Program-made: the position numbers and the translations under genes
The notes under the pieces: generated by a model
The model's database searches: none
Seen by the model: only the letters and a program-made list of their open reading frames with translations
What the model was told of the DNA's origin: nothing
Part shown: positions 1 to 64,000 of the stretch, piece by piece
Numbering within the stretch: position 1 is the stretch's first letter
Layout of the letters: every line of letters begins with the position of its first letter
Assembly: GCA_963681505.1 (NCBI GenBank)
Contig: OY811972.1
Coordinates: 2,553,163 to 2,617,162, forward strand
Source of the DNA: Eunapius fragilis
Lineage: Eukaryota; Porifera; Demospongiae; Spongillida; Spongillidae
Length of the DNA stretch: 64,000 bases
Reading direction: 5' to 3'

Positions 1-528
1 GCATTGAGCAAATACCAGTGTGTATGACGTCAATTTAGAATGTGCCTGCTATACACTATATAGCGGTACCTCTTTATTATTAACAATTATTGGTCACGTG
101 TGACGCGTACGTTTATGCAGTCCGGCCTATGTGAATGGGTATGCAGGCTTTGTGTAGCACAAGCGCAAATGCGATAACAGTCATATCTATTATTATAATG
201 TGCGCGGAACTCCTAAGCAATCATGCAATACAGTATACTTACGCATGCAACTGAGACTACCCATGCAGACCTACTCTTCAGCATCCAAACAAGTTTGATT
301 GTATTCACGAATGCACGTGCGTGCATGATTATACCGTAAAAGTGTAAACTGACACCTCGCTCAAGTTGTACTAGTATGCAAGGCAATCACGTGCCTTCGT
401 TCTAATCCAACTGCACCTGTTGAATGCAGTCAGCCATACATCCTTGCTGGGCCCGCTCATTTTTACACTGTCTCCTTGTGTTAATTCGGAAATGATGCAT
501 ATACCCAGCAGTGTGCATGTAGCACTAC
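1..528. other. Intergenic sequence, no gene seen
   Basis: AT-rich with many ATGCA/TGCATG words. I see no open frame that looks coding, no splice-bounded exon and no recognisable repeat until the MITE at 529. Confidence 0.5.
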
Positions 529-733
529 CAGCGGCGGATCCAGGGGTGTCACCGGGGACACGTGCCTCCCCCCCCCCCCCCAACCTTCGTCATTCTAATT
601 ATATATTCATAGTCGCGTAATATAGCGTTTGTAATTGCATTTTGAACGTATAGCTTCCGCGGCATATCCCCCTCACCCTGTCTGTTGACCCACGCCCATT
701 TATACCATTTAGTAATTGGTGACTCGGCACTGA

Positions 734-764
<31 letters not shown>

Positions 765-800
765 TCCCTCCCCCTTCGAAAATTTCTGCATCCGCCCCTG
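529..800. mobile_element. hAT-like MITE with GCGGA-type terminal inverted repeats
   Basis: The left end reads CAGCGGCGGATCCAG and the right end, reverse-complemented, reads CAGGGGCGGATGCAG. The interior holds long C runs (about 567-580 and 736-762). Ends beginning CAG(N)GGCGGA resemble hAT-superfamily MITEs. No clean 8-bp target duplication is visible, so the superfamily assignment is an inference. Related elements lie at 23200-23383 and 54994-55207, and a solo end lies near 1080. Confidence 0.55.
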
Positions 801-1117
801 ACTGTGGCTGGTTATGCTATATAATTACACAGTTGGGCGTAGCCAGACCTTCGCGGAGGTCAGGTACATGTATCAAGCCTAGATTTGTACCCGATAGCGT
901 ATGCGGCTATATGTGATAATAGTTAAGTACACATCTTGTCCCGACTTTCCACCAGGTCGGCTAGTATGATACGTAATCCGGACTGGCTCGACAGCCACAA
1001 TCAGTTGTACAATGGTTGAATGTAATTCGATAATCAAATATTGGCGCCGGCCAGCGCTAGCACAAATGAAGATCAGTTCCAGCAGCGGATCCAGGGAGGG
1101 GGGGGGCTCCAAATTAA

Positions 1118-1400
1118 AACAAGTAAATAAAAACATTCTCTAACGAGAGAGTTGTTGGTATATAGGATTGACCGATGGTGGTGTAAACAAGAGTGACAGA
1201 AATATTATTGGAAAATTGAAATAGGCCTATATTTAGCCCATTATTCAGGCATGTGTGTTGTATTGTGTGCTAAATATAGGCCTATTTCAATTTTCCAATA
1301 ATATTTCTGTCACTCTTGTTTCCATGCTTTTTACACCACCATTGGTCAATCCTATATACCAACAACTCTCTCGTTAGAGAATGTTTTTATTTACTTGTTT
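1118..1400. mobile_element. Foldback MITE, copy 1 of a five-copy family
   Basis: Two long arms are reverse complements. The left begins AACAAGTAAATAAAAAC and the right ends GTTTTTATTTACTTGTT. The inner arms share AAATAGGCCTATATTTAGC and its complement. The left arm lacks about a dozen bases that the right arm keeps near 1323-1336. Outside the right end, the sequence CATAAGTTTTTTTT is also found, inverted, beside the copy at 22008-22306, so both appear to belong to a larger mobile unit. Confidence 0.85.
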
Positions 1401-1476
1401 CATAAGTTTTTTTTCACCCTGTCATAGCAGTATCATAGTCAATAATCAAAAGTAGGAAGAGGATGGACGATCCCCT

Positions 1477-1728
1477 TTATCTCTTAATGCAAGAACAAAT
1501 AACTTTAATAGTACTGCTGGTGGTGGGGGCAGCACTGGTGGTGGGGGCAGGGCTGATGGTGCCGGCAGGAGTAGCTGCTGGTAGTGGTGTGGGCAGTGCT
1601 GCTGGTGGTGGTGGCAGAAGCGGGGCTTCTGGAGGTGGTGGGGTAAAGGGGAGAGGAGTTGAAGGATGAATGTACTCTTCCTCCTCCGACCCCTCGTTGG
1701 TGAAAAACCCGCGAAGGTCGTCAGCCAT
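1477..1728 (-). pseudogene. Possible transposon-borne reading frame with Pro/Ala/Thr-rich tail
   Basis: A minus-strand frame starts MADDLRGFFTNEG, runs through an acidic stretch and then becomes a proline/alanine/threonine-rich low-complexity tail encoded by a degenerate GGTGGTGGGGGCAG repeat. It lies directly outside foldback copy 1. The corresponding flank of the foldback copy at 22 kb carries a similar G-rich minisatellite. I infer that both are remnants of one larger element. No catalytic domain is visible. Confidence 0.3.
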
Positions 1729-1734
1729 CTACAT

Positions 1735-2590
1735 ATACGTAACAGAGAGTATGATTAAATTTTTACTTCTTTATTTTTTAAAGCAAAGTGCAAAGCCTTT
1801 ACACATCCACATAGAGTATTATTAAATTTTTACCTCTTTTTGCTAGCAGATGAGTGGCTTTTATACCTGCAAAGCCTTAACACGTGTGCAGACTGTGCTA
1901 TAATTATATTAGTCCAATTCCATCATATTAATGACAGGGAGGGAAGGGGTGTATGCGTGTCAGTTGTGCTAAAATTCTATTGGTCAAATTTGATCCAGTA
2001 AAAATGGTCCCATTTAAACATGGAGGTGTAGCCTACATGCAGTTAAGTTGTATAGATGGGTAGTGTGGGAACTAAGGAAGTGAACTACATGGCAGTACAT
2101 GGCAGCATGTAGATCGATCGATAAGGATATGTTCTCAGGTGAGGTCATATCTGTGGACAGGGTCTGCAGCTTTATAAGTGTGGGCAGAAGGTCTGTTTTT
2201 ATTTCACTACATAAATGTGAGTTTGCTGCTAGAAGTACCTGATGGTGGCTTATCTTACTTACTGCTGCACAGGCAGATCACTACCCCTAGGAATAGCTTT
2301 TTCAAGACCACCATTATACTCCATTGGTGCATGAGTTTTGGGTTCATACAAGGAGTAGCTATATGGGAAAAGGATATAGTTGCAGCTATTTAGTTCTCAG
2401 CCCTTGCAACTGTAACTATATTCATACAGTTGCAACATTCACAGTACATGGCTAGACAAGGAAGTCTTCAGATAAGGAAGCTTTATCAGATTAAAACAAT
2501 AGACACTATTACTGTACACACAGTTGAGTCACCATGCATGCTTTACATGTGAAGTGAATGGTTTTGTGCAGATCCGTGCTGTACATAGTC
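1735..2590. other. Intergenic, no gene seen
   Basis: Moderately AT-rich, with short direct repeats such as TTAAATTTTTAC near 1756 and 1823. No convincing exon, RNA gene or terminal repeat is visible. Confidence 0.4.
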
Positions 2591-2591
2591 G

Positions 2592-2674
2592 GGCGGGCCC
2601 TACTACCCACAGGTAGTAGGGTGACAAACCCGACCAAACGCGGTAGTAGGGCCGCCCGACTATGCTGTACAAAT
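2592..2674. repeat. Imperfect hairpin within transposon-derived sequence
   Basis: GTACATAGTCGGGCGG near 2580-2595 pairs with CCGCCCGACTATGCTGTAC near 2653-2672. An inner pair of CCCTACTACC and GGTAGTAGGG lies between them. It sits just beyond the 3' part of the reverse-strand transposon fragment and may be part of its terminal structure. Confidence 0.5.
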
Positions 2675-2679
2675 GCTGC

Positions 2680-3723
2680 ATGCACAGCTTTTTAATGTTA
2701 ATACAACATGCCATAACATACCTTTGGGTGGTAGTGGTAGTTTTGTGACCCCTGCGGTACCGCGTCCTCTCGGCAGCACATTTAGCCAATCAGACAGCGG
2801 GATCATTCCAATACCGACTCCTTTCAGATGCTTTAATGGTAGCTGATATTTCTCCCTATATTAGCAGCGCGATTTCCCTCGAGGTCTTCTTCATATCGCC
2901 GCCTTTAGTTTTAGCAGCACGGTTCTCCTCGAGGTTCTTCATATCGCCGCCTTTGAGCAGCACGGTTCTCCTTGGGGTCCTCTTCGTATCGCCACCTTTT
3001 AGCAGATCGCTTAGATTCAATATCGGCCTTGTAGCTGTCGCGTACAGAGGCCTTCTTCATTTCGGGGGTCGGCCTTGTAGCTGTCGCGTACAGAGGCCTT
3101 CTTCTTTTCAGGATCGACCTAGCAGTTGTCGCGTACAGAGGCCTTCTTTTTTTTTTTGGGATTGGCCTCGTATTGCTTTTAGAGGTATTCCGCTCGTTGC
3201 TTAGATCTCTTCTTTTGCATTTTTAGAAAAAGAACTTCACTATTATTTGCCAAAGTAACAACTAATATATTAAACTGGAACACCAAATAAATTTAGTGCA
3301 GGTTAGAGTATTAATAACTGCCTAAAATTATTAATAAATAGAACTTGATATATGTATGTCTATATGACATGTAAGGATAACGTGCCGGTAAATTTCGAAG
3401 CGATTGGTACTATTCCCGTCCTCCAAAACCGTTCCTAGCTCGAGTTATACCTTCCTAAGAAGAAGAAGAAGACGACGACGACGATGGAGAATTATTTTAG
3501 GACTGGGCACGAGAAACAGGAAATTGTTTGTTTCTCTATAACCACACCGTTTTATGACACGGAACAAACGTAGAACTGTAGATCGTTGTGCTCTCATTCC
3601 ATCGCGATAAAGAGATAAGTGATCCGTTTCTCCGTTGTCCCTCCAGACGCTAGTGAAGTTTTATTAATGACATTCATCAACCCTCAATCAATCCTATATT
3701 GAACCTGCTGCTGCAGGTTCAGA
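2680..3723 (-). mobile_element. Transposon fragment, inverted relative of the copy at 19.6 kb
   Basis: Read on the minus strand, it starts TCTGAACCTGCAGCAGCAGG (a small hairpin), followed by a leader and a frame opening MQKKRSKQRAEYL that hits a stop almost at once. It then continues into degenerate Arg/Lys-rich repeats and ends at CCCAAAGGTATGTTA, which looks like a splice donor. The same order occurs on the plus strand at 19644-20710. The N-terminal Lys/Arg repeat protein resembles what precedes Helitron-type replicases in some invertebrates, but no Rep or helicase motif is present, so the class is uncertain. Confidence 0.6.
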
Positions 3724-4443
3724 TTCATAGTATACATGCATGGTGTTTTAGGTTATAATTACTCTGATAGGCCCTTTCAGCCCCACCCCTTCACTCACAA
3801 TGCTGGATCCGCTACTTTGATGTACGGATTGATCTGAGGCGGTATAGCGGAGTTAAGGCGTGGTCTCATTAATTCCATTTGACTGACATGATCACGTGAG
3901 TCATGTGAATAGTATAGGCAAAGCATTAAATGTGTATATCTGATATTGCGAACCTCTCCTGGAATGTGGACAAGTGAAAACCTGAAAAATTCAATGCGAG
4001 GACGCTCTCCGTGGCGATTTCTACACGAATGCGCACAACGCGTAGTAACCACATCATGAACATGTACACTGAACGATCAATGCCTACCTAATTATTTTTG
4101 GTCATGCATGCGCTTTCACCTTATATTAGCGCGGAAATTATACACGCGGTAACGCGTTAGGTCTGAGTTAATTCTCATTTTATCGGCTTAGTTTGGCAAT
4201 GCTGCTGTCTGTGTAAACCTAAAAGGTGAAGGTTCAAAGGTTGAGAGGTGGGAATCTTGATTCAACTCGTCTTCGTGTCGAACAATTTTAAAAGGTAAAT
4301 GCGATCCAGATAGCTAGGTTTCGCTTTTATGTGTAGCGTACATGCACGTACACATAAGTGTTCCTTAATGGGTACTTTACGGTGTTCATGTCATTTACCT
4401 TAAACACATGCAGGTATATATATACATACACCAGCGAAGTCAT
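3724..4443. other. 5' flank of the beta-helix receptor gene
   Basis: No gene recognised. It would contain the promoter of the gene starting at 4444. I see no canonical TATA box at a convincing distance, only a TATATATATAC tract just before the ATG. A solo GGATCCGC end like those of the MITEs lies near 3805. Confidence 0.35.
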
Positions 4444-7400
4444 ATGAAAAGCCGCCTGCTGCTGCGCTTGCTGCCTCTGCCACTTTTGTTCGGCAGCGCC
4501 TGGGGACTGAGCTACTGCGTGTCGCCCAACAGCAGTGCCACGTACCAAGGAGAACCTTGCCAAAACTTCAGCGCATACGCGCACAAACCCTCCTTCTATT
4601 TCCGCTCATTTACGACGTTCGTTTTTTTGCCAGGAACCCACTTGCTCGATCTGGATGGGTTTTTCCAAATCGACAACGTGCAAAATGTGTCCTTTGTAGG
4701 ATTGAGCGATCAGTTCTTGTTGTTAGCCGACCACACCTCACGCCCCCAATCCCGGCCCTGGTCTTACTGGGATTCTTACAGCACAATCGTGTGTGGCAAT
4801 CCATCCGGGTTTTCGTTTGTGAACAGTTCCAGCATAACCCTGACCAATCTATCCATCGTAAACTGCTCAGCACACGCGGTTGATGACAACCTGAATGACG
4901 TATATGCATCTGTGTACCTAGTCGGCGTCGACAACTTCGAGATGAAAGGCGTGTCCATCCAGAATGGCAGCGGCGTTGTTGGCGTCAACACCAACGGCGT
5001 CATTGAGGAGTCTTCATTCTCGTACCTCCAGCCCTCTGGTCTGTTGCTGGCCAACAGCAACGTCGCGATCGCCTTTGTCACGTTTGTGTCCTGCTCCACC
5101 GCCGTCAATGGCACTGGCGGCAGCTCCATATCCCTGGACCAGTGCGACATGATAGGTAACGGCGTGGGCGTAATGCTTCTAAGCTCACATGGGGCATTTA
5201 TTGACACGACGTTTGACTCCTGCTCTTCTTCAGCTGTCAATGCTTCACAGGGCAGCGTCTTTGTTAGCAGCTGCGCGCTTAGCTAGGGGGATCAATTGCG
5301 AAATCTTGTTCTCTTCGGTAAGGTACGTTGTCATTGAAGACACCTCCTTCATTGATAGCAACTACAGCATTGTGGCCAATAACAGGAGTAACTTCACCAT
5401 GGATAACTGCTCATTCGTGAACAATACCTATGCTATAAATTTGTACGACCACTCTGGTTCTGTCGTCATGAACTCTAATTTTTCAAGAAATAGAAATGCT
5501 GCTTACCTTGAAAACGCACTAGACGTTACCTTTATCAACTGCACGTTTGAAGGCAGCAATGACTCCAGTATTTCTGCCATATTTTCAAAAATTTATTTCA
5601 GTGGAACGTTGTATTTTGCCAACAATTTCTCCCCAGACTTTGGCGGGGCCATGTATCTGCACGGATCAAAAATCATATTCTTGGAGCCCGTCTCCATGGT
5701 GTTCCACAACAACACAGCTGTCTTGAGCGGAGGTGTGATGTATTCTGATAGCACGTTCAGTGTGCTATCGTACCAAGAATGTCTGTTTCAGTTTTCCGAC
5801 ATGAATGGGACACTGCAAAACCCAAATATTCACTTCCACTTTGCCAATAATACAGCCTATGAAACTGGAAGCATTCTTTATGCCAGTTTATATAATTGCA
5901 TTCTCGACCGCACTTTAATACCCAACTATGATCTTACAGCAGATCAATTCCAGATTTTTGGCAATTTGAGCAAATTCAATGCAACACAAATAAATGTTAG
6001 TGTGATAGCTGCAGACCCTCCACTGGTGTGCTTGTGTGTGAATGGAAGCCATCAGTGCCAAAGTTCCCAGTACAACCCCATTCCAGTATTTGCATATCCT
6101 GGACAGCAGCAGCTGACCCTCTCATTGGGCACTGTAGATGAGTATAATGGTACCACACCTGCAGTTGTATTTGCCCTTACCAACTACTCCATTATATCTG
6201 TGTTCCGTACGTCAAATAAAGACTGTTTAGATTACAACATTCCAAATATTGGCAAACAGCAAATGCTTCTTATAACAGAAGGCACCTTTGTAGGAAACAC
6301 AAACCTCCTTTGGCTCTCACTGGAGCAACTTCCATGTCCCTTAGGCTTCAAAATCGATCCTGCTTCACAAATCTGTGTCTGCATAGACCTCCTGAGACTG
6401 AATGGGGTAAGCTGTTTAATCTCAAATCAAACGATCCTAAAACCTCTCAACAGCTGGATAGGAGTAGTCGACAACAGCAGCGTAACCATTGGCTCGTACT
6501 GCCCTGGCGACAGATGCGATGCAGATATTGCCTACATCAATCTCAGCAGCAAGGCTTCTCTGGACCTACAGTGCATCGATCAGCACACAGGCATCCTCTG
6601 CGGTGGCTGCCTAGAGGGCCTCAGCCTGACCCTAGGGTCCATGCAGTGCAAACAGTGCACAGGGAACTATCACCTTCTCCTCTTGGTGTTGTTCGCAGCA
6701 CTTGGGGTGATGCTAGTGGCCTTCCTTTTCTTTCTCAACCTCACTGTGTCAGTTGGTTCCATCAATGGGATCATATTTTATGCCAACATCATTTATAGCA
6801 ACGGCAGTGTCATATTTCAAAACAGGGGCACTAATGGGTTCATAAATTTTCTCTCAGTATTCATATCATGGATAAACCTTGACTTTGGAATCGACACCTG
6901 CTTCTACGATGGTCTTGACAGCTACGGTCATGCTTGGCTTCAGTTTGCCTTTCCCGTTTACATCCTGATCTTGATCGTAATCATCATTGTGGCAGGACGG
7001 TTGTCCAACAGAGTCTCTAGGTTGTGCAGGCGTAATGTTGTTCCAGTTATTGCCACTCTGCTCCTCCTTCTATACACCAAGATACTGCGAAACGTTGTCG
7101 CCATATTCTCATTCCAAGTCCTGCATGTGGATGACGACGATTCTTTCAACAGCTTTAGATGGCTGCCTGATCCCAACGTTGGGTACTTGGATCAGCAGAG
7201 ACACATTGTGCTATTCACAGCAGGTGTGGTGATGAACATACTGTACATATTACCTCTCACGACACTTCTCCTCTTCACTCCTTGCCTGCAGATGAAGTCG
7301 CACTGGAAGCCGCTGCAGTGGGTGAACAAGCTGAAACCATTTTTGGATAGCTATCAGGCACCCTTCAAGGATCACTACAGGTTTTGGACTGGGGCCCTCC

Positions 7401-7825
7401 TCCTGGTCCGCTTTGTGCTGTACAGCTTTGTGACTATTAACTCGAGTGCGATAGCTAACCTTCTGGCTGTGGTATTGGCCTTACTGTTCCCCCTGGTCTG
7501 CATTCTAGGCTTAGGAGTGTACAAAAAGTGGGGCCTGACCATTGTTGAAGGGTTGCTGTACAGCAATGCTGTTCTCCTCACCATGCTGGTGTACCTGAAG
7601 TCAACAGACGTTAAACAAGACGCCGTTGTCGTGCTGGGTGTTGGCAGCGTCTTCTTTTGCTTCGTTGGGATCACTGTGTACCACATCATCCCTATAGTGT
7701 ACAAATGTATGAGCAAGAAGACAGGTAGTAGCCGAAGGGGATCACATGCACCCATTAATGTGGCTCACGATACAAAGAATGTTCAGCCGGTAATGTTTGG
7801 GGTACGCAGTGAATTTATTGACTAA
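4444..7825 (+). CDS. Secreted beta-helix (PMP-like) multi-TM receptor, frame broken once
   Basis: I chose ATG 4444 over an upstream in-frame ATG because it directly opens a signal peptide (MKSRLLLRLLPLPLLFGSAWG). The ectodomain of about 700 residues is made of short N-glycosylation-rich beta-strand repeats (for example FINCTFEGSN, FTMDNCSFVNN), as in right-handed beta-helix and chlamydial PMP-like proteins. A cysteine module (CGGC..., CKQC at about 6597-6660) then leads into eight or nine hydrophobic segments between about 6665 and 7710, and a short basic tail follows. The first frame ends at TAG 5284-5286 and the protein continues one frame over from about 5288. The lengths suggest a two-base loss beside a GGGGG run, or an assembly error. 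Otherwise there is no intron over 3.4 kb. Many sponge gene models have this architecture; the ligand and function are unknown. Confidence 0.8.
5282..5292 (+). other. Reading-frame break in the beta-helix receptor gene
   Basis: Frame 1 stops at TAG 5284-5286, immediately before a G homopolymer. Frame 2 carries the continuation of the same repeat pattern. No GT-AG intron of plausible length bridges the two. Confidence 0.75.
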
Positions 7826-8880
7826 ATCAGGTCCATCTACTGACAGTAGTCTGGCTTTGGTTATTTCTCATGTGATTTTAGTTGTTATTGGAAGTCCTGT
7901 GCATATCAATGATGGGAGAATGTATGCATGTTGTGATTGTGTAATTATTTAGAATCACTAAGTTAAAGGTTTGAACAACAACAAAGTTGCAATACATCTA
8001 GCATGCACGGGGTCAAATACCAACCCATGCAGGCAGTGCAGGGACACATTACTGAAGACATATAGCACTTATAATGATATAAATTTAGCTATTGAATTTG
8101 TAAAACGATACAGTTTACATGAAAATTAAAATATGCATCATGCGTGCTTTGTCAATTACTTACCGCTCTACATTTCTTCTGAACGTTCTGTGCAACTTTG
8201 TTGCTCTTTTCCATGTAACACTGTACACTTTTCTGAAATAAATACGTCCCTCACATGATTCACATTCTCATAGAGAACTTGTACAAAGGGCGTTACTCAT
8301 ACTGAAGTGTTCAACTGAAATGAAATATCTCTTTGCAAGAGCGTCTAGATCGTTTCAACGTACATAGAAGTGTTTGTCGCTCCTGTTAGTTTATTTTTGC
8401 CTGCTACGAACCTACGATCCATCTGAAGTGCGTACATATTATTTTTCCGTTCATTTCGTGCTATAGGTAGGCGAGTTACGAAATATGCACGCACTTTGCG
8501 GGTAAAGTCGTAAAGAAAAAATCAATAAACTGTTGCAATGAATAAATAGCAAAACTGTTTAAATGAATCGGCAGGGAATCATCACCAAATAACCCCAGGA
8601 GACTTGGTGGGAATGATTCAATGGTGGAATTATAAGCGTTTCAGGCTTTTTTTACCCGAAAGAAAGGAAGATTTTCGAGAGCCAGCTGAGGGTGTGGAGA
8701 TGTTATACTCCTTTAGAAAACTAGATATTTTTATCTTATCTCAGTACGCAAAAAATCTTCTTTTAGTCCAACACGTCATAGTGCATTGCAGCGGGCGAAC
8801 GTGTTTTTGAAAATGAAACGTGCATAATACCCAACCGCCCCATTTGATTATTCCCACCATTAAATAGTTCCCGTAAATAT
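7826..8880. other. 3' flank of the receptor gene; intergenic
   Basis: AATAAA at 8237-8242 is a candidate polyadenylation signal about 410 bases after the stop. The rest is AT-rich with no supported gene. Confidence 0.4.
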
Positions 8881-8887
8881 CAAGTAG

Positions 8888-8895
8888 TATAAATA
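8888..8895 (+). promoter_or_regulatory. TATA box of the two-TM coiled-coil gene
   Basis: TATAAATA lies about 93 bases before ATG 8981 and only 30 before ATG 8918. Transcription would begin near 8918, which favours 8981 as the true start codon. Confidence 0.5.
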
Positions 8896-8980
8896 AAATA
8901 TACGGTATCTAACAACCATGCTATCGGGGTTTTCCCAAGGTAAACCGCCATTTAGTCTCACGTGCTACAATCAGGTTGCA

Positions 8981-9886
8981 ATGAGCCGTCCCGATGAAGT
9001 TTTGAGTGCTGTATGCTCTTTATCCGACTCCTTGTTAACGCCCATCATAGACGATCTTAATGCTTGCGTAACCCACACCGAGGCGGCTGGAAGGCGCAAT
9101 AGCGCGGGACTGAGTCCCAGGGTCGCCATGGCGACAGAAGACCTCAAGGTCCACATGCACAAGGTGTGCGGGAATGCCCGGCAGTATGTGATCGCTTGTA
9201 AAGACGTAGCATCGTACGTGTCTGAGAGCGGGGTGTTGGATGACGTGGAAAAGGGCCTCGCGAGTCGCGGGACCGAGGAGCTGGAGTCGTTCATGAGCGA
9301 TCTCGGTGAGTACTTCAGCCAGTGCCTCTCGCGACTGAAGCAATTCCTCGCCGAGGAAACGAAGTTTAGGACGGAGGTGTTGCAGATGCGACATTCTCTG
9401 AGCCAGCAACCTGCCCAAGAACAAAGGAACTCGATGAAGAGGCTTTATTTTCGCGTGAGCTTTGTATTCGGGACACTGTCGTTAGCCCTACTGCTGAGAT
9501 ACAACGGCTTCAAGAGCTACTTCTGGATGGGTTCGCTGTTCTTTGTCGCCGTGGTTACATTTCTCACCTGCGAGCGTTTTCTATGGTCCTCCGGCAGTAC
9601 CAGTATCCCCGCCATTCAGGAAACTAGGGAGAGGCGGTGGGAAGAAGGGCCGCCCTCCTCCGAGGATGTCCGTGCATTCTGCGATACTATGCGAAGGGTT
9701 GACGGGAACGCGGAAATTATTTGCAAGAAGTTGGCGACAACCAAAACTTGCTTGGAGGGATGGCTGAAGAACCAACGCCACTCGTCGCCGGAGGAAGTCG
9801 ACTACGAGAGAGTCAAAGCGGAACTCCAACGGTTGAAGTTGTGCATGGAAAAGACCATCAGAGACGCCAAAGAATACCTAAAATAA
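8981..9886 (+). CDS. Uncharacterised intronless protein with two TM segments and coiled coils
   Basis: About 301 residues starting MSRPDEVLSAVCSLSD (an upstream in-frame ATG at 8918 is less likely given the TATA box). An N-terminal helical, charged region of about 160 residues is followed by a close pair of hydrophobic segments (RVSFVFGTLSLALLL and YFWMGSLFFVAVVTFLT) separated by a short loop, forming a hairpin in the membrane. A second charged helical region of about 100 residues, predicted coiled coil, follows. Both ends would then face the same side, probably the cytosol. I do not recognise the family. The architecture recalls membrane-shaping hairpin proteins, but that is only analogy. 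There is no intron. Confidence 0.65.
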   Translation: MSRPDEVLSAVCSLSDSLLTPIIDDLNACVTHTEAAGRRNSAGLSPRVAMATEDLKVHMHKVCGNARQYVIACKDVASYVSESGVLDDVEKGLASRGTEELESFMSDLGEYFSQCLSRLKQFLAEETKFRTEVLQMRHSLSQQPAQEQRNSMKRLYFRVSFVFGTLSLALLLRYNGFKSYFWMGSLFFVAVVTFLTCERFLWSSGSTSIPAIQETRERRWEEGPPSSEDVRAFCDTMRRVDGNAEIICKKLATTKTCLEGWLKNQRHSSPEEVDYERVKAELQRLKLCMEKTIRDAKEYLK

Positions 9887-10163
9887 TGCATGCACGTCTT
9901 GAAATTCATTTAACATGCTTTGTGCAGTTTTTTTTTTTTTTTTAAATCTGCTGCTCATCTAAATCAATCAATCTGCTTGTACATAAACGCTGCAAGCGAC
10001 AATGATTACGTAAACAGGTCTGGGTACGAGACTAGCTCCGCCCCATCAGGTGGCACATTGTGTGAAGATGTTAAAATATATATAGTTGAATTGGCTGTAC
10101 CACACAATGCTGAAATGTGGCATCATGAACAAATATTATACGTGTTTAACACACACCTTGTCA
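9887..10163. other. Convergent intergenic spacer
   Basis: Lies between the 3' ends of the two-TM gene (+) and the CCDC174 gene (-). It contains a T run (about 9928-9943). I see no canonical AATAAA on either strand here. Confidence 0.4.
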
Positions 10164-13100
10164 TTATGGAGGGTTTGGCTGGGGCAGAGGTACAGCAGTC
10201 TGGGGAGGAGGACTAAATGAATGGGACTGGGGAGGAGAAACAAGGGACGGATCTGGTTGGTGAGAAGGTAACCACATCTCTCCCTGCAACACGGGCCGTA
10301 TGTCGTTGCTATTAGAGGAAGACTGTCCCTGAACCATTCCTGGTTGTCCATAGCAGGTACCTGACTGTGGCACCCCGTAATACCCTGGTACCATGTAGCC
10401 CCCTCCATACATCCCAGGGTACATGTAGCACATAGGCGCAGCAAATGGAGGCCAACCAGGATAGGCTGTGGTCTGGGGAGGAGGATAGGCCGTGGTCTGG
10501 GGAGGGTAAGGTGCAGTCTGGGGAGGAGGATACGCTGCGGCCTGAGGAGGGTAAGGTGCAGTCTGGGGAGGAGGATACGCTGTGGCCTGAGGAGGGTAGG
10601 GTGCAGTCTGGGGAGGAGGAGGACTTGATGGTGAAAGTGATTCATCGACCAGGATGGTGTCCTTTGGAGCGTCCAATCTCATCTTTTCTCTAAGCCTGCC
10701 CTGCTTATCGTAGGCCTGGGGAGGAGCAAATTCAGCAGGTCTTTCATCTTCCAGTTCTTGTTTCCTTCTCTTAATGAAGTCCACTGGAAAAGCAACAAGA
10801 GGTTGGTGAGGGGGAGGGAGAGGGATAATGTAGGTTGGTGAGGGGAGGGAGAGGTTGGTGAGGGGGAGGGAGAGGGATATTGTAGGTTGGTGAGGGGAGG
10901 GAGAGGGATATTGTAGGTTGGTCAGAGGGAGGGAGAGGGGTATTTAGATTGGTGCGGGGGGGGGGGGGGGGGGGGGGGGTGGTTATATTGCAGGAGCGAG
11001 GTGGTGTGAGAATGATGAATAACACCACTAAATTAAACGGTCTTATTTCAAAATTGTCTAGTTACTATTGCTTATCTCATGAAGAATACAGATGAAACAA
11101 GTAATAAAAACGTTCTCCATGAGAAAAGTTGGCAATGGTGGTGTAAAAAGGATGGAAACAAGGGTCTAATAAGAAGATGAAATGTAATAGTCCTCTATTT
11201 CGCCCATTTGTAGAACATTATGTTTGTGATAGGACTATTACATTTCATCTTCTTATTAGACCCTTGTTTCCTTCCTTTTTACACCACCATTGCCAACTTT
11301 TCTAATGGAGAATGTTTTTATTACTTGTTGTACATAGAGTCAGTGACAGACACACTGCTATAGACAACACAACAAGGAGCTGGTAAGCGTTGTGAGAGCC
11401 AACATAGGATGCTTACAGCATACATAACTGAACCTAACGACATTAGTGCTTCCAATTAACCCACAATTAGATACCACGGCTTTGTTACTAGACATGAATA
11501 CCCCCCCCCCCCCCCCCCGCACCCACCTCCAACGTAACGTTGCACAACAGAAGGTCTCTGGATTAAAATAACCCACGGCCCCCCCTCCCTCATCACACAT
11601 TATCCCATACTGATGCACGCATTGTCACAACTCCCCCCTCCCCCTCCCGCGTGACGTAATTTATGAGTGGCCCCCAAGGTGCAATCTTTGCCCCTAAGTG
11701 TGGTTAGAGCACAGAGCTCTTCATGAGTGCAACACGTTTATGGGATAGCCCAACACCTAAAGATCACACACGCACACACACACATGCACACACATATGCA
11801 CACACGCGCACACACATGCACACATGCACACACATATGCACGCACACGCACACACACGCACACGCACACACACACACACACACACACATGTGCACAGCTG
11901 CCCAATAAATTTCAGGGGGAGAGTATCCCATTATCTTCCACACAAGCCTTTGTGGACACAAACAGTGATGTTGTGGGGGGTCAGGAAAGGTTGTAAGGTG
12001 TAAAGAGGGTAGTAGTGTACCACATGGCATGTACTGTACAAAGCACCAGTCAGTCTGGTATTACAGCTCTGCTGCTACTACGGTACCTTTTCCTTTGTCC
12101 CATGGACGCACATGTCTGGCTCTCTTCTCCTCCTCCTGTCTCCTCCTCTCTTCCTCCTCCTGCCTCTCCACCTCCTCCCTCACCTTCTGAAGCTCTGCTG
12201 CGATGACATCCGCGGGGGCAGCTGTGTGTGTGCATGTGTACATGTGTGTGCATGTGTGTGTGTGTGTGTGCATGTGTGTGGGATTATTCAATAACTATGA
12301 GCTTGCAACTCACAAACAACTAATCATATTATGAGCACACCTAAGAGACATGTTTTCATTTGCAAGTGCTTTAAACAGTTAATGAAAATGGTAGCACTTT
12401 ACAGCGAATCCACAAAAAAATGCAATGCTTTTAAATGAATTAATTCCATAATGGTATTGTCAATCTAAATGAATTTATATGAATGTACAATAACCACGAA
12501 TCCAAACCACATTATTAGAATTCAACAGTTCAAAAGATAAAATCAAATAGCTTGCAATTAATTAATTCAACACAATAATGTACGACAACTTTTAATTAAT
12601 GACATGATGTATTAAATACAGAATAACATTGATGAAAGTATGAAATTTGATTGCTGTTTTACTAGTTAATATTCAACACAACAAATCGAACTTGAAAATG
12701 CTAAATGACCACTATAATTTTAATTAACTTTGAATTTTTAAAAATTATCTAATACCAAGTCAAATGCGTCAGTTAATACTGGACTAATAAATTATTGATG
12801 GTTATTAAACTTAGTTATCCCATAACAGCTTCAACATTGTGGTCTTAAATGTTAACAACCCACTACTGAACTTAGTAACTTGATATCAGTGCTGTTCCAC
12901 TGCACGTTCAGATCTTGAGTTATTATAATCAATTATCTCTAACCGCAATCTGATAAAAGGGCTTTGAATATTTTGATTTATGAGGGTTTTGATACAATTA
13001 CCAATTACATCTAATTGGATTGTTAGTATTCCGCTAACTACTGCAACATATGTTAATCAAAGCAGTTTATTAATTTCAATCCTGAGTTACAGTGATTTTA

Positions 13101-16100
13101 AAGTGTTGCGTTCTTTCATGGACACCTGTGTACTTTGCCACTGACCTTGCTTTTTATCAAAGTCCAGATCAGCAATTCCCTCCACTTTCCCGCCATCTTC
13201 CTCTCCGTCCTGCTTCAGCTTGCGTTGACGCACCTTGGTCAGCCGCGCCTCCATGGCAACCCTCCTCTTCTCCTTCAACAACTCACGCTTCTGCCGCTGG
13301 TCTAACGTCTAGAAGGAAGGGATGGGGAGGAGGAAGCAACACACGTGAAGAGTGCCAAAATACCCAAATGTCCACCACAACATGTGCACAGGTCTGGATG
13401 TAACTACGGCAATGTTCAGCAATGGGGGGTTGACCAGCAACTAGTTTCATTATGTGGTTGTTGACTATAAACTATACAGTGAACATTTGCACACAACACA
13501 TATTCATAGGGACATTAGACACAATGTCAGTATTCTTAGCCCCAATCCATCTTCACCACTAATGGTTTCGTCATTGCATTTAATTAGTTCTATGGTGTCT
13601 GCTTAAAATTAAATTGCATGGCTTAGTTGTTTAGTCAATAAAAAGGTCAAACATACTCTAACATGCCAAAGTTCACATAACTGATGTATGCAACTCCTCC
13701 ATCTAATAACAATATACATTAACAGACTCACTAGGGTGTGACTAGGGTGTGACTAGGGTGTGACAAGGGTGTGACTAGGGTGTGACTAGGGTGTGACAAG
13801 GGTGTGACAAGGGTGTGACTAGGGTGTGACTAGGGTGTGACTAGGGTGTGACTAGGGTGTGACTAGGGTGTGAAAGGTGAATGGAATTGGTTCTGTAACA
13901 CGTTGCTTGTAATTCAATGGTTTTAATTTGATCTGTTAATAAATGTTTCAATACAGCATTCATCCAATTAGAGGCAAGGATTAAGCTGTTAGTCACAAGT
14001 GGTGAAGTCGGATTAGGACTAGTTAATAATTACCCTGTGAAAAGACCCTGTGCACCTGATTGTGTTGTTCATTACATTAGACATTAACCGTATCATTATA
14101 CTGCACATGCGTGTGCACTTACACATGCACACCAAGTGGACATACACCACACAGACACACACACACACATACACCACATACATACCACACACACACACAC
14201 ACACATGTATGTATTACTGAGGCATAATTACTACCATGACTGACACTACAATTTTAATTAACACTGCCTGGGAGAATGTGGCCATGGGAATGTGCCCACC
14301 TGGTCCCTCAGCTTGTTCAGCAGGTTCATCTGTTCATCTCTCTTCTCCTCATCAGCAGAGAAGGCAAAGTAGCCAACACCATGGCTACGTATCTCTGTGG
14401 ACACACAAAGGTGGACTTAAAAGCCTTCTTCCTAACACAAAGAGGCCACACAGTCCAGCGTTCAATGTGGCAAGAAGGTGGTTTGCCTTTAACCCCTGTT
14501 GTTGACACGCATTATAACTGGTGGTTGTTTGACAGGATACATGTACAACCACAGAGTTAGGAATTACGGAAACAACCATAAAAGAGTAACTCCCAGAATG
14601 AAACACCTTTGGTGCGTAAATCACTTACAGAGGACAACCATGAAATACAACAAAAGAAACAAGAGCTTAAAATGGGATGAAAACATGTACATGTAAATAT
14701 TCATGCATGCATGTGGGGAGGGTGTGCATGTGGGGGTGTGGGGATGGTGTGCATGTGGGGAGGTGTGCATGTGAGGAGGGTGTGCATGTGGGGATGGTGT
14801 GGGGATGGTGTGCATGTGGGGAGGTGTGCATGTGGGAAGGTGTGGGGATGGTGGGCATGTGGGGATGGTGTGCATGTGGGGAGGTGTGCATGTGGGAGGT
14901 GTGCATGTGCGGAGGGTGTGCATGTGGGGATGGTGTGGGGATGGTGTGCATGTGGGAAGGCGTGGGGATGGTGTGCATGTGGGAGGTGTGCATGTGGGGA
15001 GGTGTGGGATGGTGTGCATGTGGGGAGGTGTGGGGATGGTGTGCATGTGGGGGTGTGGGGATGGTGTGCATGTGGGAGGTGTGCATGTGGGGAGGTGTGC
15101 ATGTGGGGAGGTGTGGGGAGGTGTGCATGTGTGGAGGTGTGTGGATGGTGTGCATGTGGAGAGGTGTGGGGATGGTGTGCATGTGAGGATTGAAAATGTT
15201 AATGCATGTGATTTGAAAACTGAAAGCATAAAGGTAAACCTCCTCCCCAGCCCTTTGACCCACCTCCTGGGTAAACCTCCTCCCCAGCCCATTGACCCAC
15301 CTCCTGAGTAAACCTCCTCCCCAGCCCTTTGACCCACCTCCTGGGTACACATCTTGGTAATGAACTGGACCAATAGGGCGATCCTGGGCCACCTCTTCCC
15401 CAGCCCCTTGTTCCCACTTGCGCCGCTCCCTGTCCATCCTCATGTCTTCGGAGAGCAGTTCTGGGGATGGGGACCGGGGAGGGGGAGGAGCCTTCTCCTT
15501 TAGTTCTCTGTCCAAAGCCATGATGTGGGGTAGGTCCTTCGCGAGGCACTTCCTGTTACGCCCTAGAGCATCCACGTAATCAACCCTGTGAAGTGTGCGC
15601 ACGTGTGTGAGTGGGTGTGCGTATGTGCATGTATGTGTGTGTGCAAGTGTGTGCATGTACGTGTGTGGGTGTGTGTGATTTGTGCACGTGCGTAAGTGTG
15701 TGAGCAGGTTTGTGGGGATAAGTGTGTGAGTGTACGTGTGTTCACAAGTGGTGCATTAAAAACACAATAAACCATCAAAGGGGGAGGGGGAGGGGGAGGA
15801 GAAGGGGAGAGATAAGGGATCTAGTACTACCACAAATACTGCAACCAACACTCCGCCCTATTTTATTCATCTTAAGAATACAGAGCAGACCTTTTACTTC
15901 AAGCGAGTAGTTATTGCCATTATTAAATTTTACAAAAGCTACCTTACCTACATGTAGGTAAGGCTATCCTTTGGTTGCTAGGTAAGGCTATCCTTTGGTT
16001 GCTAGGTAAGGCTATCCTTTGGTTGCTAGGTAAGGCTATCCTTTGGTTGCAAGGTAAGGCTATCCTTTGGTTGCTAGGTAAGGTTATCTAGGTAAAGCTA

Positions 16101-18841
16101 TCCTTTGGTTGCTAGGTAAGGCTATCCTTTGGTTGCTAGGTAAGGCTATCCTTTGGTTGCTAGGTAAAGCTATCCTTTGGTTGCAAGGTAAGGCTATCCT
16201 TTGGTTGCTAGGTAAGGTTATCTAGGTAAAGCTATCCTTTGGTTGCTAGGTAAGGCTATCCTTTGGTTGCTAGGTAAGGCTATCCTTTGGTTGCTAGGTA
16301 AAGCTATCCTTTGGTTGATAGGTAAAGCTATCCTTTGGTTGTTAGGTAAGGCTATCCTTTGGTTGCTAGGTAAGGCTATCCTTTGGTTGCTAGGTAAGGC
16401 TATCCTTTGGTTGCTAGGTAAGGCTATCCTTTGGTTGCTAGGTAAGGCTATCCTTTGAGGCTATCCAACACTCACCACTCTTCGCCTGGGCTTGCATTCC
16501 TCTCCTCCTCCTCCCCCTCCTCCCCCTCCTCTGTGGGCACTTTCCTCTCGTGCTTGGTAGCTTTCTTTCTTTCTTCCTCAGCCCTCTCTTCCCCAGCCCT
16601 TTCAGCTCTCTCTTCCTCCCTTTCATTCACAGTCAACATCTAAGGGTTTGACGGGGGAGGGGATGGGGAGAGAGGGAGGACACTCACACCCTCCCCTACA
16701 CTCACACCCTCCCCCTACACTCACACCCTCCCGTACCTTAACCTCTTCACTCACACCCTCCAGTACCTTAACTTCTTCACTCACACCCTCCCCCTACACT
16801 CACACCCTCCCCCTACTCACACCCTCCCCCTACACTCACACCCTCCCCCGACACTCACACCCTCCCCCGACACTCACACCCTCCCCCTATACTCACACCC
16901 TCCCCCTACACTCACACCCTCCCCTACACCACACCCTCCCCTACACCCACACCCTCCCTACACTCACACCCTCCCCCTAACCTCTTCGTATGCCTTTTTG
17001 GTGAAGTCGACCATGTAGTGGTTATCTTCCTCCTCCCCAGCCTCCCGTTCCAAAGCTTCTTTGAGTCCCTCACCTTTGGACAGCCTATCGTACAGTGCTA
17101 CCTTGGCCTCCAGTGCTCTCCTATTAGAACAGCACATGGTATTTACGGCTCACCTCTTCACCACCCAACCAGAAGAGTCAAGAACCAGGTGCAACAAACT
17201 GAAGCATCCTCACTCAGTCCCATCTCCCCCACCTCACCCCTCCCCTCCCCACACACCTCCCTTACCCCTCCCCCACACATCTTGTCCCCTCCCTCCCCTC
17301 CCCACACACCTTGCCCCCTCCCTCCCTCCCCTCCCCCTCACCTAGCTCTCTCATACTCCGCCTCCTCCACTTGGCTTCTCTCTCCTTGCCCTGATGCAGC
17401 AGTCGCAGCCTTATGACCACTTCTGTTGAGGGGTGCGGCCTTCCTCCATATTGCTGATGTCTTCAGAACAGATACAATGATTGTAACATCAGTACCCTCA
17501 AAGGAGATGTACTTCATGAGTACCCCCTCCCTCCCCTCAGAGGAGGTCTACTTCATCAGTACCACCCACCACCCCTCAAAGGAGGTCTACTTCGGTACCC
17601 CCCCTCACCGCTCAGAGGGTCTACTTGCAATAAACAGTCACACCACAATGTGTATCAACACCATGAACCAAGGGGTTAATGTAACAAGAGCACACCAAGG
17701 GTATTAACCCCATGAACCAAGGGGTCAACATAGCAAGAGCACACCAAGGGTATTGACCCCATGAACCTAGGGGTTAACGTAGCAAGAGCACACCAAGGGT
17801 ATTAACCCCATGAACCAAGGGGTTAACGTAGCAAGAGCACGCCAAGGGTATTGACCCCATGAACCAAGGGGATAACGTAGCAAGAGCACACCACAGGTAT
17901 TGACCCCATGAACCAAGGGGTTAACGTAGCAAGAGCACACCAAGGGTATTGACCCCATGAACCAAGGGGTCAACATAGCAAGAGCACACCAAGGGTATTG
18001 ACCCCATGAACCAAGGGGTTAACGTAGCAAGAGCACACCAAGGGTATTAACCCCATGAACCAAGGGGTTAACATAGCAAGAGCACACCAAGGGTATTGAC
18101 CCCATGAACCAAGGGGTTAACGTAGCAAGAGCACACCACGGGTATTGATCCCATGAACCAAGGGGTTAACGTAGCAAGAGCACACCAAAGGTATTGACCC
18201 CATGAACCAAGGGGTTAACATAGCAAGAGCACACCAAGGGTATTGACCCCATGAACCAAGGGGTTAACGTAGCACGTAATAAGTAATAAGGACGCCACCC
18301 GCCAGAGTTGATCTACAGGAGAGACAGGCCAAACACGCCATACTACCAACCCTTTGAGATAATGTATGTCCACCAGAGGGAAGAGTTGTTCACTTCAAAC
18401 ACTACTGCATCAAGGTTTGTATCCCTTGGCACAAAATGGAAATACAATTACTTGGGAGCCCCGTGTTAGGCTGAGAGATAAATAAAGTTAATCTGGGAAG
18501 CCTTGACGCATGTGTTTGAAGTGAAGGGTACAGTCCTCCTTGCCGCGGGCATACCCGTGCTACCTCTGATAATCTCTGACCTACCTTATCGGAGACCTCT
18601 CTGGGCTGGGCAGTATCGTGTTGTTGGGCGGCTTTCTCCTTTTTAACCTGCTGCTGTTTCTGGAACAGGGCTGCCTTAAGATCCACGAGCTTTTGCGATG
18701 AGAACGGAGCGTCAAACCAGTGAGTGCCGTATCAAACATGGGATAGGCATTTCCGAGAAACCTTACCGTAGCTGCGCTGACTTGTATCTGCTTCTTCTTA
18801 CTCCGAGCCCGCACTCCATCATCTCCTTCGGCCTTCTCCAT
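10164..18841 (-). CDS. CCDC174: CCDC174 orthologue (ten exons)
   Basis: Exons on the minus strand: 18841-18767, 18689-18585, 17460-17342, 17120-16982, 16639-16476, 15585-15351, 14392-14300, 13308-13146, 12221-12087, 10783-10164. All junctions are GT-AG with matching phase and total 1848 nt (615 residues). Diagnostic matches to animal CCDC174 run in order: [36 protein letters not shown]...[83 protein letters not shown]174 is a nuclear protein reported to associate with the exon-junction complex through EIF4A3. Here the C-terminus is extended by a Pro/Tyr/Gln-rich tail (repeats of the type TAPYPPQ, then [16 protein letters not shown]), making the protein longer than the human form of about 470 residues. 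Acidic/Glu-rich segments dominate exons 5 and 9. Confidence 0.94.
10455..10620 (-). repeat. Coding minisatellite in the CCDC174 tail
   Basis: Repeats of about 21-42 bp (GTCTGGGGAGGAGGATA on the plus strand) encode the [15 protein letters not shown] low-complexity tail in the last exon. Confidence 0.7.
10795..10980. repeat. G-rich minisatellite and poly-G run in CCDC174 intron 9
   Basis: Repeats of GGTTGGTGAGGGGAGGGAGA are followed by an uninterrupted G tract at about 10957-10979. It lies a few bases upstream of the last exon's acceptor on the minus strand. Confidence 0.7.
11096..11329. mobile_element. Foldback MITE, copy 2, in CCDC174 intron 9
   Basis: The outer ends match copy 1 (AACAAGTAATAAAAAC and GTTTTTATTACTTGTTG). 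The inner arms differ from copy 1 (GAAATGTAATAGTCCTCTAT) yet are complementary to each other almost throughout. Confidence 0.85.
11768..11890. repeat. CA-rich microsatellite
   Basis: ACACACGCAC/ACACATGCAC variants lie in CCDC174 intron 9. The reading frames through it are artefacts of the repeat. Confidence 0.9.
12229..13080. other. AT-rich CCDC174 intron 8
   Basis: A TG microsatellite abuts the exon 9 acceptor (12229-12285). The remainder is strikingly AT-rich with many TTAATTAA words and no coding signal. Confidence 0.6.
13733..13874. repeat. 11-bp minisatellite in CCDC174 intron 7
   Basis: About thirteen head-to-tail copies of GTGTGACTAGG, with a few GTGTGACAAGG variants. Confidence 0.95.
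14707..15190. repeat. G-rich minisatellite in CCDC174 intron 6
   Basis: Irregular copies of GTGCATGTGGGGAGGTGTG and GGGGATGGTGTGCATGTG. The strand asymmetry is strong (G on plus, C on the transcribed-sense strand). Long open frames through it reflect repeat periodicity, not coding. Confidence 0.92.
15235..15345. repeat. Three-copy 37-bp repeat next to exon 6 donor
   Basis: AAACCTCCTCCCCAGCCC followed by a TTGACCCACCTCCTG segment is repeated three times immediately downstream (in gene sense) of exon 6. It resembles the exon stretch encoding [11 protein letters not shown] just across the donor. Confidence 0.8.
15943..16460. repeat. 24-bp minisatellite in CCDC174 intron 5
   Basis: About 21 copies of TAGGTAAGGCTATCCTTTGG plus TTGC, some with AAAGC in place of AAGGC. 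It runs almost to the exon 5 donor at 16475. Confidence 0.95.
16683..16978. repeat. CACTCACACCCTCCCCCTA minisatellite in CCDC174 intron 4
   Basis: About sixteen units of 17-20 bp fill the intron between exons 5 and 4, abutting the exon 4 donor. Confidence 0.92.
17641..18273. repeat. 49-bp minisatellite in CCDC174 intron 2
   Basis: About thirteen units containing AACCAAGGGGTTAACGTAGC, AAGAGCACACCAAGGG and TATTGACCCCATG. The copies are very similar, so the array is young. Confidence 0.95.
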
Positions 18842-19643
18842 TTAGAGCGCACCCTTTTATTTTTTTACTCTCGTACCCATACTCAGCTCGCAGTAAACTA
18901 AGTGGGGCGGAAGTTAATTATTTATAAGGAGGTGTGGTGAAATCCACTGAAGTGGGCATTAAGAACTTTTGGACCGGGGGAGGGGGGGGGGGGGGGGGGG
19001 GAGGGTGGAGATGGGAGCTATATTAACAGTCATGCCGGAAGGCACGCCACTCCCGCTCAGTTTAGGCAGCGCTGTAAGCTTGCATGTGATGATTAATGGG
19101 ATCTGAAGCGAAGCCCCCAGCCGCTTTTACTTTTTAAATGCCACGATTAATGTAACTGAATGATTATAACGCTGCTGTTAGACGTAGGTGAAAATCATTG
19201 GGTAGATCGCTTCTCCATGTGCTACCTTGAGCGTTAATATATAATATGTTACATGCATGCGATGCAACTAGTACCACGATCGCCGCTTTCAATAAGTTTA
19301 TTTCACACCCGGTACGCTCAACATTAAACATTTTTCTCATCAGCTGTGGACAAATTTGGGGGGCTTCCTCCCCCCAACCCCTCATGCAGCTTGTGTACCC
19401 TCTAGCCGCATGGGGGGTTGGGGGGCCTCCTCCCCCATGCAGCTTGTGTACCCCCTAGCTGCATGTATAAGTGCACACCTTATTGCAGGGAGCGCTTTAG
19501 TATATGATGATAGACAATGGATCTGATACGAGTGGAAATTTACTGCATAAAAAATGTAGGACATGATGGATAATTGGATAATCACTTCCTTTTCGTTTTA
19601 ATTTTTCGCCATGAACTCGCTTCTTGAATCAATTATAATAGTA
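18842..19643. other. 5' flank of CCDC174; intergenic
   Basis: Upstream region of the CCDC174 gene, with a G tract around 18976-19000. Two diverged copies of a CCCATGCAGCTTGTGTACC block lie at about 19382 and 19433. No further gene is seen. Confidence 0.45.
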
Positions 19644-20710
19644 TCTGAACCTGCGTCAGCAGGTTCAATATAGGATTGATTGAGGAATGATGAATGTCAT
19701 TAAAAATTTTAAATCGCGTCGGGAGGGACAACGGAGAAACGGATCACTTATCTCGTTGCAGCAATCGAACGACAACACCAAGATCTACGCTTTCATGCTA
19801 GTTTCATGTCATTAAACTATGCGCTTCCAGACAAACAAAGAACCTGCTTCTCGTGCCCACTCCCAAAAAAATTGTTCGTCGTCGTCGTCGTCTTCCTTAG
19901 GAAGGTATAACTCGAGCTACGAACGGTTTTAAAGAACGAAAATAGTACCAATCTCTTCAGAATTTACCGGCACGTTATCCTAGCATGTCATTTGGACACA
20001 TATCACATCTAGAAAGAAACTACAGCGAGAAATACCCTATTTTGTTGCAAGTTCTGTGGCCATCTAGCAAGTTCTAGCAAGTTCTTAATAAAATGTATAA
20101 TTTTAGGGAGTATAACAGGCACTAAATTTATTTGGTGTTCCTATCGCAGTTTAGTCGTTACCTTACTTTGGCTAGTGAAGTTGTTTTTCTAAAAATGCCT
20201 TCGCGTAATCAAAAGAAGAGATCTAAGCAACGAGCGGAATACCTCCAAAAACGAGAAGATATTTTATCACAAGAGAACAAGGCTAAAGCCCGAGCGCGCT
20301 ACAAGGCCGACCCTGAAAAGAAGAAGGCCTCTGTACGCGACACCTACAACGCAAATGCTGTATCTAAGCGTACTGCTAAAAGGCAGCGATATCAAGAGGG
20401 CGTCGAGGAGAACCGTGCTGCTAAAAGGCAGCGATATCAAGAGGGCGTCGAGGAGAACCGTGCTGCTAAAAGGCAGCGATATCAAGAGGACGTCGAGGAG
20501 AACCGTGCTGCTAAAAGGCAGCGATATCAAGAGGGCGTCGAGGAGAACCGTGCTGCTAAAAGGCGGATATACAGGGGCAATTCAGCTACCATTAAGGCAG
20601 CTAGAAGGAGTCGGTATTGGAAGGGTCGTAGAACTACCACTACCACCCAAAGGTATGTTATAGCATGCTGTATGTAGCATTTAAAATCTAAGGGCTGCTT
20701 TGCACGTGGC
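19644..20710 (+). mobile_element. Transposon fragment with Lys/Arg repeat first exon
   Basis: It begins TCTGAACCTGCGTCAGCAGG, a small hairpin shared with the inverted copy at 2680-3723. A leader follows with GTCGTCGTCGTCGTC and AGGAAGGTATAACTCGAGC, then a frame from ATG 20194 (MPSRNQKKRSKQRAEY) containing KADPEKKKASVRDTYNA and four near-identical AAKRQRYQEGVEENR repeats. The frame runs into CCAAAGGTATGTTA, a plausible splice donor. The downstream exons are absent, so only the 5' part of the element is here. Helitron-like is possible; I see no Rep, helicase or transposase motif. Confidence 0.65.
20194..20653 (+). pseudogene. Transposon N-terminal Lys/Arg repeat protein, truncated
   Basis: About 155 residues, strongly basic, with a 15-residue repeat (AAKRQRYQEGVEENR) encoded by a 45-bp tandem repeat at about 20375-20560. 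It probably represents the first exon of the transposon gene. It ends at a donor-like AGGTATGT, and no partner exon follows. Confidence 0.5.
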
Positions 20711-21258
20711 TCATGGCTTCCCTGTCATGCACGAATTAACACATTTCTTGTATGCCTGCATACCGTATTATCAGATGTACAGTAAGGCTTCCCAGTTTCC
20801 ATGTACACGTAAAGGTCAATGTTTGTACAAAAGGTATTTGTGCATGCATCTGTGTGCCTTTACATTATTGTATATTAGTTATCTGATGTTGAAGAAAGGA
20901 CTAGACACATGTTTATAGTACAAGTCTGTCATGCGCATCCACCCTTTGCTGCAGCTGTGTTTAATTGTTATCAGATGTATAGTAAGGCTTCCCACAAGTA
21001 AAAGTTCCCCCATGTACATGTAAAGGGTTAGGTCAAACTTTGTACATGTCACATTGTTTTAAAGGTCCACTACACGTGTGTACAGAAGTGTTACCCAAAA
21101 TTGAGTTGTATGAAAATGAAATAATTCATGTAATGCGCAATTGGTGAAATGTTTTGATGCATGTATAAGGCATAATGTGTGGTAAAATAAAAGTACTGCA
21201 ACCCTATCTTCTCCCATATAGTTACTACCTGTTTGAGCCCAACTCAAATAGGTGTAGG

Positions 21259-21735
21259 TACCAGCGCTACCAGCAGCACCGCTGCCCCCGCCAGCGCTAC
21301 CAGCAGCACCGCTGCCCCCGCCAGCGCTACCAGCAGCACCGCTGCCCCCGCCAGCGCTACCAGCAGCACCGCTGCCCCCGCCAGCGCTACCAGCAGCACC
21401 GCTGCCCCCGCCAGCACTACCAGCAGCACCGCTGCCCCCGCCAGCGCTACCAGCAGCACCGCTGCCCCCGCCAGCGCTACCAGCAGCACCGCTGCCCCCG
21501 CCAGCGCTACCAGCAGCACCGCTGCCCCCGCCAGCGCTACCAGCAGCACCGCTGCCCCCGCCAGCGCTACCAGCAGCACCGCTGCCCCCGCCATCGCTAC
21601 CAGCAGCACCGCTGCCCCCGCCAGCGCTACCAGCAGCACCGCTGCCCCCGCCAGCGCTACCAGCAGCACCGCTGCCCCCGCCATCGCTACCAGCAGCACC
21701 GCTGCCCCCGCCAGCGCTACCAGCAGTAGCGCTGC
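21259..21735. repeat. 30-bp minisatellite
   Basis: About sixteen nearly perfect copies of GCTACCAGCAGCACCGCTGC plus CCCCGCCAGC. Every frame stays open because 30 is a multiple of three (ASATSSTAAP on plus, GGGSGAAGSA on minus). It lies on the flank of the foldback element at 22008 and may be part of the same larger mobile unit. Confidence 0.92.
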
Positions 21736-22007
21736 CCCCGCCACTGCTCCCCCCAATGCTGCCCCCACCTTTTTTCCTGCCCCCGCCACCCGCATGGCCA
21801 TATCCAAGACGGGGGGGGGGAGAAGAGGAAGAGGAGGGAGAAGAGGCCGAGGACGTGGAACTATAATTAATTATATTAAAAACAATTATACTTATCATTA
21901 TTAATTAACTATGTGTTCTATAATTTATTACTTTAATTATTAAAGTCTTATTGTAAAAGTTATACGTTCTTTGACACGGAGAAAAAAAAAGAAAAAAAAA
22001 CTTATGA

Positions 22008-22306
22008 AACAAGTAAATAAAAACATTCTCTAACGAGAAAGTTGGTGGGCATATAGGATTGACAATGTTGGTGTAAAAAGCACGGAAACAAGTGTGACAG
22101 AAATGTTACTGGAAAATTGAAATAGGCCTATATTTAGCCCATTTTCTCAGGCGTGCGCTGCCTAAATGTGACTGAGCTAAATATAGGCCTATTTCAATTT
22201 TCCAGTAACATTTCTGTCACACTTGTTTCCGTGCTTTTTACACCAACATTGTCAATCCTATATGCCCACCAACTTTCTCGTTAGAGAATGTTTTTATTTA
22301 CTTGTT
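22008..22306. mobile_element. Foldback MITE, copy 3 (best preserved)
   Basis: Arms of about 130 nt are complementary with almost no mismatch: AACAAGTAAATAAAAACATT at the left, its complement at the right, and a loop around 22140-22175. Its inner arms share AATAGGCCTATATTTAGC with copy 1 but differ at other positions, where both arms of each copy agree. Confidence 0.9.
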
Positions 22307-22940
22307 GATATAATTTTATTCAAATATAAAATATGCGCCATAACTTACCATGCAATAAGTGCCCCCACCCCCTATGAAAACCACAGTTGGGTCACTGAAC
22401 TTCCTCTCTTGACTTGACCTTAGCTACGTACGGATGTGACCGCTGACATGCCCTGGCAATGCATGAATGGCAATGAAGGGAGGACTCATCACTCAGAGGC
22501 ATGCATACGAAGCCATATAAGGTGATACCAGAGACCACATCAGGGAGATATATGCATGACGTTATATACAGGTATATGTAGGGATGAGTGCCTTCGATCA
22601 TTAAGGAACCAGTTGTCACGGAGGCTAAGGAACCATGCATGCGTGCAGTTGTCGTGCATGGAGAGGCTAAGGAACCAGTTGCCAAGGAGGCTGATGTTAA
22701 GACCTGGATATGATGGGGATAAGAGGCATCATTTGACAGGATGCGACCTAACTAGCTTTAATCGCGGTCTATAGCCTCTAACGGACGTTTTCCTAGTAAA
22801 CCGGACGTTCATCGTGGGATACGCGGGTGCCATGTAGGGAGATGAATTCAAGCATGTCAAAGCATATATATAACAGAGTCCATACATGTGACATAGGGAA
22901 ATACATACATTTTTTCCTGTATACGTTAAACAACCAAGTC
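22307..22940. other. Intergenic, no gene seen
   Basis: A few short direct repeats of CTAAGGAACCAGTTG lie around 22600-22690. No coding or RNA signal is recognised. Confidence 0.4.
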
Positions 22941-23179
22941 ATATGGGACAGTGTCCAGCAAAATCACCCTTCTGGATAGTTATTCAAGTTTTCAATTCTT
23001 TTCATTTTCTGTGAAGCTTCTGTCAGATGGTGTTTAGTTTACGCATCCTTAAGTTATTGGGCACTAAATTTATTGTTAACCATACATTTCAATGCAAGCG
23101 TTACTTTTCTTTTGCTTCTCCTGGAAAATGTGATAAAGTATCATAGGGCCCGGTGTTTTTGCTGGACACTGTTCCATAT
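22941..23179. mobile_element. Short TIR element, ATATGGGACAGTGTCC ends
   Basis: The left end is ATATGGGACAGTGTCCAGCA. The right end reverse-complements to ATATGGAACAGTGTCCAGCA. The same type of end bounds 54271-54993. The flanking ATAT suggests a TA or TATA target. It is non-autonomous. Confidence 0.7.
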
Positions 23180-23199
23180 CTTCTAAGGATAGCATGTCA

Positions 23200-23383
23200 C
23201 AGGGGCGGACGTACGAAGGGGGCGTGGCAGATAAAGTGGGTGGGGGGGGTTTGAAAGATTTATTCACAACTATCAATTTCCTGCAATGAATAATATTATC
23301 GAAGGGCTGGGAGGGGGGGTTTAACCCCTCAACCCCCCCCCCCCCCCCCCCCCCCCCCTCCCACCCCCCTTGATCCGCTACTG
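23200..23383. mobile_element. hAT-like MITE with internal poly-C
   Basis: The left end is CAGGGGCGGACGTACGAAG. The right end reverse-complements to CAGTAGCGGATCAAG. A C tract of nearly 30 bases lies at about 23331-23358. It begins only 20 bases after the preceding TIR element. Confidence 0.6.
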
Positions 23384-24408
23384 TTAGCATATGGTATGGC
23401 GTTCTCGGATCCGGCGGGTCATTTAAATTAATTGATTTCATACTATCACTGACTTTAATCTATACATATATGCATGCGGGGAAAATTTCCTCGTGCACTA
23501 CAGCAACGTATTTCCATGCAGATGTCAAATACCATTATGTAATTAGCTGGCCCTTTCAAACCCTCGAAGGCATGCAAACCATCCAATCTAGTACACGTCA
23601 TGTGTAAATTAACGAGCGCGGACGTGCGTCATGCGGCATATACTGGGCCGAACGACTTTAACACAGCACGTTATGTTACATGTACTTGTCTTTGTACAAT
23701 GCGGGTTATTAAAAATTAAAAAAAATCAGTTGCATGTAATGCTGGTATACATACATAAACACCTTCAGCGTGCATGCGGATAAATATGTAAGTCACAAGC
23801 CTACCAAAGTTTTTGTCCTTCAATCCGCCGCTGCGCACGTAAACATGCACGTACATAACCTCAACGATATCGAGCAGATCCCATGTCAAAGCAATTATCT
23901 CTGCTCAAAGCACGCACCGATAATTTGGCGGATCCGGACACGACACTTGATATAAGCATGGCGGTACGTAGATGTAAACAGTTTAATTAGATTCACTGTT
24001 CTTAAGAAAAAACGCATGCATACTGGATGATGTACCTGGCCTGGCTTCTCATGTATACGTGTACAGTAAAATCAAACATCTATGCAACTTAGGGATGCCA
24101 AAACGTTAATAACCACAGCAGAAATAATTAACTACGTTTTGCACGTATTTATAATGCATGTACCCCCGCGGTGCGCGCATATGGCGAAATAGACCAGCAT
24201 CTTTGTGTTGCCTATTCAGTTCCTATGGCAGCGTTACAATAAGGTGAGAACCGAAGTCACGCCAACCACTTATTAATAGGGTTTCTATCGCCCTGGTGTC
24301 GATTGCTAGACGTATACAATGATGGCATGTTGCTACTCCTTCTTAACTGCAGCTGCTGCACAGAGAGACAGAGATAGGGGGAAAGCGAGAGAGAGGGAGG
24401 GAGAGAAA
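23384..24408. other. 5' flank of the HMG-box-like gene
   Basis: AT-rich intergenic sequence, no supported gene. It must contain the promoter of the gene starting at about 24409; no clear TATA box was found. Confidence 0.35.
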
Positions 24409-27400
24409 ATGTCCTTTGCCAGCGTGTCACGGTGTAGCGATGCTCCCGCAATGGGAGGGGGAGGAGGAGGAGGAGGAGGAGGTGGTGGTGGCTCTGAACA
24501 CAGCTCGGTTCCTAGCAAGAGAGGTACGGTAGTACGGGACTAACGTGGCCGGGGAGCGTGTCGTTTCACTGTTGTATTACTTACGTATCCATTTCAAATA
24601 TAATTGACGAGAGAAGAACGCAAAAAACAACGCGCGGGGTCCAAGACGAGGAACGGCGGGACCGCTGAGAGCATAGATAAGCCAGGTACGTTCACTCACC
24701 ATTGGGACCCCCCCCCCCCCCCCCCTTATTTTACACCTCAATAACTACTTTATCAGATCAAGTCAATGTTACATGTTTATGTTTTGTCAGGCAGGATTAT
24801 AGCAGTGACTAATTGCCGCGTGGGGACATAGGTTGTGTGTGCGTTGGAACATGGGGACACGTGTAAGTGCATGGGGACATGGTTGTGTGTGTGCATGGGA
24901 ACATGGGGACATGTGTAAGTGCATGGGGACATGGTTATGTGTGTGCATGGGAACATGGGGACATGTGTAAGTGCATGGGGACATGGTTGTGTGTGTGTGT
25001 GTGCATGGGAACATGGGGACATGGTTGTGTGTGTGCATGGGAACATGGGGACATGGTTGTGTGTGTGTGCATGGGAACATAGGGACATGGTTGTGTGTGT
25101 GCATGGGAACATGGGGACATGGTTGTGTGTGTGCATGGGAACATGGGGACATGGTTGTGTGTGTGCATGGGAACATGGGGACATGGTTGTGTGTGTGCTG
25201 GGAACATGGGGACATGGTTGTGTGTGTGCATGGGGACATGATTGTGTGTGTGCATGGGGACATGGTTGTGTGTTGTACATGGGGACATGTGTAAGTACAT
25301 GGGGACATGGGCATGTGTAAGTGCATGGGCCTGAGTTTACAGGCTGCACACAAGAACCATCAAATTTGTTGTTAGGCCTTTTCAATTGCAGGATTCATGT
25401 GTGTCAGCTAGTGTTAATCAGTTCTCTTTGGCATTTCACCTTGGAGGGGATGGAGTATGGAGAAGGGGAGGTGTGGGGATGGTGTGTGGAGAAGCAGAGG
25501 TATGGGGATGGAGTGGAGGGGAGGTGTGGGGATGGAGAGTGGAGAGGGGTCTGCAACAGTCTACCACATCCTCCCCACACCTTCACTTAGTGCTCAGTTT
25601 AATTTATTCAATGGTGTTAAGCATTCATTAGTGCAGGGTTCAACCTATGACCTGTCAACCCCGCCCTTTTCTCACGGGGACCCGCCCCCTTCCTCTTCCC
25701 ACTATTTAAAAAAAAAATGCTATGTATGACACATGAGGTTTTGGTGTGTGTGTGCATGCATGTGCGTTGCTAGCATGTATCTGATATGGTTGTATAATGC
25801 TGATCAAAGAGCAGGCATGAGTGCGTGTTGGGATGACAATGCTAATTCCGTGTCCCCTTCCCAGGGACAAAGAAGAAGAGAGGAAATGCACCTCCCACTG
25901 TTATCACTTCCAATAAAAACCAACCGTTGTCTTCAGAAAGGTTGTCAGAAAACATGACTCTCCTAGGGTCACTGCTGCTAGCAGCCAAAGCCAGGTTTGT
26001 GGAATGTGGGGAAGTCCCCTTTTTACACTTGTGAATACATGTAGTTGTGGTTGACACCCATCATGGGAGGAGCTTAGAAATAATGGGAGGAGCTTAGTAA
26101 TAATGGGAGGAGCTTAGTAATAATGGGAGGAGCTTAGTAATGAATGTCATTGTCACATCACTGGTGGGCTGCAGTATCCAAAGTTTTGCATGGGGCTAAG
26201 GTAGGTGGCTGAGGTAGGTAAGGGGTGTGGCTGAGGTAGGTAAGGGGTGTGGCTGAGGTAGGTAAGAGGTGTGGCTGAGGTAGGTAAGGGGTGTGGCTGA
26301 GGAAGGCGGCTGTAATTCCTCCATTAATTTGCGTTGCATTCTGTGCAATGTGCAAAACCAATTGCACAGGTGTGTGTGTACGTTCAAACACAAGAGCTGT
26401 GCTCTCGCAGCTTCCTGGTACAGCATGCTCTCATCTTCATGTGATAGACTGTTTCAACGTGGGTGGGAGCGACGTCAAAAGTTCAGTTGGAAACCTTTTA
26501 GGCAGAGCAACGTAATTTTTATATCTTGTGACAGTTTTACGTGTCACATATTGCCAAGTAAGGGCTACGATACCTCCACATGTTCTTCCTCCCTCCCTCC
26601 CTTCCTCCCTCCCTTCCTCCCTCCCTCCCTTCCTCCCTCCCTTCCTCCCTCCCTCCCTTCCTCCCTCCCTTCCTCCCTCCTTTCCTCCCTCCCTCCTAGA
26701 TGAAAACTGCATGTCACATGCACCCGCATAAATGATTGCATGGTTAACACTCGGTGCGCGTAAGGATGATGTAAGGATGATGTAAGGATGATGTAAGGAT
26801 GATGTAAGGATGGCTAGCAGGCCAAACTGTGTGCACACTTGGAATCTCTGTAGTCTCTGTGAGTGTAATGTGAGTGTTCACCCTGTGTGGACCTGCTTGA
26901 ACACCCTATCTCCCCTAGAGGGACCCAGCTAAGTAGGTGTGGCCTAGAGGGACCACCTAATAGGTGTGGCCTAGAGGGACCACCTTGTAGGTGTGGCCTA
27001 GAGGGACCACCTAGTAGGTGTGGCCTAGAGGGACCACCTAGTAGGTGTGGCCTAGAGGGACCACCTAGTAGGTGTGGCCTAGAGGGACCCAGCTAAGTAG
27101 GTGTGGCCTAGAGGGACCACCTAGTAGGTGTGGCCTAGAGGGACCACCTAGTAGGTGTGGCCTAGAGGGACCACCTAGTAGGTGTGGCCTAGAGGGACCC
27201 AGCTAAGTAGGTGTGGCCTAGAGGGACCCAGCTAAGTAGGTGTGGCCTAGAGGGACCACCTAGTAGGTGTGGCCTAGAGGGACCACCTAGTAGGTGTGGC
27301 CTAGAGGGACCACCTAGTAGGTGTGGCCTAGAGGGACCACCTAGTAGGTGTGGCCTAGAGGGACCCAGCTAAGTAGGTGTGGCCTAGAGGGACCACCTAG

Positions 27401-28269
27401 TAGGTGTGGCCTAGAGGGACCACCTAGTAGGTGTGGCCTAGAGGGACCACCTAGTAGGTGTGGCCTAGAGGGACCCAGCTAAGTAGGTGTGGCCTAGAGG
27501 GACCACCTAGTAGGTGTGGCCTAGAGGGACCACCTAGTAGGTGTGGCCTAGAGGGACCACCTAGTAGGTGTGGCCTAGAGGGACCTAGCTAGTAGGTGTG
27601 GCCTAGAGGGACCACCTAGTAGGTGTGGCCTAGAGGGACCTAGCTAGTAGGACACACAAGCTATGTCTCTGGTATTTGCACATGTTGTGAATGATAATGA
27701 CTTCATAACATGTACCAGACATCATTGTATTTAAAAAAATTTTTTTTAAATCACCATATATATAAGGGCGGGGGGGGGGAGGGGCATTTGGGAGTCAATG
27801 TCTTGAAAATTGCAATGTGCCTGAACATTGCTGCATGTGGCCATGATTTGTTTACCTACTTATGAGGATTCATTGCTGTGGGTACTTCCTAGAACTAGTA
27901 TAGTGGCAGAGCATAGTGAAGTTAAGGGTGTGTGTGTGTGTGTGGGGGGGGGTGTGTGTGTGTGTGTGTGGGTGTGTGTGTGTGTGTGGGGGTGTGTGCA
28001 TTGTGTATGTGTTGTGGAGGGTACCAAACCTAAGGTCAAAAGGTCAAATTTGTCAAACATGTGGTGAGTGACCTTAGAACCTGTGAGGATGTGCCATACA
28101 AATGCAGCTGTACAGTCCTACTATACACATATAATACATACGTACATACATACATACATACATACGTACATACATACACACACACGTACATACATACACA
28201 CACACGTACATACATACACACACACGTACATACATACATACATACATACATACATACATACATACATAC

Positions 28270-28301
<32 letters not shown>

Positions 28302-31300
28302 CACCATCGCATTTGCACACGGTACAAACACGTTAGGGGAGGAGGTTTATAGGCAGGAGAACACACGCAGTATCTAATATCCACAACACTAGCACACAAG
28401 ATAGAAACAGTACTGTCCGCTAAAAACTTGGGCTTTATTTGCTCGTGGAGTCACGGGAGCGTGTCTGCATCCAAACCTGGAGGACTAACCATCGTCTTCA
28501 ACAAATGGTGACTCCGGCCCGTTAGTAATATAGCAGGCGAAAAAAGACACAAGCTTTCTCATTTTTAGTAGGGGCAGCACCGTCGCATCTCATAGGGTAG
28601 CAGCGTACCAGGTAGCGTAAGCGCGGAATTCCAATTATAGCTCACTGCCCAGAAAAAACAGATGGAAACTCCTCGAGATGAGCCGAAAAGATGGTAGTAG
28701 TATGACGGGGCCAGCGAACACACCACGTTACACGTGGCAGCGTAGATAAAGGAACGGGGGCAAGGGAGAAAATCCAATGCCATGAGCCGACCATCTACGC
28801 GCCACGCGGATGTACATACATACATACATACATACATACATACATACATACATACATACATACATACATACATACATACATACGCACGCACGCACGCACG
28901 CACGCACGCATACATACATACATACATACATACATACATACATACATACATACATACATACATACATACATACATACATACATACATTGGTGTTGGTGTG
29001 GTGTTATATATTGCATCATTTGGTGTTGTATGGAGCTATGCAGCACCGCGTGGTGCTAACATAGTAGTTAAGTGCTTGTGTGGCACCAGTGACACCAAGT
29101 GTGTGACACCAGTGTCTTCCGTTTTGGAGTGTGAAAATGTAACACTCTATGAAGGGGAGGAGGTGTGGGAACAAGGTGCATACGTGAGGGTTTTAGGGGG
29201 GGACCCTAGACTGTATGTTTACGGCAGTGGGCGGATTACATCACTGCTACGTAGTCAGGGCTCCACTGGCTAAGTAGCTAATGAGGCTGGCTGGCTAATC
29301 TCTGGCTATTTCAAAAATTTATTGGCTAACTGGCTAATATATAATATTAATTGCTTTTACTCCATATAGCATTCAGCATTTGAAGACATAAACACACGTC
29401 TATTCATCTAACTCACCATCTTGTACTTCCATTGGGAACTCTCTGGACATACTACAGCCCTTTCACTAAATCCTGGTTCCAGCAAAGTAACTCAGAGACC
29501 ATTAATTCATTAAGGGAAGTAAATCGCATCCGTTTTGTACTAGTACTAGTACTAGTTCTGGTTCTTCGTAAGGGCATTTGAGCTCTTGCTTTGAGCTCGG
29601 TTGAAGGCAAGCGATCACGTGGTAATGAACTGAACACATTATTCGCGTTAATTGTTGGCTAAGTGGCTATTTTGTTAATGGCTACAACTACAATTTATCC
29701 CTGGCTGAAGGGCTAGCTGGTGGAGCCCTGGGTGTTGTAAAGTACTCCCATGGCCCCCCCCCCCCCCCCCCCCCCCCCTCCAAGGATGTTGGGGAACTAA
29801 TCAGATTAGAAGTAATATGTTGATTGCATACAGCTGTTCCCTTATCTGAAAGATCTTCGGGAACATATTTATGTCTGGCCTATCTAGCCTCTCATTCCAT
29901 ATATGGTCATAACAGCTGGTTTGAAATCATGTTTTTTATTATGTACATTCCTTGTGGTGTATGATGTAATTCCTCATGGTGTATGATGTAATTCCTCATG
30001 GCGTACTGACTTAACCACACCCACTTATGCTTTATGTAGTGGTGATGTCATCCATACCATCCACCTCTGTGGAAATATGGGTCTGGGTACGAGACTAGGG
30101 GTGAGGGTGAGGGGGTACTGGGAGGGGAACTGGGAGTGGCCTGAGGATGAGTGGGATAAAATAATTGGGTCATTTCTTGGTACTTCTGATAAAAAAGCAT
30201 GCTTCATTCCGTTTTTTTATTTTGCTGCATAACCCCATCCCTAACCCCGCCCCTCTGCCTGTCTTGCTGTGCTCACGTCATAGCTGCAGTGATAAGTCAC
30301 CTGAGTACACCATTTAGTTGGCCCGTGTACATGTAGGTTAATTAATGGGCTAATTTTCTGTGATCGAATTCATATTTGGCAGTTCTGAGCTACTTGTACA
30401 TATCTAGTTTCAACATACATGGGCAAGTGATGCCACACTTTGTTACATACATACAATGTACAGTTAGCTAGCTATTCATTGATGGTCGTACTGATTAATA
30501 TGCCCTGACCCATCTGACCCCCCCCACTCCCCCCCCCCCACCACCACTGCCACCCCCCGCAGGCCTCTGGCTTCAGATGAGATCACCTCAGGAACTGCTG
30601 CGGCTGTCTTATCCATTCCAATTACAGAGCACCTGTGTACCACGGCAAAAGTAAGCGTCTCCCAACAACCAGTCCAACGAGAAAGTATTAGTCACGAGAG
30701 GAAAAGATCTGCCGCTGGTGCCCCTCCCACAACACACACTCCTCCAACACGTGCCCCTTCGTCAAACCACGCCCCTACCTCAAATCACGCCCCTTCAACT
30801 GCCACACAGCCACGCCCCCTATTTCTCGACCCCGCCCCTCCAATCGTCCCCCCACCTCCTCCTCCCACGGGGGAGGTGGGGATGGGGGCGATGGGGACGA
30901 GGGAGGTGGGGACGAGCTCGCTGGAGCTGGATGAGCTGCTCCAGTCCTCCTCCACTGTGGTCTCTTCCGACGTAGTGGAGAAGCTGGCGGCCTCCTACCA
31001 CAGGAAGTCTTTGGTTGTCTTCACCAAGGAGTACCTCACGTGGGGACCCCTTTCCGTACGGGCCCCCGTCCTGTACGCTGTGGACAAGTTCACACAGGAG
31101 CTCAAGTCCTTAAGTATGCTGTGGTGGGTGGGGCTAGGTGGTGGGTGGATGACTGGTGATGAGGTGTGTGCACAATTTATGCTGAATTAATTGTAATCTA
31201 GCTATCCAATGATGTTTTCCAACATTTGATAAACCATGTATATATGGAGCAGTAGAGCTCTTATTTTGAATAATGTAGTATTTAGTAATGTATTGCGTTA

Positions 31301-34300
31301 ACACATTAACATAACACTTTGCTCTTCTTCATTACCTCCTTCCCTCCCTCCCTCCTCCCCTCCCTCCCTCCTACCCTCCCTCCCTCCTCCCCTCCCTCCT
31401 CCTATCCTCCCTCCCTCCCTCCTCCCCTCCCTCCCTCCTCCCCTCCCTCCCTCCTCCCCTCCCTCCCTCCCCTCCCCTCCCCTCCCCTCCCTCCTCCCTC
31501 CCTCCTCCCCTCCCTCCTCCTCCCCTCCCTCCTCCCCTCCCTCCCTCCTCCTCCTCCCACCTCCCTCCTCCCTCCCCATCCTCTCTCATCTTGCAGGTGG
31601 TAATGCTGTTGGGAAGACCATCATTCGAAAATGGAGAGAACTACCAACTGAAGTGAAGGCACCTTACGTGGTACACCTTGGGGAGGGGAGAAGGGGGGGT
31701 AGGGTGTTGTGTGTCATAAATTTTGATGTGATGATTAATGTGCTCCAGATACATATAAATGAGTGACTTATTGTATAGCCTTGTGTTGTGCTTGTGGTAC
31801 CATATATGGGCTCCATGTACCTCTACCCTTCAATTCCATATATGGTTATACCATGTGTGGCTATACCATATGTACCATATATGTACCATACCATATACCA
31901 CATATGCATATGCCATATATGGCTATACTATATCATTGTCCAACCCCCACTCACGCAGATCAAAGCTAAGGAGAACAAAGTGAGACGGTGCACACTGTCG
32001 TTTCCACCCAACAATACAAAGCACACCACCACCACCACCACCACTACACCTTCACACATGGTGCCTGCAACACCTCTGCCCATGGCCACGCCCACCGATG
32101 CAGTGGCCACGCCCACTAGTGAAGCCTCCGTGCAAGGAGCTGCAGACCACGGGAGTGACCACGCCCACTGGGACATATCCCTTCTGGACCCACCTCCTCA
32201 TTTGGCCACACCTTATGAACTGCCCAGCAACGAGGTTGACAAGCAGATAGAGATAGAGGTTGATACTCTGGGCATCTCTTCGCCCCTTACCCCTGCTATT
32301 GCAGGCAGTTTGAGCCTTGCACCCGCTTCCAGAGTTACCAGTGTGACGACCTCATCTTTCCCTTCCTCCCCCTCATCCTCATCCTTTTCCTCCTCCCCCT
32401 CCCTCTCACCCAAAGTCTCAAGTGTGTCCCCTCCGGGTGCAGCTGTGGTAATTCAGCCAATTGTCACTTCCTCACTTCCCTCCTCCTCCTTACCTCCGAA
32501 AAGACACATGTCCCATTTCCAAGGCTGTAATCCTTCTTTCTCCTCCCACTTGCCCCCAGTTTGCTCCTCATCCCTTCCCTCCTCCCTTCTCTCCTCTCTT
32601 ATGTCATGGCCACCCTTGCGTCCTCCAGGCGTGGCTCTGCCCTTAGCCTGTACAGCACCGTCCACACCACTTCCCAGAATGGGCCATTTCCCTCCTCCTC
32701 CTCTCCCTCCCCCTGCGGCCATGCCTCCTCCAAGCTTGGGCACACCACCATCTGGTCCTCTTGCACTTTCCAGCGCAAGCCCACCTCTCACTTCAGGCCC
32801 ACTGAATTGGAGTGTCTCCCCTCCTCCTCTACCTCACCCTCCCCCTTCCTCACCAATGGAGTCACCTCCCTCTAGGCCTTCCAACGTAGAAGTCGCTGCT
32901 TCATTGTATACGTCTCAAGTCTGGTCCCCCATCACGCCCACTCCCATCACGCCCACTCCTGCCACACCCACTCCCGCCACGCCCATTCCCATCACGCCAA
33001 TCTCCGTCTTTCATTCGCCGCTCATGGCTGCTACTCCCCCTGGCTGGCAGGATGTACCTGTGTGCCCCACCACCACTCTCCCCACTGCTCAGACTCTTCC
33101 CTTTGCCTCTCCCCCCACACCCTCACTCCCCCTCCTTCCCTGCTCAGGCGGCAACATGCAACTGCCGTTGTGGTCGTCGGGGGTAACGTGCTCCACCCCT
33201 TCACCTTCCACGTGGCAGATGTCCAAGGACCTCCTCCTGATGCTAAGCACGTACGCGTCTTCGCCTCATGTCCCCGTGACCCAGAGGAACTCTGCACTGG
33301 AGCTGCTGTCCGCCATTATACCCTCATTCTTGTCGCCGACTGACCTGGTAGTGGGAGGAGCCACTGGTCCAGTGGTGGGTGGAGCCATTGGCCCAGTGGT
33401 GGGAGGAGGCATTGGCCCAGTGGTGGGTGGAGTCACTGGTCCAGTGGTGGGAGGAGCCACTGGCCCAATGGTGGGTGGAGCCATTGGCCCAGTGGTGGGA
33501 GGAGCCACTGGCCCAGTGGTGGGAGGAGCTACTGGCCCAATGGTGGGTGGAGTCACTGGCCCAGTGGTGGGAGGAGTCACTGGCCCAGTGGTGGGAGGAG
33601 CCACTGGCCCAATTGTGGGTGGAGTCACTGGCCCAATTGTGGGTGGAGCCATTGGCCCAGTGGTGGGTGGAGCCATTGGCCCAATGGTGAGAGGAGCCAC
33701 TACTATTATCCCTCCTTCATCTTCAACATCTGTTTTCCCCCTGTCACAAGTCCCATCATCCCCTATGTCTTCAACAAGTCACTCGTACGCATCAGCTGAT
33801 CACAATTCCACGCTGACAGTTTCAACGTACATCTCCACAGGGGTTCCTTCGATCAAGATTGCGTCAACTAGTGCCCCCGCAGTGGTAACTGCAGGAAACC
33901 CAGTAGAGGTTCTAGCATGTTTCCCTCCAGGGGACCGGCCATCACCTTCCCCACCAGGGGACCGGCCACCTTACCCTCCAGTGAACTGGCCACCTTACCC
34001 TCCAGGGGACCGGCCACCTCACCCTCCAGTGAACTGGCCACCTTACCCCCCAGGGGACCGGCCACCTTACCCTCCAGGGGACCGGCCACCTTACCCCCCA
34101 GGGGACCAGCCACCTTACCCCCCTGGGGACCGGCCACCTTACCCCCCAAGGGACCGGTCACCTTACCCCCCAGGGGACCGGCCACCTTACCCCCCAGGGG
34201 ACCGGCCACCTTACCCCCCAGGGGACCGGTCACCTTACCCCCCAGGGGACCGGCCACCTTTCCCTCCAGGGGACCGGCCACCTTTCCCTCCAGGGGACCG

Positions 34301-36221
34301 GCCACCTTGCCCCCCAGGGAACCGGCCATCTTACCCATCAGGGGTCCCTCCTGAAGGAGCTGTCACTTCACCTCGCGTACCCGGTGGTCATGGCGACCAC
34401 TTTGCTCCTTGTGAGGGGCTGAAGCCTTACCTGTCCTCCCATTGGTCGCCAGGAGCTACACGCCATCCTTCCTACGACAGGTTCCAACCATCGCCACCTG
34501 GCTACAACGTGTCCGGTGTGTCACCGACTTGTGTTGCTGCTGCTGACCCTGTGCTCTCCGCAGGCCCACCTGTAACCAGCGCGAGTTTTCCCAGGTCTGC
34601 CGAGTTGATGACATCATCAGCCACCTGCTCGTCTTTGGTGGTCATTGCCACCAAACCCATACCCGCGTCATCGATCCTCACCAGGGCATCTCCCTCCATG
34701 CTGAATCATCCAGCACCTCCTCCTCCTCTGCCAACGGCACGCACCACCAACATTGCCTGTCAGATGTCTGGGGGTGGGGCCTCGTTTCACTCCATGGCCT
34801 CTGCCCTCCCCACGTGGGCCGAAATACCTGCAGCTGAGCCTCGTCCTCCTCCCCAGCCTGTGCCTCCTCCCCAGCCTGCACATACTCCCCAGTCTGCACC
34901 TCCTCTCCAGCCTGCACCTCCTCCCCAGCCTACGCCTCCTCCCCAGCCTGCACCTCCTCTCCAGCCTCTACCAGTCCAGTTTGCCGGAGTACCCTTCACC
35001 AATGATGGGGGCAGTGGTCCCAGGGGGGTACCCATGTCAGCGTATAGGAGTGACCTGTTGTCTGGAGCAGCAGGAGGAGGAGAAGGAGGAGGAGGAGGAG
35101 GTAAGAACAGACCCACCCATTTGGCCATGACTGGTAAGTGCGCCACCATGAGTGCTGAGCACAAGAAGGAGGTGCTCCGCTACGTGCAGGAGCTGAATGC
35201 AGGCAGGGCGGCGTCAAGGAAGACCGTTGGGGGCAGCCTCAGGTCCCCAGGCCTAAGAGAAGACCTCATCTCTCCGGTACTGTGGGAGGAAATGAAGTCT
35301 CCATTCCACAAGGAGAGCCTCAAGTCCCCAGGCCTCAAGGAGAGCCTCAAGTCCCCAGGCCACATGGAGTGCGTCAATTCCCCAGGCTGCAGGGATGACT
35401 TCATGTCCCCAGGGCACATAGTGGAGCCTCTAAAGAAATGTTCCATTCCCGCCAGAGGTTTAATTCAGAACGAGTTACATTTGAACTTTGGGTCCCCACC
35501 CGCAAACCTTCCTAACTCAGGGTCCCCATCTGGGGGGCGTTTTAACCCTCTGTCCCCATCGTCTGGGGGCCCTCTCAGCTTTGGTTCCCCATGCGTGGGC
35601 GGTCCAAGCCCTGGCGTGCGTCTCGTTGACCTCCCCAATGGATTGTGTTCCCCCTCACCTGTCCATCCCTCCGACGACACCATATCCCCCCGGTCCCACC
35701 CCAAAGCTACGGGCGAGTCAGGCAAGAGACATTGGTCACCTGTGGAGCTCCCGCCAATGGACGCCAAGCGCCCAAGGGTGGAGTGGGCGGGGTTCGGAGA
35801 GGGCCGCATCGTCTCCGCCCATCAGAGCAAGCTCGAAACCGTCACCTCTCCGTCGGCTTTTAAATGGCCCCCCGGGGGACAGGTGATGGACCTCTCCCAC
35901 CTGAGCGTCGGAGAGATGGAGCAGCTGCACAGAGAGAACGCTGCCGTGCTCAGGAGGCAGAAGTTTATCACCACGCTGATAGAGCAGCAGCTGTTGAAGG
36001 CCAAACACGGCCGGGATACGTACAGCAGGAAGCTCAAGTACCTGGTGCAGCCGGAGGGGCGAGTGTTCGAGGAACCCGGCGCCAGCTGGCTGCCGGAGTG
36101 GTTGGAGGCGGGTGGCAGTAGGAGCCCGCCGGCGGTAAACGGGGTCGCCGGGCGGAGTGGAGGACAGCTGTCGCTGAAACCCGAGGACGACTTGTACGCT
36201 GCATACGGCAAACCTAGGTGA
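24409..36221 (+). CDS. Very large proline-rich protein with divergent HMG-box-like segment (five exons)
   Basis: Proposed exons: 24409-24523, 25865-25994 (or to 26030), 30563-31113, 31597-31670, 31959-36221. All are GT-AG, phases match, and the total is about 1710 residues. Exon 1 has a poly-Gly run. Exons 3-5 assemble PLSVRAPVLYAVDKF, GGNAVGKTIIRKWRELP and TEVKAPYVIKAKENKVRR, which has the helix pattern and W/PY/KA positions of an HMG box, split by two introns. The 1.4-kb-residue last exon is Pro/Ser-rich with coding tandem repeats (8-residue ATGPVVGG, 8-residue DRPPYPPG, then PPPQPA and GSP motifs). It ends with a conserved-looking helical segment (MDLSHLSVGEMEQLHRENAA) of about 60 residues. 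Probably a nuclear DNA-binding or scaffold protein. I cannot assign a family. A more upstream in-frame ATG exists at 24319. Confidence 0.72.
24830..25325. repeat. About 32-bp minisatellite in HMG-like gene intron 1
   Basis: Copies of GGTTGTGTGTGTGCATGGGA followed by ACATGGGGACAT, with CATGTGTAAGTG variants at both edges. Confidence 0.92.
26058..26145. repeat. Short tandem repeat TAATGGGAGGAGCTTAG
   Basis: Four units of about 20 bp in intron 2 of the HMG-like gene. Confidence 0.85.
26196..26305. repeat. 22-bp tandem repeat
   Basis: Five units of GGCTGAGGTAGGTAAGGGGT plus GT in intron 2. Confidence 0.88.
26584..26698. repeat. CCCTCCCTTCCT pyrimidine tract
   Basis: Homopyrimidine/homopurine repeat of CTCCCTCCCTTC type in intron 2, followed at 26760-26815 by five copies of GTAAGGATGAT. 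Confidence 0.9.
26920..27652. repeat. 27-bp minisatellite with interspersed 30-bp variant, intron 2
   Basis: Units of TAGGTGTGGCCTAGAGGGAC plus CACCTAG; every few units a CCCAGCTAAG form replaces CACCTAG. About 26 copies. The two alternating unit types give a higher-order pattern. Confidence 0.95.
27929..28012. repeat. GT microsatellite with G runs
   Basis: GTGTGTGTG blocks interspersed with GGGGGGGG, in intron 2. Confidence 0.9.
28138..28302. repeat. CATA/CACA tetranucleotide then TAA trinucleotide repeat
   Basis: ACATACATACAT with CACACACGTACATA interruptions ends in twelve TAA units at about 28271-28302. Confidence 0.92.
28811..28987. repeat. CATA tetranucleotide repeat with central CGCA block
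   Basis: About 18 CATA units, a block of GCACGCACGCAC, then about 19 CATA units. The CGCA block probably arose from one substituted unit that then expanded. Confidence 0.93.
29256..29730. mobile_element. hAT-like MITE, CAGGGCTCCA ends
   Basis: The left end is CAGGGCTCCACTGGCT; the right end reverse-complements to CAGGGCTCCACCAGCT. The interior has repeated TGGCTAA words. The 8-bp flanks TACGTAGT and GGTGTTGT agree only partly, so the target duplication is degraded. It lies in intron 2 of the HMG-like gene. Confidence 0.6.
31330..31582. repeat. CCCTCCCTCCT homopyrimidine tract
   Basis: About 250 bases of C and T only, forming most of intron 3 of the HMG-like gene and running into its acceptor TCATCTTGCAG. 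It may serve as a very long polypyrimidine tract. Confidence 0.92.
33345..33700 (+). repeat. 24-bp coding minisatellite (ATGPVVGG)
   Basis: About fifteen units of GGAGCCACTGGCCCAGTGGT plus GGGT encode a repeating 8-residue motif. Units keep frame exactly. Confidence 0.9.
33930..34335 (+). repeat. 24-bp coding minisatellite (DRPPYPPG)
   Basis: About seventeen units of CAGGGGACCGGCCACCTTAC plus CCTC encode the 8-residue motif DRPPYPPG, with occasional NWPPYPPG and DRSPYPPG variants. Confidence 0.9.
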
Positions 36222-36895
36222 TTGGAACATACATTAGCAGCTGTGGTGTCCGCTGTGTTATGATGATGCACGATCATGTACATGTATACGTTTGTTGATT
36301 TTGCTGTACTGCTGTTTTTTATTTTATTTTAGAGTTTCTGCTTCTGCACTTGTATTCTTTCATATTCAATCTGTCCTTTAAAACGATCATGATCATCATT
36401 CATTGGAAGCAATTAACGTGATTTTCAATCGAGGTGGGAGGTGTTGTAAGGGATTAACAAACAGGGGGAAGCATCACTATCTAATATCTAAGCTATATTA
36501 TCTGCGCATGCATTGTAGAAAGGAGTCGAAAGAGTCCACTTTTGTCGAAAACGGCCTAGCCAAGCGCTCAAGAAACGAACACATGCGGACAGACAAATAG
36601 ACTATCCGCGGATTTATAATGCTGCAGGTGTGGCAGATCTTTGGAGCTCGGACGTAATGTTGACTTCCGTTATAAGGTAATTTCACACTCGTACGCCGGC
36701 CGTATATGCACGTACGTGGCAATGGGATAATTCAGTGTTATATTTAATTGTAAAACAGTACGGATGTGCATGCTTGTGGATAATGTCAAAATGGATTCAG
36801 TTAAAAGGAGCTAGCAGGATGAAGGAAGGTTCAAAAAGCTTGAAATGGAATCCATTGTAGATTATTTCAATTAAAGCTATGTTTGTATTTTAGTT
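36222..36895. other. Convergent spacer between HMG-like gene and GPCR cluster
   Basis: No gene or clear polyadenylation signal recognised. The homology between GPCR repeat units starts at about 36898. Confidence 0.4.
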
Positions 36896-38030
36896 TCACC
36901 TTATCCAAGTGTTGTACAAAACGTTAGGTCGTGATGGAAGGGATGAGGTAGCAATGCCGCCATCTTCGTAATGGTCATGAGAGGGGCTTTCATCATTCAC
37001 TACTATGTTGCTAGTGGCAACAATATCATTACGAAGCGATATCAGAAGGCTCTTGATTCTCGTTCTGAAACGCTTGCTCACAATGATCACCACGGGGCTT
37101 GTAATTTGCACGTAAAAGAAGCAAGTAAAAGCAAAGGTTACAAGTGGCACATTTAACGTTATCGTTTTGGCAATAACTATTGAAGCCATCAGTATGCCGT
37201 GTAGAGCGCCAGTAATATTTGGTACAGCAAATAAGATGAACACACATGCATGCCATTGAATTGAGTGCCTTCAATTCTGAGTTCCAATCAATTGGAACGT
37301 CTTGGTAGTTGTGCTTCAGTGAGAGGTTACTTGCATACCGGCTGTTCTTTTTCATGTTATGCAACTGTCTGAAGATGTATGCGTAGTGGACCAGACCGAA
37401 AAGCAGACTGGATGCGGTTATAAAAATGAACATAACAGCGCTCACTTCATTGTAAATAGAAAACGTTCCCTTCAGCCATCTGCTTGGTGCATAGCAAGAT
37501 ATGACATCATCTGTCTCACCCACTATCTGTCCCCCTTGGAGCAGTCCCATAACACCTGCACCTACCGCAGCCATCCACACAATTCCTACCTCTATGTAGG
37601 TTCTCTTTGTGTATGGTTTCCACTCAAAGAAGTGAAGCACAGCTCTGTATCTCTCTCGACTGATGAAAGCTGGTATGAATATGTTTGGTAATGCAGCTAG
37701 ATATGACATGACTTGGTTTAATGTGCACATGGTCTGCCCAAAGACCCATCGTTGGGTTGCAGTTGTCACCATCAGAGTTAGTAATGGAAACAGGGACAGC
37801 AGATTGTTGACTGCCATGGAGCAGAGGTAGATGTTGATGTTGTTCACCACACCCATGCCCTTGAGAAGCACACAGATCAAGAGGAGATTGGAGACCAGTC
37901 CAACCAACAGCTCTACCACAATAATAGGAGTATAGATCACTGCCAAAGATGGTAGCAAATATCTGGCCGAGTGGTTTGAACCATTGGCTTCAGGACTTTT
38001 GTCAAAGAAACTGGTTGAATTTTCCATCAT
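36896..38030 (-). pseudogene. GPCR copy 1, frameshifted rhodopsin-like receptor
   Basis: Start at the MMENSTS methionines (ATG 38030). It aligns over its whole length with the intact copy at 40104-41258, but a 4-nt insertion beside GCATGCATG (about 37245-37256, in the TM6-TM7 region) shifts the frame. The first frame stops at 37029 and the correct C-terminal frame resumes to a stop at 36896. Features kept include TM1 asparagine in GLVSNLLLICVLL, the SRERYRAV motif after TM3 and a DVISCYAPSRW loop cysteine. It has a TATATATAAG box 31-40 nt before the ATG, as in copy 2. Confidence 0.85.
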
Positions 38031-38060
38031 CGATTGTGACACAACAGGATGTGTGTGCTC

Positions 38061-38070
38061 TTATATATAG
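38061..38070 (-). promoter_or_regulatory. TATA box of GPCR copy 1
   Basis: CTATATATAAGAG on the minus strand, about 31 nt before the first ATG, implies a very short 5' leader. Confidence 0.55.
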
Positions 38071-38748
38071 TGATATAGCTGGTTATTTCACAAGTGCATT
38101 TGTGCCATTACCAGAAATGTTGTGTAAAATCACCACCTCATGTCAGCCAGCAGTCACACAGTGACCCCCCCCCCCCCCTCGAAGTTCACTTGAAAACTAT
38201 ACCTAGAAAAAATCAATGTGCATAGCCTCGGTACCTAAGGTCTGCTCAAAGTCATTGATTGTATGCAAGCTAATCTGGCCAGGGATAAGTTGAATTGCTC
38301 TGTGCACATTTACAGCCTTGTTGCACGCGTGACTATGTACTTGAAGTACTGAGTATACTGAACCCTAACCATGGCTACCTTGTGACTTTGAATGACATCA
38401 TTGAGTGCACCTGGTGGCTCATGGAGCCTGAGGATGGCTAGCTGTCCCCCTCCCAGAGCCAAGACCCTGCTCACAGGATTGTAGTGTGTGGCTGCATGAT
38501 GTGAGGTGATGAGTATGTCACACCTCTCACACACCACGCATGAAGCTTTATATCACAGCTAACAACGTCCTTCATCCACTCCCTCTGTGGTCCAAACCAC
38601 ACCCTGAAGTAGATTTAATTGAAGGTGGTAACAGATTTAAAAGCTTTCTGAATTTTACTTATGAAAATGGATAATCAGACAATCCAGGCACAAAAACCAA
38701 ATAAATACCAAATTACAATGACACAGACCACTACAACATACAATGTTG

Positions 38749-39165
38749 CTATTGGTGCTCACTAAGGAACTGAACTATCAGCGGTTCAGAGCTCTTCCAG
38801 TTGCTAAGCAACACCCTCCTGTTGCTGCTGTCCATCACATACTGCTGTGATGCTCCCAGTGCCTTCTTCAGAGATGACATTTCCACCAGTGTTGACGCAC
38901 TGTTGGATTTGAGTTCAATAAATTCCTTTCCCACAACACCCGGGCAGAAGGCTGCAAACGCATTCTTCACCAGCGCTATAACGGAGTGTACCAGGGCTGG
39001 ATATTTGAGGCTCCTCTTATCCTGGGGCGACACGTTGAGGTGTAACTTGATTGAAGTCCTTCATCTCCAGGATGACGGATATGTCGTCGTCTGTCACCCA
39101 GAAAACTCCACAGGTCCAGAATTCACACTGCGGGCACAGCGGTCCACAGTCCTTGGCATCTGCTC
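38749..39165 (-). pseudogene. Duplicated 3' tail of the ROCO gene, copy 1 (broken)
   Basis: Corresponds to the last ~138 codons of the SH2-ankyrin-ROCO gene's final exon (DAKD.GPLCPQCEFW to the stop). An extra T near 39045 breaks the frame. It also lacks everything upstream, the homology ending near 39165 at a CCATTTCCAGGGTG-like sequence. Non-functional as a ROCO protein. Confidence 0.85.
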
Positions 39166-39332
39166 GTTGAAAGCACCCTGGAAATGGGAATATGAGAAGT
39201 GGCTCAACCAAGTATAACTACCAGGGGCTATGGGGGTCTGAGGTCCCATACCTCTTGTACTTGAGCCTTTTCTGCCTTGCTCTCGGGGGAGAGGCCCTTC
39301 TCTAGCTCTCTCTGGACCTGCCTGGCTGTTTC

Positions 39333-39543
39333 CATGTCTTCTATGGACATAAAGATGAGACAACCGGTGAGGTCTAAGCTGATGGAATCCAGTCAGAAGG
39401 CTGATACCAGCTGGGCCGACATAATGTCAGATAATGAGGAAGCTGAATATGGGAAAAGAAAAGAGCTAGAGAGCTCGGGAGATGAAGAAGAGGATAACCA
39501 GACCTCCCCCTCTAGAAAGAGGAGAGAAATCGGTATAAGCTAG
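39333..39543 (+). CDS. Small acidic reading frame, duplicated; function unknown
   Basis: A plus-strand frame containing MSSMDIKMRQPVRSK, TSWADIMSDNEE and ESSGDEEEDNQTSP. The second copy at 42647-42856 differs by only three residues. Composition resembles the start of some retrotransposon ORF1 proteins, but it is short and both copies come from a recent segmental duplication, so conservation is weak evidence of coding. Confidence 0.3.
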
Positions 39544-39736
39544 GCATATGCCAAAATCAATTAGACGACTGATTCATCTCTATGTCCATGCATAGATCAG
39601 CAAACCTTCATTTCCAGAGTATTTATTACCCAAGGAAGGAGAATACCCTCACTTTGATAGTGTTATCATATCCTGAATTTGTCCTATTCTAGAAACATGC
39701 ACTACTGCACGCACGACATCACCGCCCCACAAGAGG

Positions 39737-39759
39737 TGTGTGTGTGTGTGTGTGTGTGC

Positions 39760-39798
<39 letters not shown>

Positions 39799-39815
39799 TG
39801 TGTGTGTGGGTGTGC
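39737..39815. repeat. GT microsatellite
   Basis: (GT)n with a CGTATG interruption; the duplicated counterpart is at 43052-43105. Confidence 0.92.
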
Positions 39816-40103
39816 AGATGCTGGCACATCAGTTCTAATACAGGGGGTTAAATAATAATACATGCACACACACACATGCACACGTGTGCATGCTTAACGA
39901 AATAAATAGATCTGTATAATGGAAATTAATGTACTTTTCTAACCACCACCAATGTCATTGTAAAGCAATAATCAGTTATGAAAATTAGATGTATATGGCG
40001 TGTCAAACCCTCTTCCAGGTTCGATTGCTGTACTGGAATGTTTGTTAAAATAGGTCCAGGACGAATGAAGACTCAACACACTGGAATCCATTGTTGCCCT
40101 GAC

Positions 40104-41258
40104 CTATGTCAAAGCTGTGTCCTTCATCCAAGTGTTGTATAAAACTTTAGGTCGTGATGAGTTAGCAATGCCGCCATCTTCATGGTGATGGTGGTGAAAG
40201 GGCCTTCCATTCACAACTATGTCGCTAATGGTAACATGGGAGGCCAGAGGCGTCAGCAGTGATTTCAAAAGATCCTTGATTCTCGTTCTGAAACGCTTAC
40301 TCACAATGATCACCATGGGGCTTGTAATCTGCACGTAATAGATGCAAAGAATAGTTATGTGTACAAGTGGTACAGTTGCTTTCGTAAGCGTTGTCTTATT
40401 GGCAATAACTATTGAAGCCATCGATATGCCATATAGAGCGCCAGTAATATTTGGTACAGCAGACACGGTGAACATACATGCCATTGAATTAAGTGCCTTC
40501 AATTCTGAGTTCCAATCAATTGGAACGTCTTGGTAGTTGTGCCTCAGTGAGAGGTTACTGTCATACCGGCTGTTCTTTTTCATGTTATGCAACTGTCTGA
40601 AGATGTATACGTAGTGGACCAGACCGAAAAGCAGACTGGATGCGGTTATAAAAATGTACATAACAGCGCTCACGACATAGAAAATAGAAAACGTTCCCTT
40701 CAGCCATCTGCTTGGTGCATAGCAAGATATGACATCATCTGTCTCACCCACTATCTGTTCCCCTTGGAGCAGTCCCATAACACCTGCACCTACCGCAGCC
40801 ATCCAAACAATTCCTACCTCTATGTAGGTTCTCTTTGTGTATGGTTTCCACTCAAAGAAGTGAAGCACAGCTCTGTATCTCTCTCGACTGATGAAAGCTG
40901 GTATGAATATGTTTGGTAATGAAGTTAGATATAACATGACTTGGTTTAATGTGCACATGGTCTGCCCAAAGACCCATCGTTGGGTTGCAGTTGCCACCAT
41001 CAGAGTTAGTAACAGGAACAGGGACAGCAGATTGTTGACTGCCATGGAGCAGAGGTAGATGTTGATGTTGTTCACCCCACCCATGTCCTTGAGAAGCACA
41101 CAAATCAAGAGGAGATTGGAGATCAGTCCAACCAATAGCTCTACTGCAATAACGGGAGTATAGATCACTGCCAAAGATGGTAGCAGATATCCGGCCGAGT
41201 GATTTGAACCATTGGCTTCAGGACTTGTGTCAAAGGTGCTGGTAGAATCTTCCATCAT
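40104..41258 (-). CDS. Rhodopsin-like GPCR, intact copy of the cluster
   Basis: Intronless, 384 residues from MMEDSTSTFD. N-glycosylation sites (NGSNHS) precede seven hydrophobic segments: TM1 PVIAVELLVGLISNLLLICV with the class A asparagine, TM2 containing AVNNLL (asparagine where class A usually has aspartate), a conserved-position cysteine in GQTMCTLNQ, SRERYRAV (ERY at the end of TM3), a loop cysteine in DVISCYAPSRW, and TM7 ending TSPMVIIVSKRFR in place of NPxxY. The C-tail is His-rich. This fits a divergent class A receptor of a lineage-specific expansion; the ligand is unknown. It is the only one of the three tandem copies with an uninterrupted frame. Confidence 0.9.
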   Translation of the reverse strand: MMEDSTSTFDTSPEANGSNHSAGYLLPSLAVIYTPVIAVELLVGLISNLLLICVLLKDMGGVNNINIYLCSMAVNNLLSLFLLLTLMVATATQRWVFGQTMCTLNQVMLYLTSLPNIFIPAFISRERYRAVLHFFEWKPYTKRTYIEVGIVWMAAVGAGVMGLLQGEQIVGETDDVISCYAPSRWLKGTFSIFYVVSAVMYIFITASSLLFGLVHYVYIFRQLHNMKKNSRYDSNLSLRHNYQDVPIDWNSELKALNSMACMFTVSAVPNITGALYGISMASIVIANKTTLTKATVPLVHITILCIYYVQITSPMVIIVSKRFRTRIKDLLKSLLTPLASHVTISDIVVNGRPFHHHHHEDGGIANSSRPKVLYNTWMKDTALT

Positions 41259-41289
41259 TGATTGTGACACAACAGGATGTGTGTGCTCT

Positions 41290-41300
41290 TATATATAGTG
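41290..41300 (-). promoter_or_regulatory. TATA box of the intact GPCR gene
   Basis: TATATATAAG on the minus strand about 32-40 nt before ATG 41258. It is conserved in position with copy 1 (copy 3 has TATATACAAG). Confidence 0.55.
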
Positions 41301-41931
41301 ATATAGCTGGTTATTTCACAAGTGCATTTGTGTCATTACCAGAAATGTTGTGCAAAATCAATCACCATCTCGTGTCAGCCTGTAGTCACACAGTGACCCC
41401 CCCTGAAGTTCACTTGAAAACTACACCTAGAAAAAAAAATCGATGTGCATAATCTTGGTACCTGAGGTTTACTGAGAACTTGAATATAAAAGTTCCAAGT
41501 CATTGATTGTATGCAAGCTAATCTGGCCAGGGATAAGTTAAATTGCTCTGTGCACACTTACAGCCTTGTTGCACGCCGTGACTATGTACTTGTAGTACTG
41601 AGTATACTGAACCCTAACCATGGCTCCCTTGTAACGACTTTGAAAATTAATGACATCATTGGATGTGCCTGGTGGCTCATGGAGCCTGAGGATGGCTAGT
41701 TGTCCCCCTCCCTGAGCCAAGACCCTGCTCACAGGATTGCAGTGTGTGGCTGCATGATGTGGGGTGATGTACTAGTACATCAGACCTCTCAGACACCACA
41801 CATGCAACTTTATTACCACTCGATATGCAGGGCAAATGACCTCCTACAGCCACTCCCTCTGTGGTCCAAACCACACCCTGAAGTAGATTTAATTGAAGGT
41901 GGTAACAGATTAAAAAGGCCGGTTTCTGAAT

Positions 41932-41937
41932 TTTATT
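41932..41937 (-). terminator. AATAAA polyadenylation signal inherited with ROCO tail copy 2
   Basis: AATAAA on the minus strand about 110 nt past the stop of the ROCO tail fragment. It is identical in place to the signal of the parent gene, and mutated to AAGTAA in copy 1. Confidence 0.55.
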
Positions 41938-42047
41938 TATAAAAATGGATAATCAGATAATCCAGGCACAAAAACAAATAAATATAAACCTAACCAAATT
42001 ACAATGACACAGACCATTACAACATACAATGTTGCTATTGGTGCTCA

Positions 42048-42447
42048 CTAATGGAACTGAACTATCAGCGGTTCAGAGCTCTTCCAGTTGCTAAGCAACA
42101 CCCTCCTGTTGCTGCTGTCCATCACATACTGCTGTGATGCTCCCAGTGCCTTCTTCAGAGATGACATTTCCACCAGTGTTGACGCACTGTTGGATTTGAG
42201 TTCGATAAATTCCTTTCCCACAACACCTGGGCAGAAGGCTGCAAACGCATTCTTCACCAGCGCTATAACGGAGCGTACCAGGGCTGGATACTTGAGGCTC
42301 CTCTTATCCTGGGGCGACACGTTGAGGTGTAACTGATTGAAGTCCTTCATCTCCAGGGTGACGGATATGTCGTCGTCTGTCACCCAGAAAACTCCACTGG
42401 TCCAGAATTCACACTGTGGGCACAGCGGTCCACAGTCCTTGGCATCT
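42048..42447 (-). pseudogene. Duplicated 3' tail of the ROCO gene, copy 2
   Basis: Open over its length and nearly identical to the ROCO C-terminus (NVSPQDKRSLKYPALVRSVI onward), ending VQFH plus stop. The upstream exon sequence is replaced by a stretch ending CCCGTTTCCAGGGTGC, which looks like a splice acceptor. It may be part of a chimeric transcript but has no recognised upstream exon in phase. Confidence 0.75.
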
Positions 42448-42646
42448 GCTCGTGGAAAGCACCCTGGAAACGGGAACATGAGAAGTGGCTCAACCAAGTA
42501 TAACTACCTGGGTCTATGGGGGTCTGAGGTCCCATACCTCTTGTACTTGGGCCTTTTTCTGCCTTGCTCTCCTTTATAGAGGGCTGGTGTTGGTCTGAGG
42601 GAGAGGCCCTTCTCAAGCTATCTCTGGACCTTGCCTGGCTGTTTCC

Positions 42647-42856
42647 ATGTCTTCTATGGACATAAAGATGAGACAACCAGTGAGGTCTAAGCTGATGGAA
42701 TCCAGTCAGAAGGCTGATACCAGCTGGGCCGACATAATGTCAGATAATGAGGAAGCTGAATATGGGAAAAGAAAAGAGCTAGAGAGCTCGGGAGATGAAG
42801 AGGAGGATAACCAGACCTTCCCCTTTAGAAAGAGGAGAGAAATCGGTACAAGCTAG
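42647..42856 (+). CDS. Small acidic reading frame, second copy
   Basis: Counterpart of the frame at 39333-39543 with three substitutions. The same caveats apply. Confidence 0.28.
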   Translation: MSSMDIKMRQPVRSKLMESSQKADTSWADIMSDNEEAEYGKRKELESSGDEEEDNQTFPFRKRREIGTS

Positions 42857-43052
42857 GCATATGCCAAAATCAATTAGATGACTGATTGATTCATTTCTAT
42901 GTCCATGCATAGATCAGCAAACCTTCATTTCCAGAGTATTTATTACCCAATGAGGGAGAATCCCCTCACTTTGATAGTGTTATCGTATCCTGAATGTGTC
43001 CTATTCTAGAAACATGCACTACTGCACGCACGACATCACCACTCCACAGGAG

Positions 43053-43083
<31 letters not shown>

Positions 43084-43396
43084 TGTGTGTGTGTGTGGGT
43101 GGGTGGGTGTGCAGATGCTGGCACATCAGTTCTAATACAAGGGGTTAAATAATAATACATGCACACACACATGCGCACGTGTGCATGCTTAATGAAATAA
43201 AAAGACCTGTATAATAGAATACTTTTCTAACCATAACCAATGTCACTGTAAAGCAATAATCAGTTATGATCTGAAAATTAGATGTATATGGCATGTCAAA
43301 CCCTCTTCCAGGTTCAATTGCTGTACTGGAATGTTTGTTAAAATAGGTCCAGGACGAATGAAGACTCAACTCACTGGAATCCATTGTTGCCCTGAC

Positions 43397-44548
43397 CTAT
43401 GTCAAAGCTGTGTCCTTCATCCAAGTGTTGTATAAAACTTTACGTCGTGATGAGTTAGCAATGCCGCCATCTTCATGGTGATGGTGAAAGGGCCTTCTAT
43501 TCACAACTATGTCGCCAATGGTAACATGGGAGGCCAGAGGCGTCAGCAGTGATTTCAAAAGATCCTTGATTCTCGTTCTGAAACGCTTACTCACAATGAT
43601 CACCATGGGGCTTGTAATCTGCACATAATAGATGCAAAGAATAGTTATGTGTACAAGTGGCACAGTTGCTTTCGTAAGCGTTATCTTATTGGCAATAACT
43701 ATTGAAGCCATCGATATGTTATATAGAGCGCCACTAATATTTGGTACAGTAGACACGGTGAACATACATGCCATTGAATTAAGTGCCCTCAATTCTGAGT
43801 TCCAATCAATTGGAATGTCTTGGTAGTTGTGCTTCAGTGAGAGGTTACTGTCATACCGGCTGTTCTTTTTCATGTTATGCAACTGTCTGAAGATGTATAC
43901 GTAGTGGACTATACCGAAAAGCAGACTGGATGCGGTTATAAAAATGAATATAACAGCGCTCACGACATAGTAAATAGAAAACGTTCCCTTCAGCCATCTG
44001 CTTGGTGCATAGCAAGATATGACATCATCTGTCTCACCCACTATCTGTCCCCCTTGGAGCAGTCCCATAACACCTGCACCTACTGCTATCATCCACATCA
44101 CACCTACCTCTATGTAGGTTCTCTTTGTGTATGGTTTCCACTCAAAGAAGTGAAGCACAGCTCTGTATCTCTCTCGACTGATGAAAGCTGGTAGGAATAT
44201 GTTTGGTACTGAAGTTAGATATAACATGACTTGGTTAACTGTGCACATGGTCTGCCCGAAGACCTATCGTTGGGTTGCAGTTGTCACCATCAGAGTTAGC
44301 AGCAGGAACAAGGACAGCAGATTGTTGACTGCCATGGAGCAGAGGTAGATGCTGATGTTGTTTACCACACCCATGTCCTTGAGAAGCACACAAATCAAGA
44401 GGAGATTGGAGATCAGTCCAACCAACAGCTCTACCGCAATAATGGGAGTATAGATCACTGCCAAAGATGGTAGCAGATATCCGGCCGATTGATTTGAACC
44501 ATTGGCTTCAGGACTTGTATCAAAGGAGCTGGTTGAATTTTCCATCAT
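43397..44548 (-). pseudogene. GPCR copy 3, nonsense codon at the TM2-TM3 loop
   Basis: Same frame throughout from ATG 44548 to the stop at 43397, but the tryptophan codon of TQRWVFGQ is TAG (44266-44264). All seven TM regions are otherwise conserved. Copy 3 also has a C in its TATA box. Readthrough or an assembly error cannot be excluded. Confidence 0.85.
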
Positions 44549-45213
44549 CGATTGTGACACAACAGGATGTGTGTGCTCTTGTATATAGTGATATAGCTGG
44601 TTATTTCACAAGTGGATTTGCGTCATTACCAGAAATGTTGTGCAAAATCGCCATCTCGTGTCAGCTTGCAGTCACACAGCACCCCCCACCCACCCCCCAC
44701 CACCCCTGAAGTTCACTTGAAAACTATACCGTAGAAAAAAAATCAATGTGCATAGCCTCGGTACCTAAGGTCTGCTCAAATTCATTGATTGTATGCAAGC
44801 TAATCTGGCCAGGGATAAGTTGAATTGCTCCGTGCACATTTACAGCCTTGTTGCACGCCGTGACTATGTACTTGTATTACTGAGTATACTGAACCCTAAC
44901 CATGGCTTCCTTGTAACAACTTTGAAAATTAATGACATCATTGGATGCACCTGGTGGCTCTTGGAGCCTGAGGATGGCTAGCTGTCCCCCTCCCTGAGCC
45001 AAGACCCTGCTCACAGGATTGCAGTGTGTGGCTGCATGATGTGGGGTGATGTACTAGTACATCAGACCTCTCAGACACCACACATGCAACTTTATTACCA
45101 CTCGATATGCAGGGCAAATGACCTCCTCCAGCCACTCCCTCTGTGGTCCAAACCACACCCTGAAGTAGATTTAATTGCTGGTGGTAACAGATTAAAAAGG
45201 CCGGTTTCTGAAT

Positions 45214-45219
45214 TTTATT
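45214..45219 (-). terminator. AATAAA polyadenylation signal of the SH2-ankyrin-ROCO gene
   Basis: AATAAA on the minus strand, 100 nt past the stop codon at 45319. Confidence 0.7.
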
Positions 45220-45318
45220 TATAAAAATGGATAATCAGATAATCCAGGCACAAAAACAAATAAATATAAACCTAACCAAATTAGAATGACACAGACCACT
45301 ATACAACATACAATGTTG

Positions 45319-48300
45319 CTATTGGTGCTCACTAATGAACTGAACTATCAGCGGTTCAGAGCTCTTCCAGTTGCTAAGCAACACCCTCCTGTTGCTGCTG
45401 TCCATCACATACTGCTGTGATGCTCCCAGTGCCTTCTTCAGAGATGACATTTCCACCAGTGTTGACGCACTGTTGGATTTGAGTTCGATAAATTCCTTTC
45501 CCACAACACCTGGGCAGAAGGCTGCAAACGCATTCTTCACCAGCGCTATAACGGAGCGTACCAGGGCTGGATACTTGAGGCTCCTCTTATCCTGGGGCGA
45601 CACGTTGAGGTGTAACTGATTGAAGTCCTTCATCTCCAGGATGACGGATATGTCGTCGTCTGTCACCCAGAAAACTCCACTGGTCCAGAATTCACACTGC
45701 GGGCACAGCGGTCCAGAGTCCTTGGCATCTGCAACCCTCAGGAGCGAGAACTGTCGCACTAACCTCAAGACAAGCACACAGTAGAAGTACCTGGTGTAGA
45801 ACTGGGTACCCGTCAACATGCGCCAGCTGAAGCTGTCGTCGCCAGCGACTACAACGGACGGTTTCTCCTCGTTAATGAGGTCAGGGAAGAACAGCACTGC
45901 GGCGGGATGACTTCCAGTGTGCTGAGGCTCCACGTTGTGGATGAGGAGGCAGAGCTCCAGTTGGGTCATGAACTCCAAGATGACATCGCTGCTTAGGGTG
46001 GGGAAGTGCTTCTGCAGCACCTGGAGCGTCACGATCCCCCTGCTGGTGTTGGGAGGGGAGAAAACTGTCCCCACAACCTTCTCCAGTAACGTATCCCTCT
46101 GCACTACCACGATGCTGTTGAAGGGTACGTCGCTGTTTTCCAGGAATACGATCAAACCTTTGCGGGACAGGGTCCTGAGCATCGGTATGATGCGATGGGA
46201 GTCAACCACAGCCTGGTTGTCATTCATCATGTGTAGGTGGAGGTACGAGACAGTCAGGGAGAACCCTCCTCCCTCCACAGAGGAGGTTGGGGAGGAGGAA
46301 GAGGAGGAGACCTTCTTCAGGAAGCTGTACAGGGAGGCACACTTGCTGGGAAGGAAGGAGCTCTGGTCCGCGACAGACTCGACCGTCTTCTGCAGGAGGG
46401 AGACAAACTTGCCCACCTCGTCGCTGCTCTGGGTGGTGAAGAGACCCTCAAACCTCTCCCTCTTGAGAGCGCACTGGGCTATCTGCTTCACAAAGGTGAG
46501 CGCGTTGCCAAACAGCTTGCCCTTGAGCTGGTCACCATGGGTACCCACAACGAGGACTGGGGACCTCTTTGGACACCGGGAGCAGACGCAGTCGATGAAG
46601 GTCCCCCAGTAGAAGAGGTTATGCGTGATATCTTCGTTGGATTCGGTCATGTCCAGAGCGATGACAAAGGTGGAAGGGTTGTGCGAGGAGATGGATTGGA
46701 GGTAGGCGTACTGCAGGGAGTGGCAGCGCTCGTCCCCCGAGAGGTCGTAGACCAGTGTGTCGCCCCCGCCCCCCGCAATCAACGGCACGGTGTGACAGAC
46801 GATCCCGACCGTTGGGTGCTTTGCCGCGCTGCTGCTGCTGGTGCCTCCAAACTTCATCTTTGAACGGATTAGGAGTGCACGTAATCGGAGACAATTGACA
46901 TCAACAATGTAGGTGGTCACATGATTTGGTGATTACATGATTAAATGGTTAAATGATTATGTGGTCACAAGATTAGGTCGTGACATGATTATGTGATCAC
47001 ATGATTAGGTAGTGACACGATTATGTGATCACATGATTAGGTAGTGACAATTGACATCAACAATGTAGGTGGTCACATGATTTGGTGATTACATGATTAA
47101 ATGGTTAAATGATAATGTGGTCACAAGATTAGGTCGTGACATGATTATGTGATCACATGATTAGGTAGTGACATGATTATGTGATCACATGATTAGGTAG
47201 TGACAATTGACATCAACAATGTAGGTGGTCACATGATTTGGTGATTACATGATTAAATGGTTAAATGATAATGTGGTCACAAGATTAGGTCGTGACATGA
47301 TTATGTCATCACATGATTAGGTAGTGACATGATTATGTGATCACATGATTAGGTAGTGACAATTGACATCAACAATGTAGGTGGTCACATGATTTGGTGA
47401 TTACATGATTAAATGGTTAAATGATTATGTGGTCACAAGATTAGGTAGTGACATGATTATGTGATCACATGATTAGGTAGTGACAATTGACATCAACAAT
47501 GCAGGTGGTCACATGATTTGGTGATTACATGATTACATGGTTAAATGATAATGTGGTCACAAGATTAGGTCGTGACATGATTATGTGATCACATGATTAG
47601 GTAGTGACATGATTATGTGATCACATGATTAGGTAGTGACAATTGACATCAACAATGTAGGTGGTCACATGATTTGGTGATTACATGATTAAATGGTTAA
47701 ATGATAATGTGGTCACAAGATTAGGTCGTGACATGATTATGTCATCACATGATTAGGTAGTGACATGATTATGTGATCACATGATTAGGTAGTGACAATT
47801 GACATCAACAATGTAGGTGGTCACATGATTTGGTGATTACATGATTAAATGGTTAAATGATAATGTGGTCACAAGATTAGGTCGTGACATGATTATGTCA
47901 TCACATGATTAGGTAGTGACATGATTATGTGATCACATGATTAGGTAGTGACAATTGACATCAACAATGTAGGTGGTCACATGATTTGGTGATTACATGA
48001 TTAAATGGTAAATGATTATGTGGTCACAAGATTAGGTAGTGACATGATTATGTGATCACATGATTAGGTAGTGACAATTGACATCAACAATGCAGGTGGT
48101 CACATGATTTGGTGATTACATGATTACATGGTTAAATGATTATGTGGTCACAAGATTAGGTCGTGACATGATTATGTGATCACATGATTAGGTAGTGACA
48201 TGATTATGTGATCACATGATTAGGTAGTGACATGATTATGTGATCACATGATTAGGTAGTGACAATTGACATCAACAATGTAGGTGGTCACATGATTTGG

Positions 48301-51300
48301 TGATTACATGATTACATGGTTAAATGATAATGTGGTCACAAGATTAGGTCGTGACATGATTATGTGATCACATGATTAGGTAGTGACATGATTATGTGAT
48401 CACATGATTAGGTAGTGACAATTGACATCAACAATGTAGGTGGTCACATGATTTGGTGATTACATGATTAAATGGTTAAATGATTATGTGGTCACAAGAT
48501 TAGGTCGTGACATGATTATGTCATCACATGATTAGGTAGTGACATGATTATGTGATCACATGATTAGGTAGTGACAATTGACATCAACAATGTAGGTGGT
48601 CACATGATTTGGTGATTACATGATTAAATGGTTAAATGATTATGTGGTCACAAGATTAGGTCGTGACATGATTATGTCATCACATGATTAGGTAGTGACA
48701 TGATTATGTGATCACATGATTAGGTAGTGACAATTGACATCAACAATGTAGGTGGTCACATGATTTGGTGATTACATGATTAAATGGTTAAATGATAATG
48801 TGGTCACAAGATTAGGTCGTGACATGATTATGTCATCACATGATTAGGTAGTGACATGATTATGTGATCACATGATTAGGTAGTGACAATTGACATCAAC
48901 AATGTAGGTGGTCACATGATTTGGTGATTACATGATTACATGGTTAAATGATAATGTGGTCACAAGATTAGGTCGTGACATGATTATGTCATCACATGAT
49001 TAGGTAGTGACATGATTATGTGATCACATGATTAGGTAGTGACAATTGACATCAACAATGTAGGTGGTCACATGATTTCGTGATTACATGATTAAATGGT
49101 TAAATGATTATGTGGTCACAAGATTAGGTAGTGACATGATTATGTGATCACATGATTAGGTAGTGACATGATTATGTGATCACATGATTAGGTAGTGACA
49201 ATTGACATCAACAATGCAGGTGGTCACATGATTTGGTGATTACATGATTACATGGTTAAATGATTATGTGGTCACAAGATTAGGTCGTGACATGATTATG
49301 TCATCACATGATTAGGTAGTGACATGATTATGTGGTCACATGATTAGGTAGTGACAATTGACATCAACAATGTAGGTGGTCACATGATTTGGTGATTACA
49401 TGATTACATGGTTAAATGATTATGTGGTCACAAGATTAGGTCGTGACATGATTATGTCATCACATGATTAGGTAGTGACATGATTATGTGATCACATGAT
49501 TAGGTAGTGACAATTGACATCAACAATGTAGGTGGTCACATGATTTGGTGATTACATGATTACATGGTTAAATGATTATGTGGTCACAAGATTAGGTCGT
49601 GACATGATTATGTGATCACATGATTAGGTAGTGACAATTGACAACAATGTAGGTGGTCACATGATTTGGTGATTACATGATTACATGGTTAAATGATTAT
49701 GTGGTCACAAGATTAGGTCGTGACATGATTATGTGATCACATGATTAGGTAGTGACATGATTATGTGATCACATGATTAGGTAGTGGCATGTCACAAGAT
49801 TATGTGATCACATAACCTTGTGACCACATTGTGCTGCTGATTTAGAACATATTGGTCAGTGCCATTATTTGATGAACCCTCTGCTCATCCTAATGCAAGA
49901 CATGATGTAATGCAACTGATAACACGATGATTAGACCTTATAGGACTATCTTCCTCCCCTTTGCACGACTATCCTCCTCCTCCCCATCCCATGATGCCCA
50001 CAGGGTAACCTACGTGTAAATAACTCACATACCATAACTTTCAGAAGAGTGGTCTTTGGAGCAATAATGTACTGCAATAAGAATCACAAAACACATAACA
50101 CAAGTCTAACTTTAAAATTCCACCATTGATGGTTTCTGGTTGCTAAGGTACACAGAACCATTTCAACATACATTGCCAGCCCTTTCATTAACCACTCCCC
50201 CTACATGCACGCACATGTAACTGATCCCTACGTGCACACACACACATCTACCTGGGCTAGTGTGCTCTTTCCAGACCCTGTGTTACCACAGAGGACCACT
50301 CTGCTATACTCTCGTGACGATGACTTGCACTTCTTGAGCCACTCCACCACCGCCTTCTTGTCTCCCTCTGCAGCGACCGTCTCGGGGGTCATTCCCTTAT
50401 TGTTGCACACCTTCACGTCCACGTCTGGTACGGTCAGCAGCTCCTGAACGCAAGTCATGTGACCAGCGCGAGCTGCACAGTGCAAGGGAGTGTCCCCATC
50501 CTATGAGAAGGGGGGGGGGGGGGGGGGTAGGGGGGTGTGAACAGCTTATACTTGAGACACAACTCAAAGACGTTGCCATCAGTGTAAATGGTTATGGGTT
50601 GTGAAATCATTAAAAATGTGAACCGCGACTAGTGACGCTCCCGACAAACGGACAGCGTAGACAGTAGTAGAAATTGAACGATGAGTTAAAAGGAATCGTT
50701 TTGCGCTAGTCGGACTCCACGAAAACGTATGATTTTAGAGAACTAAAATACGAGTAGCCCACCCTCGTACCCGCTCCTATCGTTCTCCAGGTTCGTATAA
50801 CTCTGCGATGGAATCTATTTCAAATGATGCCGTTTTGTACCAAAGGATGTGTAATGATTCGGCGTTTTATTTTCACCGGTCAGCAGTGAAAGAGATTCTC
50901 TAGCAGTGTGCATGGAATTATTTTCGCTGCTAATCAAATAGATCATTGTTACTATGACTACTGGTTTTAAACGCTTGACATAACCGACTTACGCAAAATC
51001 AAATACGTCCGTAAAAAAGTGGGTTTGATAGCAACGCGTACCTAGCAACCAATAGTAATGACCGCTTGCCCACACAAATGTACACAACAATGTGTACTTA
51101 GCAACCACAAGCCATGTACAAGAGTCATGTGCAGTAACTGCAGTATTCATTCTCATAGTACAGTCCTCCTGGTAGTTGTGACAACAATAAAATCAATATT
51201 ACTACACATGAAGTGTTTGTATTGTGCGGGCATGTTATATGGGTTGCGTAGTAACCGTATGTTAAAAAAAACCTTACTTTTAGAACAAACTTATGTTGAC

Positions 51301-52985
51301 TTCTTACAATAGAATCAGCCAGTGATTAACTAACTAGACTGCACCCCGTGATTTTTCACGGGGTGCAGTCTAGTTAGTTATAATAGTCATTCTGTGTTTA
51401 GTCACAGCCAGAGATCTATACATGATCTCTGTCACAACAAAAGAATAGAACCTCTAGTAACAATTATCAGCAGCTTACAAGGCAGAGCCCACACTCGTGA
51501 TGAAGAGAACACCAAAACAAAGTGAGCTGATGTAAGCATAAGCTGTGGTAAACATTATGTGATGTAAGAATAAGCTGTGGTAAACATCACGTGATGTAAG
51601 CATAAACTGAGTTAAACATTATGTGATGTAAGCATAAGCTGTGGTAAACATCACATGATGTAAGCATAAGCTGTGGTAAACATTATGTGATGTAAGCATA
51701 AGCTGAGGTAAACATTATGTGATGTAAGCATAAGCTGAGGTAAACATCACATGATGTAAGCATAAGCTGTGGTAAACATCACATGATGTAAGCATAAGCT
51801 GTGGTAAACATCACATGATGTAAGCATAAGCTGTGGTAAACATAACGAGCTTACGTTATCCATTATAACTCCCACTTTTCAGCACCTTTCAGTATTCATA
51901 GTACAACAGATAACTTTAGAAAAACGTTTTCTAACGAGGAAAGTTGGTGGGATATATGAAGGCAAAGGCAAAGGTGGTGTAAAAAGGAAGGGAACAAGAA
52001 AAAGGATACAAAAAAATCTTATATTTGCACTTCTTTGGCTCTGTTGCATTCACATGTGCTAAATATAGGATTTTTCTTGTTAGTATTGTATCTTGTGTAG
52101 TGCTTAGCAAGTGGACATTTAGTGACCTGCATAATGTCATGAGTATTGTATGCATTGATTAAATACATTAAATACAACATGTACACACACACACACATAC
52201 ACACATGCACGCACATACACACAACACAGGCACACACACATGCACGCACACACACACAGGCACACACACATACATTGTTCTCTACAGTTGGGTCAGCTCC
52301 ACTGGTCAATAGAAGCCTCACGATATCACACACACCACTTGCACATGCCAGGTGAAGTGGAGTTGATCCATCCTGTGACCAAACAGGTGGAAATTGGCAC
52401 ATCAATGGCTCCCCATTCTCTGATATCAAGCCACACCTACTTTGCTCTGGGGGTTCAGCATGGCTCCATTTTCCACTAACAGTTTGGCTACATCAACCTG
52501 TCCCTCCTTGCAAGACCTGTGGAGGGGTGTATGTCCCCCCTGAGAGAGGGAGAGTGAAGGACCAAGGGGGATGACAACTGCTCTCTGCGGCCATTTTAAA
52601 CACCTCTTGTGATGACCACACTAAAACACGTACAAAGACACCACCTTCACGTGCCTGTGCACACCCACACACATGCACACCCACACACATGAACACCCAC
52701 ACACATGAACACCCACACACATGAACACCCACACACATGAACACCCACACACATGAACACCCACACACATGAACACCCACACACATGCACACCCACACAC
52801 ATGCACACCCACACACAATGACATACATATACATGGCGTATGTACATACATGAAGTGTACCCAAGAACCCACATACCCACCCACAACAAACTCATCCACC
52901 CAAAACGTACATAGAATTTACAGTAATACTAGGCCCTAATGCACATCAACTAGATGGCACACCAATAGCAAAATAAGAATAATTA

Positions 52986-53020
<35 letters not shown>

Positions 53021-53664
53021 CACACACAGTACACACACACAGACACACGTACACACACAGACACACACACACACGTACACACACACACACAGACACACAC
53101 ACACTACATTCCATTGCAGTTTTGGTTATCGTCTCATCAATATTTACTAAACCAATTGCATAGTGAAAGTACTAGTTTTAACAACCCAAACCTCCTTAGA
53201 ATGGGTCTGGTCCATTTGACTTTTAATTTAGAAGTAACTTAATTCAGTTATTCCCAGTGACCTGTAAATTAATTGCATGAACAGTCACCATATAGATCTC
53301 CTCATGACTTGGTCACATGACATGATAATACACATGGTTAGGTCAAACTGATCATACGCACATCAGCAAGTGCCTTATTGGTCACATGACTTGCACACAC
53401 CACTCAATGATGACATGATAAGCACACAGGGGGGTCACATACTCCATCCTCCATGTTGGGATATGCTCCACTGTATAGCAGACTCTCAATAACCTGGGGG
53501 TGTCCCTTTGATGATGCCTGGTGAAGCCCTGATTGGCCAGCCTGTTATAGGGGAGACCATGGAGGTGAGTGTGTAGGCATCACATACATACATACATACA
53601 TACATACATACATACATACATACATACATACATACATACATACATACATACATACATACATACA

Positions 53665-53698
<34 letters not shown>

Positions 53699-53804
53699 CA
53701 TGCATACATACATACATGCATACATACATACATACATACATACATACATACATACATGCATGCATGCATGCATGCATGCATACATACATACATACATACA
53801 TACA

Positions 53805-53838
<34 letters not shown>

Positions 53839-54076
53839 CATGCATACATACATGCATACATACATACATGCATGCATACATACATACATACATACATACA
53901 TACATGCATACATACATGCATACATACATACATGCATGCATACATACATACATACATACATACATACATACATACATGCATACATACATACATGCATGCA
54001 TACATACATACATACATACATGCATGCATACATGCATACATATGTACATACATGCATGCATACATACATACATACA

Positions 54077-54108
<32 letters not shown>

Positions 54109-56296
54109 CATGTATACATGCATACATGCATATATACACACATGTAAGTTTAAACTAGCAAACAAGACAACACATATACACACACACCCTGCACGTTCAC
54201 TTACACACATACCACAACACACAACACACAACACACACACACACACCATACACACATAACATACGTGTAAATATGGGACAGTTTCCGCGAAAATGTCCTA
54301 TGTTTTATAACATTATAACTATAAAAATGCTCTGCGCGTGAATACATATAAATAATCCTGCTCGCCTAGCTGCGGCCGCATCTCCTATATTCCAAGTCTG
54401 CCTAGCGTCATGCATGCTCAGTAACGCTCTCGATGATACGCATACATGCATATTAAAAAATAACATTCAGTGCTGTGCCATGGGTGGGGGGGGGCTAGGG
54501 GTGCCATGGGGGGGGCTAGGGGTGCCATGAGGGGGGGGGGGCTAGGGGTGCCATGGGGTGGGGCTAGGGGAGGACAAATAATTCATTAAGACTCATTGAT
54601 ATGGAATGGAGTGTCCCGGTTTCGAACAAAGAATCCAAGCTAAATGGCGCGAAACTAGCGGGAAATGTGCGGGAACTTTGAAAGCGAATATCTTATCACC
54701 AGTTGAAGTAAAAATTAACGAACAGGACATTTAAGTACCTCAAGAACTTCTGTAACTGGAAACCGAATTTGAGGCAATGCCGACACTCCTGCAGGGAAAT
54801 ACTCGGGTTTTGAACCCCTGGAGGTAAGACCTCTAGCATTTTCCCCAGGAAGTGGAGCTAAGAGACAATATCCATAGAGAGATGGTGTGGCATCATGTGG
54901 TGAAAATAGAAGTCAACAGCATTCACCGTTCGGACGCTACGATGATTCACGCGCAGAGTATTTTTATACATTTTCACGGAAACTGTCCCATATCACTGGC
55001 GGACGGAGGGGGGGGGGGTTGGGGGGTTGCAACCCTCCCCTTTCCTCCTATTACATAATACGCAAAATGCGGCTTAAGTAAAAAAAACTCGTAATTTTTT
55101 CATGCATTTTAGCACACCGAATTAACGTTTACAAAAGCTTCTCCCCCTATTGGTGACCCCCCCTCCACTACAACCCCCCCTTTCTTTAAATCCTGCGTCC
55201 GCCACTGCATATATAAATATGCACTGACTGCTCTTACATATGCAGTTGTATTGACCACAAGGTCTAGGCACATGACCACCAAATATAAGGCAATCCAGCC
55301 ATACCCTGAGCCAAAAATAAAATACTTACAGAATCTGTTGCATTCACATCCACCACACCCATCCTCAGGAAGGTGTTGACACCTTCATTGTTGCCAAGGC
55401 GACAAGCTTCAAGGAACTGTAGAACCAGAGCAGTGATGGAAGGAGAAGGGGAGGGAGAGGGTAGGGAAGGGGAGGTGGGAAAGGGGATAAGAGAGTGAGG
55501 GGAGGAGGGAAGGGGATAAGGGAGAGAGGGAGAGGAGGGGAAGGGGGTAGGAGTGAAGGTTACAAACATGCTACTGTACCTTGAACTTTTCATCAACTAT
55601 TTCCTTCTTGGGTGGTAATGGTGGTGGTAGTACAGCTCCACTGGGCTTAGAGATAGCCTCACCCGCAGGGTGGACCAGTGCAACCCCACTGGGCTTAGAG
55701 ACAGCCTCACCAGCAGGGTGGACCAGTGCAACCCCACTGGGCTTAGAGACAGACTCACCCGTAGGGTGGACCAGTACAACCCCACTGGGCTTAGAGATAG
55801 CCTCACCAGCAGGGTGGACCAGTGTGTGGACAAGCCCCGCACCAGTGCTCTGGTAGTATATGACAAGGTCATCGAGAGTGGCAAAAGTAGAGGCTTGGCC
55901 CTGCTGTTTGACCTATTGGGGGGGGGGGGGGGGGAAGGGAGGGAGGGAAGGAGGGAGGGAGAGAGGGAGGAGGGAGGGAGGAAGGAGGAGGGAGGGAGGG
56001 GGGAGGGAGGGGGAGGGAGGGAGGGGGGAGGGAGGGGGAGGGAGGGGGAGGGAGGGGGAGTGAGGGAGGGGGAGGGAGGGAGGGGGAGGGAGGGAGGGAG
56101 GAGGGAGGGGGAGGAGATCTAAATAATCAGGTACACACCTAAGTTGTTTGCCTGCACCAACACAAATACTAATAATCTCCACATGGGTTGAAAATTAATC
56201 ATACCCTCTATGTCATCAGCTTCAGCCAGATATATGCGATCTAACCATAAAATGCTAACACACTTACATTTCAAAATTAGGTTACAAGGAGGCTAT

Positions 56297-56329
<33 letters not shown>

Positions 56330-57385
56330 AGGGTTGTAAAAACACCCATATATAGTAAGAAATCGATCACACATCTCACACACACTACACACACACACTA
56401 CACACATCACACATACACTACACATACACACTACATACATCACACACACACTACACACATCTCACACACACACACTACACACATCTCACACACACACACA
56501 CTACACACATCACACACACACAGGTACCTTTATGTAAAATCTGTTCTCATTAAACAGTATGCGATAGTGATATACATGTTTCTGGTAGCTAGGAAGGAGA
56601 AGGAAAGGAGAGGGGAGGATGAAAAAAGGGATTGAAATTAGCTCAAAACTAATAGCAAGTAAATGCATGCATTCAATACAACCAGTGGTGTTACCAGCAC
56701 ACCACACTGTAAGAGGTGTTACCAGCACACCACACTTGTAAGAGGTGTCACCAGCACACTATAATGTAAGAGGTGTCACCAGCACACCATAATGTAAGTG
56801 GTGTCACCAGCACACCATAATGTAAGAGGTGTCACCAGCACACCATAATGTAAGTGGTGTTACCAGCACACCATAATGTAAGTGGTGTTACCAACACATC
56901 ACAACTGTAAGTGGTGATACCAACACATCACAACTGTAAGTGGTGCTATGAGCACACCATAATGTAAGTGGTGCTACAACTGCTAGGAGTTGCGAAATCC
57001 CGAGGAGTACGGCTCACCCTATATGGCCAACACTGTAAAACGCTTCGGCCTAATTCACGCAAGTTAGCCATATGAGCTGGAGGTATTGGTAAAAGCAGCC
57101 AACTACTAGTAAGCCTCTAATAAACCCGCTGCGTCCACGCCACGTATACAGCTGCTGCAACAACCAAACTGCACGCGGTGCACATTACGTAATGACCAGT
57201 TTGGTTAGCAGGTACATGTGCCGTTGAGCCTGGCCCTTAACTCACACAATGGAAAGCGCGTAACCTCCAGTGTTGCTCCCTCGAACGAGAAACGTTCCGT
57301 CCATTTTGTCTTGTAGGAGCTTTTCTGCCTCTGGCCTATCGGAGAGCGGGAACATCCAGGGACGCCCCGAAGATTCCTCTGCCAT
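45319..57385 (-). CDS. SH2 - ankyrin - Roc GTPase - COR protein (nine exons)
   Basis: Minus-strand exons: 57385-57246, 56588-56528, 55912-55580, 55416-55330, 53541-53443, 52539-52441, 52372-52274, 50500-50252, 46857-45319. All are GT-AG, phases match, 2706 nt, 901 residues. SH2 at about 10-95: W10, the FLVRGSN phosphotyrosine pocket, KHVYHYRIL, LDDLVIYYQ. A linker follows with four or five copies of VLVHPAGEAISKPSG and a PPPLPPKK SH3-ligand-like motif. Ankyrin repeats at about 179-360 come from one 29-codon exon, three 33-codon exons and part of the 83-codon exon. Roc: P-loop GNTGSGKS 378-385, switch II DLSG 427-430, THGD 495-498. COR-like region to the C-terminus. No kinase or death domain is visible. 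The SH2 should read phosphotyrosine and the Roc-COR should bind GTP and dimerise, as known for those families; the combination is my inference from phase-perfect splicing. Confidence 0.88.
46893..49795. repeat. Higher-order ~157-bp minisatellite in the intron splitting the Roc domain
   Basis: About nineteen units, each starting ACAATTGACATCAACAATG and containing one to three copies of a 31-bp subunit with the perfect palindrome ATGTGATCACAT. The array starts 36 bases upstream (gene sense) of the last exon's acceptor and covers most of the 3.4-kb intron between the P-loop exon and the rest of Roc-COR. Units differ in subunit number (about 124, 157 and 186 bp) and by point changes such as ATGTCATCACAT. 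Confidence 0.95.
50501..51326. other. ROCO intron 7, first part: transposon-leader-like sequence
   Basis: A G/C run (50511-50536) abuts the exon 8 acceptor. Around 50600-50850, weak similarity to the leader of the 19.6-kb transposon family is visible (GTATAACTCTGCG, CGTTTTG blocks). No exon is seen. Confidence 0.35.
51327..51380. repeat. Perfect 24-bp stem hairpin
   Basis: AACTAACTAGACTGCACCCC plus GTG pairs perfectly with its complement across a six-base loop (ATTTTT). It is intronic to the ROCO gene. It could be a small-RNA hairpin or a solo MITE end. Confidence 0.8.
51515..51845. repeat. About 31-bp minisatellite in ROCO intron 7
   Basis: About ten units of GATGTAAGCATAAGCTGTGG plus TAAACATCACAT, with ATTATGT alternating for ATCACAT. 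Confidence 0.93.
51921..52097. mobile_element. Foldback MITE, copy 4 (degraded)
   Basis: The left outer arm (CTAACGAGGAAAGTTGGTGG, GGTGGTGTAAAAAGGAAGGG) matches the family. The right outer arm is lost. The inner arms near the loop still pair imperfectly (TATATTTGCAC with GTGCTAAATATA). Confidence 0.65.
52665..52815. repeat. 16-bp minisatellite CACCCACACACATGAA
   Basis: About nine units in a ROCO intron, followed at 52985-53105 by a CA microsatellite. Confidence 0.92.
53583..54138. repeat. CATA tetranucleotide array with CATG variants
   Basis: About 140 tetranucleotide units with blocks of CATGCATG. It directly abuts the acceptor region of the 53443-53541 ankyrin exon. The long open frames through it are artefacts. 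Confidence 0.95.
54271..54993. mobile_element. TIR element, ATATGGGACAGTTTCCG ends
   Basis: The 26-bp ends ATATGGGACAGTTTCCGYGA plus AAATGT are inverted and identical except at one position. It is about 720 bp with no transposase. An internal tandem repeat of GGGGGCTAGGGGTGCCATG lies at 54478-54570. It belongs to the same end family as 22941-23179. Confidence 0.8.
54994..55207. mobile_element. hAT-like MITE, GGCGGACG ends
   Basis: The left end is CACTGGCGGACGG; the right end reverse-complements to CAGTGGCGGACGCAGG. G/C-rich runs lie inside both ends. It immediately follows the TIR element with no intervening base. Confidence 0.65.
55435..55560. repeat. GGGAGGGGAAGG purine tract
   Basis: G/A-rich on plus. 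In gene sense it is a C/T tract filling most of the small intron before the first ankyrin exon. Confidence 0.9.
55640..55830 (-). repeat. 45-bp coding minisatellite in the SH2-ankyrin linker
   Basis: Four to five units encode the 15-residue motif VLVHPAGEAISKPSG in frame inside exon 3 of the ROCO gene. Units differ by few bases, so the number may vary between individuals. Confidence 0.92.
55917..56118. repeat. G-run and GGGAGGGAGGGGGA purine tract
   Basis: A G homopolymer (about 55917-55934) is followed by about 180 bases of G and A. In gene sense it lies as C/T just upstream of the exon 3 acceptor. Confidence 0.92.
56688..56975. repeat. 28-bp minisatellite in ROCO intron 1
   Basis: About ten units of GGTGTCACCAGCACACCATA plus ATGTAAGA, with TTACC for TCACC variants. 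Confidence 0.93.
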
Positions 57386-57671
57386 TCCTAAAGGTCGATC
57401 TTAAGTCGAAAAGTGGGAGGGGTAGAAGGCATATACATTGTTTCACGTGATGTTAATTCGTAACAGCGTCTGGGCACGAGGATCACTACATGTATTCACT
57501 AACTTACAGCGTTTGACTGATACTATATTTAGAATTGCATTCGTGACTTTGCAATATTCTTGCCAAGTGACGTAATGCATGGTTAAAAAGAATCCTCCTC
57601 ATCCCCCAATCCCCCTCATCCCTCATCCCTGAATCAATCCCCCACCCTCACCCCCCATTCAGTACTCCACA
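57386..57671. other. Promoter region of the ROCO gene and 3' flank of the methyltransferase gene
   Basis: Only 286 bases separate the methyltransferase stop (57672) from the ROCO start (57385), both on minus. No canonical TATA box or AATAAA recognised; C-rich at 57601-57660. Confidence 0.4.
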
Positions 57672-58472
57672 TTATTCAATGTTCTTTTTAGCAACCACCA
57701 TCACAATGTTGTCTTTATAGTTGACCGTTGCTTCATTATCCTCCACATACGGGAAGACGTGCACTATCGTAAACCCCTCGGCTTTGACAGCATCGATGAT
57801 GCTCGGCATCTTCAGGCTGAGCTCCTTGTCGTACACCACGTCGCCCACGCGATAGCACGTGCTGCACTTGGCGTCTTCCGTTTCGTAACTCATTTCGACG
57901 TGCAGGTGACCTCCAGCCTTCACGAGGCCCGACAACTTCCTAACGGCCTCTCCGAAGGACCCTTCAGACGTGCACACGCAATCCAATACCCCCGTGCAGA
58001 CGACATAGTCGTACGGGCCAACGTACTCCGGGGGAAGAACACGCTCCGCAGTAATGTCGCAATGCACCACAGCCTTCACCACTTCCCTCATGCGTCTCTC
58101 TCTCGCCTCTACAGTTTCTCCGCAGTTTTCGAGTTCCAAGCAGTGGCTCACGTGCCTTCGCCAGGAGAACGCGGAGGGGTCACCTCCAAGCCACCGCTCT
58201 ACTTCGGCCACGTTGCTCCGCGCGTAGTCCGAGTGCACGTATTCCCTGGCCTTCTGCGCAGCGTACAGGAGGGGAAGCAGGTCTGGGCCCCCTCCGAAGT
58301 TCAGCACAGATAATGTGTTGTCCGGAAATTGCGAGAGTATACGGACCCACTCTCCGAGGGAGGGGCTGACGGCTGATAGTCCAAAATACCTCTCAAGGTA
58401 ATACCTTGGGTCAAACTGGTTGTAATAACCATCTTCCTCGCCTTTCAAACGAGCTCCTTGCTGCACAGCCAT
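57672..58472 (-). CDS. NNMT/PNMT/TEMT-family N-methyltransferase
   Basis: Intronless, 266 residues from MAVQQGARLKGE. It has the family's opening YYNQFDPRYYLERYFG, the SAM-binding loop in VLNFGGGPDLLPLLYA (usual form D.G.GP), SDYARSNVAEVERWLGGDPSAFSWRRHV (the SDY..N..E..WL..... AFDW signature), an acidic CDIT strand, and YDYVVCTGVLDCVC for the post-II loop. This family transfers a methyl group from S-adenosylmethionine to amine nitrogens (nicotinamide, phenylethanolamine, indolethylamine). The substrate here cannot be read from the sequence. Length matches vertebrate NNMT (264) closely. The usual aspartate of motif I is replaced by asparagine-phenylalanine, which is unusual but retains the glycines. 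Confidence 0.9.
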   Translation of the reverse strand: MAVQQGARLKGEEDGYYNQFDPRYYLERYFGLSAVSPSLGEWVRILSQFPDNTLSVLNFGGGPDLLPLLYAAQKAREYVHSDYARSNVAEVERWLGGDPSAFSWRRHVSHCLELENCGETVEARERRMREVVKAVVHCDITAERVLPPEYVGPYDYVVCTGVLDCVCTSEGSFGEAVRKLSGLVKAGGHLHVEMSYETEDAKCSTCYRVGDVVYDKELSLKMPSIIDAVKAEGFTIVHVFPYVEDNEATVNYKDNIVMVVAKKNIE

Positions 58473-58755
58473 CGTCCTTGGCGCAAGCAGTTGAAGAAGT
58501 GTGTGGCTCGCGTCCAATTTACGGCTTCCTAGCAACAAGCTTTGTACCAGAACTTACTATATTATCTTTGTACAGAGACAATAAAAGAACCAAGTTCAAC
58601 TTCTCAAATGGTACTCTTGTAAAGTCATTGCACTGCCTCTATTACAATATGGGGTTGAGGCATAATCCGCCGCGAAAAGGAACCTGGAAGGAGCATGCAT
58701 CAAAGTTGACGCGTACAATTAAAATTTACGCGTAATTGGAAATTCAGGCCACTGC

Positions 58756-60385
58756 GGGGGGGGGGGGGGGGGGGGCTCGGAATAGTGGAAAGTAACACCT
58801 CGCAGCAGTGGAAAATTGCAGACATTCAGCTTACTTTGTGACCGCTAATTGCATTTGGGGTGAAGCGTTAAAGCCACGATAAATGAAATTAAATGTTTAT
58901 CGTGGCTTTGCTGTTACGCAATGTTTCGTAATCCGCCCCTTTTTCTAAAATTTCATTTCCTACTCCGCGCCACACCTACCGGTACATAACTTGTTGTTTT
59001 TAATGAAACGCGCGTCAACATGCTCGTGTAAAATAACGCAATCGCCCTGCAGTTATACATTTTTAATAATGCGATTCCACACATCAAGACGCAATCCAGT
59101 GTACTTCTAACATCACTACGCGTACGCTAAAACGGCACGCTAAGAGCTTAAACTTGCTTGGTTAGAGCTCTGCAGCATTACATGTCGAAAATGGGACATC
59201 ACAAACTGCCTAATATTTAGGACAGCTTTGCCAAACCATTCCTACACAGAACACAGAGCAATCACTGCATGGCTAATTGAGGCAGATGGACATTGCTGAC
59301 AAATATCTGTGGAGTACGATACGTTAGGCTGGCAGCCAGCCTAACGTATTGTACTCCACAGATATTTGTCAGCAATAGGAATGGTTTGGCAAAGCTGTCC
59401 TATAAATATTAGGCAGTTTGTGATGTCCCATTTTCGACATGTAATGCATGCTGCAGCTAACCAAGCAAGTTTAGGCTCTTAGCGTGCCGTTTTAGCGTAC
59501 GCGTAGTGGTGTTAGAAGTGCACTGGATTGCGTCTTGATGTGTGGAATCGCATTATTAAAAATGCATAACTGCAGTAGGCCTGTCACACAAAAATTCTCA
59601 AAAATTCCGACCGTAATATGCAAAAAATGCTCTGTAAAATTTCCAAATTCCACAAAAAAATGCCGGTTATCATTTTAACCGTCACGATAGTTTAATTTGG
59701 TCCAACGCACAAAGAAGCGGCGGAAGAAGAGGAAAGGCCAGGCACACAAATTGGAAGTGGAGAAGACGCAACAACTAAGTACGACGGTTCGAGTGCAACA
59801 CCCGTACGCTGCTGGATTGCAAAAGACGACAACAAAGCAGCCACGTTAGCGATGCCTGCTGCTACAGTGACCTTGGGTCTGGCCGTCTTCGATTATCTTT
59901 TTCTGGCCAATTAGGACGATGGGACCGCGTTGATCGCCATATTAGTGAAGAACCGTATATTTCTGCATACCGTTAGTTTTTGTGGTTTACTGACCCGTTG
60001 TCGGTAGTATGCGATATATAATTGGCATTTTGTGAAATTAGAAACTGCCTAAAAATGCCGAAATTCCGGTGGAATTTTTTCGACAGGCCTAAACTGCAGG
60101 GCGATTGCGTTATTTTACACGAGCATGTTGACGCGCGTTTCATTAAAAAGAAGTTATGTACCGGTAGGTGTGACGCGGAGTAGGAAATGAAATTTTAGAA
60201 AAAGGGGCGGATTACGAAACATTGCATCAGGCAAAGCCACGATAAACATTGAATTTCATTTATCGTGGCTTTAACGCTTCACCCCAAATGCAATTAGCGG
60301 TCACAAAGTAAGCTATGAATGTCTGCAATTTTCCACTGTTGCGAGGTGTTACTTTCCACTATTCCGAGCCCCCCCCCCCCCCCCC
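58756..60385. mobile_element. Giant foldback element (arms ~580 bp), interrupted by a nested insertion
   Basis: The left arm from a G run at 58756-58775 (then CTCGGAATAGTGGAAAG) to the centre at 59334 (GGCTGGCAGCCAGCC) is matched by the right arm to the C run ending 60385. Within each arm is a smaller inverted repeat (AAAGCCACGATAAATG...). The left arm has about 50 extra bases near 59250-59295. The right arm is split by the 59576-60091 insertion. No protein-coding frame of note. Confidence 0.9.
59576..60091. mobile_element. hAT-like element nested in the giant foldback, with 8-bp TSD
   Basis: The ends TAGGCCTGTC and GACAGGCCTA are inverted. It is flanked on both sides by AACTGCAG, which occurs once at the matching place in the uninterrupted left arm. 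An 8-bp duplication is the hallmark of hAT insertion. It is 516 bp with no transposase frame. Confidence 0.88.
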
Positions 60386-61175
60386 TGCAGCTGTTACTCA
60401 ATGATGGAGTGCGTAAGAAAGAAGTTGTAGAGGACATAGGTGTCTCTTTGAGTATGAAATAATTTGAAAACTTGAAGAAAAAAATGCACTAGGTCCCTTT
60501 TCGCTGCCTCGATAGGCTACATATACCGCGTTTATAATACCGCGTAACGCTTGTGAAAACCCGGCATGCTTCATTACGATGGCTGCTACAGCTGCTGTTC
60601 CTTCTCAAAAGTGTACGTGTGGGAGTCTGAAATGAGAGAGAGAGAGAAACATGATATAATACAATGCATGCAATAATAATATGGTAGCTGATCTTGCATG
60701 TCAATTGATGGTGTCCTTGCTTATGATATGAAGCTAACTCTATCATGAAGCTTTAGCAAAAAAAAATAGCATTATTGAAGTGGAAAAACCACTAAGTGAA
60801 GTGACTGGATGGGTATAAGGGCGAGGTTGGCGTTTGCTATACTAAGAGCTATACTAAGAGCTATACTAAGGCGGAACCCTTATATACTCATTTTTACGCA
60901 CAATTGGATTTTGATACCGAGTTGTTGTGCCGTGTATTTATCAGCCTATTATATACTGGTCACTGTTACCAGCGCTGTGAGTTTTTACTTTTGAAAGGTG
61001 AAAGTGGCTACTAAGGTTAATCGTCACGTGACCTAGCTAAAAGGCACTCGCACAATAATAAAAACACAGTGACACCAAATATACAGCGAAGGTGGAAGTT
61101 TTGAAGCCCTAGCTGATTCCAGCAACATTCACTCGTTATCTAAACCGTGCTGGAATCATTCTGTCAACAAGCTGA
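60386..61175. other. Intergenic, no gene seen
   Basis: A short plus-strand frame at 60581 (MAATAAVPSQKC) could be a first exon but has no in-phase partner. Three copies of CTAAGAGCTATA lie at 60841-60870. Confidence 0.35.
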
Positions 61176-61370
61176 TCAGAAGTAGCCTTCCGCTTTGACA
61201 TCGGGTACAGAGGACCCTAGTTGGCCTACTCCGATATACGTATTCTTTTCTTCTTGAGAGCAAAAGGACACGTTTAGCTGCTTGAGATCTGAACCGATCC
61301 CGAGAGTGACGATCAGGTCCGCGCCGTTACAATTAACAGAGAGTGATCTCTGCAACTTCGGGCTGTGCAT
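61176..61370 (-). CDS. Possible small protein or terminal exon, 64 residues
   Basis: The minus-strand frame MHSPKLQRSLSVNCNGADLI through SFCSQEEKNTYIGVGQ to a stop has balanced, protein-like composition. No family recognised and no upstream exon located. It may equally be chance. Confidence 0.25.
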   Translation of the reverse strand: MHSPKLQRSLSVNCNGADLIVTLGIGSDLKQLNVSFCSQEEKNTYIGVGQLGSSVPDVKAEGYF

Positions 61371-61384
61371 GTACTTGTGTAGCG

Positions 61385-61392
61385 TATATAAA
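61385..61392 (+). promoter_or_regulatory. Candidate TATA box for the plus-strand ankyrin gene
   Basis: TATATAAA about 257 bases before the first recognised ankyrin exon. No start codon exon could be assigned between them. Confidence 0.3.
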
Positions 61393-61506
61393 TGCAAGAC
61401 TGATGCAAGCTATTAGCTTTTATACGCAAACTCCTCTTTTCTGTAAGCAAACGCAATCCCAGCAAAAATGAACACGTATATCAGTATCCAAAACTGTAAT
61501 CATTTT

Positions 61507-61582
61507 GCTGCTGACCTGTTCCATTTTGGTTCCGTATTTCGATTTATAAAAATACGGAACCAAAATGGAACAGGTCAGCAGC
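61507..61582. repeat. Perfect 33-bp stem hairpin
   Basis: The left arm 61507-61539 (GCTGCTGACCTGTTCCATTT...) is an exact reverse complement of 61550-61582, with a 10-base loop. Zero mismatches suggest recent formation or selection; it could be a pre-miRNA-like transcript or a foldback scar. Confidence 0.85.
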
Positions 61583-61649
61583 TTAGGGTCTCTGAGCGAT
61601 GTGTATAGAATGTTATTTGTCAATTTGATGCGCACGGGCTGCAACACAG

Positions 61650-62898
61650 CTGCTGTCTGCTGCAAGTGATGGAGACTTCGCAACCGTGAGGAGACTGCTG
61701 ACTACCCACGGTGTGTCGGTAGACGTAACGGATAAGGTGAGCCGTACCTTTTCAAGACGTGTACTTTGCCGTGTTGACAAATCTGGATCCATTAATACTC
61801 TTAGTTGGAATATAATGTGTGCGGTTTAGCGCGATGTCTAATTAAAACCACGCGACCCTACCGTAGCTTCGCTCCCGACGATCGGATTGTCTAACTTGTT
61901 GCGGCAATCGATCTAGAAGTCAAAACAGAGTAGTTTCGTTTTTGTTTCACGTCGTAGAACCGCGTGGTTGTAGAGAACGAAAAATACTGCCGTCCTCGTT
62001 CCCTTCCAAAAACAATGGGCGGGTCCTGCTTCTTCTTCTTGGGAACTCATAACTCGGGAAAGGAACACTTTTAACCAATATAAATTGCATCAATAGCTTT
62101 AGAATTTGCTGGAAGGCTCGCTTTTAGGCTTTGATACACAAAAGCCTGAAAGCCTATATACGGTCTTATCAATTCTAATTAAGCAAAAGTACCTATTTGG
62201 GTGTTAAAAAAAATTAAGGAAACAAGTAAATAAAAACATCCTCTCTGAGAAAGTTGGTGGGATATAGGTTTTGCAGGCAAATAGTATACTGGTGTAAAAA
62301 GCAAGGAAACAAGTTTTATCAGAAGGGAAAATGTAATAGTCCTATATTTAGCACAGAAACAGCATATGCCTTAGTCGAAGTGTGCTAAATATAGGACTAT
62401 TACATTTTCCCTTCTGATAAAACTTGTTTCCTTTTCCTCTTGCTTGAAACTTTGCTGCTTCTAATAGCAACATTTTAAATACAAAACATCTATGGCTGCA
62501 TGTGGGGATGTGTTTAACAAGCAAATTGGCTACAAAAAATCTCCCCCACCCCTTACCCCCTCCCCCCTCTCCCCCCTTCCTCTCCCCCCCTCCTCTGATG
62601 AAATCTTGTAGAATAGAGACACTTAACACTCTAGTATGGAAGTCGTTGGCTCATGTTAGATGATAAAGTTATTTATGACCATAACCTTTGCCTATGTTTA
62701 CTGAGATAGTCTAACAGCTAGACCCTAGTGTGCACTGTTTAGAATGTTCATGCTCTTCTGGGGACTATTTCTGTTATGATCACATTTGTATTGTAACAGA
62801 ATGGTTTGAGTCCATTGATGGCAGCAAGTATGAATGGACATGTTGAAGTGGTGAAATCACTCATAGAAGCAGGAGCTTATATCAATCACACTAACAAG
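61650..62898 (+). CDS. Partial ankyrin-repeat gene, two exons, continues beyond the window
   Basis: Exon 61650-61736 (29 codons: LLSAASDGDFATVRRLL... to VDVTDK, then GTGAGC). Exon 62800-62898 (33 codons: NGLSPLMAASMNGHVEVVKSL... to INHTNK, then GTTGGC). Acceptors are CAACACAG and TTGTAACAG; both exons are phase 0. The 29-then-33-codon layout is the same as in the ankyrin part of the SH2-ankyrin-ROCO gene on the opposite strand, so this may be a divergent paralogue. The first exon(s) and everything downstream of 62898 were not found. Confidence 0.7.
61800..62110. mobile_element. Diverged leader of the 19.6-kb transposon family
   Basis: Shares the order of blocks GGACAACGGAG-like, CTTCTTCTTCTTGGGAACTC, ATAACTCGGGAAAGG and TTTAGAATTTGCTGG with the leader at 19700-19970. 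No coding part. It lies in the intron of the plus-strand ankyrin gene. Confidence 0.45.
62221..62431. mobile_element. Foldback MITE, copy 5 (right outer arm truncated)
   Basis: The left end is AACAAGTAAATAAAAACATC. The inner arms GGGAAAATGTAATAGTCCTA and complement pair perfectly. The right side stops after AACTTGTTTCC, so the outer 80 or so bases are missing. Confidence 0.82.
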
Positions 62899-64000
62899 GT
62901 TGGCGCACACACTGTTATTGTACTCTAATAGATGCACACCCGTCATTGGCATAGTGCTACACATCTTTGTACATCTATGTCATAATATGATGTCATCTTA
63001 AGCATGCTATTGGGATGACTCCAAGCCTTTGCAATTTACCTTTTCAATACTGCATACGAACCCTGGGAAGATGATAAAGCATTAAAAATTCAACATGGCT
63101 CTTAAAGAGGCATTGAATTTGAATGAATTTGTCTCTTTCGTCTTTTAACCCCTCCCCTCTTCACCCCCAAAAACATGAGAAAACCAGAATGATTGCATCC
63201 CTGTGTGTATAGCTAGCTAACCCCTCCCTGTGTGTATAGCTACATGTACTACTTGCACATGCTGCTTTGATTGAGGCCTGGGGATGAGACAGTGCAATGG
63301 AGGTGAACGTCGGTAGACATAAACATTTGATGGTCCTTGAGGGGTGTGGGAGGGAGGGGCTGCTATATGGTAATTAATCTCACACATGTATATGTACACC
63401 AATAATCATCTCATTGTGAAAGTGTGAAGTGGTATATGACTCTAGAACATGTACCAGAGAAATTAGATACATGTATTATCTCCACTTTTGCCTTGTACCA
63501 TGAAGTACCACACGTACATGTAAGCTCCCCTCTGCCTCCATCAAAAGGCTGAGTGAGGCTAGGGGTCATGGTCACTTTTTTAGCTCAACGTTGTGATTAG
63601 CTAAGCAATTCATATAAGAGGTCCCAAGTTTCTTATCCTTCCACTGGCCCTTCTTGGTACATGTACATGTCCATGGAAGTTTTAATGTCCATTTTAAATA
63701 CTAAATATTCAAGGGTACTCTGACATGATTTTGACAAAAGGTATACTAAGAAGCAATAGGTCTGAAGTAGTACAAATTTGTAGTAATATACCATACATGC
63801 CACCCTCCCCCACCCCTCCATTGGAAAGAAAGACTGGTGTTTAAATGAGCACATCTCCATACCAGGACAATGCAACTCCATTATATGCATGTCCAGCAAT
63901 TTCGGACATCCATAGACGTCTGTACATTGAAAACTCATGTAAAATATTTGATTTTTTTCAAACATGAACGCAGTAGGATTATTTTTTAAAATATAAAAAA
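62899..64000. other. Presumed intron of the plus-strand ankyrin gene
   Basis: No further ankyrin exon recognised before the window ends. AT-rich with scattered TACATGTAC words. No RNA gene seen. Confidence 0.35.

Follow-up and report, generated by a model that had tools for sequence, protein, structure and literature searches.

The window, the whole 64,000-nucleotide stretch analysed here, is from the sponge Eunapius fragilis and carries a nine-exon protein-coding gene on its minus strand (57385..45319). The exons sum to 2706 nt, which is 901 residues and a stop codon. GT..AG bounds all eight introns, the junction of exons 1 and 2 is in phase 2 and the remaining junctions are in phase 0; these values confirm the preliminary description, in which nine exons join in phase. 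The start ATG is preceded, 18 nt before it, by a TAA in the same frame. A candidate poly(A) signal, AATAAA, is found at 45214..45219, 100 nt past the stop codon, and within the gene the only AATAAA or ATTAAA motifs on its own strand are those at 53227 and 50871. A single open frame close upstream (57672-58553, same strand) encodes a methyltransferase of the NNMT/PNMT/TEMT family (121.5 bits, Pfam).

Exon 1 (57246..57385) contains the start codon and the N-terminal half of an SH2 domain with FLVRGS, exon 2 (56528..56588) the middle of the domain with HYRI, and exon 3 (55580..55912) its C-terminal end, followed by a linker of 16-residue tandem repeats and PPPLPPKK. The linker repeat has a 48-nt in-frame unit in 3.9 copies (55638-55824), and stretches resembling it are present in many open frames genome-wide. 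Exon 4 (55330..55416) encodes a partial ankyrin repeat, the first of the series; exons 5 (53443..53541), 6 (52441..52539) and 7 (52274..52372) each encode a single 33-aa ankyrin repeat; and exon 8 (50252..50500) encodes the last ankyrin repeats and the Roc P-loop, GNTGSGKST. The Roc switch, DLSG, THGD, COR and the stop codon are all in exon 9 (45319..46857), read from 46857. Most of intron 8 is filled by a 2.9-kb minisatellite with a period of about 156 bp (46910..49786, minus strand), which stops about 50 nt from the last acceptor. A 39-nt exon candidate in this intron (50033..50071, minus strand) has GT/AG signals, is in phase and would insert 13 residues between the P-loop and the switch. 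Since Roc scores 21.3 bits in the ten-exon model that includes it (50071-50033) and 27.8 bits without it, leaving it out is probably right. Thus, we prefer the nine-exon model, and the candidate is probably unused.

The domains encoded by the gene are identified by Pfam and by motif. In the 901-aa product, SH2 is matched at residues 10-87 over the full profile (1-77 of 77; E 9.2e-16, 58.2 bits), Ank_2 with E 6.3e-50 (best stretch 213-304), and Roc at 373-498, again over the full profile (1-119 of 119; E 3.2e-6, 27.8 bits), though the Roc score exceeds the cut-off of 27 by a narrow margin of only 0.8 bits. FLVRGS, GNTGSGKST, DLSG and THGD can be read directly from the sequence. An SH2 domain with an intact FLVR motif, ankyrin repeats, and a Roc domain with P-loop, DxxG and THxD, all claimed in the preliminary description together with a proposed Pfam check, are therefore upheld. 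The FLVR arginine, HYRI and the alpha-A arginine have roles in SH2 domains; here FLVRGS and HYRI are present, as is the alpha-A arginine when compared by eye with the other SH2 domains of the genome, and this SH2 likely binds phosphotyrosine. It is the single SH2 stretch that Pfam detects in the product, with no second one, and neither a kinase nor a Death domain is matched in the nine-exon or ten-exon product. Pfam also finds no COR in the window protein (ten-exon model and exon 9, E <= 1; nine-exon product, E <= 0.01), so this assignment needed relatives and fold. A COR fold match to the predicted model of exon 9 covers residues 201-511 (about 46257-45325); confidence in this model is low (mean pLDDT 53), and residues 141-272, including the start of the COR match, are below 50. 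By relatives and fold, COR lies directly after Roc in exon 9, as in ROCO proteins. The COR region proposed earlier is thus backed by these two lines and not by a profile match.

The ankyrin-Roc-COR part belongs to a large kinase-less family that is present in the Eunapius fragilis genome and in Ephydatia muelleri. There are at least 84 exon-9-like matches in the Eunapius fragilis genome at E <= 0.001. Because the top matches in this genome, the window's own partial copies aside, are just 31-35% identical, the window gene is an outlying member, with closer relatives in P0001, P0002 and P0003 (65, 60 and 58% identical over exon 9). These three end without the C-terminal extension seen in the Ephydatia muelleri protein EMCRGX_G009014 (P0009). 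A profile search for relatives returned 302 proteins, and several of the 120 listed are named Ephydatia muelleri. We picked 22 annotated proteins (ncbi or eukprot entries) from these 120 and scanned them with Pfam at E <= 0.01, finding Roc in 11, Ank in 10, COR-B in 7, COR-A in 4 and Death in 2, counts that may be lowered by partial gene models and divergent domains. None of the 22 has SH2, and Death is likewise a difference from the window protein, in which none is matched. Thus, the same domain order, which the preliminary description suggested seeking in sponge proteomes, did not turn up in the annotated relatives scanned. PF00017 is also absent from the precomputed domains of all 120 listed relatives of the 302. 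EMCRGX_G009014 and EMCRGX_G006605 (P0013), among others, have ankyrin, Roc and COR in common with the window protein, and the scanned relatives gave no kinase match. The earlier implication that ankyrin repeats with a kinase-less Roc-COR are rare does not hold, given at least 82 such exons in this genome and the family's presence in Ephydatia muelleri. The name ANK-ROCO has been used for the alga Gonium (PMC11378527). COR-A matches, mostly in long open frames, are clustered on contigs C1 (0-1.6 Mb, at least 14 matches) and C2 (7.8-10.3 Mb, at least 23), and most of those on C2 score under the family cut-off.

The structure of the gene depends on three joins. The SH2 profile spans exons 1-3 at full length, and exon 1 alone is matched in a whole-genome profile search (E 2.0e-6). 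The join of the P-loop exon 8 to the Roc-COR exon 9 is firm. Roc scores 13.1 bits for exon 9 alone and 27.8 with the P-loop exon joined, and in the P0009 gene model the P-loop and Roc-COR parts are within one chain, residues 56-144 aligning to exon 8 and residue 144 corresponding to its last codon. The window gene has the arrangement of the sponge family, an ankyrin/P-loop exon and then a single Roc-COR exon. We paired 82 of the 84 exon-9-like matches (two partial tandem copies in the window were left out, and 6 of the 82 have internal stops) with those 95 of 150 listed exon-8-like matches that reach query residue 82 or 83 of 83, a proportion that itself supports a shared exon end in this genome. 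For at least 71 of the 82, counting the window gene, an exon-8-like match lies no more than 20 kb upstream and on the same strand; 2 have one downstream and none has one on the other strand. Two points count against the model here: next to the minisatellite, the pyrimidine tract of the last acceptor is weak, and exon 9 starts with ATG.

The join of exons 3 and 4, which brings SH2 to the ankyrin repeats, is the weak point of the gene model. We place SH2 in the same transcript as ankyrin-Roc-COR on the basis of splice signals, phase and the lack of a poly(A)-like signal. Exon 3 ends at a GT donor, followed after 163 nt by a pyrimidine-rich acceptor, with phase 0 on both sides; exon 4 begins within an ankyrin repeat; and no AATAAA or ATTAAA occurs on the gene's strand between 57385 and 53228. 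Each of these points argues against a split into two adjacent genes, in which exons 1-3 would form a small SH2 adaptor and exons 4-9 an ankyrin-Roc-COR gene like its paralogues. That reading draws on the missing SH2 in the annotated relatives and on the genome itself, where SH2 is detected within 40 kb of an exon-9-like match at 1 of 82 loci, the window's own. In addition, readthrough of the exon-3 donor reaches a stop after two codons, and upstream of exon 4 its frame meets no stop before 55599 and contains ATGs at 55593 and 55569. These ATGs give the two-gene reading weight, since an unspliced separate start is conceivable, but such a start would prepend a low-complexity Pro/Ser-rich leader. 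We consider two genes unlikely. A copy in decay, or an error of assembly, is very improbable. In favour of it, an adjoining tandem duplication holds exon-9 3'-end pieces with one-base insertions and a degenerate copy of exons 6-8 is found on another contig. Against it, each of the nine exons has an open frame and the nine join in phase; the last exon, 512 aa long, is undamaged and can be aligned over its whole length with P0001-P0003; P-loop, DLSG, THGD and FLVR are all retained; and the 219-Mb genome is assembled in 24 contigs.

The tandem duplication lies within 36899-45732 (36899-42449 against 40121-45732, 91.5%). It yields three GPCR-like stretches, of which 40104-41288 is fully open, the remaining two being divided among frames, and a 3' end of the Roc-COR exon sits upstream of each on the minus strand. 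The two extra exon-9 pieces are identical to the intact exon at 406/409 and 407/414 nt, which is above the block-wide identity, and each carries one one-base insertion. The degenerate copy of exons 6-8 (L041, C4:3464500-3469500) is 73-75% identical in DNA, and its exon-8 match has stop codons.

We favour a single gene, with a probability of about 0.75: a member of the kinase-less ankyrin-Roc-COR family that has acquired an N-terminal SH2 domain. The ROCO gene is genuine and well formed, and its N-terminal SH2 is unusual. Since the ankyrin-Roc-COR scaffold is common in the sponge lineage, the change amounts to a single member gaining a single domain, and the new part of the architecture is the SH2 alone. 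No SH2 was detected near other family members in the genome at the sensitivity used; a six-frame search can miss SH2 domains split by introns, and a whole-genome SH2 profile search scored all 82 candidates. A protein search with the SH2 region gave no match at E <= 0.001 among 84 candidates. Searching the genome with the window SH2 (E <= 0.01) returned three pieces of the window and seven matches elsewhere, the best at C9:171371 (47%); the open frames that hold six of the seven are 392-495 residues long. Among the five SH2-match loci examined, four (L001, L002, L003 and L005) also match kinase pieces, in more than one segment. Contig C15 carries a gene that, judged by eye from its SH2, ankyrin and kinase matches, is SHARK-like. 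The window SH2 is 31% identical to the first SH2 of this gene and 43% to an SH2 on C9, and it does not look to be derived from the SHARK-like gene.

The protein shares parts with several known systems. DAPK1 (ROCO group 3) has ankyrin repeats and, like the window protein, Roc-COR; the SHARK / HTK16 kinases have SH2 and ankyrin repeats in common with it, carry a tyrosine kinase and are without Roc-COR. In DAPK1 a kinase stands before Roc-COR and there is a death domain (PMC6337361), whereas the window protein has neither. In SHARK / HTK16 the ankyrin repeats lie between two SH2 domains (PMC9486129), and the window protein lacks both the second SH2 and the tyrosine kinase. LRRK1/LRRK2 share the Roc-COR fold and ankyrin repeats with it and have LRRs, a C-terminal kinase and WD40 (PMC6337361) but no SH2. 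PMC6337361 divides ROCO proteins into three groups and does not contain the term SH2. ROCO domain shuffling as such is already documented in other invertebrates. For example, sea anemone NG3 proteins join Roc-COR to a kinase (Pfam Pkinase_Tyr or Pkinase), SH3, death and TIR (PMC5094078), and Aplysia has TLR/TIR proteins with ROCO (PMC9334734); Roc-COR is joined to signalling domains in both, and the term SH2 is absent from both main texts. PMC8195603 reports expanded sets of TRADD-N proteins in sponges, part of which carry SH2, and AP-GTPase proteins that bear COR. We found no SH2-Roc-COR protein described in the open-access literature searched, and nothing joining SH2 to Roc-COR in PMC4104024, PMC2927912, PMC9486129, PMC9138534 and PMC13279596. 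Within that literature, the earlier claim of an undescribed class stands for SH2 with ankyrin-Roc-COR and no kinase; ankyrin-Roc-COR itself is common.

By analogy with known proteins, we suggest how the protein could work. The SH2 would recruit the protein to activated receptors or Src-type substrates by binding their phosphotyrosine, the ankyrin repeats would bind a partner, and Roc-COR would cycle between GTP and GDP with a change in dimer state. In bacterial Roco proteins, the GTP/GDP cycle of Roc-COR alters the dimer state. As the model contains neither a kinase nor a death domain, the protein would be a nucleotide-dependent scaffold recruited by phosphotyrosine. Since the binding residues are kept, it is a reasonable inference that tyrosine phosphorylation is coupled directly to the Roc switch. 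Little is understood about what feeds into ROCO proteins, which include switches of importance in disease such as LRRK2 and DAPK1. In a natural protein that pairs a phosphotyrosine reader with a Roc-COR free of any kinase, the effect of recruitment on the GTPase could be separated from that of a kinase. If this is true, an early animal lineage combined tyrosine signalling with Roc switches.

A second candidate is found on contig C22 (L022 with L021 and L040, about 3251.7-3240.0 kb, minus strand), a putative SH2-tyrosine kinase-Roc-COR gene. Its SH2 is CSK-like, scoring 59.7 bits on a segment put together by eye, and of its tyrosine-kinase exons the last one scores 45 bits; a 169-nt kinase exon, a 54-nt exon and a large exon are in phase. 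After the kinase come a P-loop, GPEGSGKTS, and COR-A (46.2 bits), the P-loop and THSD being read by eye. Tentatively, sponges may have linked tyrosine phosphorylation to Roc-COR by gene fusion at least twice, without a kinase in the window gene and with a tyrosine kinase on C22, which would make a class of phosphotyrosine-gated GTPases not known elsewhere. This reading is less likely than not, and it is weakened by the Roc profile having no match in the C22 exon at E <= 0.01. Contig C8 has an SH2 match (6518312, plus strand) and, 35 kb downstream of it, a COR-A match (6553623, plus strand).
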